A DNA stretch of 64,000 nucleotides from Bacteroidales bacterium. Lineage in GTDB: Bacteria; Bacteroidota; Bacteroidia; Bacteroidales; P3. The translations under genes and the position numbers were made by a program. The stretch covers positions 62,001 to 126,000 of the forward strand of contig JAUNHX010000001.1 of NCBI GenBank assembly GCA_030523765.1, written 5' to 3'. Positions within the stretch are counted from its first letter, which is position 1; each line of letters begins with the position of its first letter. Shown piece by piece: positions 1-64,000 of this stretch. Below the pieces are notes generated by a model that saw only the letters and a list, made by a program, of their open reading frames with translations, ran no database searches and was not told the DNA's origin.

Positions 1-875
1 GTACACACTTCGTGATAGTAATGAAAATTCTGCATAGGGAGTACAATCCGAGTACAACGGCCAAGAATACGGAAGAAGTGGGCCCAGCTGAACTGATCGG
101 AGACCGAGGCCCCTGCATAGAACGCTGCCTCGGGGTTTAGATGGAGTTGATAAGCGCGATAGCCTATATAAAGCAACATATATATTAGTATGACTCCCAC
201 ATAGGTAAGAAGTTCAGTATAAAAACTACGACTTCGCCACATCGATAGGAATCCCTCTTTCCGCCAATAACGGGCCACAATGAAGAGACACAAGAGAAGT
301 ATAAAGAGAATATAGGTTTCATAGAAAAGGGCAGCAGCAAAGAAAAGCAAAGCACTCAGCAGCAACCGCCATCTTTTCGTTTGGCGGCAATAACGGAGGT
401 ATTGTATCAATGCTCCCCACATCAAACTGCAGCTAAAGGCAAACACGAAGGGATAGGCCATAAAAGGCATATGGTTGTTGGCCGTAATCGGAGTCAAGAT
501 CATCAGTAGCAGCAGAACGAGATAGGCCAGTGGCTGAGAACGGAATAGGAGCATCAGCAAGCGGGAAAAGAGGAGATAAGAGAGGAGCAAGGTGCCATAT
601 TGGAGCGCATGGGTATAACCCCAATCATCGATAGCCCAAGCCAGGTCGTAGCATGGATGTGCTAGAAGGAAATAAAAACGTCCCTGTTGAGCTGCCAGTT
701 GTTGGGCATGCTCCCAGCAATAAGCCCACCCTTGTCTAGTTATCAGATAGTTCTCAAGATCATCGCCACAAGTAAATCCCAAAGAGGAGAAAGGGATATA
801 GCATAGAATGGCTACCGCTGCCAATAGCAGCACCGTAATCCATTGTGGAACAGGAAACGATACATTCTTTTTCAT
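1..875 (-). CDS. Polytopic membrane protein, GT-C glycosyltransferase-like (3' part outside window)
   Basis: An uninterrupted minus-strand reading frame runs from an ATG at 875 out of the left edge of the window, giving about 291 residues of N-terminal sequence. The start MKKNVSFPVP leads into a first membrane helix, followed by a loop with GDDLENY and QGRFYF and then at least five more Leu/Phe-rich helices. An acidic GDD-type motif in the first periplasmic loop followed by a GR motif is the usual pattern of GT-C-fold membrane glycosyltransferases (GtrII/DUF6056-like) that use polyprenyl-phosphate sugars. The specific family is my inference. It starts 7 bp after the stop of the flavin-binding protein gene, so the two are probably co-transcribed. 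The C-terminus and true length cannot be seen. Confidence 0.7.
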   Translation of the reverse strand, partial: MKKNVSFPVPQWITVLLLAAVAILCYIPFSSLGFTCGDDLENYLITRQGWAYCWEHAQQLAAQQGRFYFLLAHPCYDLAWAIDDWGYTHALQYGTLLLSYLLFSRLLMLLFRSQPLAYLVLLLLMILTPITANNHMPFMAYPFVFAFSCSLMWGALIQYLRYCRQTKRWRLLLSALLFFAAALFYETYILFILLLCLFIVARYWRKEGFLSMWRSRSFYTELLTYVGVILIYMLLYIGYRAYQLHLNPEAAFYAGASVSDQFSWAHFFRILGRCTRIVLPMQNFHYYHEVC

Positions 876-882
876 AGTTTAA

Positions 883-1335
883 TTACTTATTTTTTGACCA
901 TTTATCGCCCACAAAACCATCGCCTACTGTTCCTTCAATCAAGTCGTAGTGTTTGAAATAAGGGGGTGTGGGACGCAAATCGTAGTGGTCCATCTGCTCG
1001 ATATCCATCCGGAAGAATGCCATTCCGTGATAATCATCATAAAGACGCTGTAGCACTGGATTGTTTTCGAATATCCACCGCTGTCGCTCATCATCCACAT
1101 CGAACTGCGCCTTGCCTACACAACGCACATACTCCTGTCCATAAGAGGCCAGCAGCTCTAGGTTAGGATTATGTTGCAACTGTTTCCACACATCCTTCTT
1201 GGGGTTGGTGCAGAAAAAGAGGGTTGTACCTTCTTGTTTCATAATTTGGAAGATCCGTATCTTGGGTTTGTTGTCCTCAACGGTGGCCAAAGCCAATTCA
1301 TTGTGATTGCGAAGAAATTGTAGTGCTTTTTCCAT
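883..1335 (-). CDS. Pyridoxamine 5'-phosphate oxidase-family FMN-binding split-barrel protein
   Basis: This 150-residue protein matches the small single-domain PPOX-like proteins of anaerobes. The N-terminal part has ALATVEDNKPKIRIF, followed by TTLFFCTNPKKDVWKQL and a later VRCVGKAQFD strand, which is the usual order of split-barrel strands that hold FMN or F420. The C-terminal tail with HYDLRPTPPYF is typical of the subgroup often labelled general-stress or nitroimidazole-resistance-like. The family name is well supported but the substrate is unknown. It lies 7 bp upstream of the membrane protein gene and 15 bp downstream of the receptor-like gene, all on the minus strand, so the three could form one operon. 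Confidence 0.85.
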   Translation of the reverse strand: MEKALQFLRNHNELALATVEDNKPKIRIFQIMKQEGTTLFFCTNPKKDVWKQLQHNPNLELLASYGQEYVRCVGKAQFDVDDERQRWIFENNPVLQRLYDDYHGMAFFRMDIEQMDHYDLRPTPPYFKHYDLIEGTVGDGFVGDKWSKNK

Positions 1336-1350
1336 GATGATAAAAAGTAA

Positions 1351-3153
1351 TTAGAAACGGTATTGTATATCGGCAACGGCAGCTCTACGCTGATCGTTGA
1401 AAGGATCATGACACTGAATCGATAACTGGAGTCGATCGCCTATGCTTTTACGCACTTGGAGAAGCGCATAGAGGGGGGTATTGTCTATTTGCCGCTCGGG
1501 AGCCAAGGTGGTGCAGTATATGGCTTGGGCATCAAACTGCCATTGATGGGGCAGTAGGATCTTAGGAGCTAGGCGGAAATAGCCATAACTACCCGAAGCT
1601 AGATAACATAGATGTCCTCCTGCCACCAACGACCATCGGCGACTACGATAGGCTGTACTGGCATCGAGCTGCCACTCTTGATGAGGTGTAGGATCGTTGG
1701 TCCAGGTAAGATAAGAGGGGGTAACCACTGTACTCACCACTCCATAGGTGTTGAGATATTGGGAGGAGGCATTGAATGAGTAGTGTCTTTTACTAAAGGT
1801 ATAAGCTATTCGAACGATATCGGCCAGCTGTTCGTGAAGCAACGGATTGCCTTGCGTCCATCCTATACCATCCGTTTGAGGATAACGATTGAGGGCAGTA
1901 TAGAGATAATAGGGGTTGACAAAACGACGATAGTAGGCTGCCATTAGTTGATGCTGATTGTTGGGGGTATAGATGAGGGCTGCCTGTGCGAAGTTGCGCA
2001 ACGGACGACTAGAGGCACTCCCTTGTGGCGTAAGGTATTGGTAATAATAGGCCGAGAGTCGATCGCCCATCGAAAGTTTCAAAGGCCCTATGCTGTAGTT
2101 CAATTCAAGATAGAAATCGTTGTTGATGATGGTATAATCATCGTTGGCAGCAAAAGGACGATCGGTTGAGACCATGGTTTGTCTCAACGAATAGCGGCGA
2201 TGGGAGAGATCGGCCTCCCATCCCAACATCATATTCAGTCCTGAAGCCAAGGGAGTGTTCAACTCGAGCAGATAGAGCTGGGTACCATTGGTGACCACAT
2301 TATCGCGAGGATGACTCCGAAAGGTGGCATCATCAAACCGATAGCCAGCCAGCATCAACAACTCGGTACCTCGATCGTTGAAGGTATGGAAATAACGGGC
2401 CCTCGCCAAATAACTGCGATTCCATAAGTTATTGCTGCCTAACTGTTCGGCATACGACTGACGAAGATAAACCAACAGCCGATTGCGATGATCAAAGCGA
2501 TGGGTAATGAATATGTCGGCATACTGATCGGTGGTATGCTGCCTATTGGCATTCAATGTATTGAGGCTAGCATTCACTATTACATCGGTAGACTCCGAAC
2601 CATAATATACCGCAGCATATGGTAGCATATAACCCTTCGTACTAGTTTCAAAGCCAAGCCGCCCCTCTGCCTTCGGTGTGGCATCGGTTGCGGGGTTATT
2701 ATTACTTAGCATTGTGGTAGGACTTGGAAGGGTTATGGGCTGCAAAGCGTTGTTGGGATCATTGCCTCGTTGCATGGTAAGATCAATCACACCACCCAAT
2801 CCTGTAGTGCCTTTGGCTACCCCTGGATTATGACATATCTGAATTTTCTCTACCACCCTTGCAGGCGTAGTAGAAAGGAAGATACGTAGATTGCAACTCA
2901 TAGGCACGTTCTCCATACGCAACTGATAGTTATCGAGCAGTTGGTCGAACCCTTTCACCAACAGTTCGGGATAGGAGAGTAGTAAATCGAGGATTGATTC
3001 ATCGCCCTGAAGCTCCATCCGGCTGGGATAGAGGATGGTACGATCAGAAGAAAGGATGATAGGAGAGGATTGCGACTGTGCCATTACACGACAAGAACAG
3101 ATGCCCAACAGCATCCATAAGAGGAGCATGATATGACGTAACCAAGGTCGCAT
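1351..3153 (-). CDS. TonB-dependent-receptor-like outer-membrane beta-barrel protein
   Basis: The 600-residue protein has an N-terminal signal peptide (hydrophobic stretch within residues 8-25, ending near VMAQSQ). A short plug-like region follows at about residues 55-130, containing LDNYQLRMENVPM, an RVVEKIQI segment and GLGGVIDLTMQRG, which resembles the end of a TonB plug. About 430 residues of alternating aromatic strands then end in DIQYRF, a terminal aromatic typical of outer-membrane barrels. It is shorter than SusC-type receptors and lacks the N-terminal carboxypeptidase-like domain. The ligand is unknown. It is divergent from the ECF sigma gene, from which it is separated by a 202-bp AT-rich spacer. 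Confidence 0.7.
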   Translation of the reverse strand: MRPWLRHIMLLLWMLLGICSCRVMAQSQSSPIILSSDRTILYPSRMELQGDESILDLLLSYPELLVKGFDQLLDNYQLRMENVPMSCNLRIFLSTTPARVVEKIQICHNPGVAKGTTGLGGVIDLTMQRGNDPNNALQPITLPSPTTMLSNNNPATDATPKAEGRLGFETSTKGYMLPYAAVYYGSESTDVIVNASLNTLNANRQHTTDQYADIFITHRFDHRNRLLVYLRQSYAEQLGSNNLWNRSYLARARYFHTFNDRGTELLMLAGYRFDDATFRSHPRDNVVTNGTQLYLLELNTPLASGLNMMLGWEADLSHRRYSLRQTMVSTDRPFAANDDYTIINNDFYLELNYSIGPLKLSMGDRLSAYYYQYLTPQGSASSRPLRNFAQAALIYTPNNQHQLMAAYYRRFVNPYYLYTALNRYPQTDGIGWTQGNPLLHEQLADIVRIAYTFSKRHYSFNASSQYLNTYGVVSTVVTPSYLTWTNDPTPHQEWQLDASTAYRSRRWSLVAGGHLCYLASGSYGYFRLAPKILLPHQWQFDAQAIYCTTLAPERQIDNTPLYALLQVRKSIGDRLQLSIQCHDPFNDQRRAAVADIQYRF

Positions 3154-3221
3154 ATGTACGATATTAACTGAAATTACCTCTTTTTATTGTATCCAAATTA
3201 CATTCTTTTTCCAAAAATATA

Positions 3222-3229
3222 CACCACAA
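3222..3229 (-). promoter_or_regulatory. Candidate -7 box for the TonB-receptor-like gene
   Basis: On the minus strand these bases read TATTTTTG, a match to the Bacteroidota -7 consensus TAnnTTTG, about 70 bp upstream of the start at 3153. No well-spaced TTTG -33 box was found, so support is moderate. Confidence 0.35.
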
Positions 3230-3355
3230 AATCAATTGCTTGCAAAATATTTTATAAAAAATTGCGTTTGAGGTGTAATAAAAGTGTACCCCAATACGAT
3301 TATAGGGCGTTAATGCATCAAAAAAATAAAAAACAAAACTATCTAAGCTGCGACA

Positions 3356-3868
3356 ATGACGATAGAACAATACAATAAGGGTGTTGACGAATGGGCCGAT
3401 GGAGCCTACTCCTTTGCCATCCATTGTGGAGGATCGTCAGAAGATAGTAGAGATGCTGTACAAGAGGCCTTTGCCGTATTATGGGAGAAACGCGAGAAGG
3501 TAGACTTCGAGAAGGGACGTTCGTTTGTACTAACAGTAGTACACCGTCAAATCGTGAATCATTTCCGCCGTAGGGGACGAATCGAACTCAAGCCCGAGAT
3601 CAACGATGAGGATAATCCTTCGACCACTAGCGAAACAGCCCACACCTTGTTCGATTCCAAAAGCATCCTAGCAGAGTGTATGCAAAAGATGAACGAACAA
3701 CAACGAGCGCTACTCCGTCTGCGCGATATCGAAGGCTACAGTTATCGAGAAATAGCCCAGATACTCGAACTCAGCGAGCAGCAGGTAATGGTTTATCTAT
3801 ATCGCGCCCGCATAGCATTGAAAAAAGCACTTCTGGCTTATGGCGTAAGTAGCCTAGCCGACATATAA
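3356..3868 (+). CDS. ECF-type RNA polymerase sigma factor
   Basis: The 170-residue protein has the two-domain layout of extracytoplasmic-function sigma factors. Region 2 spans about residues 25-75 (DAVQEAFAVLWEKREKVDF, then VVHRQIVNHFRRRGR). Region 4 spans about residues 110-160 (LAECMQKMNEQQRALLRLR, then GYSYREIAQILELSEQQVM, the helix-turn-helix that reads -35 DNA). It would direct transcription of a small envelope regulon. The next gene has a single-pass anti-sigma layout, and a GIN-domain surface protein follows, so this sigma factor probably responds to an envelope signal. The start at 3356 gives a region 2 of normal length. Confidence 0.9.
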   Translation: MTIEQYNKGVDEWADGAYSFAIHCGGSSEDSRDAVQEAFAVLWEKREKVDFEKGRSFVLTVVHRQIVNHFRRRGRIELKPEINDEDNPSTTSETAHTLFDSKSILAECMQKMNEQQRALLRLRDIEGYSYREIAQILELSEQQVMVYLYRARIALKKALLAYGVSSLADI

Positions 3869-3948
3869 ATAAAGATACTCAAACAACAAAAAAAACAAGA
3901 ACAAACAAGAAATTGATTAATTCAACCATAACAAAAAAAACTTAAAAA

Positions 3949-4833
3949 ATGAATATCAATAAGGACAATTACGAACTATATCTCTTCCAATACCAGGAGG
4001 GAATGCTCTCGTCTAGCGAACGAGAGGAGGTGGAGCAATTTCTCCGCCAACATCCCGATTTGGCCGAGGAGATGCAGTTCTACGATCCCACCCTCAAAAT
4101 CAGCGAGGTGGAGCCTGTCCTGTTTCCCGATAAGGAGTCGCTCAAGCATACGACAGTTGCTCTTGCCCCTCGTTCCCATTCGCATCGCTGGATGGCTATT
4201 GCTGCTAGCATAGCAGCCCTGCTAGGCATTGGCCTCTTCTTTACCTATCGCCCCACCTCAACTCCCAACGAAGGAGAGACTATGGTGGTGGCACACACTG
4301 TTCCTCCAACCATTGTCCCCGCTTCGAACAAGGAGGTAGCACCCCTTTCGGAACCCACCACCACTACTACCCCACTACCCACCACCCCACAACGCATATT
4401 ACATAGAGTAGCCTCCCCCACCCTCGATCCTCAGTCTACGCCTACTAATGCTGATGCTTTAGCCACTATCGGTGAATCGGATGCCGAAGAGGTATTCAGT
4501 ATTCAAGAAACCAACACCTTTGAACCAACCCCCAACACACTAGCTGCAAAGAAGGAGGAGGATGAGACTGTGATTTACACCAACCAACTGGTTCGATATG
4601 AAGAGGACAGCCTTGTAACAACCATCATTACTGACCAGCTGGTAACCATTAGCGAAGAATATCGCAACGGACGGCAGCCTCAATGGGCCAAAACGCTTTA
4701 TCGTCGTATAGAGCAAAGAGATGAGCGGCAGATGCTTACTCTCCAACGCGAACGAAGAGCTAGCAATTGGAATGAGATCAACTGGTTGTTCCGCCTAGGA
4801 CCTTATAGTACAGAACTCAAAGACAATTATTAA
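3949..4833 (+). CDS. Probable membrane-bound anti-sigma factor
   Basis: This 294-residue protein lies 80 bp after the ECF sigma gene on the same strand. The N-terminal cytoplasmic part (residues 1-60) has the helical pattern of anti-sigma domains (NYELYLFQYQEGMLSSSERE, then VEQFLRQHPDLAEEMQFY), but it has no HxxxCxxC zinc motif. A single membrane helix lies at about residues 81-100. The periplasmic part is Thr/Pro-rich (about 105-180) and then acidic, without a recognisable domain. This topology is what an ECF anti-sigma factor needs, so I infer that it sequesters the upstream sigma factor. The assignment rests on context and topology more than on sequence motifs. Confidence 0.7.
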   Translation: MNINKDNYELYLFQYQEGMLSSSEREEVEQFLRQHPDLAEEMQFYDPTLKISEVEPVLFPDKESLKHTTVALAPRSHSHRWMAIAASIAALLGIGLFFTYRPTSTPNEGETMVVAHTVPPTIVPASNKEVAPLSEPTTTTTPLPTTPQRILHRVASPTLDPQSTPTNADALATIGESDAEEVFSIQETNTFEPTPNTLAAKKEEDETVIYTNQLVRYEEDSLVTTIITDQLVTISEEYRNGRQPQWAKTLYRRIEQRDERQMLTLQRERRASNWNEINWLFRLGPYSTELKDNY

Positions 4834-4857
4834 TCTGAATATAAATCCCTTGTCATC

Positions 4858-6324
4858 ATGAAACGTTTAATAACATTAATCGCGATAATCGGACTAGCCG
4901 CCCTCTCGCTACAAGCACAGAGGCGCTATGTTCAGCCCATCGACAAGTCGATTACCGCTATTGTAATGGAGGAGAACGCTTCGGCATCGATTATCTTCGA
5001 TACCGCCACTTGGGTGGAGTCGACCGTATTGATGGATGCTGAATCGGGAGTGGTATTTTATGGCAATGGTACGCTCAATATTAGCGACTATGGATTGCAA
5101 GGACTTACCATCCACATAGATCCTCGCCACCTACGATCCATACAACTATACGACCTTAGCAACGCTACCCTTTGGGTAAAGAATTATCCTCTCAACAACT
5201 TCACCATCGAGGCCTCGGGAGAATCGGAACTCAACGTATTGGGCGATACCCTTCAATGTACTTCGTTAGTAATGGTGGCCTCCGAAAACGCTAACCTCAG
5301 CTTCCCTTCGGCTTGCCTCTCGGCCCGTCAGATTTCTTGCTCGGCTATCGATCTTAGCAGCATCACCATCAAAAGCATCATGGCTTCAAAAGCGACCATC
5401 AATGCGATGGATGAAGCTGTAATCAATTTCACTTCCAACAGCCAGATAAGCGAACTTACTGCCATTTGCGATGGCAACACGGTCGTCAACCTAGGAGCCA
5501 TCAGTGGTAATAAATACCTCCTCACTGCCTACGATGAGAGTCATATCAAGCTGAATGGCAACTGGGCCTCAGGCTCAAGCCATACCTACAACCAGGGGCA
5601 GATAACCTTTAAAGGTTACGCCGCTAAGTCAAGTAAGACTAAACATGGATTTGTTAACAACACCGCTAGTCAGCAAAGAAGTAGGTTAATGAGGAATTAT
5701 ACCTTTCGCGACCGTATGCGTATCAACTATTCATATGGGTTTAACGGATGGGGCGATCGTTTCAACTATGGTATCATAGTACCATTCTCGCTAGAGGAAA
5801 GCCTTATGCGTTTTACTTTGAATGGAGGTCGCTCCCATATGCTTGATATCGATTATGCCCTCTTCATGAATCCTCATTGGCGTATAGGCGTGGGTGTAGG
5901 AATAATGGCCGATCGATACGATTGTTCGTTCTACGGCTTGTCGGTTGCGGATAGCACTATCTCTTTTGCTCTCAACACGAATTACTTAGAAGCCAAAATG
6001 CGGGTTAAGACTTTCTATACCACCTATTTTGCCGAATACCGTACCCGCAGCGGATGGGCTATGGATCTTACCGCTATGATTGGTCTCAACTATAATACCA
6101 ATCGTACGGGACTCTTCAACTCTTACCAGTTGTGGGGCAACGAGAGTGGTGTATACAATCATAGTATTGAATCTTACTTAAAACCACTCCGCATCGGTCT
6201 GCGTTTCTCACTAGGAGGCGATCGTTTCCGTATCTTCTACCAAGTATCTACATTGCCGCTATTTAACGAAGAGGTATCGAGAAAGATATATCCCTTCGTT
6301 GGTGGTGTGATGTTAAAGTTCTAA
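4858..6324 (+). CDS. GIN-domain (DUF2807-like) exported protein with C-terminal barrel
   Basis: The 488-residue protein starts with a signal peptide (residues 1-20, ending ALSLQAQ). About 230 residues of short repeated beta strands follow, with the regular spacing of Asn, Asp and Ser turns seen in GIN or putative auto-transporter adhesin domains (for example EASGESELNVLG and AYDESHIKLNGNW). After a basic linker near residue 265, the C-terminal 200 residues look like an outer-membrane barrel ending in GGVMLKF. The gene follows the anti-sigma gene by 24 bp, so it is probably the main target or sensor output of this three-gene ECF operon. The GIN assignment is inferred from the strand pattern and not from a catalytic motif. 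Confidence 0.6.
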   Translation: MKRLITLIAIIGLAALSLQAQRRYVQPIDKSITAIVMEENASASIIFDTATWVESTVLMDAESGVVFYGNGTLNISDYGLQGLTIHIDPRHLRSIQLYDLSNATLWVKNYPLNNFTIEASGESELNVLGDTLQCTSLVMVASENANLSFPSACLSARQISCSAIDLSSITIKSIMASKATINAMDEAVINFTSNSQISELTAICDGNTVVNLGAISGNKYLLTAYDESHIKLNGNWASGSSHTYNQGQITFKGYAAKSSKTKHGFVNNTASQQRSRLMRNYTFRDRMRINYSYGFNGWGDRFNYGIIVPFSLEESLMRFTLNGGRSHMLDIDYALFMNPHWRIGVGVGIMADRYDCSFYGLSVADSTISFALNTNYLEAKMRVKTFYTTYFAEYRTRSGWAMDLTAMIGLNYNTNRTGLFNSYQLWGNESGVYNHSIESYLKPLRIGLRFSLGGDRFRIFYQVSTLPLFNEEVSRKIYPFVGGVMLKF

Positions 6325-6332
6325 CAAACAAC

Positions 6333-6371
6333 AACCCCTACACATATATGGTGCGCCGTTGTGTTGGGGTT
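6333..6371 (+). terminator. Hairpin after the ECF operon
   Basis: A stem of 11 paired bases with one T/T mismatch (6333-6344 with 6360-6371) lies directly after the GIN-protein stop. It has no clear U-run, so it could be a weak terminator or an mRNA-stabilising hairpin. Confidence 0.5.
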
Positions 6372-6383
6372 ACAAAATAAGAA

Positions 6384-6457
6384 GGGTGCTTTAGCAGGGT
6401 GAGTGTGACTGATAGTATCGCAGCACTATTCCCACTCTCCCCTGCCCTCCGGCACCC
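6384..6457 (+). other. Imperfect long hairpin in the 6325-6697 spacer
   Basis: Three nested complementary pairs are visible: GGGTGC 6384-6389 with GCACCC 6452-6457, GCAGGG 6394-6399 with CCCTGC 6440-6445, and GAGTG 6401-6405 with CACTC 6433-6437. The element lies in a relatively GC-rich 370-bp gap between the GIN-protein gene and a small lipoprotein gene. It could be a structured leader or a small RNA. No known riboswitch core was recognised, and the rest of the gap shows no convincing gene. Confidence 0.4.
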
Positions 6458-6697
6458 AAGGCATAGAGCAGACACTCTATACGTTACATTTCAAAACGTG
6501 ATTCGTCTGACTTTATTATGTGGTCGGCCCAAATTCTACCCTAAAACGACCTATAGCACCTCGGTAGATCGAGTATCTGCCTGCGTAATGGCAGAAAAAA
6601 AACAATCCATGCAGAGATGCCGAAAACTGCTATTTATTATTTAGAGTAGGCATGTTTAAAAACTGAAGGGCCGACAGTATAACACGGCACGAATCAC

Positions 6698-6919
6698 ATG
6701 AAAAAAGTATGTATTGCAAGTTTACTGATGCTTGTAGCTGTAGCTTTCGCTAGTTGTAGCAAAACTTGTACCTGCACCACCACCCAAGAAATGCCTGGTA
6801 TGGAACCCATCGTTACCACTACCGAGGTGACCATCGAGAAAGGAAAGTGCAAAGACATGAACGCTACACAGGAATCCTCTATGGGTATCTCTCAGACAGT
6901 AGACTGTGTATCGGCTTAA
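6698..6919 (+). CDS. Small exported Cys-rich lipoprotein
   Basis: The 73-residue protein has a lipoprotein signal with the lipobox AFASC, so the mature chain starts at Cys 20. The mature part carries CTCTTTQ, KGKCKD and QTVDCVSA, giving five cysteines in 54 residues, which suggests disulfides or metal binding in the envelope. I recognise no named family. A strong terminator follows its stop codon, and a 370-bp spacer with secondary structure precedes it, so it is probably transcribed alone. The signal peptide and the terminator make it a convincing real gene despite its size. Confidence 0.8.
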   Translation: MKKVCIASLLMLVAVAFASCSKTCTCTTTQEMPGMEPIVTTTEVTIEKGKCKDMNATQESSMGISQTVDCVSA

Positions 6920-6946
6920 CAATAACTGGGCGGTTATTGAACATCG

Positions 6947-6981
6947 GTTGTGGCGGAGGATTATTCTCCGCCACAACTTTT
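6947..6981 (+). terminator. Intrinsic terminator after the small lipoprotein gene
   Basis: A perfect 12-bp stem (6947-6958 with 6966-6977) with a 7-nt loop is followed directly by TTTT. It lies 28 bp after the stop codon at 6919. Confidence 0.9.
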
Positions 6982-7200
6982 CTAACCCATCACAGTCATT
7001 AGAACAATTGCTGCCGCTACACTATGTGTAGGAGCAAATGTAAAATGTACGCTGCTTAAAACTATTAACCAAATATGCCAAGAATTGACAAATGACAAAT
7101 GACATTTTAACATAACCAACTATCAAACTGCATATTAAATACAAGAAACGTCATCTTTTGCAGTTAACATTTTAAAACCATCACAAACTCTCACCACTCA

Positions 7201-7255
7201 GTTCTAAGTCTAAGGTAAGTCTATAACAACGCTATGTCAACGCTATGCCTATATT
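7201..7255. repeat. Five imperfect 11-bp tandem units
   Basis: The stretch reads in 11-bp register as five units: two ending AAGTCT (7201-7211, 7212-7222), two ending CAACGCT (7223-7233, 7234-7244) and a fifth starting ATGCC (7245-7255). Neighbouring units differ by 2-4 bases. The rest of the 6982-7794 gap is AT-rich, with stop codons in all frames, and nothing else was identified in it. Confidence 0.55.
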
Positions 7256-7794
7256 GGAAACCCTTTGTACCAATGAAAACACTTACTTTTAAGTTCAAAA
7301 ATTCATTTTTATGATTGGGGAAGATATATAATCCTAAAATCGAATGTAATAAAGATTATCGAAGCACGTTATCCTATATGAATGATGAAACTATATCAGT
7401 AGAAAAAATTACTTTTCGTTGTAACATTTGAACTAAACTAGACGACTAACTATAAAAAAGCATAAACAGTGTGTTATTGTTTTTCAAATAACAGACTCTT
7501 TATGACGATAGGAAAACAATACTTAATAAAAAAACAATTAAACATTATAGGCATGGATGAACAATGTATTAAAGAATTGATTTACAAGTATAAGATTGAT
7601 AATTATACATTATTCTGATTGGAAGTTCTATATTCCTTAGACAAAAAAGGGGAATATACAACAACATTTTCAAAAGCTTGATTCGAGTTTAACGCCACTT
7701 TAAGACGAGATACTTAAACAACACCTAAGCGATATTTTGTAAAACAAAGCAACGACTACAGTATTTTATTCAAACAATACATAACAAAAACAGA

Positions 7795-8217
7795 ATGAAA
7801 ATGAAAAAGAGATTATTCGGCCTCCTCTTGGCCTTCATTGCAGGTTCTATGCTTTTTTCATCGTGTAAAAAAGATACCAACGAACTCATTCTCGGCACTT
7901 GGAGCAATACAGCTCAATCGTTCGAGATCACCATTAATGGGCAGCAAAACTTAACGGAAGGGTGTCTAACAATGCAGTTTAAAGAAAACAAGGTATTAGT
8001 AAGTGATAGTAGGGTTAATGGCGTTCCTTCTTGGACACCATATAGTCTTGACTACGTAGATGGCCAACTGATACTTCACCTTGTTACACCTTCACTTCAC
8101 GCTGAAGGTGGCAACTTTATAATAGAAGAACTCAGTGAGAAACAGCTGGTTATTGCTCCTATGATAGAAAATATTGATTGGAGCTTTAGGTACTTCATGG
8201 TTCGAGCTGAAAATTAG
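7795..8217 (+). CDS. Lipocalin-like small lipoprotein
   Basis: The 140-residue protein has a lipoprotein signal (MKMKKRLFGLLLAFIAG, lipobox LFSSC with Cys 24). The mature part begins KKDTNELILGTWSNTAQSF, and the N/D-ELILGxW motif is the start of the first strand in lipocalin-like DUF families of Bacteroidota. The rest is a run of beta strands (EGCLTMQFKENKVLV, YVDGQLILHLV, KQLVIAPMI). The ligand is unknown. The next gene encodes a paralogue with the same YDELILGQW opening, so the two probably arose by duplication. Confidence 0.8.
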   Translation: MKMKKRLFGLLLAFIAGSMLFSSCKKDTNELILGTWSNTAQSFEITINGQQNLTEGCLTMQFKENKVLVSDSRVNGVPSWTPYSLDYVDGQLILHLVTPSLHAEGGNFIIEELSEKQLVIAPMIENIDWSFRYFMVRAEN

Positions 8218-8354
8218 ATCCTTTCATTAATTCCCAATCGATAGAGGTACAAGAGCATAGGGCATATGCCTCAAAACGTATTCTTAATCGTAAGTAGCAA
8301 GTCCTATCAAATCGCGTCAAACCCATTTATTTACAAACATAAAAAAACAACAAA

Positions 8355-8862
8355 ATGAAAAAGTTAACCCTTATCAGTATGATTCTTGGTATTGCACTGC
8401 TATCGGCATGCAAACCCAACTACGATGAACTCATCCTTGGTCAATGGGATGTTTATACTCTACACGATGTGTTCAATAACCTCACCGATTCCATTCACCA
8501 TGAAAAGACTTATTATCCCCAAACCGACAGTCTTTATCCAGGATATGATGCTGCCGAGTTCAAATCAGACGGTACCGTACGATTGCATATGAGCGCCTTC
8601 TATGTTGCCCAAAAAAGAACGGAAAACCCTTATCGTTCCTATCAATGGCGCATTATTGGCGACACCCTCTATCTTTCTTTCGCAAGATTACAACAACAGT
8701 ATTGTCTATCCTTATGCCATCCAAGAGCTCAACGATGAAACGCTCGTAATAGAGTATTACAACAAAACCTCAACCGGTTTTCTATACGATAACAACGATG
8801 ATAGCACACAAGTGATATACGAGACCATCCAAACCTACACTCTCCAACACGCACAAAACTGA
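8355..8862 (+). pseudogene. Lipocalin-like lipoprotein, frameshifted by a CTTT duplication
   Basis: Frame 1 gives a lipoprotein signal (MKKLTLISMILGIALLSAC) and YDELILGQWDVYTLH, parallel to the gene before it, then WRIIGDTLYLS. From 8673 the tract CTTTCTTT occurs. After it the expected continuation (SQDYNNSIVYPYAIQELNDE to the stop at 8862) is found in the +1 frame, while the first frame runs on to a stop at 8738 with unrelated residues. Removing one CTTT restores a single reading frame of 504 bp encoding 167 residues. The lesion is therefore a 4-bp tandem duplication, which may be recent, phase-variable, or an assembly error. Confidence 0.8.
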
Positions 8863-8867
8863 TACAG

Positions 8868-9416
8868 ATGAGATCGTTATCAAAGAAACTACTTATACTA
8901 AGCGCGCTAATATCTTGGATAGCTCCCGTCGTTGCTCAAGAACGAAACACCTTCAACCATCGATGGAATATCGAGGTATGTGGATTTGGGGTTGGAGTAG
9001 ACAAAGATTCTGATCCTATAATCAAATTTGAAGAGGGTTTCAGCCATAAGATTGGCGATACTCGTTGGCGCTGGGGTACCAATATCGGCTTGATATTATC
9101 CCCCGTAGAATATTGGGTTGAGTACGATGAAATAGACAGTTATCTGAGTACAAATTATATCTCCCTTCTCGGATATGCCGACTATGTCTTATGCACATCA
9201 AAGAATCTCACCACCTTTCTTCACGGAGGTATTGCACCTTGCTGGCAGATAGACAAGTGGAAATATCACCAAGAAGAGAAGCTATCGCTCTACGCAGAAT
9301 ATGGTATCGGCTTAGAACGAAAAGGCTATGTCCGTTTAAGTTTCGGAGGATACGTAGACTTGGATGGTAACCGGGGCATAATGATAACAACGGGATTCTA
9401 TGTGGGAAAGAAATAA
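8868..9416 (+). CDS. Small outer-membrane beta-barrel protein
   Basis: The 182-residue protein has a signal peptide (residues 1-23, ending APVVAQ). The rest is a series of amphipathic strands (RWNIEVCGFGVGV, RWRWGTNIGLIL, LSLYAEYGIGL) ending in a basic GFYVGKK, consistent with an eight-stranded barrel. The gene starts 5 bp after the stop of the frameshifted lipoprotein gene, so both are in one operon. No specific family is recognised. Confidence 0.7.
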   Translation: MRSLSKKLLILSALISWIAPVVAQERNTFNHRWNIEVCGFGVGVDKDSDPIIKFEEGFSHKIGDTRWRWGTNIGLILSPVEYWVEYDEIDSYLSTNYISLLGYADYVLCTSKNLTTFLHGGIAPCWQIDKWKYHQEEKLSLYAEYGIGLERKGYVRLSFGGYVDLDGNRGIMITTGFYVGKK

Positions 9417-9458
9417 ACTCCTGCTTTAAATTTAGCTGTTCGCTGCAGCATAAAAAGA

Positions 9459-9508
9459 ATCCAATTCTTTCCTATCATAATTAAGGGAAAGAATTGGATT
9501 TTTCTTTT
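9459..9508. terminator. Bidirectional terminator between convergent genes
   Basis: A perfect 14-bp stem (9459-9472 with 9486-9499) is followed by a T-rich run on the plus strand and preceded by an A-rich run (TAAAAAGA), so it can terminate both the barrel gene ending at 9416 and the minus-strand gene ending at 9523. Confidence 0.9.
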
Positions 9509-9522
9509 GTAAGGAATTGCAA

Positions 9523-10113
9523 CTAGAATCGCAGTCCGGCAATAAGGGTAAAGAAGCCTAGCGAAAACTCATCACTATCTACACGACGCTGCTCATAGCG
9601 AGTTACGTTGCCATTGGAATCCCAATCTACCGGAACAGACTCATATGCTGATGTGTTGCCTAGTCCATTCCAACGGAATCCCAAACTGAAATGACGTGCC
9701 ACAAGCAGATCGAGTCCCACCTTATAGGCAAAAGTAACCCCCTTATCGGGATCACCATACATCATCTCCACCTTACGATTATTCATACCCACACCAATAT
9801 GTGTAGAAAGTCCGTAACGAGGAGCAAACTGCCATACATAGTTCACTCCCAAAGTAATAGGAGTAAAGAGGTAGTTATTCACCGAATCGCCTTTACCGTG
9901 AATAAAATCGATATTGGCTGCTACCGAAAGTCCATCGACTGAAGGAATCTGATACAACACCTGAGCACCTAGCACACTACCCGTATTGAGAGTATAGCTA
10001 GTATTGGCTGCCGAAGGGATAGCCAATCCAGCATAACCAGCCAAATGCAACTGCGCTTTAGCACTTACACAGAAAAAACAGATCAATGAACAGACCACTA
10101 ACAACTTTTTCAT
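9523..10113 (-). CDS. Outer-membrane beta-barrel protein (OmpA-barrel-like)
   Basis: The protein has a clear signal peptide (MKKLLVVCSLICFF, cleaved near SAKAQ) followed by strands typical of an eight-stranded barrel (GSVLGAQVLYQIP, LGVNYVWQFAPRYGLSTHIG, FSLGFFTLIAGLRF). It ends in Arg-Phe, the usual C-terminal outer-membrane signature. I chose the ATG at 10113 because an AAGGAG lies six bases upstream and the longer frame to 10155 only adds a polar stretch before the signal peptide. An adjacent in-frame ATG at 10116 is equally possible. The role is unknown. Confidence 0.75.
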   Translation of the reverse strand: MKKLLVVCSLICFFCVSAKAQLHLAGYAGLAIPSAANTSYTLNTGSVLGAQVLYQIPSVDGLSVAANIDFIHGKGDSVNNYLFTPITLGVNYVWQFAPRYGLSTHIGVGMNNRKVEMMYGDPDKGVTFAYKVGLDLLVARHFSLGFRWNGLGNTSAYESVPVDWDSNGNVTRYEQRRVDSDEFSLGFFTLIAGLRF

Positions 10114-10234
10114 CATATACTCCTTGTTTTGTATAACCTTTGGATAAGAGGCCACTATTGGGCATTTATTAAAGTAACGATATTTATCCCTAATTATTGT
10201 AAATCATGCATTAGCAGTTCGTGTATCCCTTGGG

Positions 10235-11236
10235 TTAATCCTCCATCAAGCGCCATGCAGCACTACGAGCATCATTGAGGGTATCGTTGATCGACATAGG
10301 ACGTTTGCAAGTGCCAGCGGCATAAAGATGGGGGAGCGATGTAAGGTTATCGCCCAATTGGGGATCGACCGTCTTGAAGAAACCGTAATCGCCACACTGT
10401 CCACAGGCTTTAGCAAGGGTACGAGTGCCTTGTGAAGCCTCCATACCTACCATGAGGATAAGGAGGTCGGTAGTCATCTTGAGGGGAAGTCCCATAAGGG
10501 TGTCCTCAGCTTTGATTTGCACACGACCATCGAAAGTGCTAGAGGCCTCCGAGATACGACCACGAACAAACTGGATATGGTATTCTTCTTGAGCATGACG
10601 ATACATCTCCTCAAAGCCCTGACCCCACATACGCAAGTCCATATAGAATACCGATACCTCAGTTTGAGGCAGCAGCTTTTTCGCCTCAATTGCCTGTTTC
10701 ACAGCAGTAACGCAGCAGATTTTGGAGCAATAGTGATTGCCCGTCTTTTCATCGCGACTGCCTACGCACTGAAGGAAAGTAATACGACGAGGGATATCGC
10801 CTACGGTATTGACAATATGCTTGGTTTTAAGCATCTGCTCCATTTCGAGCGAGGTATGGATACCTTTATAAATGCCGTAACCCAACTCCTCTTTGCGATG
10901 AGCATCGAACGGGGTATAGCCAGTAGCCACAAGCACCCTATCGAAAATATGGCGCTTCCCTTGCTGAGTGGTAAGGATCCATTGACGGGAATCTTCTTGC
11001 AAATCAACAATAGGGGTGGAGGTCTCCACCTGAATCATGGGATTGCGTAGCTTCTGTGTAAGGGCTAAGACCAATTGCTCGGCTTCAGCGAAGTCGGGGA
11101 AGAGGAAAGCCTTATCAGTGAGGTTCTTCAGTGGAGAAGCCTCCTGTTCGAAAAGAGTAACATTGACACCTTGCTGTGCTAAGAGCGAGGCAGCTTCAAT
11201 ACCGGCAGGACCGGCACCTATGATAGCAACTTTCAT
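10235..11236 (-). CDS. HdrA-like FAD-dependent oxidoreductase (short form)
   Basis: The start at 11236 places the dinucleotide-binding motif VAIIGAGPAGIEAA at residues 3-16, as in HdrA. The protein keeps the HdrA hallmark HYCSKICCVTAVKQA (Cys pattern CxxxCC) and a second nucleotide site near VLVATGYTPFD, and it ends with AAGTCKRPMSINDTLNDA. At 333 residues it is about half the length of methanogen HdrA and lacks the extra ferredoxin domains. HdrA carries the FAD that splits or passes electrons between donor and HdrBC. This is the last gene of the Hdr-like operon, 61 bp after the HdrB-like gene. The physiological donor is not known. Confidence 0.85.
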   Translation of the reverse strand: MKVAIIGAGPAGIEAASLLAQQGVNVTLFEQEASPLKNLTDKAFLFPDFAEAEQLVLALTQKLRNPMIQVETSTPIVDLQEDSRQWILTTQQGKRHIFDRVLVATGYTPFDAHRKEELGYGIYKGIHTSLEMEQMLKTKHIVNTVGDIPRRITFLQCVGSRDEKTGNHYCSKICCVTAVKQAIEAKKLLPQTEVSVFYMDLRMWGQGFEEMYRHAQEEYHIQFVRGRISEASSTFDGRVQIKAEDTLMGLPLKMTTDLLILMVGMEASQGTRTLAKACGQCGDYGFFKTVDPQLGDNLTSLPHLYAAGTCKRPMSINDTLNDARSAAWRLMED

Positions 11237-11297
11237 TTTTGCTTCTTGTTTCGTTATTATGAATGATGGGGAAAATGCTTTGCCCCACAATCTTTAC

Positions 11298-12359
11298 TTA
11301 TACTTTCAAACACTCGGGTCGTTCAGGCATCGGGAGGATCTTGCCGCTGATGCCTTTGTATTTCTCCGAGGGGTTGTAAACAATACCTATCTTATCCATC
11401 AATCGTTCGGACTGTACCTGATGGAGCTGCAATCCTAGCTTCCAGGGGTCATAGCCTAACAGTAAACCAGTAAGCTCTTCGTAGGTGAGTACAGGAATAC
11501 CGTAACCCTCTTTATCGAAGGTCTTGTTCTCCATCTCTGCAATAGTATATTGCCATTTATCCATGAACATAGCACATCCAGGACAGTTGGCCACAATGAA
11601 ATCAGGCTCGTAGGGTTCCATCGACATAAACTTTTTACGAGTATTGGCTACCGAATAACCACGATTTTCACGTACCAGATATTGACGGAAACCAAAACCG
11701 CAACAATGACGACGTTCAGGATAATCAACCACTTCGCCTCCCCAAGCCTCGATCATACCTGCCAGCACATAGGGGAACTCAGCTTTGCCGATACCTGTTT
11801 CGGGGAAGATCTTAGCATAATGACAACCAATATGTTCCACCACACGGAGCGGTTTACCCGTATAGCGGTTCACTAGCTGGTAGCGCATACGAGGCTTCAG
11901 ATCGAAACGGAACTTATAGATAACATCGCTAGGATGGACCAAGTTCTTGGGTTTATCGAACTCACGCTTGGTAGCCTCCCAAAGATATTGACGGGCACGA
12001 GCTTCGAGTTCAGGATCCTCATTCCATTTGGATACCACCTCGTTGAAAACACCAAAGGAGGTGACACACGAGGGGACATAATTCTCATAGCCACACTCTG
12101 TCATCAGCGAGAAAAGGCGAGCCACAATGGTCATCGTTGTTTCGAAAGGAACTACATCGCTATGATATCCAATACCCGTACAGGTGTGCTGATGAGGATT
12201 ATCGCAAATATCCTTACCCAACTCGTTGCGCAGAATATTAAGGAAGGCTGTTTCGGAGCCAGGAAAGAAGGTTTGGCGGATACAGCTACGCTCGTAGAAA
12301 TAGTGATCATCAGCTATCTCTTTTTGATATTGGTTCCAGTATCGTTGTTGAATTTCCAT
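11298..12359 (-). CDS. HdrB-like CCG-domain iron-sulfur protein
   Basis: The 353-residue protein has two cysteine-rich CCG-type regions. The first has C60 in HTCTGIGYH and C98 in YVPSCVTSF. The second is complete, with HIGCHYAK, then RHCCGFGFR, then VANCPGCAMF. In HdrB these motifs bind the noncubane [4Fe-4S] clusters where a disulfide is reduced. Within the operon the neighbours supply the ferredoxin-like HdrC proteins and the HdrA flavoprotein, so this is the probable catalytic subunit. The natural disulfide substrate is unknown, since Bacteroidota do not make coenzyme M or B. Confidence 0.85.
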   Translation of the reverse strand: MEIQQRYWNQYQKEIADDHYFYERSCIRQTFFPGSETAFLNILRNELGKDICDNPHQHTCTGIGYHSDVVPFETTMTIVARLFSLMTECGYENYVPSCVTSFGVFNEVVSKWNEDPELEARARQYLWEATKREFDKPKNLVHPSDVIYKFRFDLKPRMRYQLVNRYTGKPLRVVEHIGCHYAKIFPETGIGKAEFPYVLAGMIEAWGGEVVDYPERRHCCGFGFRQYLVRENRGYSVANTRKKFMSMEPYEPDFIVANCPGCAMFMDKWQYTIAEMENKTFDKEGYGIPVLTYEELTGLLLGYDPWKLGLQLHQVQSERLMDKIGIVYNPSEKYKGISGKILPMPERPECLKV

Positions 12360-12425
12360 GAGACGATAAGTTATCTTTTATTTATTGATGGGTTGATAGG
12401 TTTAAACGCTTATACTTTGATGGGT

Positions 12426-14228
12426 TTATGATTTGATTTGAGCAGCGACTATCTCGGCTATGTCCTTCACAGGGAACGGCTGGGCTCGAGTGAAGGCTTT
12501 CTTGCACATAGGACAAGCAGTAGCAATCAGATCGGGTTGAGGCTCGAGTAGGTTGTTGAGGGCCGCATCGCGGATGAGGGTTTGCTGCTCAAGGGTGGTA
12601 ACGGTGTTGCCTAAGTTGAAACCACAGCATAGACTCTGCTCACGTTCACTCTTGGTGGGTAGCAGATGGGCCGATGCCTGAAGCAACTGACGCGGCTCGT
12701 CATAGATACCACAACCACGACCCAACTCACAGGGATCGTGATAGGTAACCTTCAGATCGCTCTGTTGCAGACGGAGGCGACCGCTGTTGAGCAGTTGTGC
12801 TATATACTCGGTGTGATGCATTACAGGTATAGGAAGCTTATAATATTTGCGGAACGACTGGTAACAGATAGGACACGAAGTGACCAATAGGTTTGCTTTA
12901 CTATTGATAATCATCTCGGTGTTCTTTCTTCGCAACTCGGTGGCCTGTTGGTTAAAGCCCTGCTGCAACAAAGGCTTACCACAACAGATAGAAGCCTCTT
13001 CGTCCATATACCAATAGCGCTGACCTACAGCATCAAATATTTGCTTCATAGCCTGAGGAATAGCAGGGGTAAGATGCGACATGCATCCGCCAAAGTAAGC
13101 CACACGCCCAATGGCGTTGAAGGGATGAACCGACTTCAGATAGTCGTAGTTGCCCGAAGTATCGATCTGTGCTTTGTTCTTGATACGCACTTGCTGACGG
13201 ATAGCATTGAGATCGATCCCTACAGGACATTCCACCACACAACGATCACACATCAAACAATTCTCGGCCATCGCATCACCCTTCTTCGTAAGGTCGTGGT
13301 TACGAATATTCTGCAGCATATAAACTCCCTGAATAGTAGTGATACCCAACTCCTTATTGATAGGACAAGCATCGATACAGAGTCCACAGCGAGCACAAGC
13401 ATTGAGTTCGAACATCGTATAGCCCGTTTTCTGCTCGGTAGCTTCTCGAACACCCAACTGACGGAAATAGATCAAGAAGGGTTCGGTGAAGATATGCATA
13501 TAGCGAGTAAAGGGCATCAAGGCAAAAAAGACACCTAGCGAAAGCGAATAGGTTGTCCAACAACTATATTCGAAAATAGAATCATCCATTCCAGCTGCCA
13601 TCAGCACATTACCTAAAGCCTCAATCATGAAACCACCGTTGTGGTAGATGCTCGAGGTAACACCCTCGCTGAGTAGGCGCAAGGGGAAGATGCACCACAA
13701 AGCCAGTTTGGTGATCCGATCGATGGGATGATGCTTAGTAGTCCGCTTCATTCCCAAAGGACGCGACCACACTTTCTTGAACATAGCCAAGAACAATCCG
13801 CTCAACACATAGATGAGCAGCGCATCCATCAGATTGGCATAGAAGACAGCCTTAGGGAATACCTCAAGGTTGTCCTCCGTAACAAAGAAGTTGTAGAAGA
13901 TAGCCACCCAAAAGGGATGTCCATCAGGAAATCCCTTATCGGCCTGAATTGCACCAACCACGATGAGGAGGAACCATCCAAAGGCCAAACTGCGATGCAT
14001 ATATCCTAACAGTTTGTTATGCTTGGTGATATGCCAGTGGAGAAGACTTTCGCGGATAGCTTCCCAAATGGCGGGAAGGAATTTCCAACTGAGGATATTT
14101 TTGAGGATCACTTTCTGCTGCAGTTTGTTAAACTCCTTGATCCATCGCACATATTTGTAGATAGAGAAGCCCAACAGCAGCAATACTCCCACACAGAAGG
14201 GAAGGACAAAAAATTCAAAGTTATTCAT
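12426..14228 (-). CDS. HdrE/HdrD fusion: membrane cytochrome-b-like domain plus ferredoxin and two CCG domains
   Basis: Residues 1-260 form a NarI/HdrE-like membrane domain with about five helices and histidines suited to haem b (HWHITKHNKLLGYMH, TRYMHIFTEP). Residues 278-334 hold two [4Fe-4S] motifs (C278, C281, C284, C288; C324, C327, C330, C334). Two CCG domains follow (CC415-416 with SCPIC at 452-455; CC534-535 with ACPMC at 572-575), as in HdrD. In methanogens HdrE and HdrD are separate and couple disulfide reduction to membrane electron transfer. Here they are joined in 600 residues. It overlaps the upstream ferredoxin gene by 8 bp, showing translational coupling. It probably links the soluble Hdr subunits to the quinone pool. 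Confidence 0.85.
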   Translation of the reverse strand: MNNFEFFVLPFCVGVLLLLGFSIYKYVRWIKEFNKLQQKVILKNILSWKFLPAIWEAIRESLLHWHITKHNKLLGYMHRSLAFGWFLLIVVGAIQADKGFPDGHPFWVAIFYNFFVTEDNLEVFPKAVFYANLMDALLIYVLSGLFLAMFKKVWSRPLGMKRTTKHHPIDRITKLALWCIFPLRLLSEGVTSSIYHNGGFMIEALGNVLMAAGMDDSIFEYSCWTTYSLSLGVFFALMPFTRYMHIFTEPFLIYFRQLGVREATEQKTGYTMFELNACARCGLCIDACPINKELGITTIQGVYMLQNIRNHDLTKKGDAMAENCLMCDRCVVECPVGIDLNAIRQQVRIKNKAQIDTSGNYDYLKSVHPFNAIGRVAYFGGCMSHLTPAIPQAMKQIFDAVGQRYWYMDEEASICCGKPLLQQGFNQQATELRRKNTEMIINSKANLLVTSCPICYQSFRKYYKLPIPVMHHTEYIAQLLNSGRLRLQQSDLKVTYHDPCELGRGCGIYDEPRQLLQASAHLLPTKSEREQSLCCGFNLGNTVTTLEQQTLIRDAALNNLLEPQPDLIATACPMCKKAFTRAQPFPVKDIAEIVAAQIKS

Positions 14229-14547
14229 TGAGCAACCTCCTCATTTCTATAACCATCTGTCGCGTATTGATACCTCGAGGACAAACCAGCATACATTTAC
14301 CACAAAGCATACAGCTATGCAATTGCTTATCGAGTTCTTCGAGCTGTCCACGACGAAACAGCGTTTGTACGCGACGTATATTAAAAGAGGTGAACATTCC
14401 TGCCGAACAAGTAGCCGTACAAGCGCCACAGCCTATACATACATTGAGCGAAGGGACCCTTTCCAATAACTCGTTGGCACGATCCATTTGGGTAGCATCC
14501 AAATCGAGGTTGCGAGGTGTACTGATGGTGAAACCAAACTTCTTCAT
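14221..14547 (-). CDS. HdrC-like 2[4Fe-4S] ferredoxin protein (short)
   Basis: The 108-residue protein has two ferredoxin motifs: C37, C40, C43, C47 (NVCIGCGACTATCSAG) and C79, C82, C85, C89 (SCMLCGKCMLVCPRG). The spacing between motifs and the NIRRVQTLFRRG segment match HdrC. Its start codon overlaps the stop of the previous gene (TAATG) and its end overlaps the fusion gene by 8 bp, so the three products are probably made in fixed ratio. It is likely to carry electrons between the flavoprotein and the CCG subunits. Confidence 0.85.
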   Translation of the reverse strand: MKKFGFTISTPRNLDLDATQMDRANELLERVPSLNVCIGCGACTATCSAGMFTSFNIRRVQTLFRRGQLEELDKQLHSCMLCGKCMLVCPRGINTRQMVIEMRRLLNE

Positions 14548-15155
14548 TACTCGTCCTCCAACACTTGATGGCGCAACTCCATACCACCTGTTACCTCAAA
14601 AATCTTGCGCACCTCGTTGAGGTCGTCCTCCGGAATATCACGCAGAGCACCTGCTCCATCGCCATGATAGTTAGCTCCAAGTTTGGGGGCGATATCATCG
14701 ATATGCTCGTAGTACCATTCCCAGATAGGACCTTGCTCAGGATGATAATCAGGATCAACACGATCGGGATATACGCAATAGCCTATCTCCAAAATATTAG
14801 CTCCAACACCACGCATCAGTTCACGCTGTTGGTTGCCTTTCTCGCTTTTGGCAAAATAGCCCAACTTCTGCGATGCACTACGCAGGACATTGATCAATTC
14901 GCCAGGCACGTTGCCTCTTGGACAACGGGTTTTACACGACATGCATTGACCACAGTACCAAATGGTATTGCCTCGAAGCAGCGCTTCCAAATCGCTCTCA
15001 TCACCCCGTTGAACTGTATCGCATATACGACGAGGATCGTACTGATAAAACTCGGCAGCAGGGCAGACAGCCGTACACATGCCACAGTTCATGCAAGCTT
15101 TAAGACACTCTTTATAGCGGACGTCTTGTTTGATAAAATCGGATAGATTTCCCAT
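14547..15155 (-). CDS. HdrC-like iron-sulfur protein with C-terminal extension
   Basis: The 202-residue protein has two ferredoxin motifs, C21, C24, C27, C31 and C68, C71, C74, C78 (WYCGQCMSCKTRCPRG), as in HdrC. Its acidic 100-residue C-terminal extension (with YCVYPDRVDPDYHPEQ and WEWYYEHIDD) is not found in the short paralogue encoded directly downstream. Two HdrC-type proteins in one operon suggest that each serves a different partner. It overlaps the next gene by one base (TAATG) and lies 64 bp after the VOC gene. Confidence 0.85.
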   Translation of the reverse strand: MGNLSDFIKQDVRYKECLKACMNCGMCTAVCPAAEFYQYDPRRICDTVQRGDESDLEALLRGNTIWYCGQCMSCKTRCPRGNVPGELINVLRSASQKLGYFAKSEKGNQQRELMRGVGANILEIGYCVYPDRVDPDYHPEQGPIWEWYYEHIDDIAPKLGANYHGDGAGALRDIPEDDLNEVRKIFEVTGGMELRHQVLEDE

Positions 15156-15219
15156 AAGAGAAATACTTTTATTAGTTGATTGTAAAGTGATTCATGAGGT
15201 TTTATCCCCATAACACAGA

Positions 15220-16329
15220 TCATTCAAATTTCACCTTGTTCATTCCCATCAAGCGGAAAAAGAACTTGGGGAAAGCTTTTTCACGATTGCGTTTCAGCAT
15301 ATTGATATAGATATGGGGATGCTTCAACACAGTAAGCTTGTGAGCCTCGACCAATTCGAGAAGCGTTCCATCGGGATCTTCGATATAGGTGAAATGGCCG
15401 CTAGCCTCGCCCATATCAAAATGGCCGTTATCCTGACAACTATCAACCGTGAAGGGGAAGCCTAATTCGATGCTCCGTTTTTCGAGTTCCCGCATATTGG
15501 TTACATCGAAACAGATTTGGATGAAACCTGGATCGCCCCAGAAACGGCCTTCGTAAATCTTACGAGGAGTACGATCTAACGCCTGAACCAACTCGATGGT
15601 GCTGCTGCCAAAGAGTGGGGCAAAAGCACCGCGACGAGGTTGCGAATGACCTAAGAGGACCCGGCGGAAGCGACCTTCGCCACCTTTCATAAACTTCATG
15701 TCTTCAAACACTTCGGTCTTATCGTACACAATAGTATCGTAGCCTAGCAGATCGCGATAAAGGGGTATAGTTTTATCAATATCGGTGCATCCAGTAGTAG
15801 CACCTATGATGCCTCCACCTAGGGTATGCTGCTCGATAAAGATATAGGGATCTTCCACAATCTGGAAATAGTTGCCCCAAGGATCTTGCACCATGAATCC
15901 TTTCTTACCATCGGGCATCACGAGAACCTCGCTAACCCTACCTGCACACTTTCCTTTCGGAGTGAAAGCGCCCGAAGCTATCTTGCCAGCAATTTGTTTG
16001 CGGAAGGCCTCAGCATCACGGGTACGCAATCTAGCGCAAGTGATTCCCAAATCGCCCGCCTCAATCTCAAAGCTACACGGTTGGGGTTGACGCTCAGAAT
16101 ATTGCCATATTTCAAATCCACCACCACCCTGCAGGTTGACAGCGATGCAAGCATGCCGTTTTTGAGGAACACCTCCAGTATAGGGGAGCATCTGTGCTGC
16201 TACTGTGTCGTCTTCTAGGATACGGACGTTCATTTGGAACATCTCGATATACCATTTCCATGCAGCTGTAAAATTTTCACATCCAACACCTACTTGTTGG
16301 ATTCCAGAAACAATAAATTTGTTTTCCAT
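15220..16329 (-). CDS. Two-domain VOC-superfamily (glyoxalase/dioxygenase-fold) protein
   Basis: The 369-residue protein contains two vicinal-oxygen-chelate modules. Module 1 (residues 5-160) has GIQQVGVGCENFTAAWKWY and VQDPWGNYFQIVED. Module 2 (about 170-330) has GGIIGATTGCTDIDKTIPLY, IQICFDVTNM and YIEDPDGTLLELVEAH. The DP-x-G-xxxE pattern with a C-terminal Glu is the usual metal-ligand strand. However, the His normally found on the first strand of each module is replaced (QQVGV, GATTG), and IQICFDV has Gln where His is common, so the metal site may be altered. It leads the Hdr-like operon, which suggests that it acts on the compound whose redox state the complex handles. Its reaction cannot be named from sequence. 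Confidence 0.75.
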   Translation of the reverse strand: MENKFIVSGIQQVGVGCENFTAAWKWYIEMFQMNVRILEDDTVAAQMLPYTGGVPQKRHACIAVNLQGGGGFEIWQYSERQPQPCSFEIEAGDLGITCARLRTRDAEAFRKQIAGKIASGAFTPKGKCAGRVSEVLVMPDGKKGFMVQDPWGNYFQIVEDPYIFIEQHTLGGGIIGATTGCTDIDKTIPLYRDLLGYDTIVYDKTEVFEDMKFMKGGEGRFRRVLLGHSQPRRGAFAPLFGSSTIELVQALDRTPRKIYEGRFWGDPGFIQICFDVTNMRELEKRSIELGFPFTVDSCQDNGHFDMGEASGHFTYIEDPDGTLLELVEAHKLTVLKHPHIYINMLKRNREKAFPKFFFRLMGMNKVKFE

Positions 16330-16425
16330 CAGACAATTTAGTTACTATAAACATGACTACCAAAATAGCTTTTACTACTTGCTACCAGCAGTTTGTACTT
16401 ATTTTGGCTATTGTACTAAACCAAA

Positions 16426-16433
16426 CAAAAGTA
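16426..16433 (-). promoter_or_regulatory. Candidate -7 box for the VOC/Hdr operon
   Basis: On the minus strand these bases read TACTTTTG, matching TAnnTTTG, about 97 bp upstream of the first gene of the operon. The surrounding spacer 16330-16551 is AT-rich and holds no gene. Confidence 0.5.
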
Positions 16434-16551
16434 ATAAATAAGATACAAAGAAATAATATTTTAATATTAGTAATCTTCGTTAAAATACAATAGAAGACTA
16501 CTAAACATAGCACCTATACTACTAAAGTACAGGCTGTTAATTATATCAGTA

Positions 16552-17055
16552 TTAGAAAAGGGCTGCTATCACCAATACCGTTACCACGATGCAATAAGCC
16601 AATTTCATAAAGGTACCAGCCAAAAAGCCAATAAACGAACCGAAAGCAGCACGCAAAGCATTGTCGCGATTGCCTGCCTTCATCTCACCAATATAGGCAC
16701 CTACGAAGGGGCCACCCAAGATACCCACAATACCAAAAGGTCCAAGGGTGATGCCCAAAAGAGGAAGCACAATCACCGATACCACCAATCCCCAAGTGCT
16801 ACCTTTAGCTCCAGCCTTCGTGCCGCCAAATTTGGTTGTGCCCCAAATAGGTACAACATAATCGAGCACCGTAATGATAGCTGCTACAACAGCAAAGATA
16901 ACTAACATATTGGTAGAGAAGCCTTCGAGCGAGGTGAAATTAATCAATAGCATAGCTACCCAAGCTATGGGAGGACCCGGAAGTCCTGGAACAATAGAGC
17001 CGATAATTCCAATAATAGCACAAAGTATAGCTATGACTATCAGTACAGTATTCAT
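16552..17055 (-). CDS. DUF456 family membrane protein
   Basis: The 167-residue protein is almost entirely hydrophobic, with five to six predicted helices. It carries the DUF456 features IGIIGSIVPGLPGPPIAWV near the N-terminus and GPFGIVGILGGPFVGAYIGE in the second half, the glycine-rich pair that recurs in this family. The function is unknown. I chose the start at 17055 because a good promoter -7 box lies at 17081-17088, inside the longer frame that would begin at 17091. Confidence 0.85.
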   Translation of the reverse strand: MNTVLIVIAILCAIIGIIGSIVPGLPGPPIAWVAMLLINFTSLEGFSTNMLVIFAVVAAIITVLDYVVPIWGTTKFGGTKAGAKGSTWGLVVSVIVLPLLGITLGPFGIVGILGGPFVGAYIGEMKAGNRDNALRAAFGSFIGFLAGTFMKLAYCIVVTVLVIAALF

Positions 17056-17080
17056 TTTTCTCTTTGTTTTTTTCAATCTG

Positions 17081-17088
17081 CAAAGATA
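17081..17088 (-). promoter_or_regulatory. -7 box for the DUF456 gene
   Basis: On the minus strand the bases read TATCTTTG, an exact TAnnTTTG match, 26 bp upstream of the ATG at 17055. It gives a very short leader and rules out the upstream start. Confidence 0.6.
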
Positions 17089-17250
17089 CATATTTTTTGG
17101 AGGGACGAAAAAAAATTCTCTATTGTCTTCTCAAAAAAGGGTTGTTGCCGCTCTGCCTTCGAGGTACCTTAGCTCTGCTATCGATAAAATGAGTGGAATT
17201 GTTCCCACTTCCACAGAGGAAATTTGGAAGTCGTTTGGGAGGTTCGAAAA

Positions 17251-17305
17251 AAGTAAGAGTTAAGTTAGAGTTAGGTTAGACTTAAGTTAGACTTTGGTAA
17301 GAGTT
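17251..17305. repeat. Five imperfect 11-bp tandem units, consensus AAGTTAGAGTT
   Basis: Units lie at 17251-17261, 17262-17272, 17273-17283, 17284-17294 and 17295-17305, each differing from the consensus by 0-3 bases. The array is in the 460-bp spacer between the DUF456 gene and the epimerase gene. The same spacer also holds an inverted-repeat element at 17453-17524; nothing else was recognised in it. Confidence 0.75.
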
Positions 17306-17452
17306 AGAAGTGTAATCGAAGCAACACTCATATGAGCCACTAAACATAAAGGCTAATTATAGTAGAGAAAATGCATATATCCATCTGATAGCATGATAGA
17401 TAACCTATTTTTAGAACCTAACGCAATATATACCTAAGTGCTACGTTATTAA

Positions 17453-17524
17453 GGTGGTTTCTGTATATTCACCGATTAAACAAAAAATAATGATGATGAG
17501 TAAAATGAATTTATAGAACCCACC
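17453..17524 (+). mobile_element. Internally deleted MITE-like element (72 bp) flanked by TTAA
   Basis: The element is bounded by TTAA at 17449-17452 and 17525-17528. Its left end (GGTGGTTTCTGTATATTCA) and the reverse complement of its right end (GGTGGGTTCTATAAATTCA) match at 16 of 19 positions. The left end continues CACCGATTAAAC like the ends of the elements at 29771-29965 and 32816-33014, but the central 120 bp are missing. It has no coding capacity. It lies 28 bp upstream of the epimerase start and so may carry or separate its promoter. Confidence 0.75.
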
Positions 17525-17552
17525 TTAAACGAAATTAGAAAACTAGATTGCA

Positions 17553-18536
17553 ATGAAAGTATTGCTTACCGGAGCCAACGGATTGTTGGGACAGAATGTG
17601 CTACGTCAACTACTCAGTAATGGAGACGAAGTAGTGGCCTTAGTAAGAGATGCTTCATCGCTGCAACCGCTTGATAACATGGTAGTAAAGGAGGGTTCGT
17701 TTATCGAAGCCGACATACTACGTGAGGCCGCTAAAGGATGTGATGCTATTGTAAATGTGGCTGGTACCACCGATATGAGTCTACTCAGTTATGGCGACTA
17801 TTTGCCCGTGAACAAAAACGGAGTAGAGGTGATCATACAGATAATGAAAGAACATGGAATCAAACGGTTAGTTCATGTAAGTACCGCCAATACCATCGGT
17901 TACGGAACCCTCGAACATGCAGCCAATGAGCAAGCTGAAATGATGGATCCCTTCCGTCAATCCTATTATGCTCGTAGCAAAGCAGAAGGCGAGCAACTAT
18001 TGCGATGGGAAGTGAGTGAACATCCCGATTGGCATATCATCATCGTTAACCCAGGTTTCATGATCGGCCCTTACGATACCAAACCCAGTAGCGGACAACT
18101 CCTCAATGCCGCTTATGGGAGAAAATGGATGTTCTGTCCGAGTGGCGGCAAAAGTTTTGTATATGTGAAAGATGCGGCAGTAGCTATAGCTAACGCCCTT
18201 CGAATGGGAACAAGCGGAGAAAACTATCTGCTTACGGGCGAAAATATCTCATTGTATGACTTTTACAATATGCAAGCCCAAGTATGCGGCTACTCTCAGC
18301 GAGTAACAATTCTTCCCAATTGGTTGGTGCTAGCTGCCGGCTTTGTGGGCGACTGCCTTCAACGAATGAAGATACGTACACAACTCTGCTCGCGCAATGT
18401 TCGTCAACTCATTGTAAACGAATATCATACCAATCGCAAAGCTACCACCGAACTGCTTATGCCTCATACCCCTATCGAAGAGGCGATTCGTTCATACTTC
18501 GATTGGAAGTTAAACAACATAGATACAAAGCATTAA
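17553..18536 (+). CDS. NAD(P)-dependent epimerase/dehydratase (extended SDR)
   Basis: The 327-residue protein begins MKVLLTGANGLLGQNVLRQL, the GxxGxxG Rossmann motif of extended short-chain dehydrogenases. The active-site Tyr and Lys are in SYYARSKAEGEQLL and the catalytic Ser/Thr in LVHVSTANTIGYG. The segment VNPGFMIGPYDTKPSSGQ matches the substrate loop of epimerase-family members such as dihydroflavonol-4-reductase-like proteins. The substrate is unknown. It stands alone, with a TTAA-flanked element just upstream and a 240-bp spacer downstream. Confidence 0.9.
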   Translation: MKVLLTGANGLLGQNVLRQLLSNGDEVVALVRDASSLQPLDNMVVKEGSFIEADILREAAKGCDAIVNVAGTTDMSLLSYGDYLPVNKNGVEVIIQIMKEHGIKRLVHVSTANTIGYGTLEHAANEQAEMMDPFRQSYYARSKAEGEQLLRWEVSEHPDWHIIIVNPGFMIGPYDTKPSSGQLLNAAYGRKWMFCPSGGKSFVYVKDAAVAIANALRMGTSGENYLLTGENISLYDFYNMQAQVCGYSQRVTILPNWLVLAAGFVGDCLQRMKIRTQLCSRNVRQLIVNEYHTNRKATTELLMPHTPIEEAIRSYFDWKLNNIDTKH

Positions 18537-18694
18537 CACATTATCTCCCCTCTCCTTTGCTGCTTTCATTGATCGATGATTAAACCCACGTTGCAGTTTT
18601 TTCTCACATCCTAGATGGCCGCTCGCAGAGAGCACTACTTCACGTTAAATTTCACTAAATAAACGAAAAATATTACTATATGAAATAAATTTGC

Positions 18695-18702
18695 TATCTT
18701 TG
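18695..18702 (+). promoter_or_regulatory. -7 box upstream of the DUF4837 gene
   Basis: TATCTTTG matches TAnnTTTG, 75 bp upstream of the ATG at 18778. This is the likely promoter for the DUF4837-DUF6089-uppS-bamA-skp gene row. Confidence 0.55.
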
Positions 18703-18777
18703 TTGTTTGGTAAGAAGTGTCCCTACTTGACACAAGGGGCTCACAATGTTATTTTTAAATATAAAATATATAAACAT

Positions 18778-19827
18778 ATGAAAAGGGCATTTTTATACAT
18801 GACAGTCGCTCTCATGGGGCTTGGGTTACTGTGGAGTTGCCAATCGAACCGCTCGGAGGAGGGCAATACCGAGACCGATGAACAGCAAGTAACCAAACGC
18901 GGTTCATCGGGCAAAACGCTCGAACTAATGATCGTTACCGATAAGAATCTTTATACTGGCGTAGTAGAGCAGGTATGCGATTCGCTCTTTTTCAGTCAAC
19001 GGATAGGACAACTACGTCCCGATCCTACGTTTAGTCGCGTTATCATTCCCCCTTCATCGTTCAACAGTCAAGATATGTTCCGTGTTCATCGCAACATCAT
19101 TATGATTGATATCAAACCCGATAACCCCAACAAGGTGTATCGCCATATTGATCGATGGGCTTCCCCCCAGGTGATTTACGATTTTGCAGCCAAAGATGCC
19201 CATTCGTTTGATTCGATGTTGTGCCGTTGCTATGCTAAGATATTGGACGACATATACAAAGCCGAACATATCCGCATCGAGAAAGCCTACAATGGAATGG
19301 CTGGCGTTGAGGTAATGAAGACCATCGAGAAGCATTTTGGATTCCACCTCACCTTCTCGAACGAATTCAACATCTATAAGAGAACTAGCGATTTTGCTTG
19401 GGTAATGAAGCGTACCAAAGACTATGATATCAGCATTTTGATTAAGAAAGAGCCCTACCGGAGCCTCCGCTCGTTCGATGAGGATATCATTCTGAACGGA
19501 TTGGACGATATGTGTAAAAATAATATCCCCGGACCTGCCGAAGGAAGTTATATGGGATTGGAACGCGAACAGTTCCCCATTGAATACAACAAAGTTACGC
19601 TGGCCGACCAATATTGTATCGAAACGCGCGGATTGTGGCGTACCTTTGGCGACTTTATGGGAGGCCCATATGTAAGCTACACCCTTACTAGCCCCGATAA
19701 AAAGGAACTGATTACACTGATGGGCTTCGTTTACAGCCCTCGTACCGATGCCCCTCAAATCAACCATCGCGATTTGCTCATGCAGTGTGAAAGCATCTGC
19801 TATTCGCTCCGTTTCTCCGATAAATAA
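18778..19827 (+). CDS. DUF4837 family lipoprotein
   Basis: The start at 18778 gives a lipoprotein signal (MKRAFLYMTVALMGLGLL, lipobox LWSC), so an upstream in-frame ATG at 18691 that overlaps the promoter is unlikely. The mature protein contains the DUF4837 features ELMIVTDKNLYTGVVEQVCD, RNIIMIDI and the C-terminal ETRGLWRTFGDFMGGPYVSY. The function is unknown. It heads a plus-strand row of envelope-biogenesis genes and is followed closely by DUF6089, which suggests a role in envelope assembly or maintenance. Confidence 0.85.
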   Translation: MKRAFLYMTVALMGLGLLWSCQSNRSEEGNTETDEQQVTKRGSSGKTLELMIVTDKNLYTGVVEQVCDSLFFSQRIGQLRPDPTFSRVIIPPSSFNSQDMFRVHRNIIMIDIKPDNPNKVYRHIDRWASPQVIYDFAAKDAHSFDSMLCRCYAKILDDIYKAEHIRIEKAYNGMAGVEVMKTIEKHFGFHLTFSNEFNIYKRTSDFAWVMKRTKDYDISILIKKEPYRSLRSFDEDIILNGLDDMCKNNIPGPAEGSYMGLEREQFPIEYNKVTLADQYCIETRGLWRTFGDFMGGPYVSYTLTSPDKKELITLMGFVYSPRTDAPQINHRDLLMQCESICYSLRFSDK

Positions 19828-19874
19828 TCATTTTATTGTTCGTTACAACACATAGAATCAACACCTTCCACCTA

Positions 19875-20732
19875 ATGAAGAGAATCCTTTCAACGCTACT
19901 GCTCCTTCTTGGCCTTCAGGCTTCGATGCCTACAATGGGGCAAAATGCACTTCAGCGTAGCGAGATAGGTTACAATATGGGTGGGATGAATTATCTAGGC
20001 GACCTCAACGACCAAAGTATGTTGGGCAAACTGAATATGGCTTGGGGTTTGCAATATCGCTACACCTTCGATAACCGCTGGTCGATGCGCATCGATTACG
20101 CTCAAGGTGCTGTAGAAGGAGGCAATCCCGATGCCATCAGTTGGCGCAACCTCAGTTTCCGCAGCCCCATTTACGAGCTTTCAATACGGGCCGAATTTAC
20201 CTTTGTCCCCTTCGGTCTCGATGGGGTAAGTTATAAATGGACCCCCTATATTTTTGGCGGCATCGGATTGTTCCACTTCAACCCTAGAGCACAGTATACC
20301 AGTCCTCTAACAGGCGAGACACAATGGTACGACCTACAACCCTTAGGCACCGAAGGACAAGGAACACGTGAATATGCCGATCGTAGCCCTTATCAACTCA
20401 ACGAATTAATCCTTCCCTTCGGGTTGGGCTTCCGTTTCAAACCCAACAAGTTGCTATGCTTCAGCATTGAATATGGTTTTCGCAAAACATGGACCGACTA
20501 TCTAGACGATTGCAGCCTCACCTATGTAGGCAGCGATCTCCTCAATCAATATCACAACGATGGGGTAAGTGCCGCTTTGGCCGACCGCTCGGATACCCCC
20601 AACCTACCTGGTGTGATGCGAGGCGATGACTCGCTCGATGATTGGTATGCCTATATCAATTTCAGCATTACTTTCCGACTAGATAAAGTATTTTGGTGGG
20701 CAGGAAAAAAGAAATGCGACCCTCAACGATAA
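19875..20732 (+). CDS. DUF6089-like outer-membrane barrel protein
   Basis: The start at 19875 (MKRILSTLLLLLGLQASM, cleavage near TMGQN) yields a normal signal peptide. Next come RSEIGYNMGGMNYLGDLND, the usual opening of DUF6089 proteins, and strands ending in YINFSITFRLDKVFWWAG. An extended, cysteine-poor loop with the segment YADRSPYQLNELILPFGLG lies in the middle. It sits 28 bp upstream of uppS. This pairing with uppS and bamA is common in Bacteroidota, so the protein probably takes part in outer-membrane biogenesis. Confidence 0.8.
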   Translation: MKRILSTLLLLLGLQASMPTMGQNALQRSEIGYNMGGMNYLGDLNDQSMLGKLNMAWGLQYRYTFDNRWSMRIDYAQGAVEGGNPDAISWRNLSFRSPIYELSIRAEFTFVPFGLDGVSYKWTPYIFGGIGLFHFNPRAQYTSPLTGETQWYDLQPLGTEGQGTREYADRSPYQLNELILPFGLGFRFKPNKLLCFSIEYGFRKTWTDYLDDCSLTYVGSDLLNQYHNDGVSAALADRSDTPNLPGVMRGDDSLDDWYAYINFSITFRLDKVFWWAGKKKCDPQR

Positions 20733-20760
20733 AACTAAGAAAAAGAAAGGCAATAATAAT

Positions 20761-21522
20761 ATGAAGACATTGCAGGATGTAGATATGAACCGCGTTCCAC
20801 ACCACGTGGCCATCATCATGGATGGCAACGGCCGTTGGGCCAAAGCCAAACTGCAACGACGCCTTTATGGTCACCAACATGCCATACAGGCTGTTCACGA
20901 TGCTACCGAAGCTGCTGCCGAATTAGGCTGCGGATACCTTACCCTCTACACCTTCAGCACCGAGAACTGGAATCGTCCCAAAGAGGAGGTTGATGGACTG
21001 ATGGAGTTGATAGTGAAGGCAGTAATTGATGAAACTCCCACCCTGATGAAGAACAACGTAAAATTGGAACTGATAGGCGATATCAGTCGTTTGCCACAAC
21101 GCTCGCGCGAGTATCTGCAACGTGTTATCGATCAGAGTGTGAACAATACCGGATTGAAGATGATATTGGCTCTCAGCTATAGCAGTCGCTGGGAGATAGC
21201 TCAAGCACTCAAACAAATCATCACCGATGCTCAACAAGGGCGCATCACCCCCGAACAAGTGGATGAAGAGACCCTTCGCCCCTACCTCACCACCCGCAAT
21301 TATCCTGATCCCGATCTGCTGATACGTACGGGTGGTGAACTGCGAACCAGCAACTTCCTTCAATGGCAAATGGCCTACACTGAGTTCTATTTCACCGATA
21401 TGCTATGGCCCGATTTCCGCAAGGCCGACTTCTATGAGGCCATTTGTGAATATCAGCATCGTCAACGCAGATTTGGTAAAACAGGCGATCAGGTAGAAGC
21501 GCAACAACAACAATCCGAATAG
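20761..21522 (+). CDS. uppS: Isoprenyl transferase (undecaprenyl diphosphate synthase)
   Basis: The 253-residue protein adds isopentenyl diphosphate units in cis to farnesyl diphosphate, making the C55 lipid carrier for peptidoglycan and LPS. It has all family motifs: HVAIIMDGNGRWAK with the catalytic Asp, YTFSTENWNRP, and the C-terminal LIRTGGELRTSNFLQWQMAY, where Arg and Glu bind the diphosphate and metal. The length is normal. It is followed 99 bp later by bamA, an order conserved in this phylum. Confidence 0.97.
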   Translation: MKTLQDVDMNRVPHHVAIIMDGNGRWAKAKLQRRLYGHQHAIQAVHDATEAAAELGCGYLTLYTFSTENWNRPKEEVDGLMELIVKAVIDETPTLMKNNVKLELIGDISRLPQRSREYLQRVIDQSVNNTGLKMILALSYSSRWEIAQALKQIITDAQQGRITPEQVDEETLRPYLTTRNYPDPDLLIRTGGELRTSNFLQWQMAYTEFYFTDMLWPDFRKADFYEAICEYQHRQRRFGKTGDQVEAQQQQSE

Positions 21523-21621
21523 CTCCGTAACTATCCATACAATAATAATAACAAAATTGAGTTATTTATTCCATCCATCATTTTGACGATGACCCATTAT
21601 AAGCCCTCTAAGAGATATAGA

Positions 21622-24255
21622 ATGAGAACGATAACAAAAATACTAATCCTCCCGCTCCTTTTCCTGGCGTTGATGCCAGCACACGCTGATGCCCAAGTAG
21701 TTGTGGGCAACAATAGCACAATAGATATCGATTACCTCACTCCCAAGCAATACGAAATTGGTGGCATCACCTTCGAAGGGGCCGAGAATTTCGATCCCCG
21801 TATGGTACTCTTGATTGCAGGCCTACAGGTAGGCGACAAGATTGCTGTTCCAGGCGATCGTATCTCGGTAGCTATCGATAACCTGTGGAAACAAGGAATG
21901 TTCGAAGATGTACAGATATCAGCCACCCGTATTGTTGGCAACTCCATTTTCTTGAAGATCAAACTACAGGAACGACCCAAGATGAGTTCGTTTGCCCTTC
22001 GCGGTGTAAAAGGTGACGATCAGAAGAAACTGCGCGATGATATGCATATAGCTGTAGGTGATGTAGTAACGGAAAACTTCCTCACCACTTCGGCCAACAT
22101 CATTCGCAGCCACTACCTCGAAAAAGGCTTCAGCAACGTAGAAGTCATCACCACCACCAAACCCGATACTACTGGGGGAAAGAAGAATATGGTGATGGTT
22201 GATTTCCAGATTAAAGTAGGCAAACGGGTGAAGATTGACTCATTGATATTCGAAGGCAACAACGAAGCCAAATATCGCGCTCCTTTAGCCAAGGATATCC
22301 CCATACTGAAACACATCAACGTCAACAAGAAATCGCCCACCCGCACCAACAAACTGATGCGCAAGATGAAGAAGACCCACGATGTGCACTATGGCAAGAA
22401 GCTCTACGTTTGGACCAAAGGATTCTGGAGCCGTTCCAAATATCGTGAGGCCGATTTCAATGAAGACCTCACCAATCTGATTACTTACTATAATGAGTTG
22501 GGATATCGCGATGCCCGTGTGGTGAAGGATACCGTATGGAATGTACCTGCCGATCAACTCAATATAAAACAAAAGAAAAAGGCAAAACAAGACCGATTGA
22601 AAGTCAAGGTGTCGATCCATGAAGGTAACAAATTCTATTTCCGTAACATCACCTTCTCGGGCAACACCATCTATTCCTCTGATTTCCTTGCCAAACAACT
22701 CCGCATCAATAAAGGCGATCCCTACAACAGCACGATGCTGCAACAAAACTTGACCTATAACCCTAGCGGTACCGATATCTCCTCGCTCTATATGGACAAC
22801 GGTTATCTCTTCTTCCGTGCTACACCTGTTGAAGTGCTAGTAGAAAACGACTCTATCGATATCGAGATACGTATTGTGGAAGACAAACAAGCTCGTATCC
22901 GCAATGTTATCATCGATGGCAACACCGTTACCAACGACAACATTATCTACCGCGAACTCCATACCCGTCCGGGCGATCTCTTCTCGCGCGATGCATTACT
23001 CCGTTCGCGCCGCGAGCTCGTCACCCTAGGCTATTTCAAAGAAGAAACCCTTATCCCCGAACCGAAACCCAACCAGAAAGATGGTACAGTCGACATTATT
23101 TATCACGTAGAAGAAGGCAACACCAGTCAGGTTCAAGCACAAGTAGGCTTCGCTACTGGAATGGTGATTGGAACCCTTTCGTTCCAACTTAAAAACTTCT
23201 CGTTCAAACGAATGTTCGACAAGTCGGCTTGGAATCCTATCCCTGGTGGCGATGGCCAACAGCTGGGTATCAGTCTCTCTTCCAACGGCTTCTTCCTCTC
23301 GGGCGGTTTCAACTTCACCGAACCCTGGTTAGGAGGCAAACGTCCTCAAGCGTTCTCCCTTATGGCTAACGACCTCTTCTACAGCAACGGATTCTCATAT
23401 GATAAGGATGACGAGAAATACAGCAGCTTGAACATCTTCCAAGGAGCCGTCACCTTAGGCAAACGCCTCAAATGGCCCGATGATTATTTCAGCCTAAGCC
23501 AAAGCATCAACTACAAACATTACACCCTCCACAACTATAGCTCGCTCAACACTGGATTTACCGAAGGAACATCCAACGAGTTGGCCTACAACTTTATCCT
23601 AGCCCGCAACTCGTACGATAACCCCATCTATACCCGTAGCGGCTCCGAGATTTCGCTCCAAGTAGCAGCTACCCCACCCTACTCCCTCTTCAGCAACAAA
23701 GACTACTCTAGTCTCGAAGCAGCCGAACGCTATAAATGGATAGAATACTATAAGGTGAACCTACGTGGTGCCTGGATGATGAACATCATAGGCGATGTAG
23801 TGCTCAGTGCCCGTTTCCGCTTCGGATATATGGGATACTACAACAAAGAGATTGGACTCTCCCCGTTCGGACGCTACTATATGGGTGGCAACGGACTCCA
23901 AGTATATGCCTACGATGGCCGCGAGGTTATCCCCATGCGTGGCTATACCGACAATTCCATCAGCCCTTCGAGTGGTGCCTCCATCTTTGATCGTTTCACT
24001 CTCGAAATACGTCAACCCATCATCGAAAGCAATGCCACCACCCTTTGGGTTCTCGGATTTGTTGAGGCAGGCAATGCTTGGTCTGATATCCGTCAGTTTA
24101 ACCCCTTCAATAACTACAACTCCGCAGGTGTTGGTGTCCGTTTCATGATTCCTAGTATGGGTCTTATCGGACTTGATTGGGGCTATGGCTTCGATGGTAA
24201 AGGCAGCATAGGAGGCGGACAACTACAATTCAGCATCAACCAGTCGATCGACTAA
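21622..24255 (+). CDS. bamA: Outer-membrane protein assembly factor BamA
   Basis: I place the start at 21622 because MRTITKILILPLLFLALMP is a clean signal peptide (cleavage near ADAQ); the longer frame from 21583 would put a polar basic stretch ahead of it. The 877-residue product has a series of POTRA domains, with repeats such as ITFEGAENFDPRM, KVKIDSLIFEGNNEAKYR, FYFRNITFSGNTIYSSDFL and RIRNVIIDGNTVTNDNIIY. A 16-strand barrel follows (ANDLFYSNGF, GVGVRFMIPSMGLIGLDWGYG). The VGVRF and GLDWGYG segments are the family's C-terminal signature. It inserts barrel proteins into the outer membrane and is followed directly by two periplasmic chaperones. Confidence 0.96.
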   Translation: MRTITKILILPLLFLALMPAHADAQVVVGNNSTIDIDYLTPKQYEIGGITFEGAENFDPRMVLLIAGLQVGDKIAVPGDRISVAIDNLWKQGMFEDVQISATRIVGNSIFLKIKLQERPKMSSFALRGVKGDDQKKLRDDMHIAVGDVVTENFLTTSANIIRSHYLEKGFSNVEVITTTKPDTTGGKKNMVMVDFQIKVGKRVKIDSLIFEGNNEAKYRAPLAKDIPILKHINVNKKSPTRTNKLMRKMKKTHDVHYGKKLYVWTKGFWSRSKYREADFNEDLTNLITYYNELGYRDARVVKDTVWNVPADQLNIKQKKKAKQDRLKVKVSIHEGNKFYFRNITFSGNTIYSSDFLAKQLRINKGDPYNSTMLQQNLTYNPSGTDISSLYMDNGYLFFRATPVEVLVENDSIDIEIRIVEDKQARIRNVIIDGNTVTNDNIIYRELHTRPGDLFSRDALLRSRRELVTLGYFKEETLIPEPKPNQKDGTVDIIYHVEEGNTSQVQAQVGFATGMVIGTLSFQLKNFSFKRMFDKSAWNPIPGGDGQQLGISLSSNGFFLSGGFNFTEPWLGGKRPQAFSLMANDLFYSNGFSYDKDDEKYSSLNIFQGAVTLGKRLKWPDDYFSLSQSINYKHYTLHNYSSLNTGFTEGTSNELAYNFILARNSYDNPIYTRSGSEISLQVAATPPYSLFSNKDYSSLEAAERYKWIEYYKVNLRGAWMMNIIGDVVLSARFRFGYMGYYNKEIGLSPFGRYYMGGNGLQVYAYDGREVIPMRGYTDNSISPSSGASIFDRFTLEIRQPIIESNATTLWVLGFVEAGNAWSDIRQFNPFNNYNSAGVGVRFMIPSMGLIGLDWGYGFDGKGSIGGGQLQFSINQSID

Positions 24256-24292
24256 CAACATAATTAGTATTTAACACAAAAACGTATATCAC

Positions 24293-24901
24293 ATGATAAA
24301 GAAAAGTTTTCTGATGGCAACCCTCTTTATAGGACTCAGTTTTGGAGCCTTCGCTCAGAAGTATGCCAGCGTCAATACCGAATACATTATGAAGAATGTT
24401 CCCGATTATGCCCAAGCATTGGCACAGATCGAGAAACAATCTACCACTTGGCAGAAAGAGCTTGAAGCTAAATTTGCCGAAATCGATAAGATGTATAAAA
24501 CCTATCAGCAAGAGGCCTACTTGCTGCCCGACAATCTGAAACGCAAACGCGAAGAGGAGATTATTGCCAAAGAAAAAGAGGTGAAAGAGTTGCAACGCAA
24601 ACGCTTTGGTGCCGATGGCGACCTTGATAAGAAACGCCAGGAACTCCTCCAACCCATCCAAGAGAAGGTATACAACGCCATCGAACGTATTGCCAACGAA
24701 AAGAACTATGCCTTTGTATTCGATAAATCGGCCTCCAACACCGTCCTTTTCGCCAGCTCGCGCTACGATATCAGCGATGATGTTCTCGAAATGCTCGGCT
24801 TCTCGGCCTCCAATCCTGCCGAAAATGGACCCACCCCCGCTGTGAAAGGAGAGCCCAAAAGCGATAAGATCAGCAACCCCGAAATGAAGAAACCCTACTA
24901 A
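24293..24901 (+). CDS. Skp/OmpH family periplasmic chaperone (first copy)
   Basis: The 202-residue protein has a signal peptide (MIKKSFLMATLFIGLSFG, cleavage near AFAQ), then KYASVNTEYIMKNVPDYAQA. The long charged coiled-coil region (about 45-140) and the end of the core YAFVFDKSASNTVLF are the pattern of OmpH/Skp trimers, which hold unfolded barrel proteins. An extra C-terminal tail rich in Pro, Lys and Glu follows. It begins 37 bp after bamA, which supports the chaperone role. Confidence 0.92.
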   Translation: MIKKSFLMATLFIGLSFGAFAQKYASVNTEYIMKNVPDYAQALAQIEKQSTTWQKELEAKFAEIDKMYKTYQQEAYLLPDNLKRKREEEIIAKEKEVKELQRKRFGADGDLDKKRQELLQPIQEKVYNAIERIANEKNYAFVFDKSASNTVLFASSRYDISDDVLEMLGFSASNPAENGPTPAVKGEPKSDKISNPEMKKPY

Positions 24902-24976
24902 ACCCCAACCATCAAACACTCTGATGGTTTAGAACGAATTAATAAAAAAGAATAATAATAAATTAAAGTAAGAAAA

Positions 24977-25489
24977 ATGAAAAAGACATTAATCGTATTG
25001 TTTGTCGCCCTGTTTGCTTTTGCAGGAAGTACCTACGCACAGAGTAAAGTAAAACTCGGACACATCAACTCTACCGACCTCATGGAGATCATGCCAGGTC
25101 GCGACTCTGCACAGGCTGTCCTTCAGAAAGAGGCCCAAGAGGCCGAAGAACATATCACACTGATGCAGCAAGAACTCGAAACCAAGTACAACCGCTACCA
25201 AGAGCGTCAGGAAGGCTGGAGCCAACAAATCCGTGAATCGGAGATGAACCAGATCCAAGACATGAACAAACGCATCATGGAGTACCAACAGAGCGCTCAG
25301 AAACAGCTGCAAGATCGCAACGAAGAACTCTTCAAACCCATCGTGGATCGCGCCAAAGCAGCCATCGCCGAGGTAGCCAAAGAGAACGGTTATTCCTACA
25401 TCTTCGACTCGGCCGTTGGAGCTTTGCTCTATCAAGAAGATAGCGACGATATCCTTCCCCTTGTCAAGAAAAAACTGGGGCTGAAATAA
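24977..25489 (+). CDS. Skp/OmpH family periplasmic chaperone (second copy)
   Basis: The 170-residue protein has a signal peptide (MKKTLIVLFVALFAFAG, cleavage near TYAQ), an opening VKLGHINSTDLMEIMPGR, a Gln/Glu-rich coiled-coil (about 50-125) and the end YSYIFDSAVGALLYQ. It is clearly a paralogue of the copy encoded upstream but lacks the long C-terminal tail. Two Skp copies after bamA are common in Bacteroidota. A strong terminator follows. Confidence 0.93.
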   Translation: MKKTLIVLFVALFAFAGSTYAQSKVKLGHINSTDLMEIMPGRDSAQAVLQKEAQEAEEHITLMQQELETKYNRYQERQEGWSQQIRESEMNQIQDMNKRIMEYQQSAQKQLQDRNEELFKPIVDRAKAAIAEVAKENGYSYIFDSAVGALLYQEDSDDILPLVKKKLGLK

Positions 25490-25521
25490 AACCCTTCGGG
25501 TCTTTCAACCCTATCACAAAC

Positions 25522-25562
25522 AAAGGGTGACTGCAATCTAACTGCAGTCTCCCTTTTCTTTT
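25522..25562 (+). terminator. Intrinsic terminator after the bamA-skp-skp genes
   Basis: The stem pairs 25522-25535 with 25543-25556, 13 bp with one T/T mismatch, with a 7-nt loop and a T-rich run after it. It lies 32 bp after the stop at 25489. Confidence 0.9.
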
Positions 25563-25632
25563 TCCCTCTTCTTAAAAGAATTATACTACTTTATATCGAT
25601 ACAGATTATCCATTCCCAAGACTTACTTCACC

Positions 25633-25764
25633 CTCTCATAAGAGCTCCCTTCCACACTCTATAAGAACATCCCTTCACACTCTTAAGAGATACCCTCCTC
25701 GCTCGTATAGTCCTCCTCTCCTAACACGTGGCTCCTCCCACCCACATTCTTAAGGAATGCTTCA
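25633..25764. repeat. About six imperfect 22-bp tandem units
   Basis: Units of 22 bp lie at 25633, 25655, 25677, 25699, 25721 and 25743. The first three are close to each other, sharing CACTC-TAAGA then a pyrimidine-rich half. The last three are more diverged. The period is twice the 11-bp period of the other arrays in this window. Confidence 0.45.
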
Positions 25765-25956
25765 ATAAGATTTAGATAATTAATAATCAAATAGATAATG
25801 AACAATAATTTCATACCACTTATTCATCACACAATATCTGATAACCACAAATAGAAGCCCCAAAATTACCAATCTAAAAGTATAGGAATAAAAGAAAATG
25901 GTAGCTCGTTCTAGAAGAAATAGCAGACATAAAAAGGAAGGTACCTTTCAGCGCAA

Positions 25957-26075
25957 GGAGATGTATATATCCGAGAGCACGAGATATTACATCTCGAGTT
26001 GCGGAGATGTATCCATCCAGCAGCACGAGATATAATATCTCGGATGCGGCAGATATATAGACTACCACTCCGAGA
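25957..26075. repeat. Palindromic tandem repeat (about 45-bp unit, 2.5 copies)
   Basis: Two units (25957-26002 and 26003-26047) both begin GGAGATGTAT and contain CACGAGATAT followed by a matching ATCTCG, so each can fold into a hairpin. A third, partial unit starts at 26048 (GGCAGATATAT). It resembles an extragenic palindromic repeat. The rest of the spacer 25563-26112 has no credible gene. Confidence 0.6.
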
Positions 26076-26112
26076 CATAACCTTGTATAAAATACGTAAT
26101 AAAGAGGAGAAA

Positions 26113-26910
26113 TTACATTGATTTCACCTTACGCGCCAAAACAGCACAAAGGCCTGGGAAGAATCTTTTTATGTGAGCCATAAGCAACTCCTTGCTACCC
26201 ACCAACACCTCACGCTTCTGTTTGTATACCGCACGGACAATCTTATTGGCCGCTTGTTGAGGGGTAACGCCACCCGCTTGTCCAGCATCCATCTTTCCAT
26301 GCTGACGACCATCCTTCTCGAGGGCATAGAGCGAAATCTTGGTTTGTACTCGTCCCGGACAGATAATGGTAACCCGTATATTGTCTTTATAATACTCAGC
26401 TTGAACTGTTTCGAAGAAACCATAAAGAGCATGCTTAGCGCTCGAATAGGCACAGCGCATCGGGAAGCCAAAGAGACCTGCAATGCTAGTAGTCACCACT
26501 AGCTGACCGCCACCACGCTCAATCATCTTAGGCAGGATCACCTTAGTCATGATCACGGGAGCAAAGTAATCAATATCCATCACCTTGTGAATCACATTCA
26601 TCTCGGTCTCAACTGTAGTGCCACGCTGCGAGATACCCGCATTGTTGTAAAAGATATCGATAACACCGAAGGTATCCCATGCACGATTAGCCAAGTCGTT
26701 CAAAGCATCGAGATGAGAAAGATCGAACGGCAAAGCAGCAGCATCGGGAGCGCCCAGACTCTTGCATTTAGCCACCACCTGATCCAACAGATCGGCCTCA
26801 AGAGCGGTAACAATCACCCGAGCACCCTCTTGAGCAAAGCGATAAGCCGTAGCCTCACCAATACCCGAGGATGCACCCGTAATCCAAACAGTCTTATTTT
26901 GAAACTTCAT
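26113..26910 (-). CDS. Short-chain dehydrogenase; candidate 3-ketocapnine reductase
   Basis: The 265-residue protein is a classical SDR: TGASSGIG (residues 11-18) binds the nucleotide, NNAG is at 89-92, and the catalytic Ser142, Tyr155 and Lys159 lie in TSIAGLFG and YSSAKHALYG. The C-terminal end is basic (HIKRFFPGLCAVLARKVKSM), as in SDRs acting on long-chain lipids. By itself the substrate is open. Because it follows a cysteate-synthase-like gene and an alpha-oxoamine-synthase gene, I infer that it reduces 3-ketocapnine to capnine, equivalent to the 3-ketosphinganine reductase step. Confidence 0.85.
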   Translation of the reverse strand: MKFQNKTVWITGASSGIGEATAYRFAQEGARVIVTALEADLLDQVVAKCKSLGAPDAAALPFDLSHLDALNDLANRAWDTFGVIDIFYNNAGISQRGTTVETEMNVIHKVMDIDYFAPVIMTKVILPKMIERGGGQLVVTTSIAGLFGFPMRCAYSSAKHALYGFFETVQAEYYKDNIRVTIICPGRVQTKISLYALEKDGRQHGKMDAGQAGGVTPQQAANKIVRAVYKQKREVLVGSKELLMAHIKRFFPGLCAVLARKVKSM

Positions 26911-26942
26911 ATCCTTTTATTGAAAAGCAAATCAAGGAGACA

Positions 26943-26973
26943 GGGCAACAAGCATTATCAACCCTTGTTGCCC
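26943..26973 (-). other. Intercistronic hairpin
   Basis: A perfect 10-bp stem (26943-26952 with 26964-26973) lies between the SDR gene and the cysteate-synthase-like gene. It has no U-run on the minus strand, so it is more likely an mRNA-processing or stability element than a terminator. Confidence 0.5.
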
Positions 26974-26983
26974 CACCTCTTAA

Positions 26984-28210
26984 TTATTCAGAAACCAATT
27001 GTTTATACCATTGAGCACGCTCACATCCCTCGCCAGTATTGAGCACCACCCGATCACCATTGCGGATAGCTCCTTGCTTAAGAGCCTCATAGAATCCAGC
27101 ATAGCAAACCATAGCGGCAGGACCCATCAACACATTGCGCTCACGCAGCATCTCTTTGCCATAAGCAGGCAGTTCAGCCTCCTTCACACGGACAAAGGCG
27201 CCACCGCTTTGACGCACCATAGGAGCCACCAAAGGATACATGCCCGGATTGGCAGCCGTAAGGATAGCAATACGGGTGGTAACATACTTCAGGGCTTCGA
27301 AATCATGCTCATAGCCTTCGGGGAATTGATTAGCTACAGCCTTCTCCCAGGCACGCACCATAGGATCGCATAGATCCTGCTGAGCCAAAACCATACGGGG
27401 CATCTTCGCTTCGGGCATCACCTTACGTAGGTCGCGTATACCCTTCTCCAAAGCTATAGGACCCGTACCACCAGCAACAGCTTGCATAAACACATCGGGC
27501 ATACCCCCCAGCTGACGCAGAAACTCAAATACCATAGTACGTTTAGCCTCAACACGTAGTGGATCAATATTGCCAGCCGAAATCATCACGTGCTCCTGCT
27601 CGTGAAAATCGGCAGCCTCCTTTTTGGCAACACCATAGTTGCCATTCGAGATATGGAGAGGTTGACCCTGCTGATGGATAAAGCGGACAGTGTCAGGATC
27701 GAGGCTCTGAGGCGAGAAAACATGACAAGGGATCCCAGCAGCATGTAGGTAGGTAGCATAAGCACTAGCAGCATTGCCCGTAGAAGCCAAGCAATAGCCC
27801 TTCACATCATGCTCCTTCATTACCGAAGCAGCTAGCGCAGCACTGATATCCTTAAAAGTACCACTTCCACCATTCAAGTCGTTTCGATACACAAACACTT
27901 GACAATCAATACCGTGATGATCTCTTGCAAACCGTTCCATATGTTCCCAACGCTCGATAGGAATAGCTCCTTCGCCTCGCGTTACGATATTTTCGCGATG
28001 CATAAGAGGTAGGAAGTCGAAATAAAGTTCGTTGGCACTATTGCCATGCAGTTCGCTCCAACGAGTCTCCTTCATTTGCTGATATACCTCGTCACCATAT
28101 TCCACCTCAGCATGAGTGCTACCGCACGAGCATTTTTGATCTTGTTGGAACCATGTGGCAAAATCGCCAATAACCTTGCCACATTTCTTACATACTAATT
28201 GATATTTCAT
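26984..28210 (-). CDS. PLP-dependent threonine-synthase-like enzyme; candidate cysteate synthase
   Basis: The 408-residue protein is a fold-type II PLP enzyme. It has an N-terminal zinc-ribbon-like segment (C7, C10, C27, C29), the PLP-binding Lys120 in NGGSGTFKDISAA, the STGNAASAYA phosphate or substrate loop and the glycine loop AVAGGTGPIAL. These fit the threonine synthase family. True threonine synthases usually sit with homoserine genes. Here the gene lies between an alpha-oxoamine synthase and an SDR, which is the expected context for cysteate synthase (phosphoserine plus sulfite to L-cysteate), a known threonine-synthase paralogue. Function is inferred; threonine synthase remains the main alternative. 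Confidence 0.75.
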   Translation of the reverse strand: MKYQLVCKKCGKVIGDFATWFQQDQKCSCGSTHAEVEYGDEVYQQMKETRWSELHGNSANELYFDFLPLMHRENIVTRGEGAIPIERWEHMERFARDHHGIDCQVFVYRNDLNGGSGTFKDISAALAASVMKEHDVKGYCLASTGNAASAYATYLHAAGIPCHVFSPQSLDPDTVRFIHQQGQPLHISNGNYGVAKKEAADFHEQEHVMISAGNIDPLRVEAKRTMVFEFLRQLGGMPDVFMQAVAGGTGPIALEKGIRDLRKVMPEAKMPRMVLAQQDLCDPMVRAWEKAVANQFPEGYEHDFEALKYVTTRIAILTAANPGMYPLVAPMVRQSGGAFVRVKEAELPAYGKEMLRERNVLMGPAAMVCYAGFYEALKQGAIRNGDRVVLNTGEGCERAQWYKQLVSE

Positions 28211-28271
28211 GTTGCTTAGAGTGATTAAAGGGGGCTTTTTTATAAATTTTAAACGTGGTTAGAAGGAAAGC

Positions 28272-28312
28272 GAATAGACGCTTGTCGGCCCAAGAGCCTG
28301 CAGCGTCTATTC
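28272..28312 (-). other. Intercistronic hairpin
   Basis: A perfect 11-bp stem (28272-28282 with 28302-28312) lies between the acyltransferase-like gene and the cysteate-synthase-like gene. The minus-strand sequence after it is only moderately T-rich, so it may attenuate or stabilise the message. Confidence 0.5.
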
Positions 28313-28342
28313 ACCTTAGGGCATCAACCTGAAGAATTGATC

Positions 28343-29605
28343 CTATTTTCTCTTTACCAGGTTCATGTCAGGCATCGGCTTGTTGTATTCGCCGCGATCC
28401 AGTTTCTCTTTGATCTCCTTGAAGACATCGACCGTACGTTTCACATGTTCCATCGTATGGCTTGCAGTAGGAATGATGCGGAGCATCACCTGACCCTTAG
28501 GAACCACAGGATAAGTAACGATTGAGCAGAAGATACCATAATGTTCACGCAGATCAACCACCACATTGGTACCCTCATTAACGCCAGCTTCGAAATACAC
28601 AGGAGTTACAGGCGACTGAGTGTTGCCCAAATTGAAGCCCTCTTCACGCAGAGCACCTTGCAAAGCATTGACAATCTCCCAAAGATGTTCGCGATATTCG
28701 GGATGCTGGATAATAAGTTCCAGACGCTTCTTAGCACCATAAACGATAGGCAGAGGTAACGATTTAGCATAAATCTGCGAACGCATGTTGAAACGCAGAT
28801 GATCAATGATTTCAGGCTCAGAACCTACAAAACCACCAATCAAAGCCATACTCTTAGCAAAAGCACAGAAATGGACATCAACACCATCTTCGCAGCCAAA
28901 GTGCTCAGGAGTACCGCTACCACGCTTACCCATAGTACCCAAACCATGAGCATCGTCAATTAGGAGACGGAAAGGATATTCTTTCTTCAGAGCCACAATC
29001 TCGTCAAGCTTACCCAAATCGCCAGCCATACCGTAAACACCTTCAGTGATGACCAACACACCGCCACCCTGCTGTTCAGCCAGTTTGCAAGCCACCTCGA
29101 GTTGTTTGCGGAGACTTTCCATATTATTGTGCTGATAAACATAGCGTTTAGCGAAACTGAGACGCAGACCATCCATGATGCAAGCATGAGCCTCAGCATC
29201 GTAAACAATCACATCACGACGAGTGGTAAGAACATCGATAATGGAGAGCATACCTTGATAACCGAAGTTCATCAGATAACCAGCAGGCTTACCAATAAAG
29301 TCGGCCAACATCTTCTCAAACTCCTCGTGATATACCGTATGGCCGCTCATCATACGAGCACCCATTGGAGCACCCAAACCCCAACGGCGAGCCCCTTCAG
29401 CATCAGCCTCACGAACCTCGGGCAGGTTGGCCAAGCCCAGATAGTTGTTCAAGCTCCAGTTAAGGATTTTTTTACCATTGAAAACCATCTCAGGACCAAT
29501 CTCACCTTCCAGTTTTGGGAACATAAAATAGCCATCAGCATTCTTTTGATACTGACCTAGTGGGCCACCATTCGACTCTTTAATTCTGTCAAAAATATCT
29601 TTCAT
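28343..29605 (-). CDS. PLP-dependent alpha-oxoamine synthase; candidate cysteate fatty-acyltransferase
   Basis: The 420-residue protein belongs to the family of serine palmitoyltransferase, KBL and 8-amino-7-oxononanoate synthase. It has LNWSLNNYLGLA, H140 in YDAEAHACIMDG, the PLP contacts in DDAHG (217-221) and the Schiff-base Lys251 in FCAFAKSMALIGGF. Its N-terminus (YFMFPKLEGEIGPEM) is longer than in KBL or serine palmitoyltransferase and, to my recollection, like the Bacteroidota enzymes that condense cysteate with acyl-CoA or acyl-ACP to make sulfonolipids. The two following genes fit the same pathway. The substrate assignment is inference. Confidence 0.8.
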   Translation of the reverse strand: MKDIFDRIKESNGGPLGQYQKNADGYFMFPKLEGEIGPEMVFNGKKILNWSLNNYLGLANLPEVREADAEGARRWGLGAPMGARMMSGHTVYHEEFEKMLADFIGKPAGYLMNFGYQGMLSIIDVLTTRRDVIVYDAEAHACIMDGLRLSFAKRYVYQHNNMESLRKQLEVACKLAEQQGGGVLVITEGVYGMAGDLGKLDEIVALKKEYPFRLLIDDAHGLGTMGKRGSGTPEHFGCEDGVDVHFCAFAKSMALIGGFVGSEPEIIDHLRFNMRSQIYAKSLPLPIVYGAKKRLELIIQHPEYREHLWEIVNALQGALREEGFNLGNTQSPVTPVYFEAGVNEGTNVVVDLREHYGIFCSIVTYPVVPKGQVMLRIIPTASHTMEHVKRTVDVFKEIKEKLDRGEYNKPMPDMNLVKRK

Positions 29606-29656
29606 AAGACTTTAGATATATTTTATTAATTATTAGTATGCATTATAATAAAGTGG

Positions 29657-29664
29657 CAAAGTTA
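29657..29664 (-). promoter_or_regulatory. -7 box for the putative sulfonolipid operon
   Basis: The minus strand reads TAACTTTG, matching TAnnTTTG, about 50 bp upstream of the ATG at 29605. No clear -33 box was found. Confidence 0.5.
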
Positions 29665-29770
29665 AATATATTATTAGAAATAATTACTATTTTAACACTA
29701 GGGGTGTTTTCTTAATATAAAATGGCATAAGGGGTTGCGCCCTATCATTTCCAAAAAGAAAAGGAATTAA

Positions 29771-29965
29771 GGTGGGTTCTATAAATTCAGCGATTGAACA
29801 AAAAAATGATAATAGGTAATAGGAATTTTTCGGCGCTTTTGAAGTCTTGTCGACACCTTGCTGCTTGACACTCGGTTGCATAGCCCTCTATGCGCTCTCG
29901 CTTCGCACAACAATTTGTTCGACAATTCCTTCAAAATCGCAATAAATGAATTAATAGAACACACC
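29771..29965 (+). mobile_element. Full-length MITE-like element (195 bp) flanked by TTAA
   Basis: The element is flanked by TTAA at 29767-29770 and 29966-29969. Its ends are imperfect inverted repeats (GGTGGGTTCTATAAATTCA at the left; GGTGTGTTCTATTAATTCA as the reverse complement of the right). Its reverse complement aligns along its whole length with the element at 32816-33014, sharing for example TTGCGATTTTG, ATTGTCGAACA and GACAAGACTT. It has no gene, so it must depend on a transposase encoded elsewhere. The spacer after it (29970-30120) contains no other feature I can identify. Confidence 0.85.
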
Positions 29966-30120
29966 TTAAAAAATGGTCATCTTCACAGAGGACCAGATTA
30001 CCAACTAAACAATGATCATGAATAACGTTATACCATAGCAGTTACACTACACCTCTCGAAGTAGCACCAAACTATTACCCTAGAGCAAACACAAAGTGCC
30101 CCTAAAAGAGAAAAAAATAA

Positions 30121-30149
30121 TTGTATATATAAAAAAATTAGTATTTTTG
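30121..30149 (+). promoter_or_regulatory. Promoter of the tryptophanase leader
   Basis: TTG at 30121 and TATTTTTG at 30142-30149 (TAnnTTTG) are separated by 18 bp, the normal Bacteroidota spacing. Transcription should begin near 30155, just upstream of a short open reading frame. Confidence 0.7.
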
Positions 30150-30161
30150 CAGCAACTAATT

Positions 30162-30242
30162 ATGAGAAAGGCAAATTCAAACATTAGTGCTAACAATCTC
30201 TTTTTGAACATAAAAAAGAGAGATGTATTCCCCGAACAGTAG
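30162..30242 (+). CDS. Putative 26-residue leader peptide upstream of tnaA
   Basis: A short open reading frame starts 13 bp after the promoter -7 box and encodes 26 residues ending NIKKRDVFPEQ. Its TAG stop (30240-30242) falls in the loop of a terminator hairpin. The arrangement promoter, leader peptide, terminator, catabolic gene is that of an attenuator in which ribosome position decides read-through. Unlike TnaC of Escherichia coli, the peptide contains no Trp. It does carry Asp at position 21 and Pro at position 24, as TnaC does. Whether it is translated or stalls ribosomes is not known. Confidence 0.5.
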   Translation: MRKANSNISANNLFLNIKKRDVFPEQ

Positions 30243-30261
30243 TTCGGCGGGGTATTTTTTT
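30230..30261 (+). terminator. Terminator hairpin in the tnaA leader (attenuator)
   Basis: CCGAAC 30232-30237 pairs with GTTCGG 30242-30247 around an AGTA loop, the stem continues with CC/GG after a bulge, and seven T follow (30255-30261). The 3' arm GGCGGG (30246-30251) is also complementary to CCCGCC at 30311-30316, which could form an alternative structure. Confidence 0.75.
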
Positions 30262-30399
30262 ACCTTCTATTGCTTTCTTTTCTCTCCCTCAGGAGCATTA
30301 AATAAACTGACCCGCCCTAATCCGCAACGGGAATCATATTGTAAACAATTCATTGTTAAACAATCAAATAATAATAATCACCTTTAAATATTTTGTAAT

Positions 30400-31776
30400 A
30401 TGGAATTACCTTTTGCAGAATCGTGGAAAATCAAAATGGTTGAACCCATTAAGAAATCCACCCGCGAACAACGCGAAAAATGGCTCGAAGAGGCCCATCA
30501 GAACATCTTCATGCTTAAGAGCGACTATGTCTACATCGACCTCCTTACCGATAGCGGTACTGGTGCAATGAGCGACCGTCAGTGGAGCGCCATGATGATG
30601 GGCGACGAAAGCTATGGCGGAGCCCGTTCGTTCTACCACATGAAAGATACCATCACCGACATTACTGGTTTCGAGTATGTTATCCCTACCCACCAGGGTC
30701 GTGCAGCAGAGAACGTGTTGTTCAGCTACCTTGTAAAACCTGGCCAAATCATCCCTGGCAACGCCCACTTCGATACTACCAAAGGTCATATCGAGAGCCG
30801 CAAAGCCTTCGCTATTGACGTCACCGTTCCCGAAGCCTACGACACCCAACTCGAAGTCCCCTTCAAAGGTAATGTAAGTCTCGAGAAACTCGAGAAAGTG
30901 CTGAAAGAGAACCAGGGCAACGTCCCCTTCATGGTCCTCACCGTCACCAACAATACCGTTGGCGGCCAGCCCGTTAGCATGCAAAACATTCGCGAAACCT
31001 GTGAACTCTGCCACAAATACGGAGTACCCGTAAATATCGATAGCGCCCGCTTCATCGAGAATGCCTACTTCATCAAAACACGTGAAGAAGGCTATGCCGA
31101 TAAGACCCTGCGCGAGATCTGCAAAGAGATGTTCTCCTATGCTGATAGCATGACCATGAGTGCCAAGAAAGACGGTCTAGTTAACATGGGTGGTTTCATC
31201 GCTACCAACAAGAAAGAATGGTACGAAGGTGCCAAACTCTTCTGCATCCCCTTCGAAGGCTTCCTTACCTATGGTGGTATGAATGGCCGCGATATGGATG
31301 CTCTCGCTGTTGGTTTGAAAGAGAACATCGAGTTCGAGATGGTAGAAACCCGTATCAAACAGGTTCATTACCTCGCAGCCAAACTCGATGAGTATGGTAT
31401 CCCCTATCAGCGTCCTGCTGGTGGTCATGCCATCTTCGTTGATGCCGACAAGATCCTCACCCAAATCCCCAAAGAGGAATTCCCCGCACAGACCCTCACC
31501 TGCGAACTCTACCTCGAGGCAGGTATCCGCGCATGCGAGATTGGCTACGTGCTGGCCGACCGCGACCCCGTAACTCGCGAGAACCGCTTTGGTGGCAACG
31601 ACTTCGTACGTCTCTGCATCCCTCGTCGTGTTTACACCAACAACCACATGGATGTTATCGCAGCTGCTTTGAAGAACGTCTACGATCGCCGCAACCAAAT
31701 CACCCGTGGTCTAGAAATCACTTGGGAAGCCGAGCTGATGCGCCACTTCACCTGCCAGTTCAAACGTCTCAAATAA
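30400..31776 (+). CDS. tnaA: Tryptophanase (tryptophan indole-lyase)
   Basis: The 458-residue PLP enzyme splits tryptophan into indole, pyruvate and ammonia. Family motifs include YIDLLTDSGTGAMSDRQW, the substrate-binding PTHQGRAAEN, IDSARF near the pyridine nitrogen and the Schiff-base Lys257 in TMSAKKDGLVNMGGF. The N-terminus MELPFAESWKIKMVEP matches my recollection of Porphyromonas tryptophanase better than tyrosine phenol-lyase, the close alternative. The gene has its own promoter, leader peptide and terminator, and a strong hairpin follows, so it forms a single-gene unit. No tryptophan permease gene is next to it in this window. Confidence 0.9.
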   Translation: MELPFAESWKIKMVEPIKKSTREQREKWLEEAHQNIFMLKSDYVYIDLLTDSGTGAMSDRQWSAMMMGDESYGGARSFYHMKDTITDITGFEYVIPTHQGRAAENVLFSYLVKPGQIIPGNAHFDTTKGHIESRKAFAIDVTVPEAYDTQLEVPFKGNVSLEKLEKVLKENQGNVPFMVLTVTNNTVGGQPVSMQNIRETCELCHKYGVPVNIDSARFIENAYFIKTREEGYADKTLREICKEMFSYADSMTMSAKKDGLVNMGGFIATNKKEWYEGAKLFCIPFEGFLTYGGMNGRDMDALAVGLKENIEFEMVETRIKQVHYLAAKLDEYGIPYQRPAGGHAIFVDADKILTQIPKEEFPAQTLTCELYLEAGIRACEIGYVLADRDPVTRENRFGGNDFVRLCIPRRVYTNNHMDVIAAALKNVYDRRNQITRGLEITWEAELMRHFTCQFKRLK

Positions 31777-31798
31777 GCGTAGAACATAGCAACATTAC

Positions 31799-31838
31799 AA
31801 TAAGGGAGGCATCCATGCGGATGCCTCCCTTATTATTT
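31799..31838 (+). terminator. Terminator after tnaA
   Basis: A perfect 16-bp stem (31799-31814 with 31819-31834) with a 4-nt loop is followed by the AT-rich ATTTATT. It lies 22 bp after the stop codon. Confidence 0.85.
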
Positions 31839-31951
31839 ATTAATAGTCTAACTTTCCAATGAAGTTCCCTTCATCCCTAAGCAGTAATGCTGCTCATAGT
31901 AGAGAGGGAATGGAGAATAATAAGCAGATAGTGCTTATCCCTTGGGGTGCA

Positions 31952-32800
31952 TTATAGCGAGCTATAGGGTACCGACCAAGTGTCACCCTTACTCATATCA
32001 CCTGTCGTAAGTCCTCGTTTAAGCCATTTCATACGCTGGGCCGAGGTACCATGAGTGAACGATTCGGGGGTTACCGAACCGCGAGCGCTACGCTGCAGAT
32101 AGTCATCGCCAATCTTCTGAGCCGCATTGATAGCCTCTTCCAGATCGCCATCCTCCAAACTACCAAAAGTCTTGTTCTCATAATAGCCCCACACACCAGC
32201 AATAAAGTCGGCCTGCAATTCAATACGCACACTTGTCTTATTGGCCTCCTCTTGGCTCTGCTTAGCCATCTTGGCATGTGCCTGATCGAGGACTCCCAAC
32301 TGATGCTGCACATGATGACCCACCTCATGGGCAATCACATAAGCATTAGCAAAATCGCCTGCAGCACCAAATTTAGACGACAACTCGTTGAAGAAATCGA
32401 GATCCAGATAAATACACTGATCGGCAGAGCAATAGAACGGACCCATCGAAGAAGAGGCGTTACCGCAGCCACTCTGCACGCTTCTATGGAAAAGAACCAT
32501 TTTAGGAGCCACATAGGTCTTACCCATCTTCTTAAATTCCGAAGTCCATATATCCTCTGTGCTAGCCAATATTTGCGAAGCAAATACCTTGAAGGCCTCC
32601 TCCTCTTCGGTAGGAGTATAAGCCTCGCCCTGAGTAGTCTGGCTGCCCAGCTGCTGAATTACCTCCTGCGGGTTGCCACCCAAAAGGAGCGCAATAAGAC
32701 CTGCTATGATAACACCGCCTATACTAAGACCAGCTACTTTTCCGCCCTTACTCCGGCGGTCTTCCACGTTGTTGCTTTGACGTCTTCCTGAAAGATCCAT
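31952..32800 (-). CDS. Neutral zinc metallopeptidase (YpfJ family)
   Basis: The start at 32800 (MDLSGRRQSNNVEDRRSKGG) is the family start; the in-frame extension to 32923 is made of the adjacent transposable element. The 282-residue protein has a membrane segment near residues 20-40 (AGLSIGGVIIAGLIALLLGG) and the zinc-binding VIAHEVGHHVQ (HExxH), with QADFIAG and GTSAQRMKWLKRG further on. The YpfJ family is of unknown substrate. A TTAA-flanked element begins 11 bp upstream of the start codon, so the native promoter has been displaced and expression may now depend on the element. Confidence 0.93.
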   Translation of the reverse strand: MDLSGRRQSNNVEDRRSKGGKVAGLSIGGVIIAGLIALLLGGNPQEVIQQLGSQTTQGEAYTPTEEEEAFKVFASQILASTEDIWTSEFKKMGKTYVAPKMVLFHRSVQSGCGNASSSMGPFYCSADQCIYLDLDFFNELSSKFGAAGDFANAYVIAHEVGHHVQHQLGVLDQAHAKMAKQSQEEANKTSVRIELQADFIAGVWGYYENKTFGSLEDGDLEEAINAAQKIGDDYLQRSARGSVTPESFTHGTSAQRMKWLKRGLTTGDMSKGDTWSVPYSSL

Positions 32801-32815
32801 AATAGAATAATTTAA

Positions 32816-33014
32816 GGTGGGTTCTACAAATACATTTCTTGCGATTTTGGAGGGATTGTCGAACAGATTGCTATGCAAAGCAAAGGTGTATAGCAGATTA
32901 TGCAACCAAATGACAAGCAGCAAGATATAGACAAGACTTCCAAGCGTTGAAAAGATTCCTATTACCCATTAGCATTACTTTTTTTACTTAATCGGTGAAT
33001 TTATAGGATCCACC
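32816..33014 (-). mobile_element. Full-length MITE-like element (199 bp) in front of the metallopeptidase gene
   Basis: Flanked by TTAA at 32812-32815 and 33015-33018, this copy is inverted relative to the one at 29771-29965 and aligns with it end to end. Its right end, read on the minus strand, is GGTGGATCCTATAAATTCA then CCGATTAAG. It has no coding capacity. The distance of 11 bp between the duplicated TTAA and the start codon at 32800 puts it inside the 5' leader of the metallopeptidase gene. Confidence 0.85.
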
Positions 33015-33169
33015 TTAATAATGATTGATGCTTTCGTAACGATGAATAGCTAAAAATATTGTGTCTATGGAGAGACAGAATAAACCCCTTTTCTTCACTT
33101 CCTCACCTATTATACCAAGGATAGCCCCTCATTCACTGCAATAAAAAAATTACGAAAGAAGAAAAACTG

Positions 33170-33177
33170 TATTTTTG
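33170..33177 (+). promoter_or_regulatory. -7 box upstream of the DUF6090-like gene
   Basis: TATTTTTG matches TAnnTTTG. It lies 158 bp upstream of the probable ancestral ATG at 33336. The rest of spacer 33019-33335 shows no gene. Confidence 0.45.
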
Positions 33178-33413
33178 TATTCCATTATCTATGGTGCAAC
33201 ATCATTCATCCAACTGATTTGCAACAGAAATAAACGCTTTATGCTTTGCAATGCCCTATCAAAATAGCCAAGCAAAGCCCAGTATACTCAAACTACACAA
33301 AGAAAAAAGAGTCGTTCATCATCAAAAATAAGACTATGAGCTTATTCAATTTATATCGGGCCCCAAAACCCAAAGTAGACAGTAAAGGATCGCCTTTATA
33401 GAAACAACTATTA

Positions 33414-34208
33414 ATGATTGTAGTCAGCACCACCATATCACTCTGTATCACCCTGGGTACCATTTTATTTATGGAGAATCGACAGCGAGTAAAAGATCGC
33501 AAAATGTCGGCCCTCGTTGTAACCGGTAGCATCGAGCAATTTACACGCGATTTGGAGTTCATTTCCAACGAATTGGCATATAGCGACACCCTAGGCACTT
33601 GGCTGCTCTCGTTAACCGAAGAGGAGATCGAACTCTTATCGCCCGAGCAGCAAAGCCAATTCATGAACGATGTTACACTAGTAAACCATCTTGCTTCCGA
33701 TAAGACTGTCGAGCGAATCTTTTCTTCCCATATCGATACCTGGAAGAATATGGGCAACTTTCGGTTTGTCAACAATGTAGGTCAATCATTCTCCATGATG
33801 GATATGGTAGAGAAAAAAAGGAACACTCAAGTGGTTCGGCTCTCCGATCTTTCCGAACTGATTGTAGACTATCTAGAGAAATACGAAGGCAACAGTATCC
33901 TTGCCAAACACCTTAACGACAGCCAGATGCGACACAATATTTCCCGCATCCACCTATGGCGCGAATGGCTTAACTATATAGCCTCCACCTTATACTACCT
34001 CAACAACCAAAATATCTCACTGGTCGACATATCACGTAAAGAGCTCAATGCCTTTACTGACGAGCTCTCGAAAGAGATCACCATTAAAGAACCTATATCC
34101 TCTGATATAGAGCTAGATATCCCCGATCTCGATGCCTCCAACCTCCCCTCAATGGAATACTACTCCAACTATCTAGATAGTGTAAAAAGAAGTCAGCCAC
34201 ACAGATAA
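33414..34208 (+). CDS. DUF6090-like membrane-anchored protein, interrupted by an upstream in-frame TAG
   Basis: The open frame encodes 264 residues with an N-terminal membrane helix (residues 1-20) and a basic stop-transfer segment ENRQRVKDRK, followed by a helical soluble domain. The same frame is open upstream from an ATG at 33336 (MSLFNLYRAPKPKVDSKGSP) until a TAG at 33399-33401, after which it reads KQLLMIVV. The upstream part looks like the missing cytoplasmic N-terminus, with the TAG where I expect Trp in relatives. Translation may restart at 33414, or the gene may be inactive. No enzymatic motif is visible. Confidence 0.65.
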   Translation: MIVVSTTISLCITLGTILFMENRQRVKDRKMSALVVTGSIEQFTRDLEFISNELAYSDTLGTWLLSLTEEEIELLSPEQQSQFMNDVTLVNHLASDKTVERIFSSHIDTWKNMGNFRFVNNVGQSFSMMDMVEKKRNTQVVRLSDLSELIVDYLEKYEGNSILAKHLNDSQMRHNISRIHLWREWLNYIASTLYYLNNQNISLVDISRKELNAFTDELSKEITIKEPISSDIELDIPDLDASNLPSMEYYSNYLDSVKRSQPHR

Positions 34209-34257
34209 CATATCATCCCCTCTAGCCCCCCCCCTACAAGGGAATACATCAGCAAAG

Positions 34258-36372
34258 CTATTTCTGAGAATCCCACTGTTTAGTATAACGAGGAGGGAAT
34301 TTGAGTCGCAACTGCAACATACACTCCCAGCGATTGTTACCCTCAGTTATATCGTGACCACTGCCTATAGCATCGCGGTCAGCATAATGGGTCCAAGCCA
34401 CCTTGACACCCCCTTGTAAGCGCTCGCTTAGTTCATAGTGCAAAGTAAGGTAGCATCGACTGCCTTGTCCATACATCATCATCGACCCACCTGCATATTG
34501 AAGACTACGTTCCGAGAAATAAAGTCGAGCATCATACCCTTTTACATCGAAAATAGACAATCGGCCTATCAGCGTAATAGGATAGCGTTCCCATTGAGGT
34601 TTATATTCAACATCCTGAGCCAACGCCCATCCCCACAGTGTTTCATGGTGATCGCAGCCAAAGCGCGACACCATTGCTTTGGTAGTGAGTAGGAGGTCGT
34701 TACGTACACTCCAATCCCAAGTAGCAGCCCATCGATACCGTTCGATTGTTTCTTGAATATAACCCTCTTGTCCATCGATAGTGGTGTTCCGCTTACCCAT
34801 ACGATAAGTGTATTGACAAGAGAGGTGGTGCTTCTTTCCCAAATCGCGATAAACCTTCATTTGGAAGTCTTTGCCATTGGAGGGAGCATAAATACGGTAC
34901 TTCATCTCTGGAAAGAAATAGAAGTCGGCCATCATAGTAGCACGAAGCGACAGTGGCAATTGGGTGTTCCAACTTATTCTGAGGCCTCGTTCGTTTTGAT
35001 TGCCGCTATTACGACCATTGGTAGCGGAATAGAGATTCTGATAGGTAGGGGAATAATTGCGAAGCGTGATGGCAAGCCTATTCTCAGCATTCATATCGAA
35101 GATGGCACCCACTATCCCTGCCAAAGGGGGCTTGCTCCATAGCGAGTCGAGTGCCCTAGCATAACTGAGTTCACCAAACAGCAGTATAGCGTTGTGCCGA
35201 TAAGAGGCATCAATCCCTGCTGCCATGCCCCGGCTCCCCCTAAAAGCATTATAGTTGTATACATATTTAATAGGCAGCAATGGTTTATCGAACCATAAAC
35301 TGTAGGCCGTAACACCCATAGTAAAATGACTGCTCTTCCATTGCAGTCGTCCGCCTGCCATCAGCTCTTTTAACTGATGTTTCTTGCTGTTTTCCAACTC
35401 GCTCCGATGGTAGCCCGATTCATAGATGCTCTGCACCCATAGATAATGACCCATCGAATCGATAGCCCGTTTAGGAGCCGTAGCATCGCGGCGTACCAAC
35501 GAGAAGAAAGGGGTTAGTGACCACCTGCCACCCACATAGATTTCGGCAGCGGCACCGTTAAAATAACCATACTCACTCATAGCCCCAGCACCTTTCACCC
35601 CTTGCCCATAGCGCCACGTTAATGTAGCATCGCTAGACCAAGGAACAAAGCCATTCCATAACGTTAGTCCTTGTCCAAACTGCAGATTGTAACGCCCTAT
35701 AACGACCCTATTCACAGGACCCCACCTATTGATAATCAAGTGGTAACTATAGTGATCAAACCCACCTTTTTGTGCACCATATAGGAATTGTTCGCCTGGA
35801 TCTTTATCGCCCGATAGTTGAAACTGTACCCTGTCACTGAAAGTAAAGAGATAACGGAAATAGGCTCGAAGCGGACTCCCTAGGTAAGTGCTATCGCGAT
35901 AGCCCTCAGAAAGAGGATAGTTACGGCGCATACCCATCACCATATTGCCCCGTCCTTGTTGAATTATATCACTGAATTTCAATGGTTGATATCTATCTAC
36001 GGGCTGCACACATACAAAAGGCCTCATTCGTTGCAATGTGGTAGTGTCAAAACCATTGAGTATATAGAGTTCGTTGATAGAGAGCATCTCCCCATATTGG
36101 AGGATATAGGCTTTGATGATATTCCATTGCAAAGGACTGATAAAGGGCAATTGCAAGATACGATCGGAGGCTGTATCGTTCAAATTGATAGGGTTTTCAT
36201 GCAGCAGGGTGAGCAACTCCTCCAGTTCGTCAGTATGGGTAGCCCCTAGTTCTTCAGCCCATTCCTCGATATAACTCTGCCATTCCGATGACAGGGGCAC
36301 CTGTGCTAAAAGCCTGCATGGTATCAATAGCATGAGTATCCATAATGCTAGGTGTCTGCCAATTAATTTCAC
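34258..36372 (-). CDS. Helix-hairpin-helix domain outer-membrane barrel protein
   Basis: The 704-residue protein has a signal peptide (ending near LLAQVP). A ComEA-like helix-hairpin-helix region follows (about residues 30-120, with INLNDTASDRILQLPFISPLQW and GEMLSINELYILNGFD), and then a long barrel region (YFRYLFTFSDRVQFQLSGDKD, VIGRYNLQFGQGLTLWNG). This combination is common and poorly studied in Bacteroidota. The helix-hairpin-helix motif usually binds DNA or proteins; in an exported protein, its role is unknown. The gene precedes no obvious partner and is 30 bp downstream of a MerR regulator on the same strand. Confidence 0.85.
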   Translation of the reverse strand: MKLIGRHLALWILMLLIPCRLLAQVPLSSEWQSYIEEWAEELGATHTDELEELLTLLHENPINLNDTASDRILQLPFISPLQWNIIKAYILQYGEMLSINELYILNGFDTTTLQRMRPFVCVQPVDRYQPLKFSDIIQQGRGNMVMGMRRNYPLSEGYRDSTYLGSPLRAYFRYLFTFSDRVQFQLSGDKDPGEQFLYGAQKGGFDHYSYHLIINRWGPVNRVVIGRYNLQFGQGLTLWNGFVPWSSDATLTWRYGQGVKGAGAMSEYGYFNGAAAEIYVGGRWSLTPFFSLVRRDATAPKRAIDSMGHYLWVQSIYESGYHRSELENSKKHQLKELMAGGRLQWKSSHFTMGVTAYSLWFDKPLLPIKYVYNYNAFRGSRGMAAGIDASYRHNAILLFGELSYARALDSLWSKPPLAGIVGAIFDMNAENRLAITLRNYSPTYQNLYSATNGRNSGNQNERGLRISWNTQLPLSLRATMMADFYFFPEMKYRIYAPSNGKDFQMKVYRDLGKKHHLSCQYTYRMGKRNTTIDGQEGYIQETIERYRWAATWDWSVRNDLLLTTKAMVSRFGCDHHETLWGWALAQDVEYKPQWERYPITLIGRLSIFDVKGYDARLYFSERSLQYAGGSMMMYGQGSRCYLTLHYELSERLQGGVKVAWTHYADRDAIGSGHDITEGNNRWECMLQLRLKFPPRYTKQWDSQK

Positions 36373-36402
36373 TATATTATAAAGAAATGAAAGGTGATAA
36401 AA

Positions 36403-36744
36403 CTATAGTTCCTCTTTGAGACTGGTAAGGAAATCGCGAACCTCTATGAGCGATTCCTGCATTATTTGTCGCTCATCGTAATGGCCCTCCTTGATTGTAG
36501 TCTGCGCCTCGCGTCGATCTTGCCGTATCTGATCGCGAGCGCCATCGAGTGTATATCCACAGTCGTGTGTCAAGTAGATAATCCGTCTAAGCAAAGCAAT
36601 ATCATCGTCTGTATAGAGTCTCACCCCACGGCTATTCTTATGAGGATTGAGCCATTTGAATTCTTTTTCCCAAAACCGCAAGGTTGAAGCATTCACCCCC
36701 AAGAGGGAGGATACCTCACTAATGCTATAGTATAGTTTTTCCAT
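36403..36744 (-). CDS. MerR-family transcriptional regulator
   Basis: The 113-residue protein has a complete MerR DNA-binding domain: YYSISEVSSLLGVNASTLRF with the winged part WEKEFKWLNPHKNSRGVRLY and then LLRRIIYLTHDCGYTLDGAR. The C-terminal part is a short coiled-coil without metal-binding cysteines, so it is unlikely to be a metal sensor. It is upstream of the helix-hairpin-helix barrel gene in the same direction; a link between them is possible but not shown. Confidence 0.93.
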   Translation of the reverse strand: MEKLYYSISEVSSLLGVNASTLRFWEKEFKWLNPHKNSRGVRLYTDDDIALLRRIIYLTHDCGYTLDGARDQIRQDRREAQTTIKEGHYDERQIMQESLIEVRDFLTSLKEEL

Positions 36745-36842
36745 CGTTCTTTTCTTTGCTATGTTAACGTTTTTTCTCTTAATATCGTATATATAGTCGC
36801 CCCGTTGGCTGGTGTTATGGTTGGTTCAAGAAGGAGTTCACC

Positions 36843-39821
36843 TTATTGCTTGACTATACGCTTAACAAAAGACTCTCCTTGTGCATAGAAGCGAAGATAA
36901 TAGGTGCCTGCTGGCAGCAAACTGAGATCCAATGTATTACCATCAGCAACAATAGATAATAGGCGACCCTGGAGATCAAGGAGTTCAATCTTATCGACCA
37001 CTATACCTTGAATAGATACCCATCCAGTGGTAGGATTGGGGGCAATAGTGCAGAGCGGGGTGGTCATCTCTTCTATACCTACGTAATCGGCTTCAAAATA
37101 GGCTGTAAGCGTCATGTCTTGTGTGGCAGTGAAGACATAGGGATTGCTAGTATTCTGATTGCTCCATTTCACAAAATGGTAACCATCAAACGGTGTGGCT
37201 TGCAGCATAACAGTATCGCCCTCCTCATAGATGCCTGCTCCCAAAACGTTACCCATCGTGGTATCGGCCGAGGAAGCGTTGATTGTATAAGTTACAGGAT
37301 TGCCTATCACAGCCCGCAGCATCCACGAACCGTATATATCCATACTGGTAAGGGTAGCCCATGAACTGTTATCGACTGAAACATAGCAACTGTTATCACA
37401 TCCAGCATAATAGGCTGCCGAAGCAGGATAAGTAGAAGCGGTGGCATGTATAACAATCCATAGCGGCTGATGGCTAGGAAGGTCGACTGGATTGGCAAGT
37501 GGTATCACAACCCAATCGTCAACATCGCTAAGCGAGAACGACTGTGAATAGATCTGGGTGCTAGGCAAAATGGTGTCCCCTTGATGAATGGTTAAGGAAT
37601 AGTTGCCCGCCTCAGAATCAAATAGTTTTACTGCTTGCAGCTGTGCATACGAACTCCAGGCTACAGGATTGAATTTCACAGCCCAATGGATAGCACCACC
37701 CGCACCATAACTTATATCGTAAGTGCCATTATCATAGCGCAGCGTATCAACGCCCAAATCGCTATAATTGGCAGTAAAAGTAGAATCGCCTATTACAACA
37801 ATTGTTCGCGGATTGATAGTCTCACCATCGTCCCATCCCGTGAAGCGGTAGCCCTCGTTGGCAAGTGCTAAAAGGGTAACAGTATCGCCCACATCATAGG
37901 TGCCACTACCAGCAACAGCGCCCATAGTGGAAGAGGCGGGAGTAGCGGTAATGGTATAGGAAGTGATAGGAGGAACAACGTTGTTCAATACAGCACGCAT
38001 CATCCATGAATAATAGTATCCCCACGAAGTAATAGAGGTCCATGAAGTGCCCGTACTAGAGTAATAGGTACTATTGATATTGCCACAATAATAATCCACA
38101 GGACCCGCATAGTTGGCATTGCTCGAGCCTACAATCCAAAGATTTTGAGTGCTATCGAGAGCTACAGGCTGAGCGAAAGGAATAGAGACCCATTGCTCGG
38201 AACCTGTAAGAGTAACCGTTTGCGAGGCTATAAGGGTTGCGGGGGAAGAGGAGCCTCCTTGATATATGGAGAAGGTATAACTGCTGGAACGAATATCGTA
38301 AAAGAGGATCTCAGACAATGTGTTGTAACCACTGAAGTCGGCAGGGAGATACTTGTTAGCGAAATAGGTAGTAGAACCTGAACTGCTGCCAAACGAAGAG
38401 GCTCTGTAACCTCGTTCGTACTGCAGCGTATCGTCATTGAGCGAAACAAAGACTGGGGTAAGGGTGATACTATTGGTAGTGAATATTCTGCGAGGGTTGA
38501 AATAGCTACCATCGCTCCATCGACTGAAACGATAACCACTCTGGGCAGTGACCAACAAAGTGGCTGTATCGCCATAAGCATAAGTGCCCGTACCTGAAAC
38601 CGTTCCATTGCTCCCCGTTGCGGTGACAGTGACATTTGAAGGGGTCGTGGTGCGAGGCTGGATACCCAATATCGCTTTCTGTTTGAGATTATAACTGCTA
38701 GAAGCAGTGCCACCTGCTCCCCCACTCGTAGGATTGAGGGCTGTGATAACATAGTAACCATTGCAATAGCCTCCCCAGCCCCAATTGAAATGGAAGTGGC
38801 CGGTGGTATTGTAACCATCACAAACAAAAGCGTGACCGCCCGACACATCGCGTCCCGAATAGAGGATAGGTCTTCCCGCATCAAGATCGGCTTTTAGCAT
38901 ATCTGACCATTCGGCAACAGAATGCCCCTCACGGAAACAGGTATGAAGGGTATTGTTATAGCCGAAGTAAAACATCAATGAGTTCTCAGCACAGACAGAG
39001 CTAAGATGCCCCGTTGAGTTGGTGGTGGCACCACTAGAGGAGGGGCCATAATCCATCTCGACCGAGACGCCACAATGATACATCAATGTGGCTACAGCAT
39101 TTTTCTGTGTAGCACTGCTGTTGGAATTCAAGCTATTAGGCATGGAGCTCCACTGATAGGTTGTATTGGCAAAATTGGCACTAAGGGTGCCATAGGTGTC
39201 ATGAGTATAAGAGTGAGAGCCAATACCAGTAGTAGGATAATTCCATTTCTTCATAATCTGAGCCATAGCCGTTGCCACACAGCCTGTTAGGGTATGTCCA
39301 TTGTATGACGAGGAGGCATCGGAGGGACACATATCATTATAATACGATGTCTGGTTCCAGGTGGTACTTACCAATGGGGATACCGCTGTTTCATAGGGCG
39401 TTATCGAAGGGTCGGCCCCCATCCATCGATCCCATGCTATCCGCACATTGGGTTGTGCTACAACGCCTTGACGAATACCCCATGCAATCTCATCATCGAG
39501 GCAGCGGAGCCAATAGGTCGCTTCGGGATTGATAACCTCGCCCATGCCCTGTTGGGTAGAATAGCCAAGAATAGGAAGGGCTATATCGTTGCCTGCAATA
39601 ACAACAAATCCATTCCCATCGATTGACTCGAAAAGGTATAGATGCTGAAATGAAGCGCGATGCGAAACATTGACCAACTTAAGGTGAGTGCTACTGTTGA
39701 CTTGCCAGAACTGTTTGGCTACACGAAAAGCCGTTGATTCATCTACCGGCAACGCCTTGGCCGATAAAACCACACAGCAGAATAATAAAACTAAAGAGGT
39801 TATTTTTTTAATCATATGCAT
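36843..39821 (-). CDS. C10 family cysteine peptidase (streptopain-like) with T9SS sorting domain
   Basis: The 992-residue secreted protein has a signal peptide (residues 1-24) and a propeptide similar to Spi_C10 (about 25-145, with FVVIAGNDIALPILGYS). The C10 catalytic domain has Cys181 in TLTGCVATAMAQIM and His330 in SGGHAFVCDGY, then HFNWGWGGYCNGYY. Three copies of a GTVSGTGTYAYGDT-type beta repeat (divergent InlB/Big-like, near residues 400-450, 630-690 and 855-905) follow, with carbohydrate- or jelly-roll-like segments between. A C-terminal type IX sorting domain (IAPNPTTGWVSIQG ... FVKRIVKQ) ends it. It should be secreted by the type IX system and attached to the surface, where it degrades proteins for amino acids. 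Confidence 0.94.
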   Translation of the reverse strand: MHMIKKITSLVLLFCCVVLSAKALPVDESTAFRVAKQFWQVNSSTHLKLVNVSHRASFQHLYLFESIDGNGFVVIAGNDIALPILGYSTQQGMGEVINPEATYWLRCLDDEIAWGIRQGVVAQPNVRIAWDRWMGADPSITPYETAVSPLVSTTWNQTSYYNDMCPSDASSSYNGHTLTGCVATAMAQIMKKWNYPTTGIGSHSYTHDTYGTLSANFANTTYQWSSMPNSLNSNSSATQKNAVATLMYHCGVSVEMDYGPSSSGATTNSTGHLSSVCAENSLMFYFGYNNTLHTCFREGHSVAEWSDMLKADLDAGRPILYSGRDVSGGHAFVCDGYNTTGHFHFNWGWGGYCNGYYVITALNPTSGGAGGTASSSYNLKQKAILGIQPRTTTPSNVTVTATGSNGTVSGTGTYAYGDTATLLVTAQSGYRFSRWSDGSYFNPRRIFTTNSITLTPVFVSLNDDTLQYERGYRASSFGSSSGSTTYFANKYLPADFSGYNTLSEILFYDIRSSSYTFSIYQGGSSSPATLIASQTVTLTGSEQWVSIPFAQPVALDSTQNLWIVGSSNANYAGPVDYYCGNINSTYYSSTGTSWTSITSWGYYYSWMMRAVLNNVVPPITSYTITATPASSTMGAVAGSGTYDVGDTVTLLALANEGYRFTGWDDGETINPRTIVVIGDSTFTANYSDLGVDTLRYDNGTYDISYGAGGAIHWAVKFNPVAWSSYAQLQAVKLFDSEAGNYSLTIHQGDTILPSTQIYSQSFSLSDVDDWVVIPLANPVDLPSHQPLWIVIHATASTYPASAAYYAGCDNSCYVSVDNSSWATLTSMDIYGSWMLRAVIGNPVTYTINASSADTTMGNVLGAGIYEEGDTVMLQATPFDGYHFVKWSNQNTSNPYVFTATQDMTLTAYFEADYVGIEEMTTPLCTIAPNPTTGWVSIQGIVVDKIELLDLQGRLLSIVADGNTLDLSLLPAGTYYLRFYAQGESFVKRIVKQ

Positions 39822-39866
39822 TGTTTCTTAAGGCATTGCGCTAGCAGTATGGGGATGCCTTGATTG

Positions 39867-39910
39867 AAAAAAGACAGAGAGTCCTTTCTTGGGACCAAAG
39901 ACTCTCTGTC
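39867..39910 (-). terminator. Terminator for the phosphosugar mutase gene
   Basis: A 10-bp perfect outer stem (39873-39882 with 39901-39910) with an inner CTTT/AAAG pair ends in TTTTTT on the minus strand. It follows the stop at 39937 by 26 bp. Confidence 0.85.
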
Positions 39911-39936
39911 GTATACGATGAACGAGGCTGCTGTTA

Positions 39937-41679
39937 TTACACCAAGTTCATTGACTTCTTAATATCTTCAATCTTCTGATCGAGAGCAGCATTCACCTTA
40001 TCGAAATCGGCAGCATTCTGCAACTCCCCTTTCACACCAAAATAGAATTTGATCTTAGGCTCGGTGCCACTGGGACGAACGGTAATCTTGTTGCCATCCT
40101 TAGTGAAGAACTGTAGCACATTGCTAGTAGGCAAATCGAGGTGCTCTTTCTTTCCCGAAATGAGATCGGTGCTCTCATGGAGTTGATAGTCGTTGATGCG
40201 AACTACCTTGCTGCCATTGATCTCGGCAGGAGGATTTTGGCGATAGTTACGCATCATCTCTTGGATCTCCTCAGCACCACTCTTACCCTTGCGGACAACA
40301 CTCAGCAAACCCTCTTTATAGAATCCATACTCCTTGTATATATCAACCAACACATCGAAGAAAGTCTTACCCTGATCGATAGCCCAAGCGGCAATCTCGG
40401 CAATCATAGAGCAGGCACCTACGGCATCTTTATCGCGGACAAAGTCGCCTACCATATAGCCATAACTCTCCTCGCCACCAGCAATAAAGGTCTTCTTGCC
40501 TTCCAGTTCGCGGATCTTAGCACCGATAAACTTAAAGCCCGTAAGCACCTTGTAAGCCTCAACACCACAGCTCTTAGCAATCTCGATAGGTAATTCGCTA
40601 GTAACGATGGTGCTAACAATATATTCCTGACCAGTAAGCTTCCCTGTTTCTTTCCACTGTTTCATCAGATAATAGATGATCACCGAGAGCACCTGGTTGC
40701 CATTGAGGAGCATCCATTCGCCATCGGGACGTTTGAGAGCCATACCTACACGGTCGGCATCGGGATCGGAGGCAAAGACGATATCGGCATCGATACGCTG
40801 ACCCATCTCAACAGCCATCTTCATAGCAGCCTTCTCCTCGGGGTTAGGCGAAGGGGTAGTGGGGAAGTTACCATCGGGGGTAGCTTGCTCTTTCACCACA
40901 TTGACGTTGGTGAATCCTAAGCGCTCCAGCATCTTAGGTATCAGCGTAATGCCAGTGCCGTGAAGAGGAGTATAAACGATTTTGATATCGTGGTGTTTCT
41001 TGATCAACTCGGGGTGGATAGAGTTGTGTTCAATCAGGGAAAGGAAAGCCTCATCGACATCGGCACCGATAATTTCTATATTCTTTTCGCCACCCGTCAT
41101 CTTGACATCTTTCAGCTCTTTGATTTTCAGAACTTCATCAATCACATTGGTATCGTGAGGTGCTGTTAGCTGACAGCCATCATCCCAATAGGCCTTGTAT
41201 CCATTATACTCTTTGGGGTTATGGCTAGCGGTAAGCATCACTCCTGTTTGGCAGCCAAAATGGCGTACAGCAAACGAGAGCTCGGGGGTAGGACGGAGAT
41301 CCTCGAAAAGGTATACATGGAAGCCATTGGCAGCAAGCACATTGGCAGTAATCTCGGCAAACTCACGACTATGATTGCGGCTATCGTGCGATATGGCAGC
41401 CTTCAAGGGATTGGCCTGAGGGAAACTTTTCTTCACATAGTTGGCAAGACCTTGTGTAGCCATAGCCACCGTATATTTATTCATGCGGTTGGTGCCAACA
41501 CCCATAATGCCACGTAGACCACCCGTACCAAACTCGAGGTTCCTATAGAAACTCTCATTGAGTTCGTTGGGGTTGTTCTCCATCATATCGCGGATGGCTT
41601 TCTTGGTTTCTTCATCGTAAGCACCATCGAGCCACGCCTGTGCGTTGGCAAGTGCTTGATTATCTAATGCTGTGCTCAT
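39937..41679 (-). CDS. Phosphoglucomutase/phosphomannomutase family protein
   Basis: The 580-residue protein is an alpha-D-phosphohexomutase that converts sugar 1- and 6-phosphates. It has the active-site phosphoserine loop MLTASHNPKEYNGYKAYW, the Mg2+ loop FASDPDADRVGMAL, the sugar-binding loop GGEESYGYMVGDFVRDKDA and the C-terminal phosphate loop RPSGTEPKIKFYF. The length of about 580 is that of the long phosphoglucomutase type. It supplies precursors for LPS, peptidoglycan or glycogen. It starts 65 bp after the M14 carboxypeptidase gene. Confidence 0.96.
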   Translation of the reverse strand: MSTALDNQALANAQAWLDGAYDEETKKAIRDMMENNPNELNESFYRNLEFGTGGLRGIMGVGTNRMNKYTVAMATQGLANYVKKSFPQANPLKAAISHDSRNHSREFAEITANVLAANGFHVYLFEDLRPTPELSFAVRHFGCQTGVMLTASHNPKEYNGYKAYWDDGCQLTAPHDTNVIDEVLKIKELKDVKMTGGEKNIEIIGADVDEAFLSLIEHNSIHPELIKKHHDIKIVYTPLHGTGITLIPKMLERLGFTNVNVVKEQATPDGNFPTTPSPNPEEKAAMKMAVEMGQRIDADIVFASDPDADRVGMALKRPDGEWMLLNGNQVLSVIIYYLMKQWKETGKLTGQEYIVSTIVTSELPIEIAKSCGVEAYKVLTGFKFIGAKIRELEGKKTFIAGGEESYGYMVGDFVRDKDAVGACSMIAEIAAWAIDQGKTFFDVLVDIYKEYGFYKEGLLSVVRKGKSGAEEIQEMMRNYRQNPPAEINGSKVVRINDYQLHESTDLISGKKEHLDLPTSNVLQFFTKDGNKITVRPSGTEPKIKFYFGVKGELQNAADFDKVNAALDQKIEDIKKSMNLV

Positions 41680-41743
41680 ATAGTGTTCCTCTCTATTTAA
41701 TTAAAATTGTTTGACTTATAATTAATTCACTTGATTATCTCGG

Positions 41744-43117
41744 TTATTGTTTCACTATCCGTACTGTTCGCCCCCCACTAACATAGAGGTATACGCCAGA
41801 CTTCAGATTATTCATATCGATGGTGTTGGCCCCTGGGTCGACTGTTAGCACTCGGTGACCATACATATCGTACAGATAACCCCCTTCGCTAGGTTCGATA
41901 AATACTACACTGTTGGTGGGATTGGGATAAACCTTCAGGGTGGGCAACGCCGCAGACTGTTGGATGCCTTGGGTGTTGTTAGGAGCATTATGCACCTCGT
42001 TGATATAGCTGATAAGGGCAGGACCCTCGAAATTCCAATAGTTGTTCAGCCTATCGGTGCTGAGAGTCTTGATTGTGGATAGTTCCATAGTTAGCTCAAG
42101 GCAGTTGTGGTAGTAGTTCACATAATCCTGCCGGCCATTAGGGATGGTATACCAATCGCCTCCAGCAACATAGCCCTCGTTGTTAACATCGAGGAAATGG
42201 GAGGTAGAGTAGTTGCGGACAGTATCGATAAAACGGCTGCATACCTCCACCCACCAGTTATAATTAGGATGGCGACGCTCATAAGAAGTAAAACTATCCC
42301 ACGGGAAATTAAGCACTTCGCTACCTCCATGCAAGTTGGCGCTCATCACGAAATGATGGTTGGTAAGGTATTCAATCATATAGGTGTTCTCCTGCTGCTG
42401 ACTGTACATGGGGGCCGATCCAAAGGGGTCGGGATAATTACGATTCAGATCTACATAGTTGGCATTATAGCGCTGCGAACCCTGAACAGTGTTGTTGCTG
42501 TAATGGTAGGTGCCATCGGGATTGGACAAGGGGTTGATATAGATCTCGGTACGGTTCACTAGATTGGTAATATAATCGTTGTTGCCGTAGCCTTTAAGTA
42601 GGGTATCGATGAGGCGTAGCATCAAGTAGAAACCCGTCACCTCATCGCCATGCATAGTTGAGGAGTAGAAGAAGGCGGGACGATACATTTCATCGAACGA
42701 TCCTGACGTGATGTGAGCGCAGAGTATCAATCGATTATCAATCGAATAGCCGATCGTATCCAATATACAATGGGTGGGATAGTTAGCAGCATACTGTTGC
42801 ATCATAGCCACATAGGTGTCATAGGTGGGGTAGCAATCCCAGTTGGCCATCTCAGCCACTGTCGTTGCCATATTAAGCACTTTAGGAGTGGGCAAATCGG
42901 CTTTCTGATAATGATAGCCAAGCGATTCCAACATTTGCAGTTCCTCTTTGTTGGCATAGGCCGTTACGGTAGTTCCTTCCACTCGATCGATCGACACGAT
43001 ACGGGTCACCTTCGATAGTTCACTACGATCGCCAATGGTAAAACAGATACGCTCTTGCGCCACTGACTGGAAGGCGCAAGCTATAGTAAATAGTAGTATG
43101 AACGCTAGTTGTTTCAT
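41744..43117 (-). CDS. M14 family zinc carboxypeptidase with T9SS sorting domain
   Basis: The 457-residue secreted protein has a signal peptide (ending SVAQE). The metallocarboxypeptidase domain (about residues 95-370) has the zinc motif HGDEVTGF (HxxE), the second zinc His in SANLHGGSEVLNFPW and the catalytic Glu in CLELTMELS. A C-terminal type IX secretion domain begins KVYPNPTNSVVFIEP and ends GRTVRIVKQ. Like the C10 peptidase encoded nearby on the same strand, it should be exported to the cell surface to release amino acids from peptides. Confidence 0.95.
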   Translation of the reverse strand: MKQLAFILLFTIACAFQSVAQERICFTIGDRSELSKVTRIVSIDRVEGTTVTAYANKEELQMLESLGYHYQKADLPTPKVLNMATTVAEMANWDCYPTYDTYVAMMQQYAANYPTHCILDTIGYSIDNRLILCAHITSGSFDEMYRPAFFYSSTMHGDEVTGFYLMLRLIDTLLKGYGNNDYITNLVNRTEIYINPLSNPDGTYHYSNNTVQGSQRYNANYVDLNRNYPDPFGSAPMYSQQQENTYMIEYLTNHHFVMSANLHGGSEVLNFPWDSFTSYERRHPNYNWWVEVCSRFIDTVRNYSTSHFLDVNNEGYVAGGDWYTIPNGRQDYVNYYHNCLELTMELSTIKTLSTDRLNNYWNFEGPALISYINEVHNAPNNTQGIQQSAALPTLKVYPNPTNSVVFIEPSEGGYLYDMYGHRVLTVDPGANTIDMNNLKSGVYLYVSGGRTVRIVKQ

Positions 43118-43151
43118 TGTTTTAGATGCTTCTCAAAAATTAGGTTTGTTG

Positions 43152-43595
43152 TTATGCTTTCTCGTTAGATGGTGTTGATTTTTTGCGGAAGGTAAAAAAA
43201 TTGTTGGCAAAGAAATTCCATAGCATCACTACAAGGGTGGCCCCAATCTTAGCACACCAAAAGTCGAGGTCTTCGTTTTCGAAAGTAAAGAGGTGTTTAA
43301 GTAGACTAAGTATCAAGGTGTTTAAGCCCAACCCTATCAGCGATACGGTGAAGAACTTCAGGTATTCCACACCTACTTTCTTCTCGTGACTACGCCAAGT
43401 CCAGGTGCGATTCAATATATAGTTGGTGGTGGCAGCCACCGTGAAGCCGATGGCGTTGGCCAACAAATCGTAGAGACCCACCACATCGCGCATCAGCCAA
43501 GTAATGGCAAAATCGATGATGGTGCCGCTAACGCCTACAATACCAAATTTCAAGAAGCGCCGAATATAGGTCTCTAGAGTTGATTTGATGTTCAT
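43152..43595 (-). CDS. GtrA family membrane protein
   Basis: The start at 43595 (MNIKSTLETYIRRFLKFGIV) gives a 147-residue protein with four membrane helices; longer starts add a tail atypical for the family. GtrA signature segments are RFLKFGIVGVSGTIIDFAIT, ATTNYILNRTWTW and the C-terminal WNFFANNFFTFR. GtrA proteins are linked to flipping or transfer of polyprenyl-linked sugars. No dedicated glycosyltransferase gene is adjacent. Confidence 0.92.
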   Translation of the reverse strand: MNIKSTLETYIRRFLKFGIVGVSGTIIDFAITWLMRDVVGLYDLLANAIGFTVAATTNYILNRTWTWRSHEKKVGVEYLKFFTVSLIGLGLNTLILSLLKHLFTFENEDLDFWCAKIGATLVVMLWNFFANNFFTFRKKSTPSNEKA

Positions 43596-43700
43596 AGTTT
43601 TTATGTTTGCAGAGGAGGTAACGAATAGTACTACAGTCACGCCACTGCATCCTACTCGTTTGATAAATAGAGCTGTCGACAATTATATAGCACCTTCCTA

Positions 43701-44333
43701 CTAGAAGGTTTTGTCGGCCTCGGAATGTTCTATACCTGTTTTGCGGATGCGTTGCGGATTATACTCGTTCTTAGGCTTGCTGATGCGAGGACCTGGTTTC
43801 TTCTCACGGGGGATATAACGCACCGTTCCTTCGCCATTCACCTCAAGACCGTACACTTTTTCGGTGTCGAGGTTCACTTTGATGTGCCAATAGTGACCGC
43901 AGCCACCTTCGGTAAGCACGATGTCTTTGCCCAACTGACTCTTTACCTTATCGTCCCACACAAAATTCACCCAGATAACACGATAGCCATGAATATCGGT
44001 AAAGCCCACATACTGACGTTCATACTTGTTCATATGCTCATCAATAAGGGGACATTTGCCCTCTTGGTTCTCGTGGAAACGGTTCAGATAGCCTATCCGT
44101 TTCTGTATCAGTTTTTCGGTCATCACGATATCCTCATCAGTAGGGGTATAGCGACCATCTTGACCTTCGACTGTTACATCGACATCAAAGTCGCGAGGAA
44201 AGACATAGCCATGATAGTTGTAGCCCGTTACCTCGGCAAACTTCCAAGTTTCTTCAGGGCTAATCTTCTCCTGAGCAATGGTAGTGGCAGCCATCAGGAG
44301 GGTAAAGGATAGGATTGTAGCGATTCTCTTCAT
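43701..44333 (-). CDS. Secreted protein of unknown function
   Basis: The 210-residue protein has a signal peptide (MKRIATILSFTLLMAATTIA, cleavage at Gln21) and a mature part with several aromatic strands (YRVIWVNFVWDDKVKSQLG, GCGHYWHIKVNLDTEKVYG). It then has a basic low-complexity tail (REKKPGPRISKPKNEYNPQR). No known domain is recognised. The tail suggests a flexible or surface-binding end. It has a well-spaced promoter of its own. Confidence 0.7.
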   Translation of the reverse strand: MKRIATILSFTLLMAATTIAQEKISPEETWKFAEVTGYNYHGYVFPRDFDVDVTVEGQDGRYTPTDEDIVMTEKLIQKRIGYLNRFHENQEGKCPLIDEHMNKYERQYVGFTDIHGYRVIWVNFVWDDKVKSQLGKDIVLTEGGCGHYWHIKVNLDTEKVYGLEVNGEGTVRYIPREKKPGPRISKPKNEYNPQRIRKTGIEHSEADKTF

Positions 44334-44360
44334 CTTTACAATTAAGGATTATATAAAATG

Positions 44361-44392
44361 CAAAAGTACGAAGTTTTTCGCACCTGCACAAA
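44361..44392 (-). promoter_or_regulatory. Promoter of the secreted-protein gene
   Basis: On the minus strand TTTG (44389-44392) and TACTTTTG (44361-44368) are separated by 20 bp, a near-ideal Bacteroidota promoter, 28 bp upstream of the ATG. Confidence 0.75.
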
Positions 44393-44468
44393 CTTTATTT
44401 CTCCACCTTAACGCAAAATATTTTAAAATAGTACATTAGGAGAAGGAAAAATAAAAAATATTTTTCTC

Positions 44469-44501
44469 TTTCTGTCATTAAAAAAAGTTTTCTTATATTT
44501 G
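44469..44501 (+). promoter_or_regulatory. Promoter of the CoA-transferase/Kal genes
   Basis: TTTCTG at 44469-44474 and TATATTTG at 44494-44501 (TAnnTTTG) are 19 bp apart. Transcription would start near 44507, leaving a leader of about 98 nt before the gene at 44605. Confidence 0.65.
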
Positions 44502-44604
44502 CAATTCGGAAAACTTCCAAGCCGAATCCCCTCATAGCGCATTCAAACGACTATCATACAGAGGATTCCGTCATTGTTTGTAAACGATAAAACTTTATAA
44601 TGAC

Positions 44605-45252
44605 ATGAACAAATTCGTAACTGTACAGCAGGCTGCTGAGAAAATCCACGACGGAATGACCGTTATGGTAGGTGGTTTTTTGGGTGTTGGCAATCCTATA
44701 GCACTGATCGATGCCCTCGTTGAAAAAGGTGTAAAGGACCTTACCATCATCTGCAACGATACCGCTTATCCTGAAGTAGGTGTTGGCAAACTCATCACCA
44801 ACCATCAGGTTAAAAACCTCATCGCTACCCATATTGGTACCAACAACAACACTATCGACCAGATGAATGCTGGCGAACTCCATGTTGAACTCAGTCCGCA
44901 GGGTACCCTCGCTGAGCGTATCCGTGCTGCTGGCGCAGGCCTGGGTGGTGTGCTTACTCAGACAGGTTTGGGTACCGTTGTTGAGAACGGCAAACAGAAA
45001 ATCACTGTCGATGGCAAAGAGTTCCTCCTCGAAAAACCTGTCCATGCTGATGTAGCTATTATTGGTGCTAACATCTGCGACGAAACAGGTAACCTCGTAT
45101 ACAAAGGCACTTCGCAGAACTTCTGCCCCCTCATGGCTACCGCTGCCGATACCGTTATCGTTGAACCTCAGGAGATTGTTGCTGCTGGCGAGATTGCTCC
45201 CGAGAATGTGAAAACCCCCGGCATCTTTGTCGACTTTATCATTAAGAAATAA
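44605..45252 (+). CDS. CoA-transferase subunit A (3-oxoacid / butyrate-acetoacetate type)
   Basis: The 215-residue protein is the alpha subunit of a family I CoA transferase. It has GMTVMVGGFLGVGNPIALID (the oxyanion and CoA site), HIGTNNNTIDQMNAGELHVEL, LSPQGTLAERIRAAGAGLGG and GTSQNFCPLMATAADTVIVEP. The catalytic glutamate of this family is on the beta subunit, which is not found in this window. The next gene encodes 3-aminobutyryl-CoA ammonia-lyase, so the pair probably belongs to lysine fermentation via 3-aminobutyryl-CoA and acetoacetate. The beta subunit must be elsewhere or lost. Confidence 0.93.
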   Translation: MNKFVTVQQAAEKIHDGMTVMVGGFLGVGNPIALIDALVEKGVKDLTIICNDTAYPEVGVGKLITNHQVKNLIATHIGTNNNTIDQMNAGELHVELSPQGTLAERIRAAGAGLGGVLTQTGLGTVVENGKQKITVDGKEFLLEKPVHADVAIIGANICDETGNLVYKGTSQNFCPLMATAADTVIVEPQEIVAAGEIAPENVKTPGIFVDFIIKK

Positions 45253-45351
45253 TCAAACCATATTTATCATCAAGCGAGGCTCGTGGTTGGTGAACGACTA
45301 TTGCTCATAGTTGTCCACTAACCATACGCCTCCTTCCAAAACGACAATATT

Positions 45352-45744
45352 ATGGCAGTAAAATCCATGCTCCGTTTGCGCATGAGCGCAAAAGACGCCC
45401 ATTATGGCGGCAACCTTGTTGATGGTGCTCACATGCTTCACCTCTTTGGTGATGTGGCTACCGAACTTCTTATTATTCAGGATGGCGACGAAGGCCTTTT
45501 CTGTGCATATGATATGGTAGAGTTTAAAGCTCCTGTATATGCTGGCGACTATATTGAGGCTTATGGTGAGATTACCCACGTAGGTAACACCTCCCGCAAA
45601 ATGAGCTTCGAGGCTTACAAAGTTATCAAAACTCGCCCCGACATCAGCGATAGTGCAGCCGATGTACTCGAAGAGAAGATCCTTGTTTGCCGTGCCACTG
45701 GTACCTGTGTTACTCCCAAACAGTGCCAACGCAAAAACCAGTAA
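45352..45744 (+). CDS. kal: 3-aminobutyryl-CoA ammonia-lyase (lysine fermentation)
   Basis: The 130-residue hot-dog-fold protein has [40 protein letters not shown] and [20 protein letters not shown], which match Kal of Fusobacterium and Porphyromonas. It removes ammonia from L-3-aminobutyryl-CoA to give crotonyl-CoA, a step of lysine fermentation to butyrate. It follows the CoA-transferase gene by about 100 bp. Genes for lysine aminomutases (kamA, kamD, kamE), kce and kdd are not in the window, so the pathway must continue elsewhere. Confidence 0.93.
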
Positions 45745-45766
45745 GGATTATTCCTGAATAGGATAG

Positions 45767-45782
45767 GGTGGGTTCTATAAAG
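45767..45782 (+). mobile_element. Solo end of the TTAA MITE family
   Basis: GGTGGGTTCTATAAAG matches the terminal repeat of the elements at 29771 and 49245. No matching second end was found within the next 100 bp, so it is likely a truncated remnant. Confidence 0.45.
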
Positions 45783-45861
45783 AGCCAAAAATATGAAATC
45801 ACTCATATTCATTAGATTTCCCCACTATAGGACTTTATAGTCTCCCCCTTGATAAACATTT

Positions 45862-45890
45862 CGCCCCAACAGCCATTGGTTGTTGGGGCG
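45862..45890 (+). terminator. Terminator downstream of kal
   Basis: A perfect 10-bp stem (CGCCCCAACA 45862-45871 with 45881-45890) is followed by a moderately T-rich stretch. It is separated from the stop of kal by 117 bp, which includes the MITE remnant. Confidence 0.75.
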
Positions 45891-45980
45891 ATTGCTTTGT
45901 TTGTTAATTTGAATGTTGTTTGTGTTGTTGTCCTTATCGTTGGGAAGATTACGGTTTATTATTGATGATTATCGTTTGAT

Positions 45981-46532
45981 TTATGGTGCGAAAACCATAA
46001 TAGCGCCTATTAGGGAGGCCGCTATCAACGAACCCACTAGCGTGAGCCCTGTTTTTTGCGGATCACGAAGACGACTGTTCTGATCGAGGGGCATATAACG
46101 AACTTTATCGGCGATGCCTCCCGTACCACATATACGCATATAATCGGCACTATTGCTACACCAACAACCTACAAGACTTACATTGCTAATAAAAGGCTTG
46201 TTGTCCTTATCCCATCCCTCTTTATATTTCAGTTGTATCTGGGCCTGATCGCCATCGGCACTCTGATATTGGAAGGTAGAGTAGTTCCATATGTCGTTCT
46301 TCAATTCTGAGCTATAGCCCCAATCATCGGAGAATGAGGTCCTCGAAACAAAGATCTCGTTTTCAGTATCATTGATCTCACCCACTGCGTTATAACCATT
46401 GAGGGCCAACTCAGAACCGAACTGCCCGATAGTCTTGCTATAAGTTTCTGGGCTCGTTACCCATTGTTGGGTTGTGCAGCTAACTAATCCTACGGCTGTT
46501 AATGCCATTAGAAATATACCTATTTTATTCAT
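45981..46532 (-). CDS. Lipoprotein of unknown function
   Basis: The 183-residue protein has a lipoprotein signal (MNKIGIFLMALTAVGLVSC, Cys 19), a middle part with SLVGCWCSNSADYMRICGTG (four more Cys in a short stretch) and a hydrophobic C-terminal segment (TLVGSLIAASLIGAIMVFAP) long enough for a membrane helix. No family is recognised. It is transcribed from a promoter with two near-palindromic GGGGAAAA motifs upstream, suggesting regulation. Confidence 0.7.
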   Translation of the reverse strand: MNKIGIFLMALTAVGLVSCTTQQWVTSPETYSKTIGQFGSELALNGYNAVGEINDTENEIFVSRTSFSDDWGYSSELKNDIWNYSTFQYQSADGDQAQIQLKYKEGWDKDNKPFISNVSLVGCWCSNSADYMRICGTGGIADKVRYMPLDQNSRLRDPQKTGLTLVGSLIAASLIGAIMVFAP

Positions 46533-46646
46533 ATCATGCCTCCCTTATTCTGTGTCGGGAACAACATTTGTTTGGGTTTTGAAAAGTTTCCTTCTCCTCT
46601 TGGATGCCTCTTAGCAGAAGGATTGTTGTTACTTGTTTTCCGAGTG

Positions 46647-46721
46647 CAAAATTAGGAAGAACCCACGGGGAAAAACCCGTAATCGTAAAGTATTTTTCCT
46701 CCATTTTTGGGGAAAACCACG
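46647..46721 (-). promoter_or_regulatory. Promoter -7 box with candidate operators
   Basis: On the minus strand the -7 box is TAATTTTG (46647-46654). Upstream of it lies the palindrome ACGGGGAAAAACCCGT (46665-46680), near where the -33 box should be. A related GGGGAAAACCACG (46709-46721) starts 42 bp from the first copy, about four helical turns. This is a candidate regulator-binding site for the lipoprotein gene at 46532. Confidence 0.5.
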
Positions 46722-46772
46722 AAAATAGGGGTTAACCTACTGATTAATAGATAAAATTTTTTTTTGATTTGT

Positions 46773-47714
46773 TTATAATCCCTTACCATCTACGCTAACC
46801 AGTTGTTCCAGCTCCACCAGTGCTACTTGCTGGCATTTGCCACAACTTTGGCAGCCTGTACAGGCAAAAGCCAACGCACACTCATTACAACGGTAGCGAT
46901 TAAACATTGGAGTATATAACTCCTCGGGGCCCAACCGATGATGATCAACAGGATCGTATAACTTGTATTCGGGTCGATAGAAATAATGGCTCAACCCCGA
47001 GCGAAATGCTTGACGCGATTGTGTAGACTGCAATTCAATATGATAGGTGCGTCCATCTTTTACAAAAAAAGTCCCTGTTGCATCGAAGGCGAAGTTAACG
47101 CGATAACGGGCACAAAGATCGCTAACCTGCTTCACCCACTCATAGTGGCATCTGCGACTACCCCCAAACCCCTCACCGCTCAAGTCAATATGCTCTATCT
47201 GTCCTGAGGCCACCGCTGGCTCTACATCCACTCTGCCAATCAGCGGAGAGAGGTTGATTCCCTTATGCTTGGCTGGAATATCGCGCAAAAAAGGCCAGCG
47301 CTCATCGAAGGTACGTTGGTTTTCGCAGGTAATATTGAGCATTACATTTTCATAACCCTCACCCCAATCCGTTGGCAGACCTACTGCCATTCGCGATGCT
47401 CGTTTGGTAAGAAGGTAAAACCGCACATCGGGCCTACTACGGATAATGCTCCACATCTCGTCACGCCACTTATCGGCCTCTTCCAAAAACGTATCAGAGG
47501 TCATATTTACCCGCAACATATAACCTGCTGGCACCTTATACTGCCCCTTTTTGTTGCATTCCAACGGACGATAAAATCCCTTTGTACGAGCTATCATATC
47601 TGATAGTTCTGGCACCTTATGAAGACGATCTAGCATATACATATAGCAATTAGCACAACCTTCGCTGTACTTACGACATCCATGCCAGGGGTTCCATGAT
47701 TTTGTGTCGGACAT
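46773..47714 (-). CDS. DUF5131 (phage Gp37/Gp68-like) family protein with a radical-SAM-like Cys motif
   Basis: The 313-residue protein starts SWNPWHGCRKYSEGCANCYM, with the conserved CxxxxxxCxxC pattern of DUF5131, and continues with LLTKRASRM, a segment often seen in this family. The C-terminal part has a dense Cys cluster (CNECALAFACTGCQSCGKC) able to bind an additional iron-sulfur cluster; this extension is not in most family members. DUF5131 is thought to be related to radical-SAM proteins such as spore photoproduct lyases, but its role is unknown. It starts in TAATG overlap with the YjbR gene. Confidence 0.85.
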   Translation of the reverse strand: MSDTKSWNPWHGCRKYSEGCANCYMYMLDRLHKVPELSDMIARTKGFYRPLECNKKGQYKVPAGYMLRVNMTSDTFLEEADKWRDEMWSIIRSRPDVRFYLLTKRASRMAVGLPTDWGEGYENVMLNITCENQRTFDERWPFLRDIPAKHKGINLSPLIGRVDVEPAVASGQIEHIDLSGEGFGGSRRCHYEWVKQVSDLCARYRVNFAFDATGTFFVKDGRTYHIELQSTQSRQAFRSGLSHYFYRPEYKLYDPVDHHRLGPEELYTPMFNRYRCNECALAFACTGCQSCGKCQQVALVELEQLVSVDGKGL

Positions 47715-48052
47715 TATCTGCGTTGTTTTGGGGGCAGCTTACTGTATACCAACTGAAAAGAGGCTGTGATTTGCTGTTTTACAAACTGATCATCGAGCTG
47801 ATCAAGATAAAGGTCGCTCCAATGGCGCTTATTCATATGGTAGGCGGGGCGGACGCCATCATAGCGTTCTCGCAAATCGATCGCCACCTCAGGCAACAAC
47901 TTCACTGCCACTCGAGGCTCAGGAGCATCCAACTGCATCAGCAAAAACCACTTACCTCCAATACGCCACGAAATCCACTCCTCGACAAACAGTTCCTCCG
48001 TTACATCAGCACTAAGACTAAGCGCAAAAGTACGTACTTCTTCGATATTCAT
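47714..48052 (-). CDS. MmcQ/YjbR family protein
   Basis: The 112-residue protein has the YjbR-like core: FVEEWISWRIGGKWFLLMQL, VAVKLLPEVAIDLRERYDGV, PAYHMNKRHWSDLYLD and VKQQITASFQLVYSKLP. The HMNKRHW segment is the family's basic patch. The family has a DNA-binding-like fold without a proven function. It shares one base with the start of the DUF5131 gene, so translation is coupled. Confidence 0.93.
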   Translation of the reverse strand: MNIEEVRTFALSLSADVTEELFVEEWISWRIGGKWFLLMQLDAPEPRVAVKLLPEVAIDLRERYDGVRPAYHMNKRHWSDLYLDQLDDQFVKQQITASFQLVYSKLPPKQRR

Positions 48053-48160
48053 CTCTTTGTTGTTTTTTCTAAGCCTACTCTCCTATTAACGCCACCTCTT
48101 TCATTTTATTATTTCCTTCCTCATCCTTCTTCATTTTTCTTCCATATCGGCAAAAAGTTG

Positions 48161-48168
48161 TACTTTTG
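48161..48168 (+). promoter_or_regulatory. -7 box of the rhodanese lipoprotein gene
   Basis: TACTTTTG matches TAnnTTTG and lies 31 bp upstream of the ATG at 48200. It is inside the region that a longer upstream start would need to translate, so it supports the short start. Confidence 0.6.
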
Positions 48169-48199
48169 CATTGCCAAAAGCAATAAAAAAGAGCATACA

Positions 48200-48595
48200 A
48201 TGAAACACTTCTTAATGATGGTAATAGTTGCCACAATTGCCTTAGGATGTGGCAGTAGCAAACAGTCGGATCAAACCAACTCTGGCACAATAACCACTCT
48301 TACTGTTGACGAATTTTCCAAAGTAATCAAAAAGAAAAACGTTCGCCTTATTGATGTACGCACTCCAAAAGAGTATGCCGAAGGGCATATTGCTGGTGCC
48401 GATAATATCGATGTAAAGGCTGCTAACTTTGCCGATCAGATCAAAGAGGTGAAAGGATCTGTAGCTGTCTATTGCGTAAAAGGGGTTCGCAGCATGAAGG
48501 CTGCCACCCAACTGGCTGCTCAGGGATGCACCGTCTATAATCTCGATGGGGGCATCACTGCTTGGAAACAGGCTGGCAAGAGCATCACCCATTAA
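48200..48595 (+). CDS. Rhodanese-like domain lipoprotein
   Basis: The 131-residue protein has a lipoprotein signal (MKHFLMMVIVATIALGC, Cys 17) and a single rhodanese domain: VRLIDVRTPKEYAEGHIAGA and the active-site loop YCVKGVRSMKAATQL with the catalytic Cys. Such periplasmic single-domain rhodaneses move sulfur between thiols. I use the ATG at 48200 and not an upstream in-frame start, because the promoter -7 box and the signal peptide fit this one. Confidence 0.93.
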   Translation: MKHFLMMVIVATIALGCGSSKQSDQTNSGTITTLTVDEFSKVIKKKNVRLIDVRTPKEYAEGHIAGADNIDVKAANFADQIKEVKGSVAVYCVKGVRSMKAATQLAAQGCTVYNLDGGITAWKQAGKSITH

Positions 48596-48601
48596 GGGGT
48601 T

Positions 48602-48793
48602 GGGTTGCATAGCCCCCCATGCTACATGTCTCATGGTACCAATAAGGGATAGAACACCTCTTATATTCTTCTCATTATCTCTTAGATACAAACTCTTCAG
48701 AGTAATCAATAGACTTATGCCTTTGCGAATCGAAACCAACAAGGCATTTTTGATAATTCCCTTATTCTCATTTAGAAACAATAGGATCCACCA
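48602..48793 (+). mobile_element. Degenerate copy of the TTAA MITE family
   Basis: The right end reads, as reverse complement, GGTGGATCCTATTG, and the interior shares GGTTGCATAGCC near 48602-48613 with the element at 29771-29965, at similar spacing from the right end. The left end is missing and other parts are diverged, so this is an old copy. Confidence 0.45.
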
Positions 48794-48856
48794 TAATAGA
48801 GAGAGCATTACTTATCCATTCAGACAATCCCCACTCATACCAACCTAAAAACATGC

Positions 48857-48943
48857 TTTGGCAAGCTTATAGCAAGTACTAAGCAAGCGTAAATACTTGC
48901 TATGTACTTGCTAAGTCCTTTTATGGCCCTTGCAAGTCCTTGC
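48857..48943. repeat. About eight imperfect 11-bp tandem units (GCAAG/CTTGC)
   Basis: GCAAG occurs at 48861, 48872 and 48883. CTTGC ends at 48900, 48911, 48933 and 48943, with a diverged unit ending at 48922. All steps but the last are 11 bp. The first half carries GCAAG and the second half its complement, so the array could also fold back on itself. Confidence 0.65.
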
Positions 48944-49101
48944 TATATGCTTTCCTTTTTGCCGTATATATCACCTTCGCAAAATCGATGAGGGCCCTCA
49001 ATAAAAAGTCATAAATAATTCAATTGATTCTTACTAAAAGATAACATTACACTGATAGCTAACTGTTAATTACAGATCCTATAAATATAAAGCACTGAAG
49101 C

Positions 49102-49167
49102 CTGCTCCTAGGCTGCTCCTAGGCTCACTATTGAGTAAGGGTCGAGTAAGGGTGATGTATGGCTAGA
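49102..49167. repeat. Six 11-bp tandem units in register
   Basis: CTGCTCCTAGG is repeated exactly at 49102-49112 and 49113-49123. After one diverged unit, GTAAGGGTCGA (49135-49145) and GTAAGGGTGAT (49146-49156) follow in the same 11-bp register, then GTATGGCTAGA. The rest of the 48596-49321 spacer has no gene. Confidence 0.7.
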
Positions 49168-49244
49168 ACGACGTAACAAGTAACCATGTGATATGATTGG
49201 ACCAGGTATCGTATACTTATCTACAGAGAGCTGCATAATAATTA

Positions 49245-49293
49245 GGTGGGTTCTATAAATGCACCGATAAAAAATGTATTTCTAGAACCTACC
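49245..49293 (+). mobile_element. Very short MITE-family copy (49 bp)
   Basis: The left end GGTGGGTTCTATAAAT then GCACCGAT, and the reverse complement of the right end (GGTAGGTTCTAGAAATACA), match the two ends of the larger elements. Nearly all the internal sequence is deleted. The flanks are ATTA and TATA, so the TTAA duplication seen elsewhere is not conserved here. Confidence 0.65.
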
Positions 49294-49321
49294 TATATAT
49301 AAAATGCATATTACCTGCCGG

Positions 49322-51270
49322 TTATCTCAGTTTGTTTTCGATCAAACGATGGGTGTATTGCTGAAGCAATGCTTGGGCCAAGGGAGGGATATCACCTTGG
49401 GTAGCATTGAAGGTAACCGACTCTTGACTCTGCGTTAGTTGATAGGTGCTGTTTCCTAGATAGGCTATGTGGAAGGTGCCTTGAGGATCAAAGATGCTAT
49501 GGCCAAAGGCGTAACAGGTATCGGGGAGGGAGAGGAGATCGATCAAGGTTGGGTAAAGGTCAGCATGCTGCATCAACATACTGCTGGTGAGTCCAGTGCC
49601 TTGCGAATTGACAGAGGCATGGGGCAACCATAGGGTGTGGTTGGGCCAAAAGAAGATCATGGGTACAGCATATTGTCCAGCCCCCCCCCCTTATAGTAAT
49701 CGTTGACAGGCTGGGAGGCATGATCGGCAGTGATGATGAAGAGGGTGTTTTCGTACCACGACATCGTGCTAACAGTAGCAAAGAACTGTTTCAGAGCCAT
49801 ATCGGCATAGCCTACCACTTCGATGATGGGCTGTGGCCCTTGGGCAAAACGCCCTTGGTATTGTGGTGGGATGGTGTAAGGATGATGCGATGAGATAGTG
49901 TAGAGAGTGGCGAAGAAAGGCGCTGAGGGCATTGTATTGAGGGTTCGAGCAGCAAATTGTAAAAAGGGTTCATCGAAGATGCCCCAGGTACCATCAAAAT
50001 CACCTTCGGACACCCCTTGAGGATTGGTTTGCTTGTCGTTATACTGATCCATCCCGTAATAGGACTCTATGCCGATGCCACGAACATAACTATCAAAATT
50101 CATCGAGCCGTTGTATGCACCATGGAAGAAAGAGGTGCGATAGCCTGCCTGTTGCAGTATTTGAGGCAATGCCACTACGCTATTCTGTGCATAGGGCGAG
50201 GTGATATAGGCCTCCTCCATCAACGAGGGGATACCACTCAGCAGCGAGGGTACCGACTCGATGCTGCGTTTACCATTGGCCATTCCCTTGACAACAGTAG
50301 CCTGCCTACAGAGCGAATCGAGGAAGGGGGCATAAGAGGGCCCTCGTCCTTGATTCAAATAACCCACATATTCCTCTCCCACACTTTCGAGGATAATGAG
50401 CACCACATTGGGCCGATTATGGTTACCAATGGTGATGAAGGAACCTGTATTCGAGGGTGTTCCAATACTGACAATGGAATCCAAAACGGCAGGGATATGC
50501 TTGGGAGTAAAGTACTGCTCCATCTGGGCCTCATCATCAAAAAAGGTAAGAGGCTGCAAATGACCCGTATGTCCTTTGCTACGGATGATGCTGAAGGGAC
50601 TATTGAGCACTAACGCGGTATTGTTGCCCGAGGCATAGCGACTGGCATCAACTACCCTTAAGGGCTTATGCTGGTTGATGAAACCACCCCGTTGAAGGGT
50701 GATGAGTGCCACTACTGTTAGCAGGCCTGCCACAACTTTCCATCCCCAACGGGGTGAGAATGGTATAGCCTTGTACCTCAACAGTTGAGCTACCCAAAGG
50801 ATCAATGTCATCAGGGCAAAATAGAGAAGGAAATAGGGCCAAAAATCGTGAAGAAACTGTAGCAATAGTGTTCCCCATTCCCCTTCGAAATTGGAAGAGG
50901 TGTATGAAAAGATGTCCCACGTCATCCTTCGGAAAGTCCACCGATAATAAGAGGTATCTATCACATTGGCCGCCAACATCAAGCCCATACTAATGCCATA
51001 AACTATTCTTAACCAAACCATTCCTCGCTTGATTAGGCTCACTATTAAGGCTGTCACCACCGATGGCCACAGAAAGAAAGCCACAGCCGATGCTGCAAAC
51101 TTCATATTGCCTACCACTAGCAACCAGCGCTCTTTGGGAGCTATACTGAAAAGATCGCGATTCAGCCAAGCAAAGAGTCCCTGACTGAGCATCAGCACAA
51201 TCCACGCTGCAGCAAACAGTCATAGCAGAATGAGCCACATATGCGATGTTTCGGGTAGTCGTTGTTTCAT
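49322..51270 (-). pseudogene. LtaS/sulfatase-family membrane protein, disrupted by an in-frame TGA and a G10 frameshift
   Basis: The ancestral gene starts at 51270 (MKQRLPETSHMWLILL), is stopped by TGA at 51220-51222 (codon 17), and is then open from codon 25 (51198). Five membrane helices lead into the periplasmic sulfatase-like domain (LIILESVGEEYVGYLN, KRSIESVPSLLSG, ISSHHPYTIP, FIITADHAS). After YYK a run of ten G (49681-49690 on the plus strand) shifts the frame to an early stop. The expected next part (GQYAVPMIFFWPN to the stop at 49322) is in the other frame. Eight or eleven G would restore it. The family transfers glycerophosphate or phosphoethanolamine to lipids or glycans. It is either a decaying gene or a phase-variable one. 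Confidence 0.85.
49681..49690 (-). repeat. G10 homopolymer (coding strand) in the LtaS-like gene
   Basis: Ten consecutive C on the plus strand lie inside the coding sequence. The reading frame is broken at length 10 and restored at 8 or 11, which is the behaviour of a slippage-prone contingency tract. Confidence 0.9.
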
Positions 51271-51320
51271 AGGCATTTATTGTATTGGGGTTAAAACGGG
51301 TTGCGAGTTAAAAAAGTATG

Positions 51321-51328
51321 CAAAGGTA
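51321..51328 (-). promoter_or_regulatory. -7 box upstream of the LtaS-like gene
   Basis: On the minus strand the bases read TACCTTTG (TAnnTTTG), 51 bp upstream of the ancestral ATG at 51270, so the disrupted gene keeps a recognisable promoter. Confidence 0.5.
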
Positions 51329-51388
51329 CAAAGTTTTCTTTTGCCTCACACCCTTGCCATAACTTTTTTACTCCACTAGCATGTTTTT

Positions 51389-51419
51389 TTTGCCATTTAA
51401 AACTCTTTTTATATCTTTG
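51389..51419 (+). promoter_or_regulatory. Promoter of the flavodoxin/radical-SAM operon
   Basis: TTTG (51389-51392) and TATCTTTG (51412-51419) are separated by 19 bp, a full match to the Bacteroidota promoter. The leader to the ATG at 51542 is about 115 nt long and AT-rich. Confidence 0.8.
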
Positions 51420-51541
51420 CATAATCAATAGAACAGACTATTGTTCAGTGACATTCGGTATTAATATTTGAAAATAAATATCTTGCACGATATTTTTTTA
51501 TACAATAAAAAGATAAAACAAATCATAAAAAAAGATAAACC

Positions 51542-51949
51542 ATGAAAAATGCTATTCGTTTTTTTAGCAAATTTGGCCATACGAAAGAGATGGTGAAAGT
51601 GATAGAAGAGTTGATAGGCGAGAAGGCTCTAACGGTAGATAATCCTATTACCGAACCAATTGATACCCTCTATTTGGGGGCTGGTGTGATGTTGGGCAAA
51701 GTGGATGGCAGCGTGATGCGATTCATTGAAACGCTAAAACCAGATCAGGTGAAACGGGTGATATGCTTTGGCTCGAGTGCCATTATCAAATCGCCTGTAC
51801 CTCAGATGCGTAAGGCCTTAGAAGCCAGAGGTATTATGGTCGATACGAAAGAATTTACCTGCAAAGGATCGATGGGTCCTCTACATAGCGGTCACCCCAA
51901 CCAACAAGACTTCGATAATTTCAAAACCTTTATTAAAACTACCCTCTAA
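51542..51949 (+). CDS. Flavodoxin-like protein
   Basis: The 135-residue protein has the flavodoxin-type opening AIRFFSKFGHTKEMVKVIEE, where SKFGHTKEM takes the place of the FMN phosphate loop (T/S-x-T-G-x-T), and a later GAGVMLGKVDG and CFGSSAI. It is short and the loop is atypical. It is followed after one base by a radical-SAM gene, so it probably donates the electron that radical-SAM enzymes need. Confidence 0.85.
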   Translation: MKNAIRFFSKFGHTKEMVKVIEELIGEKALTVDNPITEPIDTLYLGAGVMLGKVDGSVMRFIETLKPDQVKRVICFGSSAIIKSPVPQMRKALEARGIMVDTKEFTCKGSMGPLHSGHPNQQDFDNFKTFIKTTL

Positions 51950-51950
51950 G

Positions 51951-53054
51951 ATGATTACCGACGAATCGCAACTGCCTAAACATTTCAATGATGGCATTCG
52001 CCGTATGATGGGCGATGCCTATCGTAGTGCCCTTACCAATCCTCGCGAGGCCCGTTTTATGCTTCAGATGCGCCATCAGTTCACCCAGGCCGAAAAACGA
52101 CGCCAACGGGTGTTGAAAGAGAAAAACCTACAGGTGCCACCTTTCTTGATATGTAGCATTGCCACCCTCTGTAATCTGAACTGCAAAGGCTGTTATGCCC
52201 GCGAGAGTGGTATTGCCGTAGACAAGGCTGGCGAGGGACGCGAGATGATGAGTGCCGAAATATGGAGCGATCTTTTCCGTCAGGCTGCCGATTTAGGCAT
52301 CTGTTTCTGCCTCTTGGCTGGTGGAGAACCTTTTACCCGCAAGGATGTAATCGAGATGGCAGCCCAAGAGCGGCGTATGATATTTCCCATCTTCACTAAC
52401 GGTACGATGCTGAACACCAACAATGTAGGCTTTTTCAAACAGCACCGCAACATGATACCTATCATCAGCATGGAGGGCGATGCCACTAATACTGACGATC
52501 GGCGCGGTGAAGGGGTTTATCGCAGAGTAATGAATGGTATGGACTTGCTGCAAAGCAACAAGATCTTCTTCGGTACCTCTATTACAGTGACAACAGAAAA
52601 CAAAGAGCGTGTTACCTCCGAATCATTTATTAACGACATTCGCAAGCGGGGATGTAAAATCGTTTTCTTTGTGGAATATGTACCCACTACCCCGGGCACC
52701 GAATATTTGGCTTTCCAGGAGGAGGATGTGATGTGGATGGAGAAACGGGTAGATGAATGTATTGGCCGTTGGAAAGAAATGATGTTCCTCTCGTTCCCTG
52801 GCGATGAAAAGGTTACAGGAGGCTGTGTGGCTGCTGGCCGCGGATTCTTCCATATAGGTCCCGATGGTAGCGCTGAACCTTGCCCCTTCTCGCCTTATAG
52901 CGACTGCAATGTGAAGGAGGTGGGAGTAGAGGGTGCTTTACACTCGAAACTCTTCACCCGATTGAAAGATATCCAGTTAGTGGGGGGTGAGCATACAGGA
53001 GGCTGTGTGCTCTATGAACATCGCGAAGAGGTAGAAGATTTGCTAAAACCATAA
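51951..53054 (+). CDS. Radical SAM protein with C-terminal SPASM-like cysteines
   Basis: The 367-residue protein binds a [4Fe-4S] cluster through CNLNCKGCYA (CxxxCxxC) and continues with AGGEPFTRKDVIE and FFGTSITVTTENKE, features of the radical-SAM barrel. The C-terminal region has additional cysteines (GGCVAAGRGFFHIG, AEPCPFSPYSDCNV, GGCVLYEHRE) that could hold an auxiliary cluster, as in SPASM proteins, which modify peptides or proteins. No precursor peptide gene was found nearby. The substrate is unknown. Confidence 0.93.
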   Translation: MITDESQLPKHFNDGIRRMMGDAYRSALTNPREARFMLQMRHQFTQAEKRRQRVLKEKNLQVPPFLICSIATLCNLNCKGCYARESGIAVDKAGEGREMMSAEIWSDLFRQAADLGICFCLLAGGEPFTRKDVIEMAAQERRMIFPIFTNGTMLNTNNVGFFKQHRNMIPIISMEGDATNTDDRRGEGVYRRVMNGMDLLQSNKIFFGTSITVTTENKERVTSESFINDIRKRGCKIVFFVEYVPTTPGTEYLAFQEEDVMWMEKRVDECIGRWKEMMFLSFPGDEKVTGGCVAAGRGFFHIGPDGSAEPCPFSPYSDCNVKEVGVEGALHSKLFTRLKDIQLVGGEHTGGCVLYEHREEVEDLLKP

Positions 53055-53110
53055 GGAGTTACCTCACCTATGAGGGGCAACTTTGAAACTTAGTTGCATA
53101 AAAGTTATTA

Positions 53111-53118
53111 TATCTTTG
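53111..53118 (+). promoter_or_regulatory. -7 box immediately before the Cys-rich protein gene
   Basis: TATCTTTG (TAnnTTTG) lies 8 bp upstream of the ATG at 53127, so the transcript would be leaderless or nearly so. No well-spaced -33 box is obvious. Confidence 0.5.
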
Positions 53119-53126
53119 CAGCCGGA

Positions 53127-53486
53127 ATGAAACGACTGTCATATATCTCTATAGCCTTTAGCCTCTTGGTAATGATTGCCTTAAGTGGCGGAGTGTACCT
53201 CGAGCAATGTGCTTGTACGGGGCAAATAACGCTACTCGAGATCGATGATGAGGGCTGTTGCAATGGTGAAAGCAGTTGTATGACCACCTACGTAATCAGT
53301 CTCCCCAACGGGATATCTACATCCCACATTAACACCGCTACTGTATGGTTACCCTCAATAGGGTTGCTATGGGGTATTTCGCTACCAACAATACGATTGG
53401 TACCAGCACTGGCTGCTATGCGTACTCTTTGTTATCATGCCCCTCCTGGGCGTTTATCCCATTGCCTAATAGCATTGAGAATTTGA
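53127..53486 (+). CDS. Small Cys-rich exported or membrane protein
   Basis: The start at 53127 (MKRLSYISIAFSLLVMIALS) gives an N-terminal membrane or signal segment. The middle has LEQCACTGQ and GCCNGESSCMTTY, six cysteines within about 35 residues, and a second hydrophobic segment follows (WLPSIGLLWGISLPTIRLVPA). It is not a recognised family. Its position before a TonB-dependent receptor and an HMA protein, together with the cysteines, suggests a role in metal handling. The longer frame from 53094 overlaps the promoter. Confidence 0.65.
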   Translation: MKRLSYISIAFSLLVMIALSGGVYLEQCACTGQITLLEIDDEGCCNGESSCMTTYVISLPNGISTSHINTATVWLPSIGLLWGISLPTIRLVPALAAMRTLCYHAPPGRLSHCLIALRI

Positions 53487-53597
53487 TTTGCTTTTTAACC
53501 ACCCTCTAAGGGGTTGAGCAGTAAATCAACAAGCATGTCGACCTTCCCAAAGAAAAAAGGTCTGACTTCTTATCCAATGTTAAATAAGGTATTTCAA

Positions 53598-55568
53598 ATG
53601 AAAAAAATATTCATCATCACTGTTGCCTTGATGGCAACGATACAATTATGGGCTCAGGCCGATACAGCAACTACCCTAAAAGCCGCCTCCATCAGCGCTC
53701 ATCGCGATAAGGTGCAACGTCTCAATACGGCCGAAAACGGACTGCTTTTAGGACAAGACGAACTATTTCGAGCTGCCTGCTGCAATCTAGGCGAAAGTTT
53801 TGTTAACAACGCTAGCGTTGATGTCAACTATAATGATGCCGCTGTTGGCGCACGACAAATCAAACTGCTCGGACTCAGCGGACAGTACGTACAAATGCTT
53901 ACCGAACAACTGCCCAATCTTACTGGTGCTGCTATGCCCTACTCTCTTAGTTATGTGCCTGGTGCATGGATGCAGAGCATCTCGGTAAGCAAAGGGGCTT
54001 CGTCAGTCAAGAATGGTTTCCAAAGTATCACGGGCCAAATCAATGTCGACTACCTCAAGCCTGACGATGAAGAGGGGTTGGTGTTCAACCTTTATGGCGA
54101 TAGCCACAACAAATGGGAGACCAACCTAGTGGGCAACAAACAACTAGGCCATCATCTCAGTGCAGAACTATTGATTCACTACGAGAAAGATTTCGGACAT
54201 AGCGATGAGGATGGCGACAATTGGCACGACACCCCCTCTATCGAACAACTACATTTGCAAAGCCGTTGGAAAATGACCCGAGGTCGCTATATTGGACATT
54301 GGGGCGTAGGTATACTCGATGAAAATCGCGAGGGGGGACAACTGCTCAAGGTTGATAATCCCTTTCGGGTATTGCTCGATGGCCGTCGCTATGAGGGCTA
54401 TATGAAACATGCCTACATCATTAATCAAGAGCACAATTCAAATGTTGCTTTCATGGCTACCGCCAATCACTATGAGCTTGACGGTCAGTTTGGCCCTAAG
54501 CATTATAGCAATCAACACAATAATATATATGCCCAACTGATGTTCGAACACGAGTTTAATTTCATCCACTCCATCTCAACAGGCCTTAGTTTAATGGCCG
54601 ACAAGATGGATGAAGTGCTTAACAGCCAACCCTCTTCACTTGTTGAAACCACTCCAGGAATCTACGCACAATACACTTTTAAACCTTCCCATAAACTGAC
54701 CGCTATGGCGGGTTTGCGGGCTGATTATAGCAACCACATTGACGCTTTCTTTGCCACCCCCCGTCTGCATTTAAAATGGATGCCCACCCAATGGCTCTCA
54801 CTCCGCCTTTCAACTGGCAAAGGGTACCGCTCTGCCTATGCCCTTGCCGAACACCATTACTTACTATCTAGTGGCCGAACCCTCAACAATGCTACTACCA
54901 ACACAATGGAAGAGGCGTGGAACAGCGGCATCTCGGCCGCCTTCACTTTACCCATAGGTGAACGTTTCCTAAAACTCAACCTAGAAGAATACTATACCCA
55001 TTTCCTCCAACAGGTGGTAGTTGACTACGATAGCAACCCATTGGCTATCAATCTCGTTGATCTTAATGGCCGCTCCTTTTCCCATACTATCCAGGTGGAT
55101 GCTTCGTACGATTTTACAGATGAATTGGATGCTACTGTGGCTTATCGTTTCAACGATGTGAAATGTACTTATAATGGAGTGCTGATGGAGAAACCTCTCA
55201 CGTCGCGCTACAAGGGCCTCGTCACCCTATCATGGAGGCCCTGGATGGGTAAATGGCAGTTCGACTTTACATTCCAAATGAATGGTGGCGGACGTATGCC
55301 CACCCCATACCTATTACCCGATGACACTCCTTCATGGGAGGAGCGTTTCCCTGCCTATCCACAAATCAATGCCCAAATTACACGCAAATTCCGTCATTTC
55401 AGCTGCTATATTGGCGGTGAGAATCTAACCAACTACAAACAGCCCAATGCTGTAATCAATGCCGAGAATCCATGGAGCAACACATTCGAACCTACCATGA
55501 TATGGGGCCCTGTGCGTGGAACGATGCTATATGCTGGCATCCGTGCCAACCTATTTGAGAAAAAATAA
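53598..55568 (+). CDS. TonB-dependent receptor (putative metal transporter)
   Basis: I use the ATG at 53598 (MKKIFIITVALMATIQLWAQ), which gives a clean signal peptide; the frame from 53514 adds an unlikely prefix. The plug domain is at about residues 45-155 (DVNYNDAAVGARQIKLLGL, SYVPGAWMQSISVSKGASSV, KNGFQSITGQINVDYLKPD). The barrel follows (LSLRLSTGKGYRSAYALAEH) and ends TMLYAGIRANLFEKK. No N-terminal carboxypeptidase-like domain is present. The receptor lies between a Cys-rich small protein and an HMA protein, so it probably imports a metal (copper or a similar ion). The ligand is inferred from context only. Confidence 0.9.
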   Translation: MKKIFIITVALMATIQLWAQADTATTLKAASISAHRDKVQRLNTAENGLLLGQDELFRAACCNLGESFVNNASVDVNYNDAAVGARQIKLLGLSGQYVQMLTEQLPNLTGAAMPYSLSYVPGAWMQSISVSKGASSVKNGFQSITGQINVDYLKPDDEEGLVFNLYGDSHNKWETNLVGNKQLGHHLSAELLIHYEKDFGHSDEDGDNWHDTPSIEQLHLQSRWKMTRGRYIGHWGVGILDENREGGQLLKVDNPFRVLLDGRRYEGYMKHAYIINQEHNSNVAFMATANHYELDGQFGPKHYSNQHNNIYAQLMFEHEFNFIHSISTGLSLMADKMDEVLNSQPSSLVETTPGIYAQYTFKPSHKLTAMAGLRADYSNHIDAFFATPRLHLKWMPTQWLSLRLSTGKGYRSAYALAEHHYLLSSGRTLNNATTNTMEEAWNSGISAAFTLPIGERFLKLNLEEYYTHFLQQVVVDYDSNPLAINLVDLNGRSFSHTIQVDASYDFTDELDATVAYRFNDVKCTYNGVLMEKPLTSRYKGLVTLSWRPWMGKWQFDFTFQMNGGGRMPTPYLLPDDTPSWEERFPAYPQINAQITRKFRHFSCYIGGENLTNYKQPNAVINAENPWSNTFEPTMIWGPVRGTMLYAGIRANLFEKK

Positions 55569-55682
55569 TTGCATTAAAAGAACCACTACTATAAAAAACA
55601 TACGAGGCCAATTAGCAACTATCGGCTATATAATAAAAAACTCTGCATTGCGTTATTAAAGGGATAAAAGTTATTATATAAT

Positions 55683-55994
55683 ATGAATAAGCTATTAAAC
55701 GTATTGATGATCAGCATCGCGCTGGTAATAGGAGCTGCACAGATGCGCCAGCTTGTAGTAACACCCACACCTCAGATGCATTGCCAAAAATGTGAAACAA
55801 AGATCAAGAACCAACTGGCCCTCGAAAAAGGGGTACAGAAAGTGGTTACCAACCTAACCGATCAAACTGTTACCATTACATATGATGGCCGTAAGACCAA
55901 CAAAGAAACCATCATTAAAAGTATGGGAGAAGTGGGTTATACCTGCAAGATAGTAAAAGATGTGGCTATAGACAAAAAGAAATCGAAAAAGTGA
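55683..55994 (+). CDS. Heavy-metal-associated (HMA) domain protein, exported
   Basis: The 103-residue protein has a signal segment (residues 1-20) and one HMA domain with the metal motif MHCQKCETK (CxxC), followed by QKVVTNLTDQTVTITYDG and the end VGYTCKIVK. It is a MerP/CopZ-like metal chaperone placed in the envelope. The basic tail DKKKSKK is unusual. It is downstream of the TonB receptor with a 114-bp gap and upstream of a terminator, consistent with a metal-uptake unit. Confidence 0.93.
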   Translation: MNKLLNVLMISIALVIGAAQMRQLVVTPTPQMHCQKCETKIKNQLALEKGVQKVVTNLTDQTVTITYDGRKTNKETIIKSMGEVGYTCKIVKDVAIDKKKSKK

Positions 55995-56037
55995 TGGACC
56001 TGCCCCTTTGAAGGGCAATAACCTAATCACTACAAAT

Positions 56038-56076
56038 AAAGCCGATGTAACAATTATGCTACATCGGCTTTTATTT
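56038..56076 (+). terminator. Terminator after the HMA gene
   Basis: A perfect 12-bp stem (56038-56049 with 56060-56071), a 10-nt loop and a T-rich run (TTTTATTTTATT) follow the stop at 55994 by 43 bp. Confidence 0.9.
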
Positions 56077-56139
56077 TATTGCATAAAAACGAGCCTCCTC
56101 TGCTCATCAAAACCTATTGTTTGCCCAAAGCTTTTGATG

Positions 56140-56766
56140 TTACTGATGGTTGCCCTCTTGCTTGGGACTATATATGCCTAACGAACGCAACAGACTTAGG
56201 TAGAGGACAAGGAATAAAATAGTGAACATAAGGTTGCCTATATTCATATAGGCTTTGCCTAGGTATAAAATAGTAACGATAATAATGAGCAGCTGGGCTA
56301 CAGCATAGTAATGGAAACCATTCTTACGAAGGCGCCACATCATGATAACCCCTGCCAACGAGATCGCATAAAGAACAAAGGCTATGATATAATAGGCCCT
56401 TGGGGTATCAAAAATGACCTGCTCATAATGAGCTTTCATCATCTCAAACATCTCGGCCATCTGGGTATTGGACTGCATGGTCTGTTCAAGCATTGGATAC
56501 TGCTGTTGGAAAGCAGGTAGCATCAATCCCATTGATAGATTACTTAGGCAATTGGTTCCTGAACCGATGATGCTGAACACTAGAAGGATACGAAATAGAA
56601 AGAAGGAGGAACGAGTGGCGCTATCAGTTTTTAGACGATATACCTTATCGTCATAACTTTCGCTATCACGATGGGGCTCATAATCATTATGCTGCTGATA
56701 GTCATCGTTGTTGGGCGACTGATTATCAGAGGGTAGAGGGTTGTTGGTTGTATTGTTCTCGTCCAT
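56140..56766 (-). CDS. Membrane protein of unknown function
   Basis: The 208-residue protein has an Asn/Asp/Gln-rich, charged N-terminus of about 50 residues and then four probable membrane helices (FLFRILLVFSIIGSG, YIIAFVLYAISLAGVIMMW, AVAQLLIIIVTILYLGK, LMFTILFLVLYLSLLRSLG). A cytoplasmic Met-rich loop (MEQTMQ-like) lies between the first two. No family is recognised. Its start codon overlaps the stop of pyrF by one base, so the genes are co-transcribed, which by itself does not show a functional link. Confidence 0.8.
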   Translation of the reverse strand: MDENNTTNNPLPSDNQSPNNDDYQQHNDYEPHRDSESYDDKVYRLKTDSATRSSFFLFRILLVFSIIGSGTNCLSNLSMGLMLPAFQQQYPMLEQTMQSNTQMAEMFEMMKAHYEQVIFDTPRAYYIIAFVLYAISLAGVIMMWRLRKNGFHYYAVAQLLIIIVTILYLGKAYMNIGNLMFTILFLVLYLSLLRSLGIYSPKQEGNHQ

Positions 56767-57605
56767 TACATTCCTATTTTCTTAAGTTCGGCAGCCATCT
56801 GCTGCTGTAGTTTCTTTGCCTCTTGGCCAGCACGTTCTGCAAAATCGGCCTCCTTCGATGCGTAGATGATACCTCGCGAGGAATTTACCAGCAATCCACA
56901 CTCTTTGGTAAGACCATATTTGCATACCTCTTCCAAACTTCCTCCTTGGGCACCTACACCAGGCACGAGAAGGAAACTATTAGGAACGATGGCACGGATA
57001 GCGGTGAGCATATCTGCCTTGGTGGCTCCTACCACATACATCAGATTATCGGGGTTACCCCATTGGAGCGAGGTGTTGAGCACCTGCTCAAAGAGTCGTT
57101 GGCCACTCGCTTTGTCCTCCATAAACTGGAAGTTGAAGGCGCCCTTGTTAGAGGTGAGTGCTAGAAGAATAGCCCACTTGCCCTCGTAGGTAAGGAAGGG
57201 GGTTACGGAATCTTCGCCCATATAAGGTGCAATGGTCAAAGCATCAAAATTGAAATCGCCCTCGGGCGAAAGGAATGCTTTTGCATACTGCTGCGAAGTA
57301 TTACCTATGTCGCCACGTTTGGCATCGGCAATGAGGAATGCTGGCTTTTGGAGCGAATGAAGATAGTTGGTTGTTTTCTTCAGTTGGATAAGACCCTCAA
57401 TACCCATACTCTCATAGAATGCCAGATTGGGTTTATAGGCTACACAGTAATCGATGGTGGCATCGATAATGGCTTTGTTGAAAAGGAAGGCAGCATCGGG
57501 ATTGCCTTTCAGATGATCAGGAATTTTATTAAGATCGGTGTCGAGGCCAACACAAAGGAATGATTGGCGTTCGCGTATCAAATGGATAAGTTGTTGACGA
57601 TTCAT
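56766..57605 (-). CDS. pyrF: Orotidine 5'-phosphate decarboxylase (type 2)
   Basis: The 279-residue enzyme makes UMP in the last step of pyrimidine synthesis. It has [31 protein letters not shown], the catalytic [17 protein letters not shown] with Lys and Asp, and the phosphate-binding VPGVGAQGG. The length is typical of the type 2 form of Bacteroidota, which is longer than the classical enzyme. It is followed by the unknown membrane protein gene and preceded by the ABC ATPase gene on the same strand. Confidence 0.97.
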
Positions 57606-57649
57606 ATCTTTAGAGTTGTTTTATGATTCAGACAAAGAAATAAAGTTTA

Positions 57650-58348
57650 TTATTGCCCCATGGTGAGGGTGTGGAAGCGCTGGGTCATTTCGCCTGGACG
57701 GAAATTCTTGAGAAGTTCATCATCGACAATCTTGCCATGATTGATGATGATGGCTCGACTACACATGGCTTCAACCTCTTGCATGATGTGGGTGGAGAGC
57801 AATACAATCTTGGTTTTACTGACACTGCGAATCAATGAACGAATCTCTTCCAACTGATTGGGATCCAATCCTGTGGTGGGTTCATCGAGGATAAGGACCT
57901 TGGGGTCGTGAATCATGGCTTGGGCCAAACCCACACGCTGCCTATAACCCTTAGAGAGGGCATTGATGCGCTTGTTGCTTTCGGGGGTAAGACCTGTAAC
58001 GGCAATCATCTCCTCCACACGCTCTTTGGCATTGGAGATTTTATAGATGCCAGCTATAAAGCGAAGGAACTCGCGCACATACATATCGGTGTAGAGAGGA
58101 TTCTGTTCAGGCAGATAGCCTATCTGGCGACGTACATTGATGGGATCATCAAAGATATCGTATCCATAAACAGAGGCGGTGCCTTCTGTGGGTGGAAGGA
58201 AACAGGTAATGATCTTCATTAGGGTTGATTTGCCAGCACCGTTAGGGCCAAGCAAACCAACAATCTCACCTGGATTGATGGTGAAACTAACATTGTCAAC
58301 GGCTCGTTGTTCGCCGTATATCTTGGTAACGTTTTTTACTTCAAGCAT
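57650..58348 (-). CDS. gldA: GldA-like ABC transporter ATP-binding protein
   Basis: The start at 58348 (MLEVKNVTKIYGEQRAVDNV) matches the family and removes an overlap with the amidase gene. The 232-residue ATPase has Walker A GPNGAGKSTLMKI, Q-loop, signature LSKGYRQRVGLAQAM, Walker B VLILDEPTTGLDPNQ and the H-loop STHIMQ. Its closest relatives by motif pattern are the GldA proteins of gliding Bacteroidota, which work with GldFG permeases. No permease gene is adjacent here, so the partner must be elsewhere; another transport role is possible. Confidence 0.85.
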   Translation of the reverse strand: MLEVKNVTKIYGEQRAVDNVSFTINPGEIVGLLGPNGAGKSTLMKIITCFLPPTEGTASVYGYDIFDDPINVRRQIGYLPEQNPLYTDMYVREFLRFIAGIYKISNAKERVEEMIAVTGLTPESNKRINALSKGYRQRVGLAQAMIHDPKVLILDEPTTGLDPNQLEEIRSLIRSVSKTKIVLLSTHIMQEVEAMCSRAIIINHGKIVDDELLKNFRPGEMTQRFHTLTMGQ

Positions 58349-58367
58349 ATCTAGGAATGGGAGTATC

Positions 58368-59795
58368 TTACTGTTCTTCGAGCATTTCACGAGCCTCTTG
58401 CAGACTGATGCGTTTGCCATTATAGAAAGCAATTACGAAGGCATCCTTGAACCCTTTGGCACGCATCTCGCCTTGGATAGAGACGGCTTTCTTAACGGTG
58501 TTCTCGTTGCCCATCGTATAGCGGTATAGGCCTCCTTGTTCATACATGTTGTATCCTGTAACACCCTTGAACGACTTATCGCCTTCTGCCAAGGGCTTAT
58601 CGCTAGTAAGGAATTGTACCCGATAGGTAACACCTTCCACTATACCTGCCTCCTTGTTGGAGGGGGTCTCCTCCTCAGCGCCTGTGGTAGGCACCGTCTT
58701 GGCTGGCTCGGGGGCATCATAGTTCACGATGGGTAAGGCACGACTCTCGGCCTCTGCTCGGGTGGCCGCTTCGGCTGCTGCCTTGGCCTCAGCCTCCGCT
58801 TTTTGTTTGGCTGCAGCAGCATCTTGAGCCGCTTTGCGAGCCACATCATCATCGAGCATTCCGTTATTATCGGCAATGGTCTGAGCCACTGTATTGTCGA
58901 TAGCCTTATTGGCAGCTGCTTCGGCCTTGGCTTGAGCAGCTGCAGCCTGCTTCTGGGCAGCCGACTTGCCTTTGCTATAACCCGGAATCTCAATAGAGAG
59001 GTTGGTCTTAGGTTTGGTCTGCTCCACCTGTGCTTTATAGTTGTTGAAGGCATTAAGAAGGCTGATGGCAATCTTGGCCTGACCCTCGTTGCTCAGCATA
59101 AAGGCCTCTTCGTCAGGGTTACTGATAAACCCTATCTCGGTGAGTACCGAAGGCATCGAGGTTTTGTAGAGGACAAAAAGCTCGGCCTGTTTCACTCCAC
59201 GATTGATGGTACGGAGGTTGGCTTTATACTGATCTTGAATAAACTGGGCAAAATCGAGACTGCGGTCCATGAAGACGTTTTGATACATAGCGAACATCAC
59301 GTAACTCTCGGGCGAATTGGGATCGAACCCCTTATAATCGGCATTATCCTTATAGTCGGCTTCAAGCAAAATATCGGCATTCTCTTTTTTAGCTACCTCC
59401 ATGTTGGCACGACTTTGCGATAGGCCCATCACAAATGTTTCAACACCTACGGGAGTGGTGGTGGTGTGCGAATTGGCATGGATGGATATAAAAAGATCGG
59501 CCTTGTTACGATTTGCAATATGAGCACGTTCGGCCAAAGAGATATCAACATCGGTTTTACGAGTGTATACCACCTTGACATCGGGGAAGTTATCCTCGAC
59601 TAATTTGCCGAATTTCAGGGCTACCGACAATACTAGATCTTTTTCCCAGCACTGTTTGCCTTGTGCACCTGGTTTAGCGCCACCATGACCTGGATCTATC
59701 ACCAGAGTTTGGACTTTTGAGGTGGTCGTTTTTTGAGCAAAAGTAGTACCTGCGAGTAGTCCGAGTGCAATAAAAAACAACAATAAACGTTTCAT
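58368..59795 (-). CDS. N-acetylmuramoyl-L-alanine amidase with SPOR domain
   Basis: The start at 59795 gives the signal peptide MKRLLLFFIALGLLAGTTFA. The amidase_3 domain (residues about 30-235) has the zinc and catalytic motifs VIDPGHGGAKPGA (His), CWEKDLVLS (Glu), ISIHANSH (His) and SVLTEIGFISN (Glu). An Ala/Glu/Lys-rich coiled-coil linker (about 265-345) and a C-terminal SPOR-type domain (YRVQFLTSDKPLAEGDKSFK, VIAFYNGKRISLQEA) follow. It cleaves the cell wall at division, with the SPOR domain binding denuded septal glycans. It ends 19 bp before the ATPase gene. Confidence 0.95.
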   Translation of the reverse strand: MKRLLLFFIALGLLAGTTFAQKTTTSKVQTLVIDPGHGGAKPGAQGKQCWEKDLVLSVALKFGKLVEDNFPDVKVVYTRKTDVDISLAERAHIANRNKADLFISIHANSHTTTTPVGVETFVMGLSQSRANMEVAKKENADILLEADYKDNADYKGFDPNSPESYVMFAMYQNVFMDRSLDFAQFIQDQYKANLRTINRGVKQAELFVLYKTSMPSVLTEIGFISNPDEEAFMLSNEGQAKIAISLLNAFNNYKAQVEQTKPKTNLSIEIPGYSKGKSAAQKQAAAAQAKAEAAANKAIDNTVAQTIADNNGMLDDDVARKAAQDAAAAKQKAEAEAKAAAEAATRAEAESRALPIVNYDAPEPAKTVPTTGAEEETPSNKEAGIVEGVTYRVQFLTSDKPLAEGDKSFKGVTGYNMYEQGGLYRYTMGNENTVKKAVSIQGEMRAKGFKDAFVIAFYNGKRISLQEAREMLEEQ

Positions 59796-59840
59796 TGTCA
59801 AATGTTTTAAAATTATTCGTTCTATATGCAAAAAATGATG

Positions 59841-59848
59841 TATCTTTG
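59841..59848 (+). promoter_or_regulatory. -7 box upstream of lptD
   Basis: TATCTTTG matches TAnnTTTG, 32 bp upstream of the TTG start codon at 59881. It also fixes the start downstream of this site. Confidence 0.6.
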
Positions 59849-59880
59849 CAAATTTAAAAATGCAAAATTAGGACTTTTTT

Positions 59881-62619
59881 TTGAATTGTAATGAAAGAAA
59901 TATAAAAAGTTTACTAGTGGTTGTTTTTCTGCTGTTTATAGCAGGACTGTCCTACGGACAAGATACCACGAATGTTCGGCCCTCGCTGAACAAGGATAAC
60001 TTTATGCATTCTAGAAACAAAAAACAAATCTCCATTACCAAAGATACAACCCGCCTACACCCTTCACAGGTGGGCGACACCTCGAAGGCAATCGGTAGGA
60101 TCATGGTCGACACCTCACAACATGACTCAACCATAACAGACAGCACTTCTAACTATAGCACCATTGCCATCTCACCCAATGCTATAAAGCAGATTGTTAA
60201 CTATAAAGCCAAAGATTCGGTTGCCATCAACCTTGATGATCGCAAAGCCTACCTATATACCGAAGGCACCATCGACTATCAAGGGATGGAGATGAAGGCA
60301 GATAAAGTGGTGGTAGACTTCGATAAACAACTGCTCAGCGCTAGAGGGGTTGTTGATAGCAACGGAGAATACAGAGGACGCCCCTATTTCAAACAAGGGG
60401 AGGATGAGTACAACGCTGATTCCATTACATTTAACTACGAAACAAAGAAGGGGCTCATTACTGGAGTGGTGACACAAGAGGGCGATGGGTTCCTTCATGG
60501 CAATACTGTAAAGAAGGTTAACGACTCGGTAATGTACTTAAACAGTGGTATGTACACCACTTGCAACTACGCCCATCCCCATTTTGCCCTCAACTTCACC
60601 AAATCGAAGTTAATAACTGGTAACATGATTGTTACGGGCCCTGCCTACGTTACCATCCGCGATATCCCTACCCCATTGGCACTCCCCTTCGCCTTCTTCC
60701 CTCTTACCCACGGTGTTACCTCAGGTTTAATTATTCCCTCCTATGGATGGCAGAACGGAAGGGGATATTATCTGAAAGAGGGTGGCTACTATTGGGCCAT
60801 CAACGATTTTGCCGATCTGGCGATGCTAGGCGAGATTTACACCAACCTGAGCTGGGCTGCCGAAGCCAAGTCAAACTACTATAAACGATACAAATACAAA
60901 GGCTCGTTCGATATCCGATACGGAAGGACAAAAGAGGGCATTCGAGGCGATACTAACACCTATAACATTTATAGCGACTTTAAGGTGGCATGGACTCATA
61001 ATCAAGATGCTAAAGCCAATCCCAATAGCCGCTTTAGTGCCAACGTTAATCTGCAAAGCCGTAACTATTCGAAAAATACCACCAACCGCAACGACTATTT
61101 CAATAGTACCACCACCTCTTCCATCAGCTACTCAACCCAACTAGGATCGGCTTTCAACCTATCGGCATCAGCTCGTGAAGACTACAATGCACAAACGGGT
61201 ATCATGTCAATCAAACTACCCACATTATCACTCAATTCCACCACCTTCTACCCCTTCAGACGTAAACAGCAGAGCGGTAGCTATCGTTGGTATGAAAACA
61301 TCAGCGCAAGCTATGTGTTAAACGCTGATAACAACGTATCTACAATCGATTCATTGATATTGCAACGCTCTATTTTCAACAAGATGCAGTATGGTGTTCA
61401 ACATAGCATCCCTGTACAAAGTAGCGTAAAGGTTCTGAAATATTTCAACTGGAATAATAGCCTCTCTTACAACGAACGTTGGCACTGGTCAACAATCAAT
61501 AAGAGCATCGATGAAACAGGCACGCTTGTGATCGATACCATCCGTGGTTTTCGTGCCAACAGAAACTTTTCATACAATAGCAGCCTTACCACACGACTAT
61601 ATGGTATGTTCAACTTCAAATATGGTCCAGTAAAGGCTATTCGTCATGTTATCAACCCTTCACTATCGTTTACCTATCACCCCGATTTTGGATCTGAACG
61701 ACTAGGCTATTGGAAAGAATATACCGATACTACTGGCTATGTGCATCGCTATTCAATATTCGAGCAAAGCCTTTATGGTGGTCCTAGCGATGGCAGAAGT
61801 GGACAACTGGCATTCAGCGTAAGTAACCAACTGGAAATGAAAGTCAAGCCCTTACGCGACACCACCATTGAAGCCAAGAAAGTATCGCTTATTGAAAACC
61901 TTTCAGCCTCGATGTACTATGATATTGCGCGAGACTCGCTCAACTGGTCGGATCTCAACATTAGTGGACGTACAACACTATTTAAAAACCTTGTTATCAA
62001 CTACTCAGGATCGTTCATACCCTATGTAGTCGATTCCTTAGGCAATAAGCATAACCAACTTCTTATCAACGAAGTAGGGAAAATATTCCAAAAGAACAAC
62101 TCTACTTGGAGCGCTCAACTATCGTGGAGTTTGAACAACAATACTTTCAAACGCTCGGCAGGTAGGGAGGAGACGCATGGAGAGGCTGTAAGTACCATAC
62201 TCCAAAGCCCTTACAACAGTCAGCCATCCATCTTTATGGGCAACTATGTAGATTTCTCTGTGCCCTGGAACCTCTCGTTTAGTTACACCTTTAATTATGT
62301 AAGCACCTATGTGGCTTCGCAATACAACTTTAAAAACAATGTGGTGCAATCGCTAAGCATGAGCGGAAACTTTAGTCTTACCGATAAATGGAAGGTCAAT
62401 TTCTCAACTGGCTACGACTTTGTGAACCACGGAATGTCGTACACCTCGATCGATATTTATCGTGATCTCCACTGTTGGGAAATGCGTTTCAACTGGACTC
62501 CCTTTGGCTATTACAAGAGTTGGAGTTTCCAAATCAACATCAAGGCCGATGCCCTAAAGGATGTGAAGTATAAGAAGGATCACTCCTACCAAAACAATCA
62601 AGGTTATTATACTTACTAA
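59881..62619 (+). CDS. lptD: LPS-assembly protein LptD-like outer-membrane protein, TTG start
   Basis: The frame opens with TTG at 59881; there is no ATG between an upstream in-frame stop at 59869 and residue 42, and the TTG is followed by a normal signal peptide (SLLVVVFLLFIAGLSYGQ). The 912-residue protein has an LptA-like (OstA) periplasmic part (about 95-225: DDRKAYLYTEGTIDYQGMEM, KADKVVVDFDKQLLSARGVV) and then a large barrel (FAFFPLTHGVTSGLIIPSYG, ending NNQGYYTY). This is the Bacteroidota LptD layout, which inserts LPS into the outer membrane. It is convergent with pgi. Confidence 0.85.
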   Translation: MNCNERNIKSLLVVVFLLFIAGLSYGQDTTNVRPSLNKDNFMHSRNKKQISITKDTTRLHPSQVGDTSKAIGRIMVDTSQHDSTITDSTSNYSTIAISPNAIKQIVNYKAKDSVAINLDDRKAYLYTEGTIDYQGMEMKADKVVVDFDKQLLSARGVVDSNGEYRGRPYFKQGEDEYNADSITFNYETKKGLITGVVTQEGDGFLHGNTVKKVNDSVMYLNSGMYTTCNYAHPHFALNFTKSKLITGNMIVTGPAYVTIRDIPTPLALPFAFFPLTHGVTSGLIIPSYGWQNGRGYYLKEGGYYWAINDFADLAMLGEIYTNLSWAAEAKSNYYKRYKYKGSFDIRYGRTKEGIRGDTNTYNIYSDFKVAWTHNQDAKANPNSRFSANVNLQSRNYSKNTTNRNDYFNSTTTSSISYSTQLGSAFNLSASAREDYNAQTGIMSIKLPTLSLNSTTFYPFRRKQQSGSYRWYENISASYVLNADNNVSTIDSLILQRSIFNKMQYGVQHSIPVQSSVKVLKYFNWNNSLSYNERWHWSTINKSIDETGTLVIDTIRGFRANRNFSYNSSLTTRLYGMFNFKYGPVKAIRHVINPSLSFTYHPDFGSERLGYWKEYTDTTGYVHRYSIFEQSLYGGPSDGRSGQLAFSVSNQLEMKVKPLRDTTIEAKKVSLIENLSASMYYDIARDSLNWSDLNISGRTTLFKNLVINYSGSFIPYVVDSLGNKHNQLLINEVGKIFQKNNSTWSAQLSWSLNNNTFKRSAGREETHGEAVSTILQSPYNSQPSIFMGNYVDFSVPWNLSFSYTFNYVSTYVASQYNFKNNVVQSLSMSGNFSLTDKWKVNFSTGYDFVNHGMSYTSIDIYRDLHCWEMRFNWTPFGYYKSWSFQINIKADALKDVKYKKDHSYQNNQGYYTY

Positions 62620-62674
62620 CAATCTGCTACCCATAGCTTTTATCGTCCCACCCCCTCCCCTCAGACAATGGATA

Positions 62675-62708
62675 AAAAAAGCAAGGGTCGGATATTGAAT
62701 TCGACCCT
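62675..62708 (-). terminator. Terminator for pgi
   Basis: On the minus strand a 7-bp stem (AGGGTCG 62684-62690 with 62702-62708) is followed by TTGC and a run of seven T. It lies 41 bp after the pgi stop codon at 62750. Confidence 0.7.
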
Positions 62709-62749
62709 ATAAATATGTATAATATTCTATTATATTACTTATAATTGGA

Positions 62750-64000
62750 TTAATCCTCGACTTTCACATGCTCGTAGCCCGGTTTGCCCAAAAGGGCGAA
62801 CATATTTTTCTTATAGGCCTCCACACCAGGTTGGTCGAAGGGGTTGACATCCAACATATAACCGCTTACACCACAAGCAAACTCAAAGAAGTAAATTAAC
62901 TGACCCAGCACCTCTTCATTGACACAAGGGATTTCTACTTTGACGATAGGTACCCCACCATGATTGTGGGCAATGATGGTTCCCAATTCGGCATTGTGGT
63001 TGATCTCTGTGAGCGACTTGCCTACTAGATAGTTGATGCCATCGAGATTCTTCTCATCGAACGGAATATCGATAGTTTCGTTGGGCGACTCCATGCTGAC
63101 AACGGTCTCGAACATCAGACGCTGACCCTCTTGAACATATTGACCCATCGAGTGCAAGTCGGTGGTAAAGCTCAGACTGTGAGGCAGAATACCTTTACCA
63201 TCTTTACCTTCGCTTTCGCCATAAAGTTGCTTCCACCATTCGCTGAGGTATTTCAAGTTGGGTTCAAAATTGACTAACATCTCTACACTATAGCCCCTAC
63301 GATAAAGCAGATTGCGGATGGCAGCATAACACAGTGCAGGATTGTCCTGTAACGAATCACTTTGCATGCAGATCTGCTGCATCTCGGAGGCACCACGAAG
63401 TAATGCATCCACATCATAGCCTGCCATAGCTATAGGCACCAAGCCTACAGGGGTAAGAACTGAGAAGCGTCCTCCTACATTATCGGGGATCACATACATA
63501 CGATAGCCCTCCTGTTGGGCAATATCGTGCAACGCTCCCTTTCGAGCATCGGTAATAGCAATAATTCGTTGAGCAGCTCCTACTTCTCCATATTTCTTTA
63601 TCATTTGATCTTTAATCATGCGGAAGGCCACTGCTGGCTCGGTAGTGGTGCCCGATTTTGAGATCACGGCCACCGAATAGTCTTTATCTTCAAGCAATCG
63701 CATCAAACGAACATAATAATCTTCGCTCAGCGTATGGCCTGCGTAGATTATATAGGGCTTCTCGCCTCCTTCTATACCTGCAAACTCTGATTGCAACGAT
63801 TCAATTACAGCCCGTGCTCCCAGATAGGAGCCACCAATGCCAATAACAACAAAGAGTTGCGATTGGGGAGCCAACCGATCAACATCCATCTTGATGTTGT
63901 TGAGTATCGCTTCATCGATCTCGTTAGGCAGGGTTACCCAACCCAAAAAGTTGTTGCCTTCACCAGTACCTTCTACCAGTTTCTTTTTCGCTGCCAGCAC
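62750..64000 (-). CDS. pgi: Glucose-6-phosphate isomerase (5' end outside window)
   Basis: The reading frame has no start in the window and runs out at position 64000; 416 of about 445 residues are seen. It interconverts glucose 6-phosphate and fructose 6-phosphate. Family motifs are VIGIGGSYLGARAVIESL, the phosphate loop VISKSGTTTEPAVAFR and QLYGESEGKDGKGILP. The bacterial, shorter type is typical of this phylum. It feeds glycolysis and cell-wall precursor synthesis, along with the phosphosugar mutase at 39937. Confidence 0.97.
   Translation of the reverse strand: MLAAKKKLVEGTGEGNNFLGWVTLPNEIDEAILNNIKMDVDRLAPQSQLFVVIGIGGSYLGARAVIESLQSEFAGIEGGEKPYIIYAGHTLSEDYYVRLMRLLEDKDYSVAVISKSGTTTEPAVAFRMIKDQMIKKYGEVGAAQRIIAITDARKGALHDIAQQEGYRMYVIPDNVGGRFSVLTPVGLVPIAMAGYDVDALLRGASEMQQICMQSDSLQDNPALCYAAIRNLLYRRGYSVEMLVNFEPNLKYLSEWWKQLYGESEGKDGKGILPHSLSFTTDLHSMGQYVQEGQRLMFETVVSMESPNETIDIPFDEKNLDGINYLVGKSLTEINHNAELGTIIAHNHGGVPIVKVEIPCVNEEVLGQLIYFFEFACGVSGYMLDVNPFDQPGVEAYKKNMFALLGKPGYEHVKVED

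Follow-up and report, generated by a model that had tools for sequence, protein, structure and literature searches.

A conserved C-terminal motif in short frames upstream of Bacteroidales tryptophanase genes: a candidate family of ribosome-arresting leader peptides

The window, a stretch of 64,000 nucleotides from a 2.4 Mb Bacteroidales genome, carries a tnaA gene whose predicted product is, judged by its sequence, a full tryptophanase, the enzyme that converts tryptophan to indole. Its closest relatives in named records belong to uncultured Bacteroidales, mainly from the ruminant gut; members of the order are well-known gut indole producers. On the forward strand, tnaA is preceded in order by a promoter, a 26-codon frame that contains no Trp, and a hairpin with a U-run (Table 1). 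All three elements had been proposed in an initial annotation of the locus, and all three are read directly from the sequence. The TTG and TATTTTTG elements match the Bacteroidota -33/-7 consensus; a simple scan, which does not cover Bacteroidota promoters, found no sigma-70-type promoter on this strand. Simple scanning also missed the terminator at 30225-30255, probably owing to a bulge in its stem, and Rfam families gave no match in the window at gathering scores. Past tnaA, the next long frame in the window (31952-32923) lies on the opposite strand, so that no tnaB permease gene follows in the same direction, unlike in the TnaC operon, from which the locus also differs in having an intrinsic hairpin.

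Table 1 Features of the tnaA locus, in window coordinates
Feature	Position	Strand	Basis or detail
Bacteroidota-type promoter	30121..30149	+	TTG 30121-30123, -7 box TATTTTTG 30142-30149; read from sequence
Leader ORF, 26 codons, MRKANSNISANNLFLNIKKRDVFPEQ	30162..30242	+	ATG 30162, stop TAG 30240-30242
Peptide motif FLNIKKRDVF ([FY]-x-N-[ILV]-K-x-R-D-x-[FY])	30201..30230	+	Codon table of 156 distinct motif sequences; profile searches
Asp21 codon of the window leader	30222-30224	+	Inside motif FLNIKKRDVF
Intrinsic-terminator-like hairpin	30225..30255	+	Starts immediately 3' of the Asp codon; loop holds the leader stop; -16 kcal/mol
U-run 3' of the hairpin, seven U	30255..30261	+	Sequence
Pyrimidine-rich tract 3' of the hairpin, possible Rho-loading stretch	30263..30290	+	C/T at 26 of 30 positions in 30262-30291
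CCCGCC, possible pairing partner of the hairpin 3' arm (unsupported)	30311..30316	+	z -1.3
tnaA, tryptophanase, 458 aa	30400..31776	+	NCBIfam NF053783 TphnTnaApg1401, E 7.8e-268, above cut-off
Inverted repeat 3' of tnaA, probable transcript end	31804..31829	+	By eye

The peptide end of the window leader recurs upstream of Bacteroidales tnaA genes as [FY]-x-N-[ILV]-K-x-R-D-x-[FY], with synonymous codons varying freely. Lys, Arg, Asp and the last F/Y were demanded by the search term and are fixed by construction, so for these residues only the codon freedom counts: across 156 distinct motif sequences, Lys is spelled AAG in 85 and AAA in 71, Asp is GAC in 78 and GAT in 78, Arg is spelled by all six codons, and the final aromatic residue is F in 113 and Y in 43. 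Two positions that the term did not require are also kept, namely Asn in 148 of the 156 (AAT 75, AAC 73) and the first aromatic residue in 153 (F 87, Y 66). The diverged leaders L222, L256, L270, L300, L302 and L305 have Asn replaced and retain K-x-R-D-x-[FY]. Reverse strands, shuffled sequences and genomes outside the order served as controls. Within 260 nt 5' of tnaA, the motif was present on the forward strand at 46 of 75 loci of set A and 70 of 107 loci of set C; the reverse strand of the same stretches gave 0 in both sets, and shuffles gave means of 0 and 0.15, respectively. All 45 distinct leaders of the window's group and 98 of 114 others have a TAnnTTTG box 30-150 nt 5' of the Asp codon, compared with shuffle means of 3.8 of 46 and 19 of 127 (duplicates still included).

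Because the peptide end is conserved while its synonymous codons vary freely, the leader frame is not a chance one. Selection at the protein level acts on this peptide end, which lies in cis to tnaA and is associated with genes of tryptophan and aromatic catabolism. Residue-level conservation at the C-terminus with free synonymous codons, the pattern by which ribosome-arresting leader peptides are recognized, is thus what was found. The comparison with relatives that the initial annotation had put forward as its own decisive test came out in favor of the frame, which shows codon-level conservation upstream of tnaA. Such strong residue conservation could also be expected of a small protein acting in trans; the concentration of conservation mostly in the last ten or so residues, together with a frame that stays near tnaA in cis, makes that reading very improbable.

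The position of the motif within the frame bears on where a ribosome would stop. Start codons were assigned by rule, as the first in-frame ATG after the box, and on this basis Asp has a median residue number of 21 (5-95%, 15-25) and is exactly residue 21 in 33 of 159 leader records; some of our counts are of records, since sets B and C overlap and their 175 leader records represent 161 distinct leaders. Past x-[FY] the tail runs to 0-11 residues, most commonly 2, 0 or 3. A constrained distance from the start combined with a free distance to the stop would place arrest inside the frame: because the stop-to-motif distance varies, arrest probably does not occur at the stop codon, unlike in TnaC. 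Since nothing beyond the final aromatic residue is kept, we think that this residue has either just been added to the chain or still sits in the A site.

Trp occurs anywhere in the leader in 6 of 159 records, with no Trp codon conserved, and Pro is C-terminal in 1 of 159. These counts bear on the earlier suggestion that the window leader, though devoid of Trp, shares Asp21 and Pro24 with TnaC. The Asp holds up as a member of the motif and the Pro does not, and the resemblance cannot be read as homology. They bear equally on a classical starvation attenuator that reads charged tRNA levels. The window has the usual order of leader, hairpin and U-run for such a device; against it, the run of regulated amino-acid codons that marks a trpL-type attenuator is missing from the Trp-free window leader, Trp is rare in the others, and what is kept is a whole motif with free synonymous codons, not a run of one codon. 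Largely contradicted already, this is the least probable of the readings considered.

The distribution of the leader was followed through several samples, in which kinship makes locus counts exceed counts of independent events and genomes of the order may be incomplete. A first survey of 80 tnaA loci in named genome records yielded 76 usable upstream stretches, that is, 75 loci and the window (L006, L020, L042, L045 and L068 had no usable stretch; L050 and L309 were not anchored in later counts). In this survey of the window's group, a short frame with N[IVL]K.[RK][DE] was present in 50 of the 76 stretches and absent from 26. The 26 leaderless stretches lacked the motif up to 1500 nt upstream as well; by eye, some have a promoter box near tnaA, and in others tnaA lies behind another gene. 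At L011, L012, L015, L025, L048, L059 and other loci of set A, tnaA directly follows, as though on one transcript, a gene whose repeated YxNG/WxFY-type segments look MORN-like by eye.

A DNA pattern search blind to tnaA in 295 genomes of the order returned 130 matches by our count, in 116 genomes. Because the reversed pattern yielded about 63 matches (counted by hand), the pattern alone is weak, and the setting, a short frame and tnaA, carries the weight. Among the 90 of 130 matches examined, a selection that passed over, among others, sites carrying Ser in place of Arg, tnaA was the first downstream gene in 62, at 59-95% identity to that of the window. Searching the same 295 genomes for tnaA gave a match in 219, above cut-off in 183, and 150 places were listed. 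Set C (109 loci, comprising the 30 best tnaA matches and mostly tnaA places without a DNA-pattern match) contained 66 leaders by the stricter term and 72 by the other, a fraction that understates the order because the set was composed mostly of places that the pattern had not matched.

Profile A1 (15 columns) was built from leaders located 5' of tnaA, and its matches include part of this input. It found one match each in 135 of the 295 order genomes at E<=0.0072, where about two would be expected by chance. Of the 135, 127 lie directly before tnaA, 102 by coordinates and 25 by reading of fetched loci (several cut by contig ends, and the gene at L329 read in two pieces). The other eight comprise two at the head of a CoA ligase and tnaA operon, two before an indolepyruvate oxidoreductase gene, two before other genes and two at contig ends. 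Among the first-drawn genomes of the order, 54 of 120 had a profile match, equivalent to 53 of 119 families as two of those genomes share a family. Viewed from the 150 listed tnaA places, 102 have a match directly upstream, 2 have the leader at the operon head, and at 10 more, reading showed a leader that is weak or diverged (G034, G048, G073, G084, G147, G158, G159, G161, G260 and G269); no leader was seen at 33, and 3 were not judgeable (G116, G126 and G163).

At the same threshold, the profile matched 0 of 293 genomes of the phylum outside Bacteroidales; the phylum sample of 296 includes the window's own genome, the only one to match, and two more of the order. Eight more genomes of this sample have weaker matches, at 0.009-0.042, which is fewer than expected by chance, and 30 tnaA genes from outside the order all lacked the motif upstream. 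Among the order and phylum genomes sampled, the leader is found in Bacteroidales only, where it is present in many gut and rumen members.

Some leaders are followed first by genes other than tnaA. At L090 (G089) and L091 (G191), the leader stands before an indolepyruvate:ferredoxin oxidoreductase alpha-like (iorA-like) gene (TIGR03336, E 1.3e-89, below the model cut-off, for L090; the L091 gene is 89% identical), which suggests that the sensor has moved within aromatic catabolism. At L330 (G090) and L331 (G227), it stands first in what looks like an operon, in which tnaA comes after an ADP-forming acetate-CoA ligase-like gene (TIGR02717, E 9.1e-92 for a piece of 420 residues, below cut-off). 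Indolepyruvate oxidoreductase and ADP-forming CoA ligases function in aromatic amino-acid fermentation, common to Trp, Phe and Tyr. The leader is also kept in two genomes without a tnaA match (L117/L342 in G263, L323 in G047), before a caprolactamase/hydantoinase-like gene, in a case that comes from a 79% complete genome, and, 566 nt away, before a thiolase-like gene; redeployment, loss of tnaA or assembly may account for them.

The arrest peptide could be real and yet sense something other than tryptophan: a different aromatic amino acid, indole or a keto acid, or translation stress in general. The fermentation functions behind the iorA-like and CoA ligase-like cases, two of each, fit such a ligand, as does a motif that requires F/Y, not W, at two positions. 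The substrate of tryptophanase is tryptophan, however, and the great majority of matches lie directly before its gene; a sensor of general stress, moreover, should not be bound to one gene. We regard a ligand other than tryptophan as unlikely, although it deserves consideration. By analogy with TnaC, free L-tryptophan would be the simplest inducer.

The RNA features vary more than the peptide. In the window, the predicted fold of 30221-30262 has an energy of -16 kcal/mol (z -3.7), equalled by 0 of 200 shuffles. The stop codon had been placed in the hairpin loop; its first two bases are indeed there (loop AGTA, 30238-30241), and its third closes the loop. Counted from the first base of the Asp codon, the 5' arm starts 3 nt downstream, which puts the start of the arm inside the footprint of a ribosome stopped there. 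The proposal that a ribosome close to the end of the frame would cover the 5' arm and so block the hairpin thus agrees with the geometry. Blocking the 5' arm yields a fold that uses CCCGCC at 30311-30316 (-16.2 kcal/mol), so the alternative pairing with the hairpin 3' arm foreseen in the initial annotation is possible in position and energy, but its significance falls away, the stretch not being unusually stable (z -1.3).

A hairpin and U-run between leader and gene, which define an intrinsic-terminator attenuator, are present in the window; elsewhere, terminator-like hairpins (threshold -8 kcal/mol, shuffle background about 5%) were found in 21/45 distinct leaders of the window's group and 10/116 others, in total 31/161. 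In 18 of 34 hairpin-bearing leader records, the 5' arm starts no more than 19 nt from the Asp codon, measured from its first base. A conserved terminator for the whole family was rejected, and one output mechanism does not fit all leaders, because the frequency outside the window's group is near background. The conserved element is the peptide end, not the hairpin. Overall, the initial annotation is partly supported: of its new tryptophanase attenuator in Bacteroidota, the conserved leader stands, within Bacteroidales only, and the hairpin is present in only part of the leaders. Five records and one partial record of one sub-group share a common hairpin after the leader stop, which is not independent proof of structure because compensatory changes were found in 0 of 16 pairs. 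In set A, L021, L043 and L074 have two successive hairpins after the leader stop, the second followed by a U-rich run (by eye); an antiterminator/terminator pair is possible.

Leaders of the wider order are instead followed by pyrimidines. In 114 distinct leaders, the C+T fraction of the 35 nt past the leader stop averages 0.62; counted over leader records it is 0.61, against 0.49 at matched distance in leaderless tnaA genes (n=35; Mann-Whitney p 2.7e-9, not corrected for kinship). Such richness after the stop would suit Rho, as in E. coli. Because hairpins occur in the window's group and pyrimidine tracts elsewhere, and because the window carries both the hairpin and the tract at 30263-30290, we propose one sensor with exchangeable terminators.

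Control through tnaA translation or mRNA stability, in which the start would be opened or the RNA protected, would dispense with transcription termination altogether. It would accommodate the 130 of 161 distinct leaders without a terminator hairpin and the closeness of the motif to tnaA (41-290 nt, median 89, in the 102 coordinate-based cases). Yet the 20 nt 5' of tnaA are A-rich and nearly G-free, so that little seems to need opening at the start, and the strong window hairpin is followed by seven U. Such control seems to us a minority prospect, and we keep termination as the preferred output.

Taken together, these observations favor, at a probability of roughly two in three, a new family of ribosome-arresting leader peptides, probably Trp-sensing, that would hold a ribosome at K-x-R-D-x-[FY] and so keep a terminator, in the window a hairpin, from acting. 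We infer the arrest, the ligand, the direction of control and the kind of terminator, the ligand only from the regulated genes. In the proposed pathway, the short upstream frame would encode the arresting leader, for which we use the working name IKxRD leader. At high levels of the inducer, most likely free L-tryptophan, the growing peptide would halt the ribosome that makes it once the chain is about 21-24 residues long and K-x-R-D-x-[FY] lies at its peptidyl-transferase end. In the window, the stopped ribosome would cover the 5' arm of the terminator hairpin; because the arm is covered, the terminator could not form and tnaA would be transcribed. Without inducer, the ribosome would finish and leave, the hairpin would form, and transcription would stop around position 30261. 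Most other leaders of the order lack such a hairpin; there, the stopped ribosome would conceal a pyrimidine-rich tract suited to Rho loading.

Several known systems offer comparison. In ErmBL-type leaders, arrest hangs on a few residues beside the peptidyl-transferase centre and depends on a drug; residues and output differ from those of the Bacteroidales leader, and on general background we set the two apart. The closest parallel is TnaC of E. coli and other Gammaproteobacteria: both leaders are short, at about 24 residues, and stand immediately before tnaA, and both would be followed by a termination site at or just past the leader end, with control by tryptophan through the nascent chain probably common to the two. 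TnaC is described as requiring W12, D16, I19 and P24 and as arresting at its own stop codon, keeping Rho off (PMC10941005, PMC8429421). The Bacteroidales leader has no sequence relation to it, lacks Trp12 and the Pro24 at the stop, and seemingly arrests inside the frame at K-x-R-D-x-[FY], with a variable tail. It is not TnaC by class, because it fails on W and P, and may work like TnaC. With SpeFL and other metabolite-sensing arrest peptides, it would share probable arrest and a free metabolite as co-inducer, while motif, ligand, gene and lineage differ (PMC8429421 in part, and general background).

In the literature searched, which leaves most subscription papers and all preprints outside its coverage, no account of the leader was found, also by motif spellings, and none of Bacteroidales tryptophanase control. 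Short frames reminiscent of attenuating leader peptides, with BT_4401 named, are reported in long 5' UTRs of Bacteroides thetaiotaomicron; the word 'tryptophan' is absent from the main text of that paper (PMC7366714). The part covered of a 2026 paper on Porphyromonas gingivalis tnaA never uses the term 'leader' and asks for the promoter and start site to be mapped. No such Bacteroidales leader is described in the parts covered of PMC8537960, PMC7577114, PMC6426650, PMC10234816 and PMC11610557, and PMC10219788 contains none of 'Bacteroid', 'tnaC' and 'tryptophan'.

We lean, with less assurance than for arrest itself, toward a broader account in which Bacteroidales evolved their own Trp-sensing arrest peptide independently of TnaC: a portable ten-residue sensor, [FY]xN[ILV]KxRDx[FY], that would arrest in-frame, not at the stop, act through lineage-specific terminators (an intrinsic hairpin in part of the rumen lineages, a Rho-type tract elsewhere) and have moved to iorA-like and ADP-forming CoA ligase-like genes. 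A conserved sensor in about half of the sampled order genomes (135/295) would explain tryptophanase control. It would be a second, unrelated solution to sensing tryptophan in the ribosome tunnel, beside TnaC; if so, the tunnel has been recruited at least twice for the same metabolite and the same gene. Bacteroidota ribosomes start translation without Shine-Dalgarno pairing, and the leader would be a further example of control by the nascent chain in such a setting. The invariant K, R, D and F/Y make the sensor directly testable by mutation and structure.

Some matches to the motif were set aside as look-alikes. L083, a second match within the window's own genome, was read as chance: its 11-residue frame overlaps, out of frame, the 3' end of a 218-aa ORF (PAP2-like by eye). 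The leader counts exclude matches that fall within long frames, that precede an rpsB-like gene (L110) or a response-regulator-like gene (L101), or that resemble these. An identical 21-base stretch encoding LNVKNRD occurs in three genomes, at L110, at L102 and at one place in G029; at L110 it lies 5' of the rpsB-like gene (by eye) and is not obviously a leader. L101 (G190) and L103 (G088) share a short frame, MNNYKLNVKERDD(T/S)IFQNV, a look-alike of the motif in another setting, which at L101 precedes the response-regulator-like gene (by eye).
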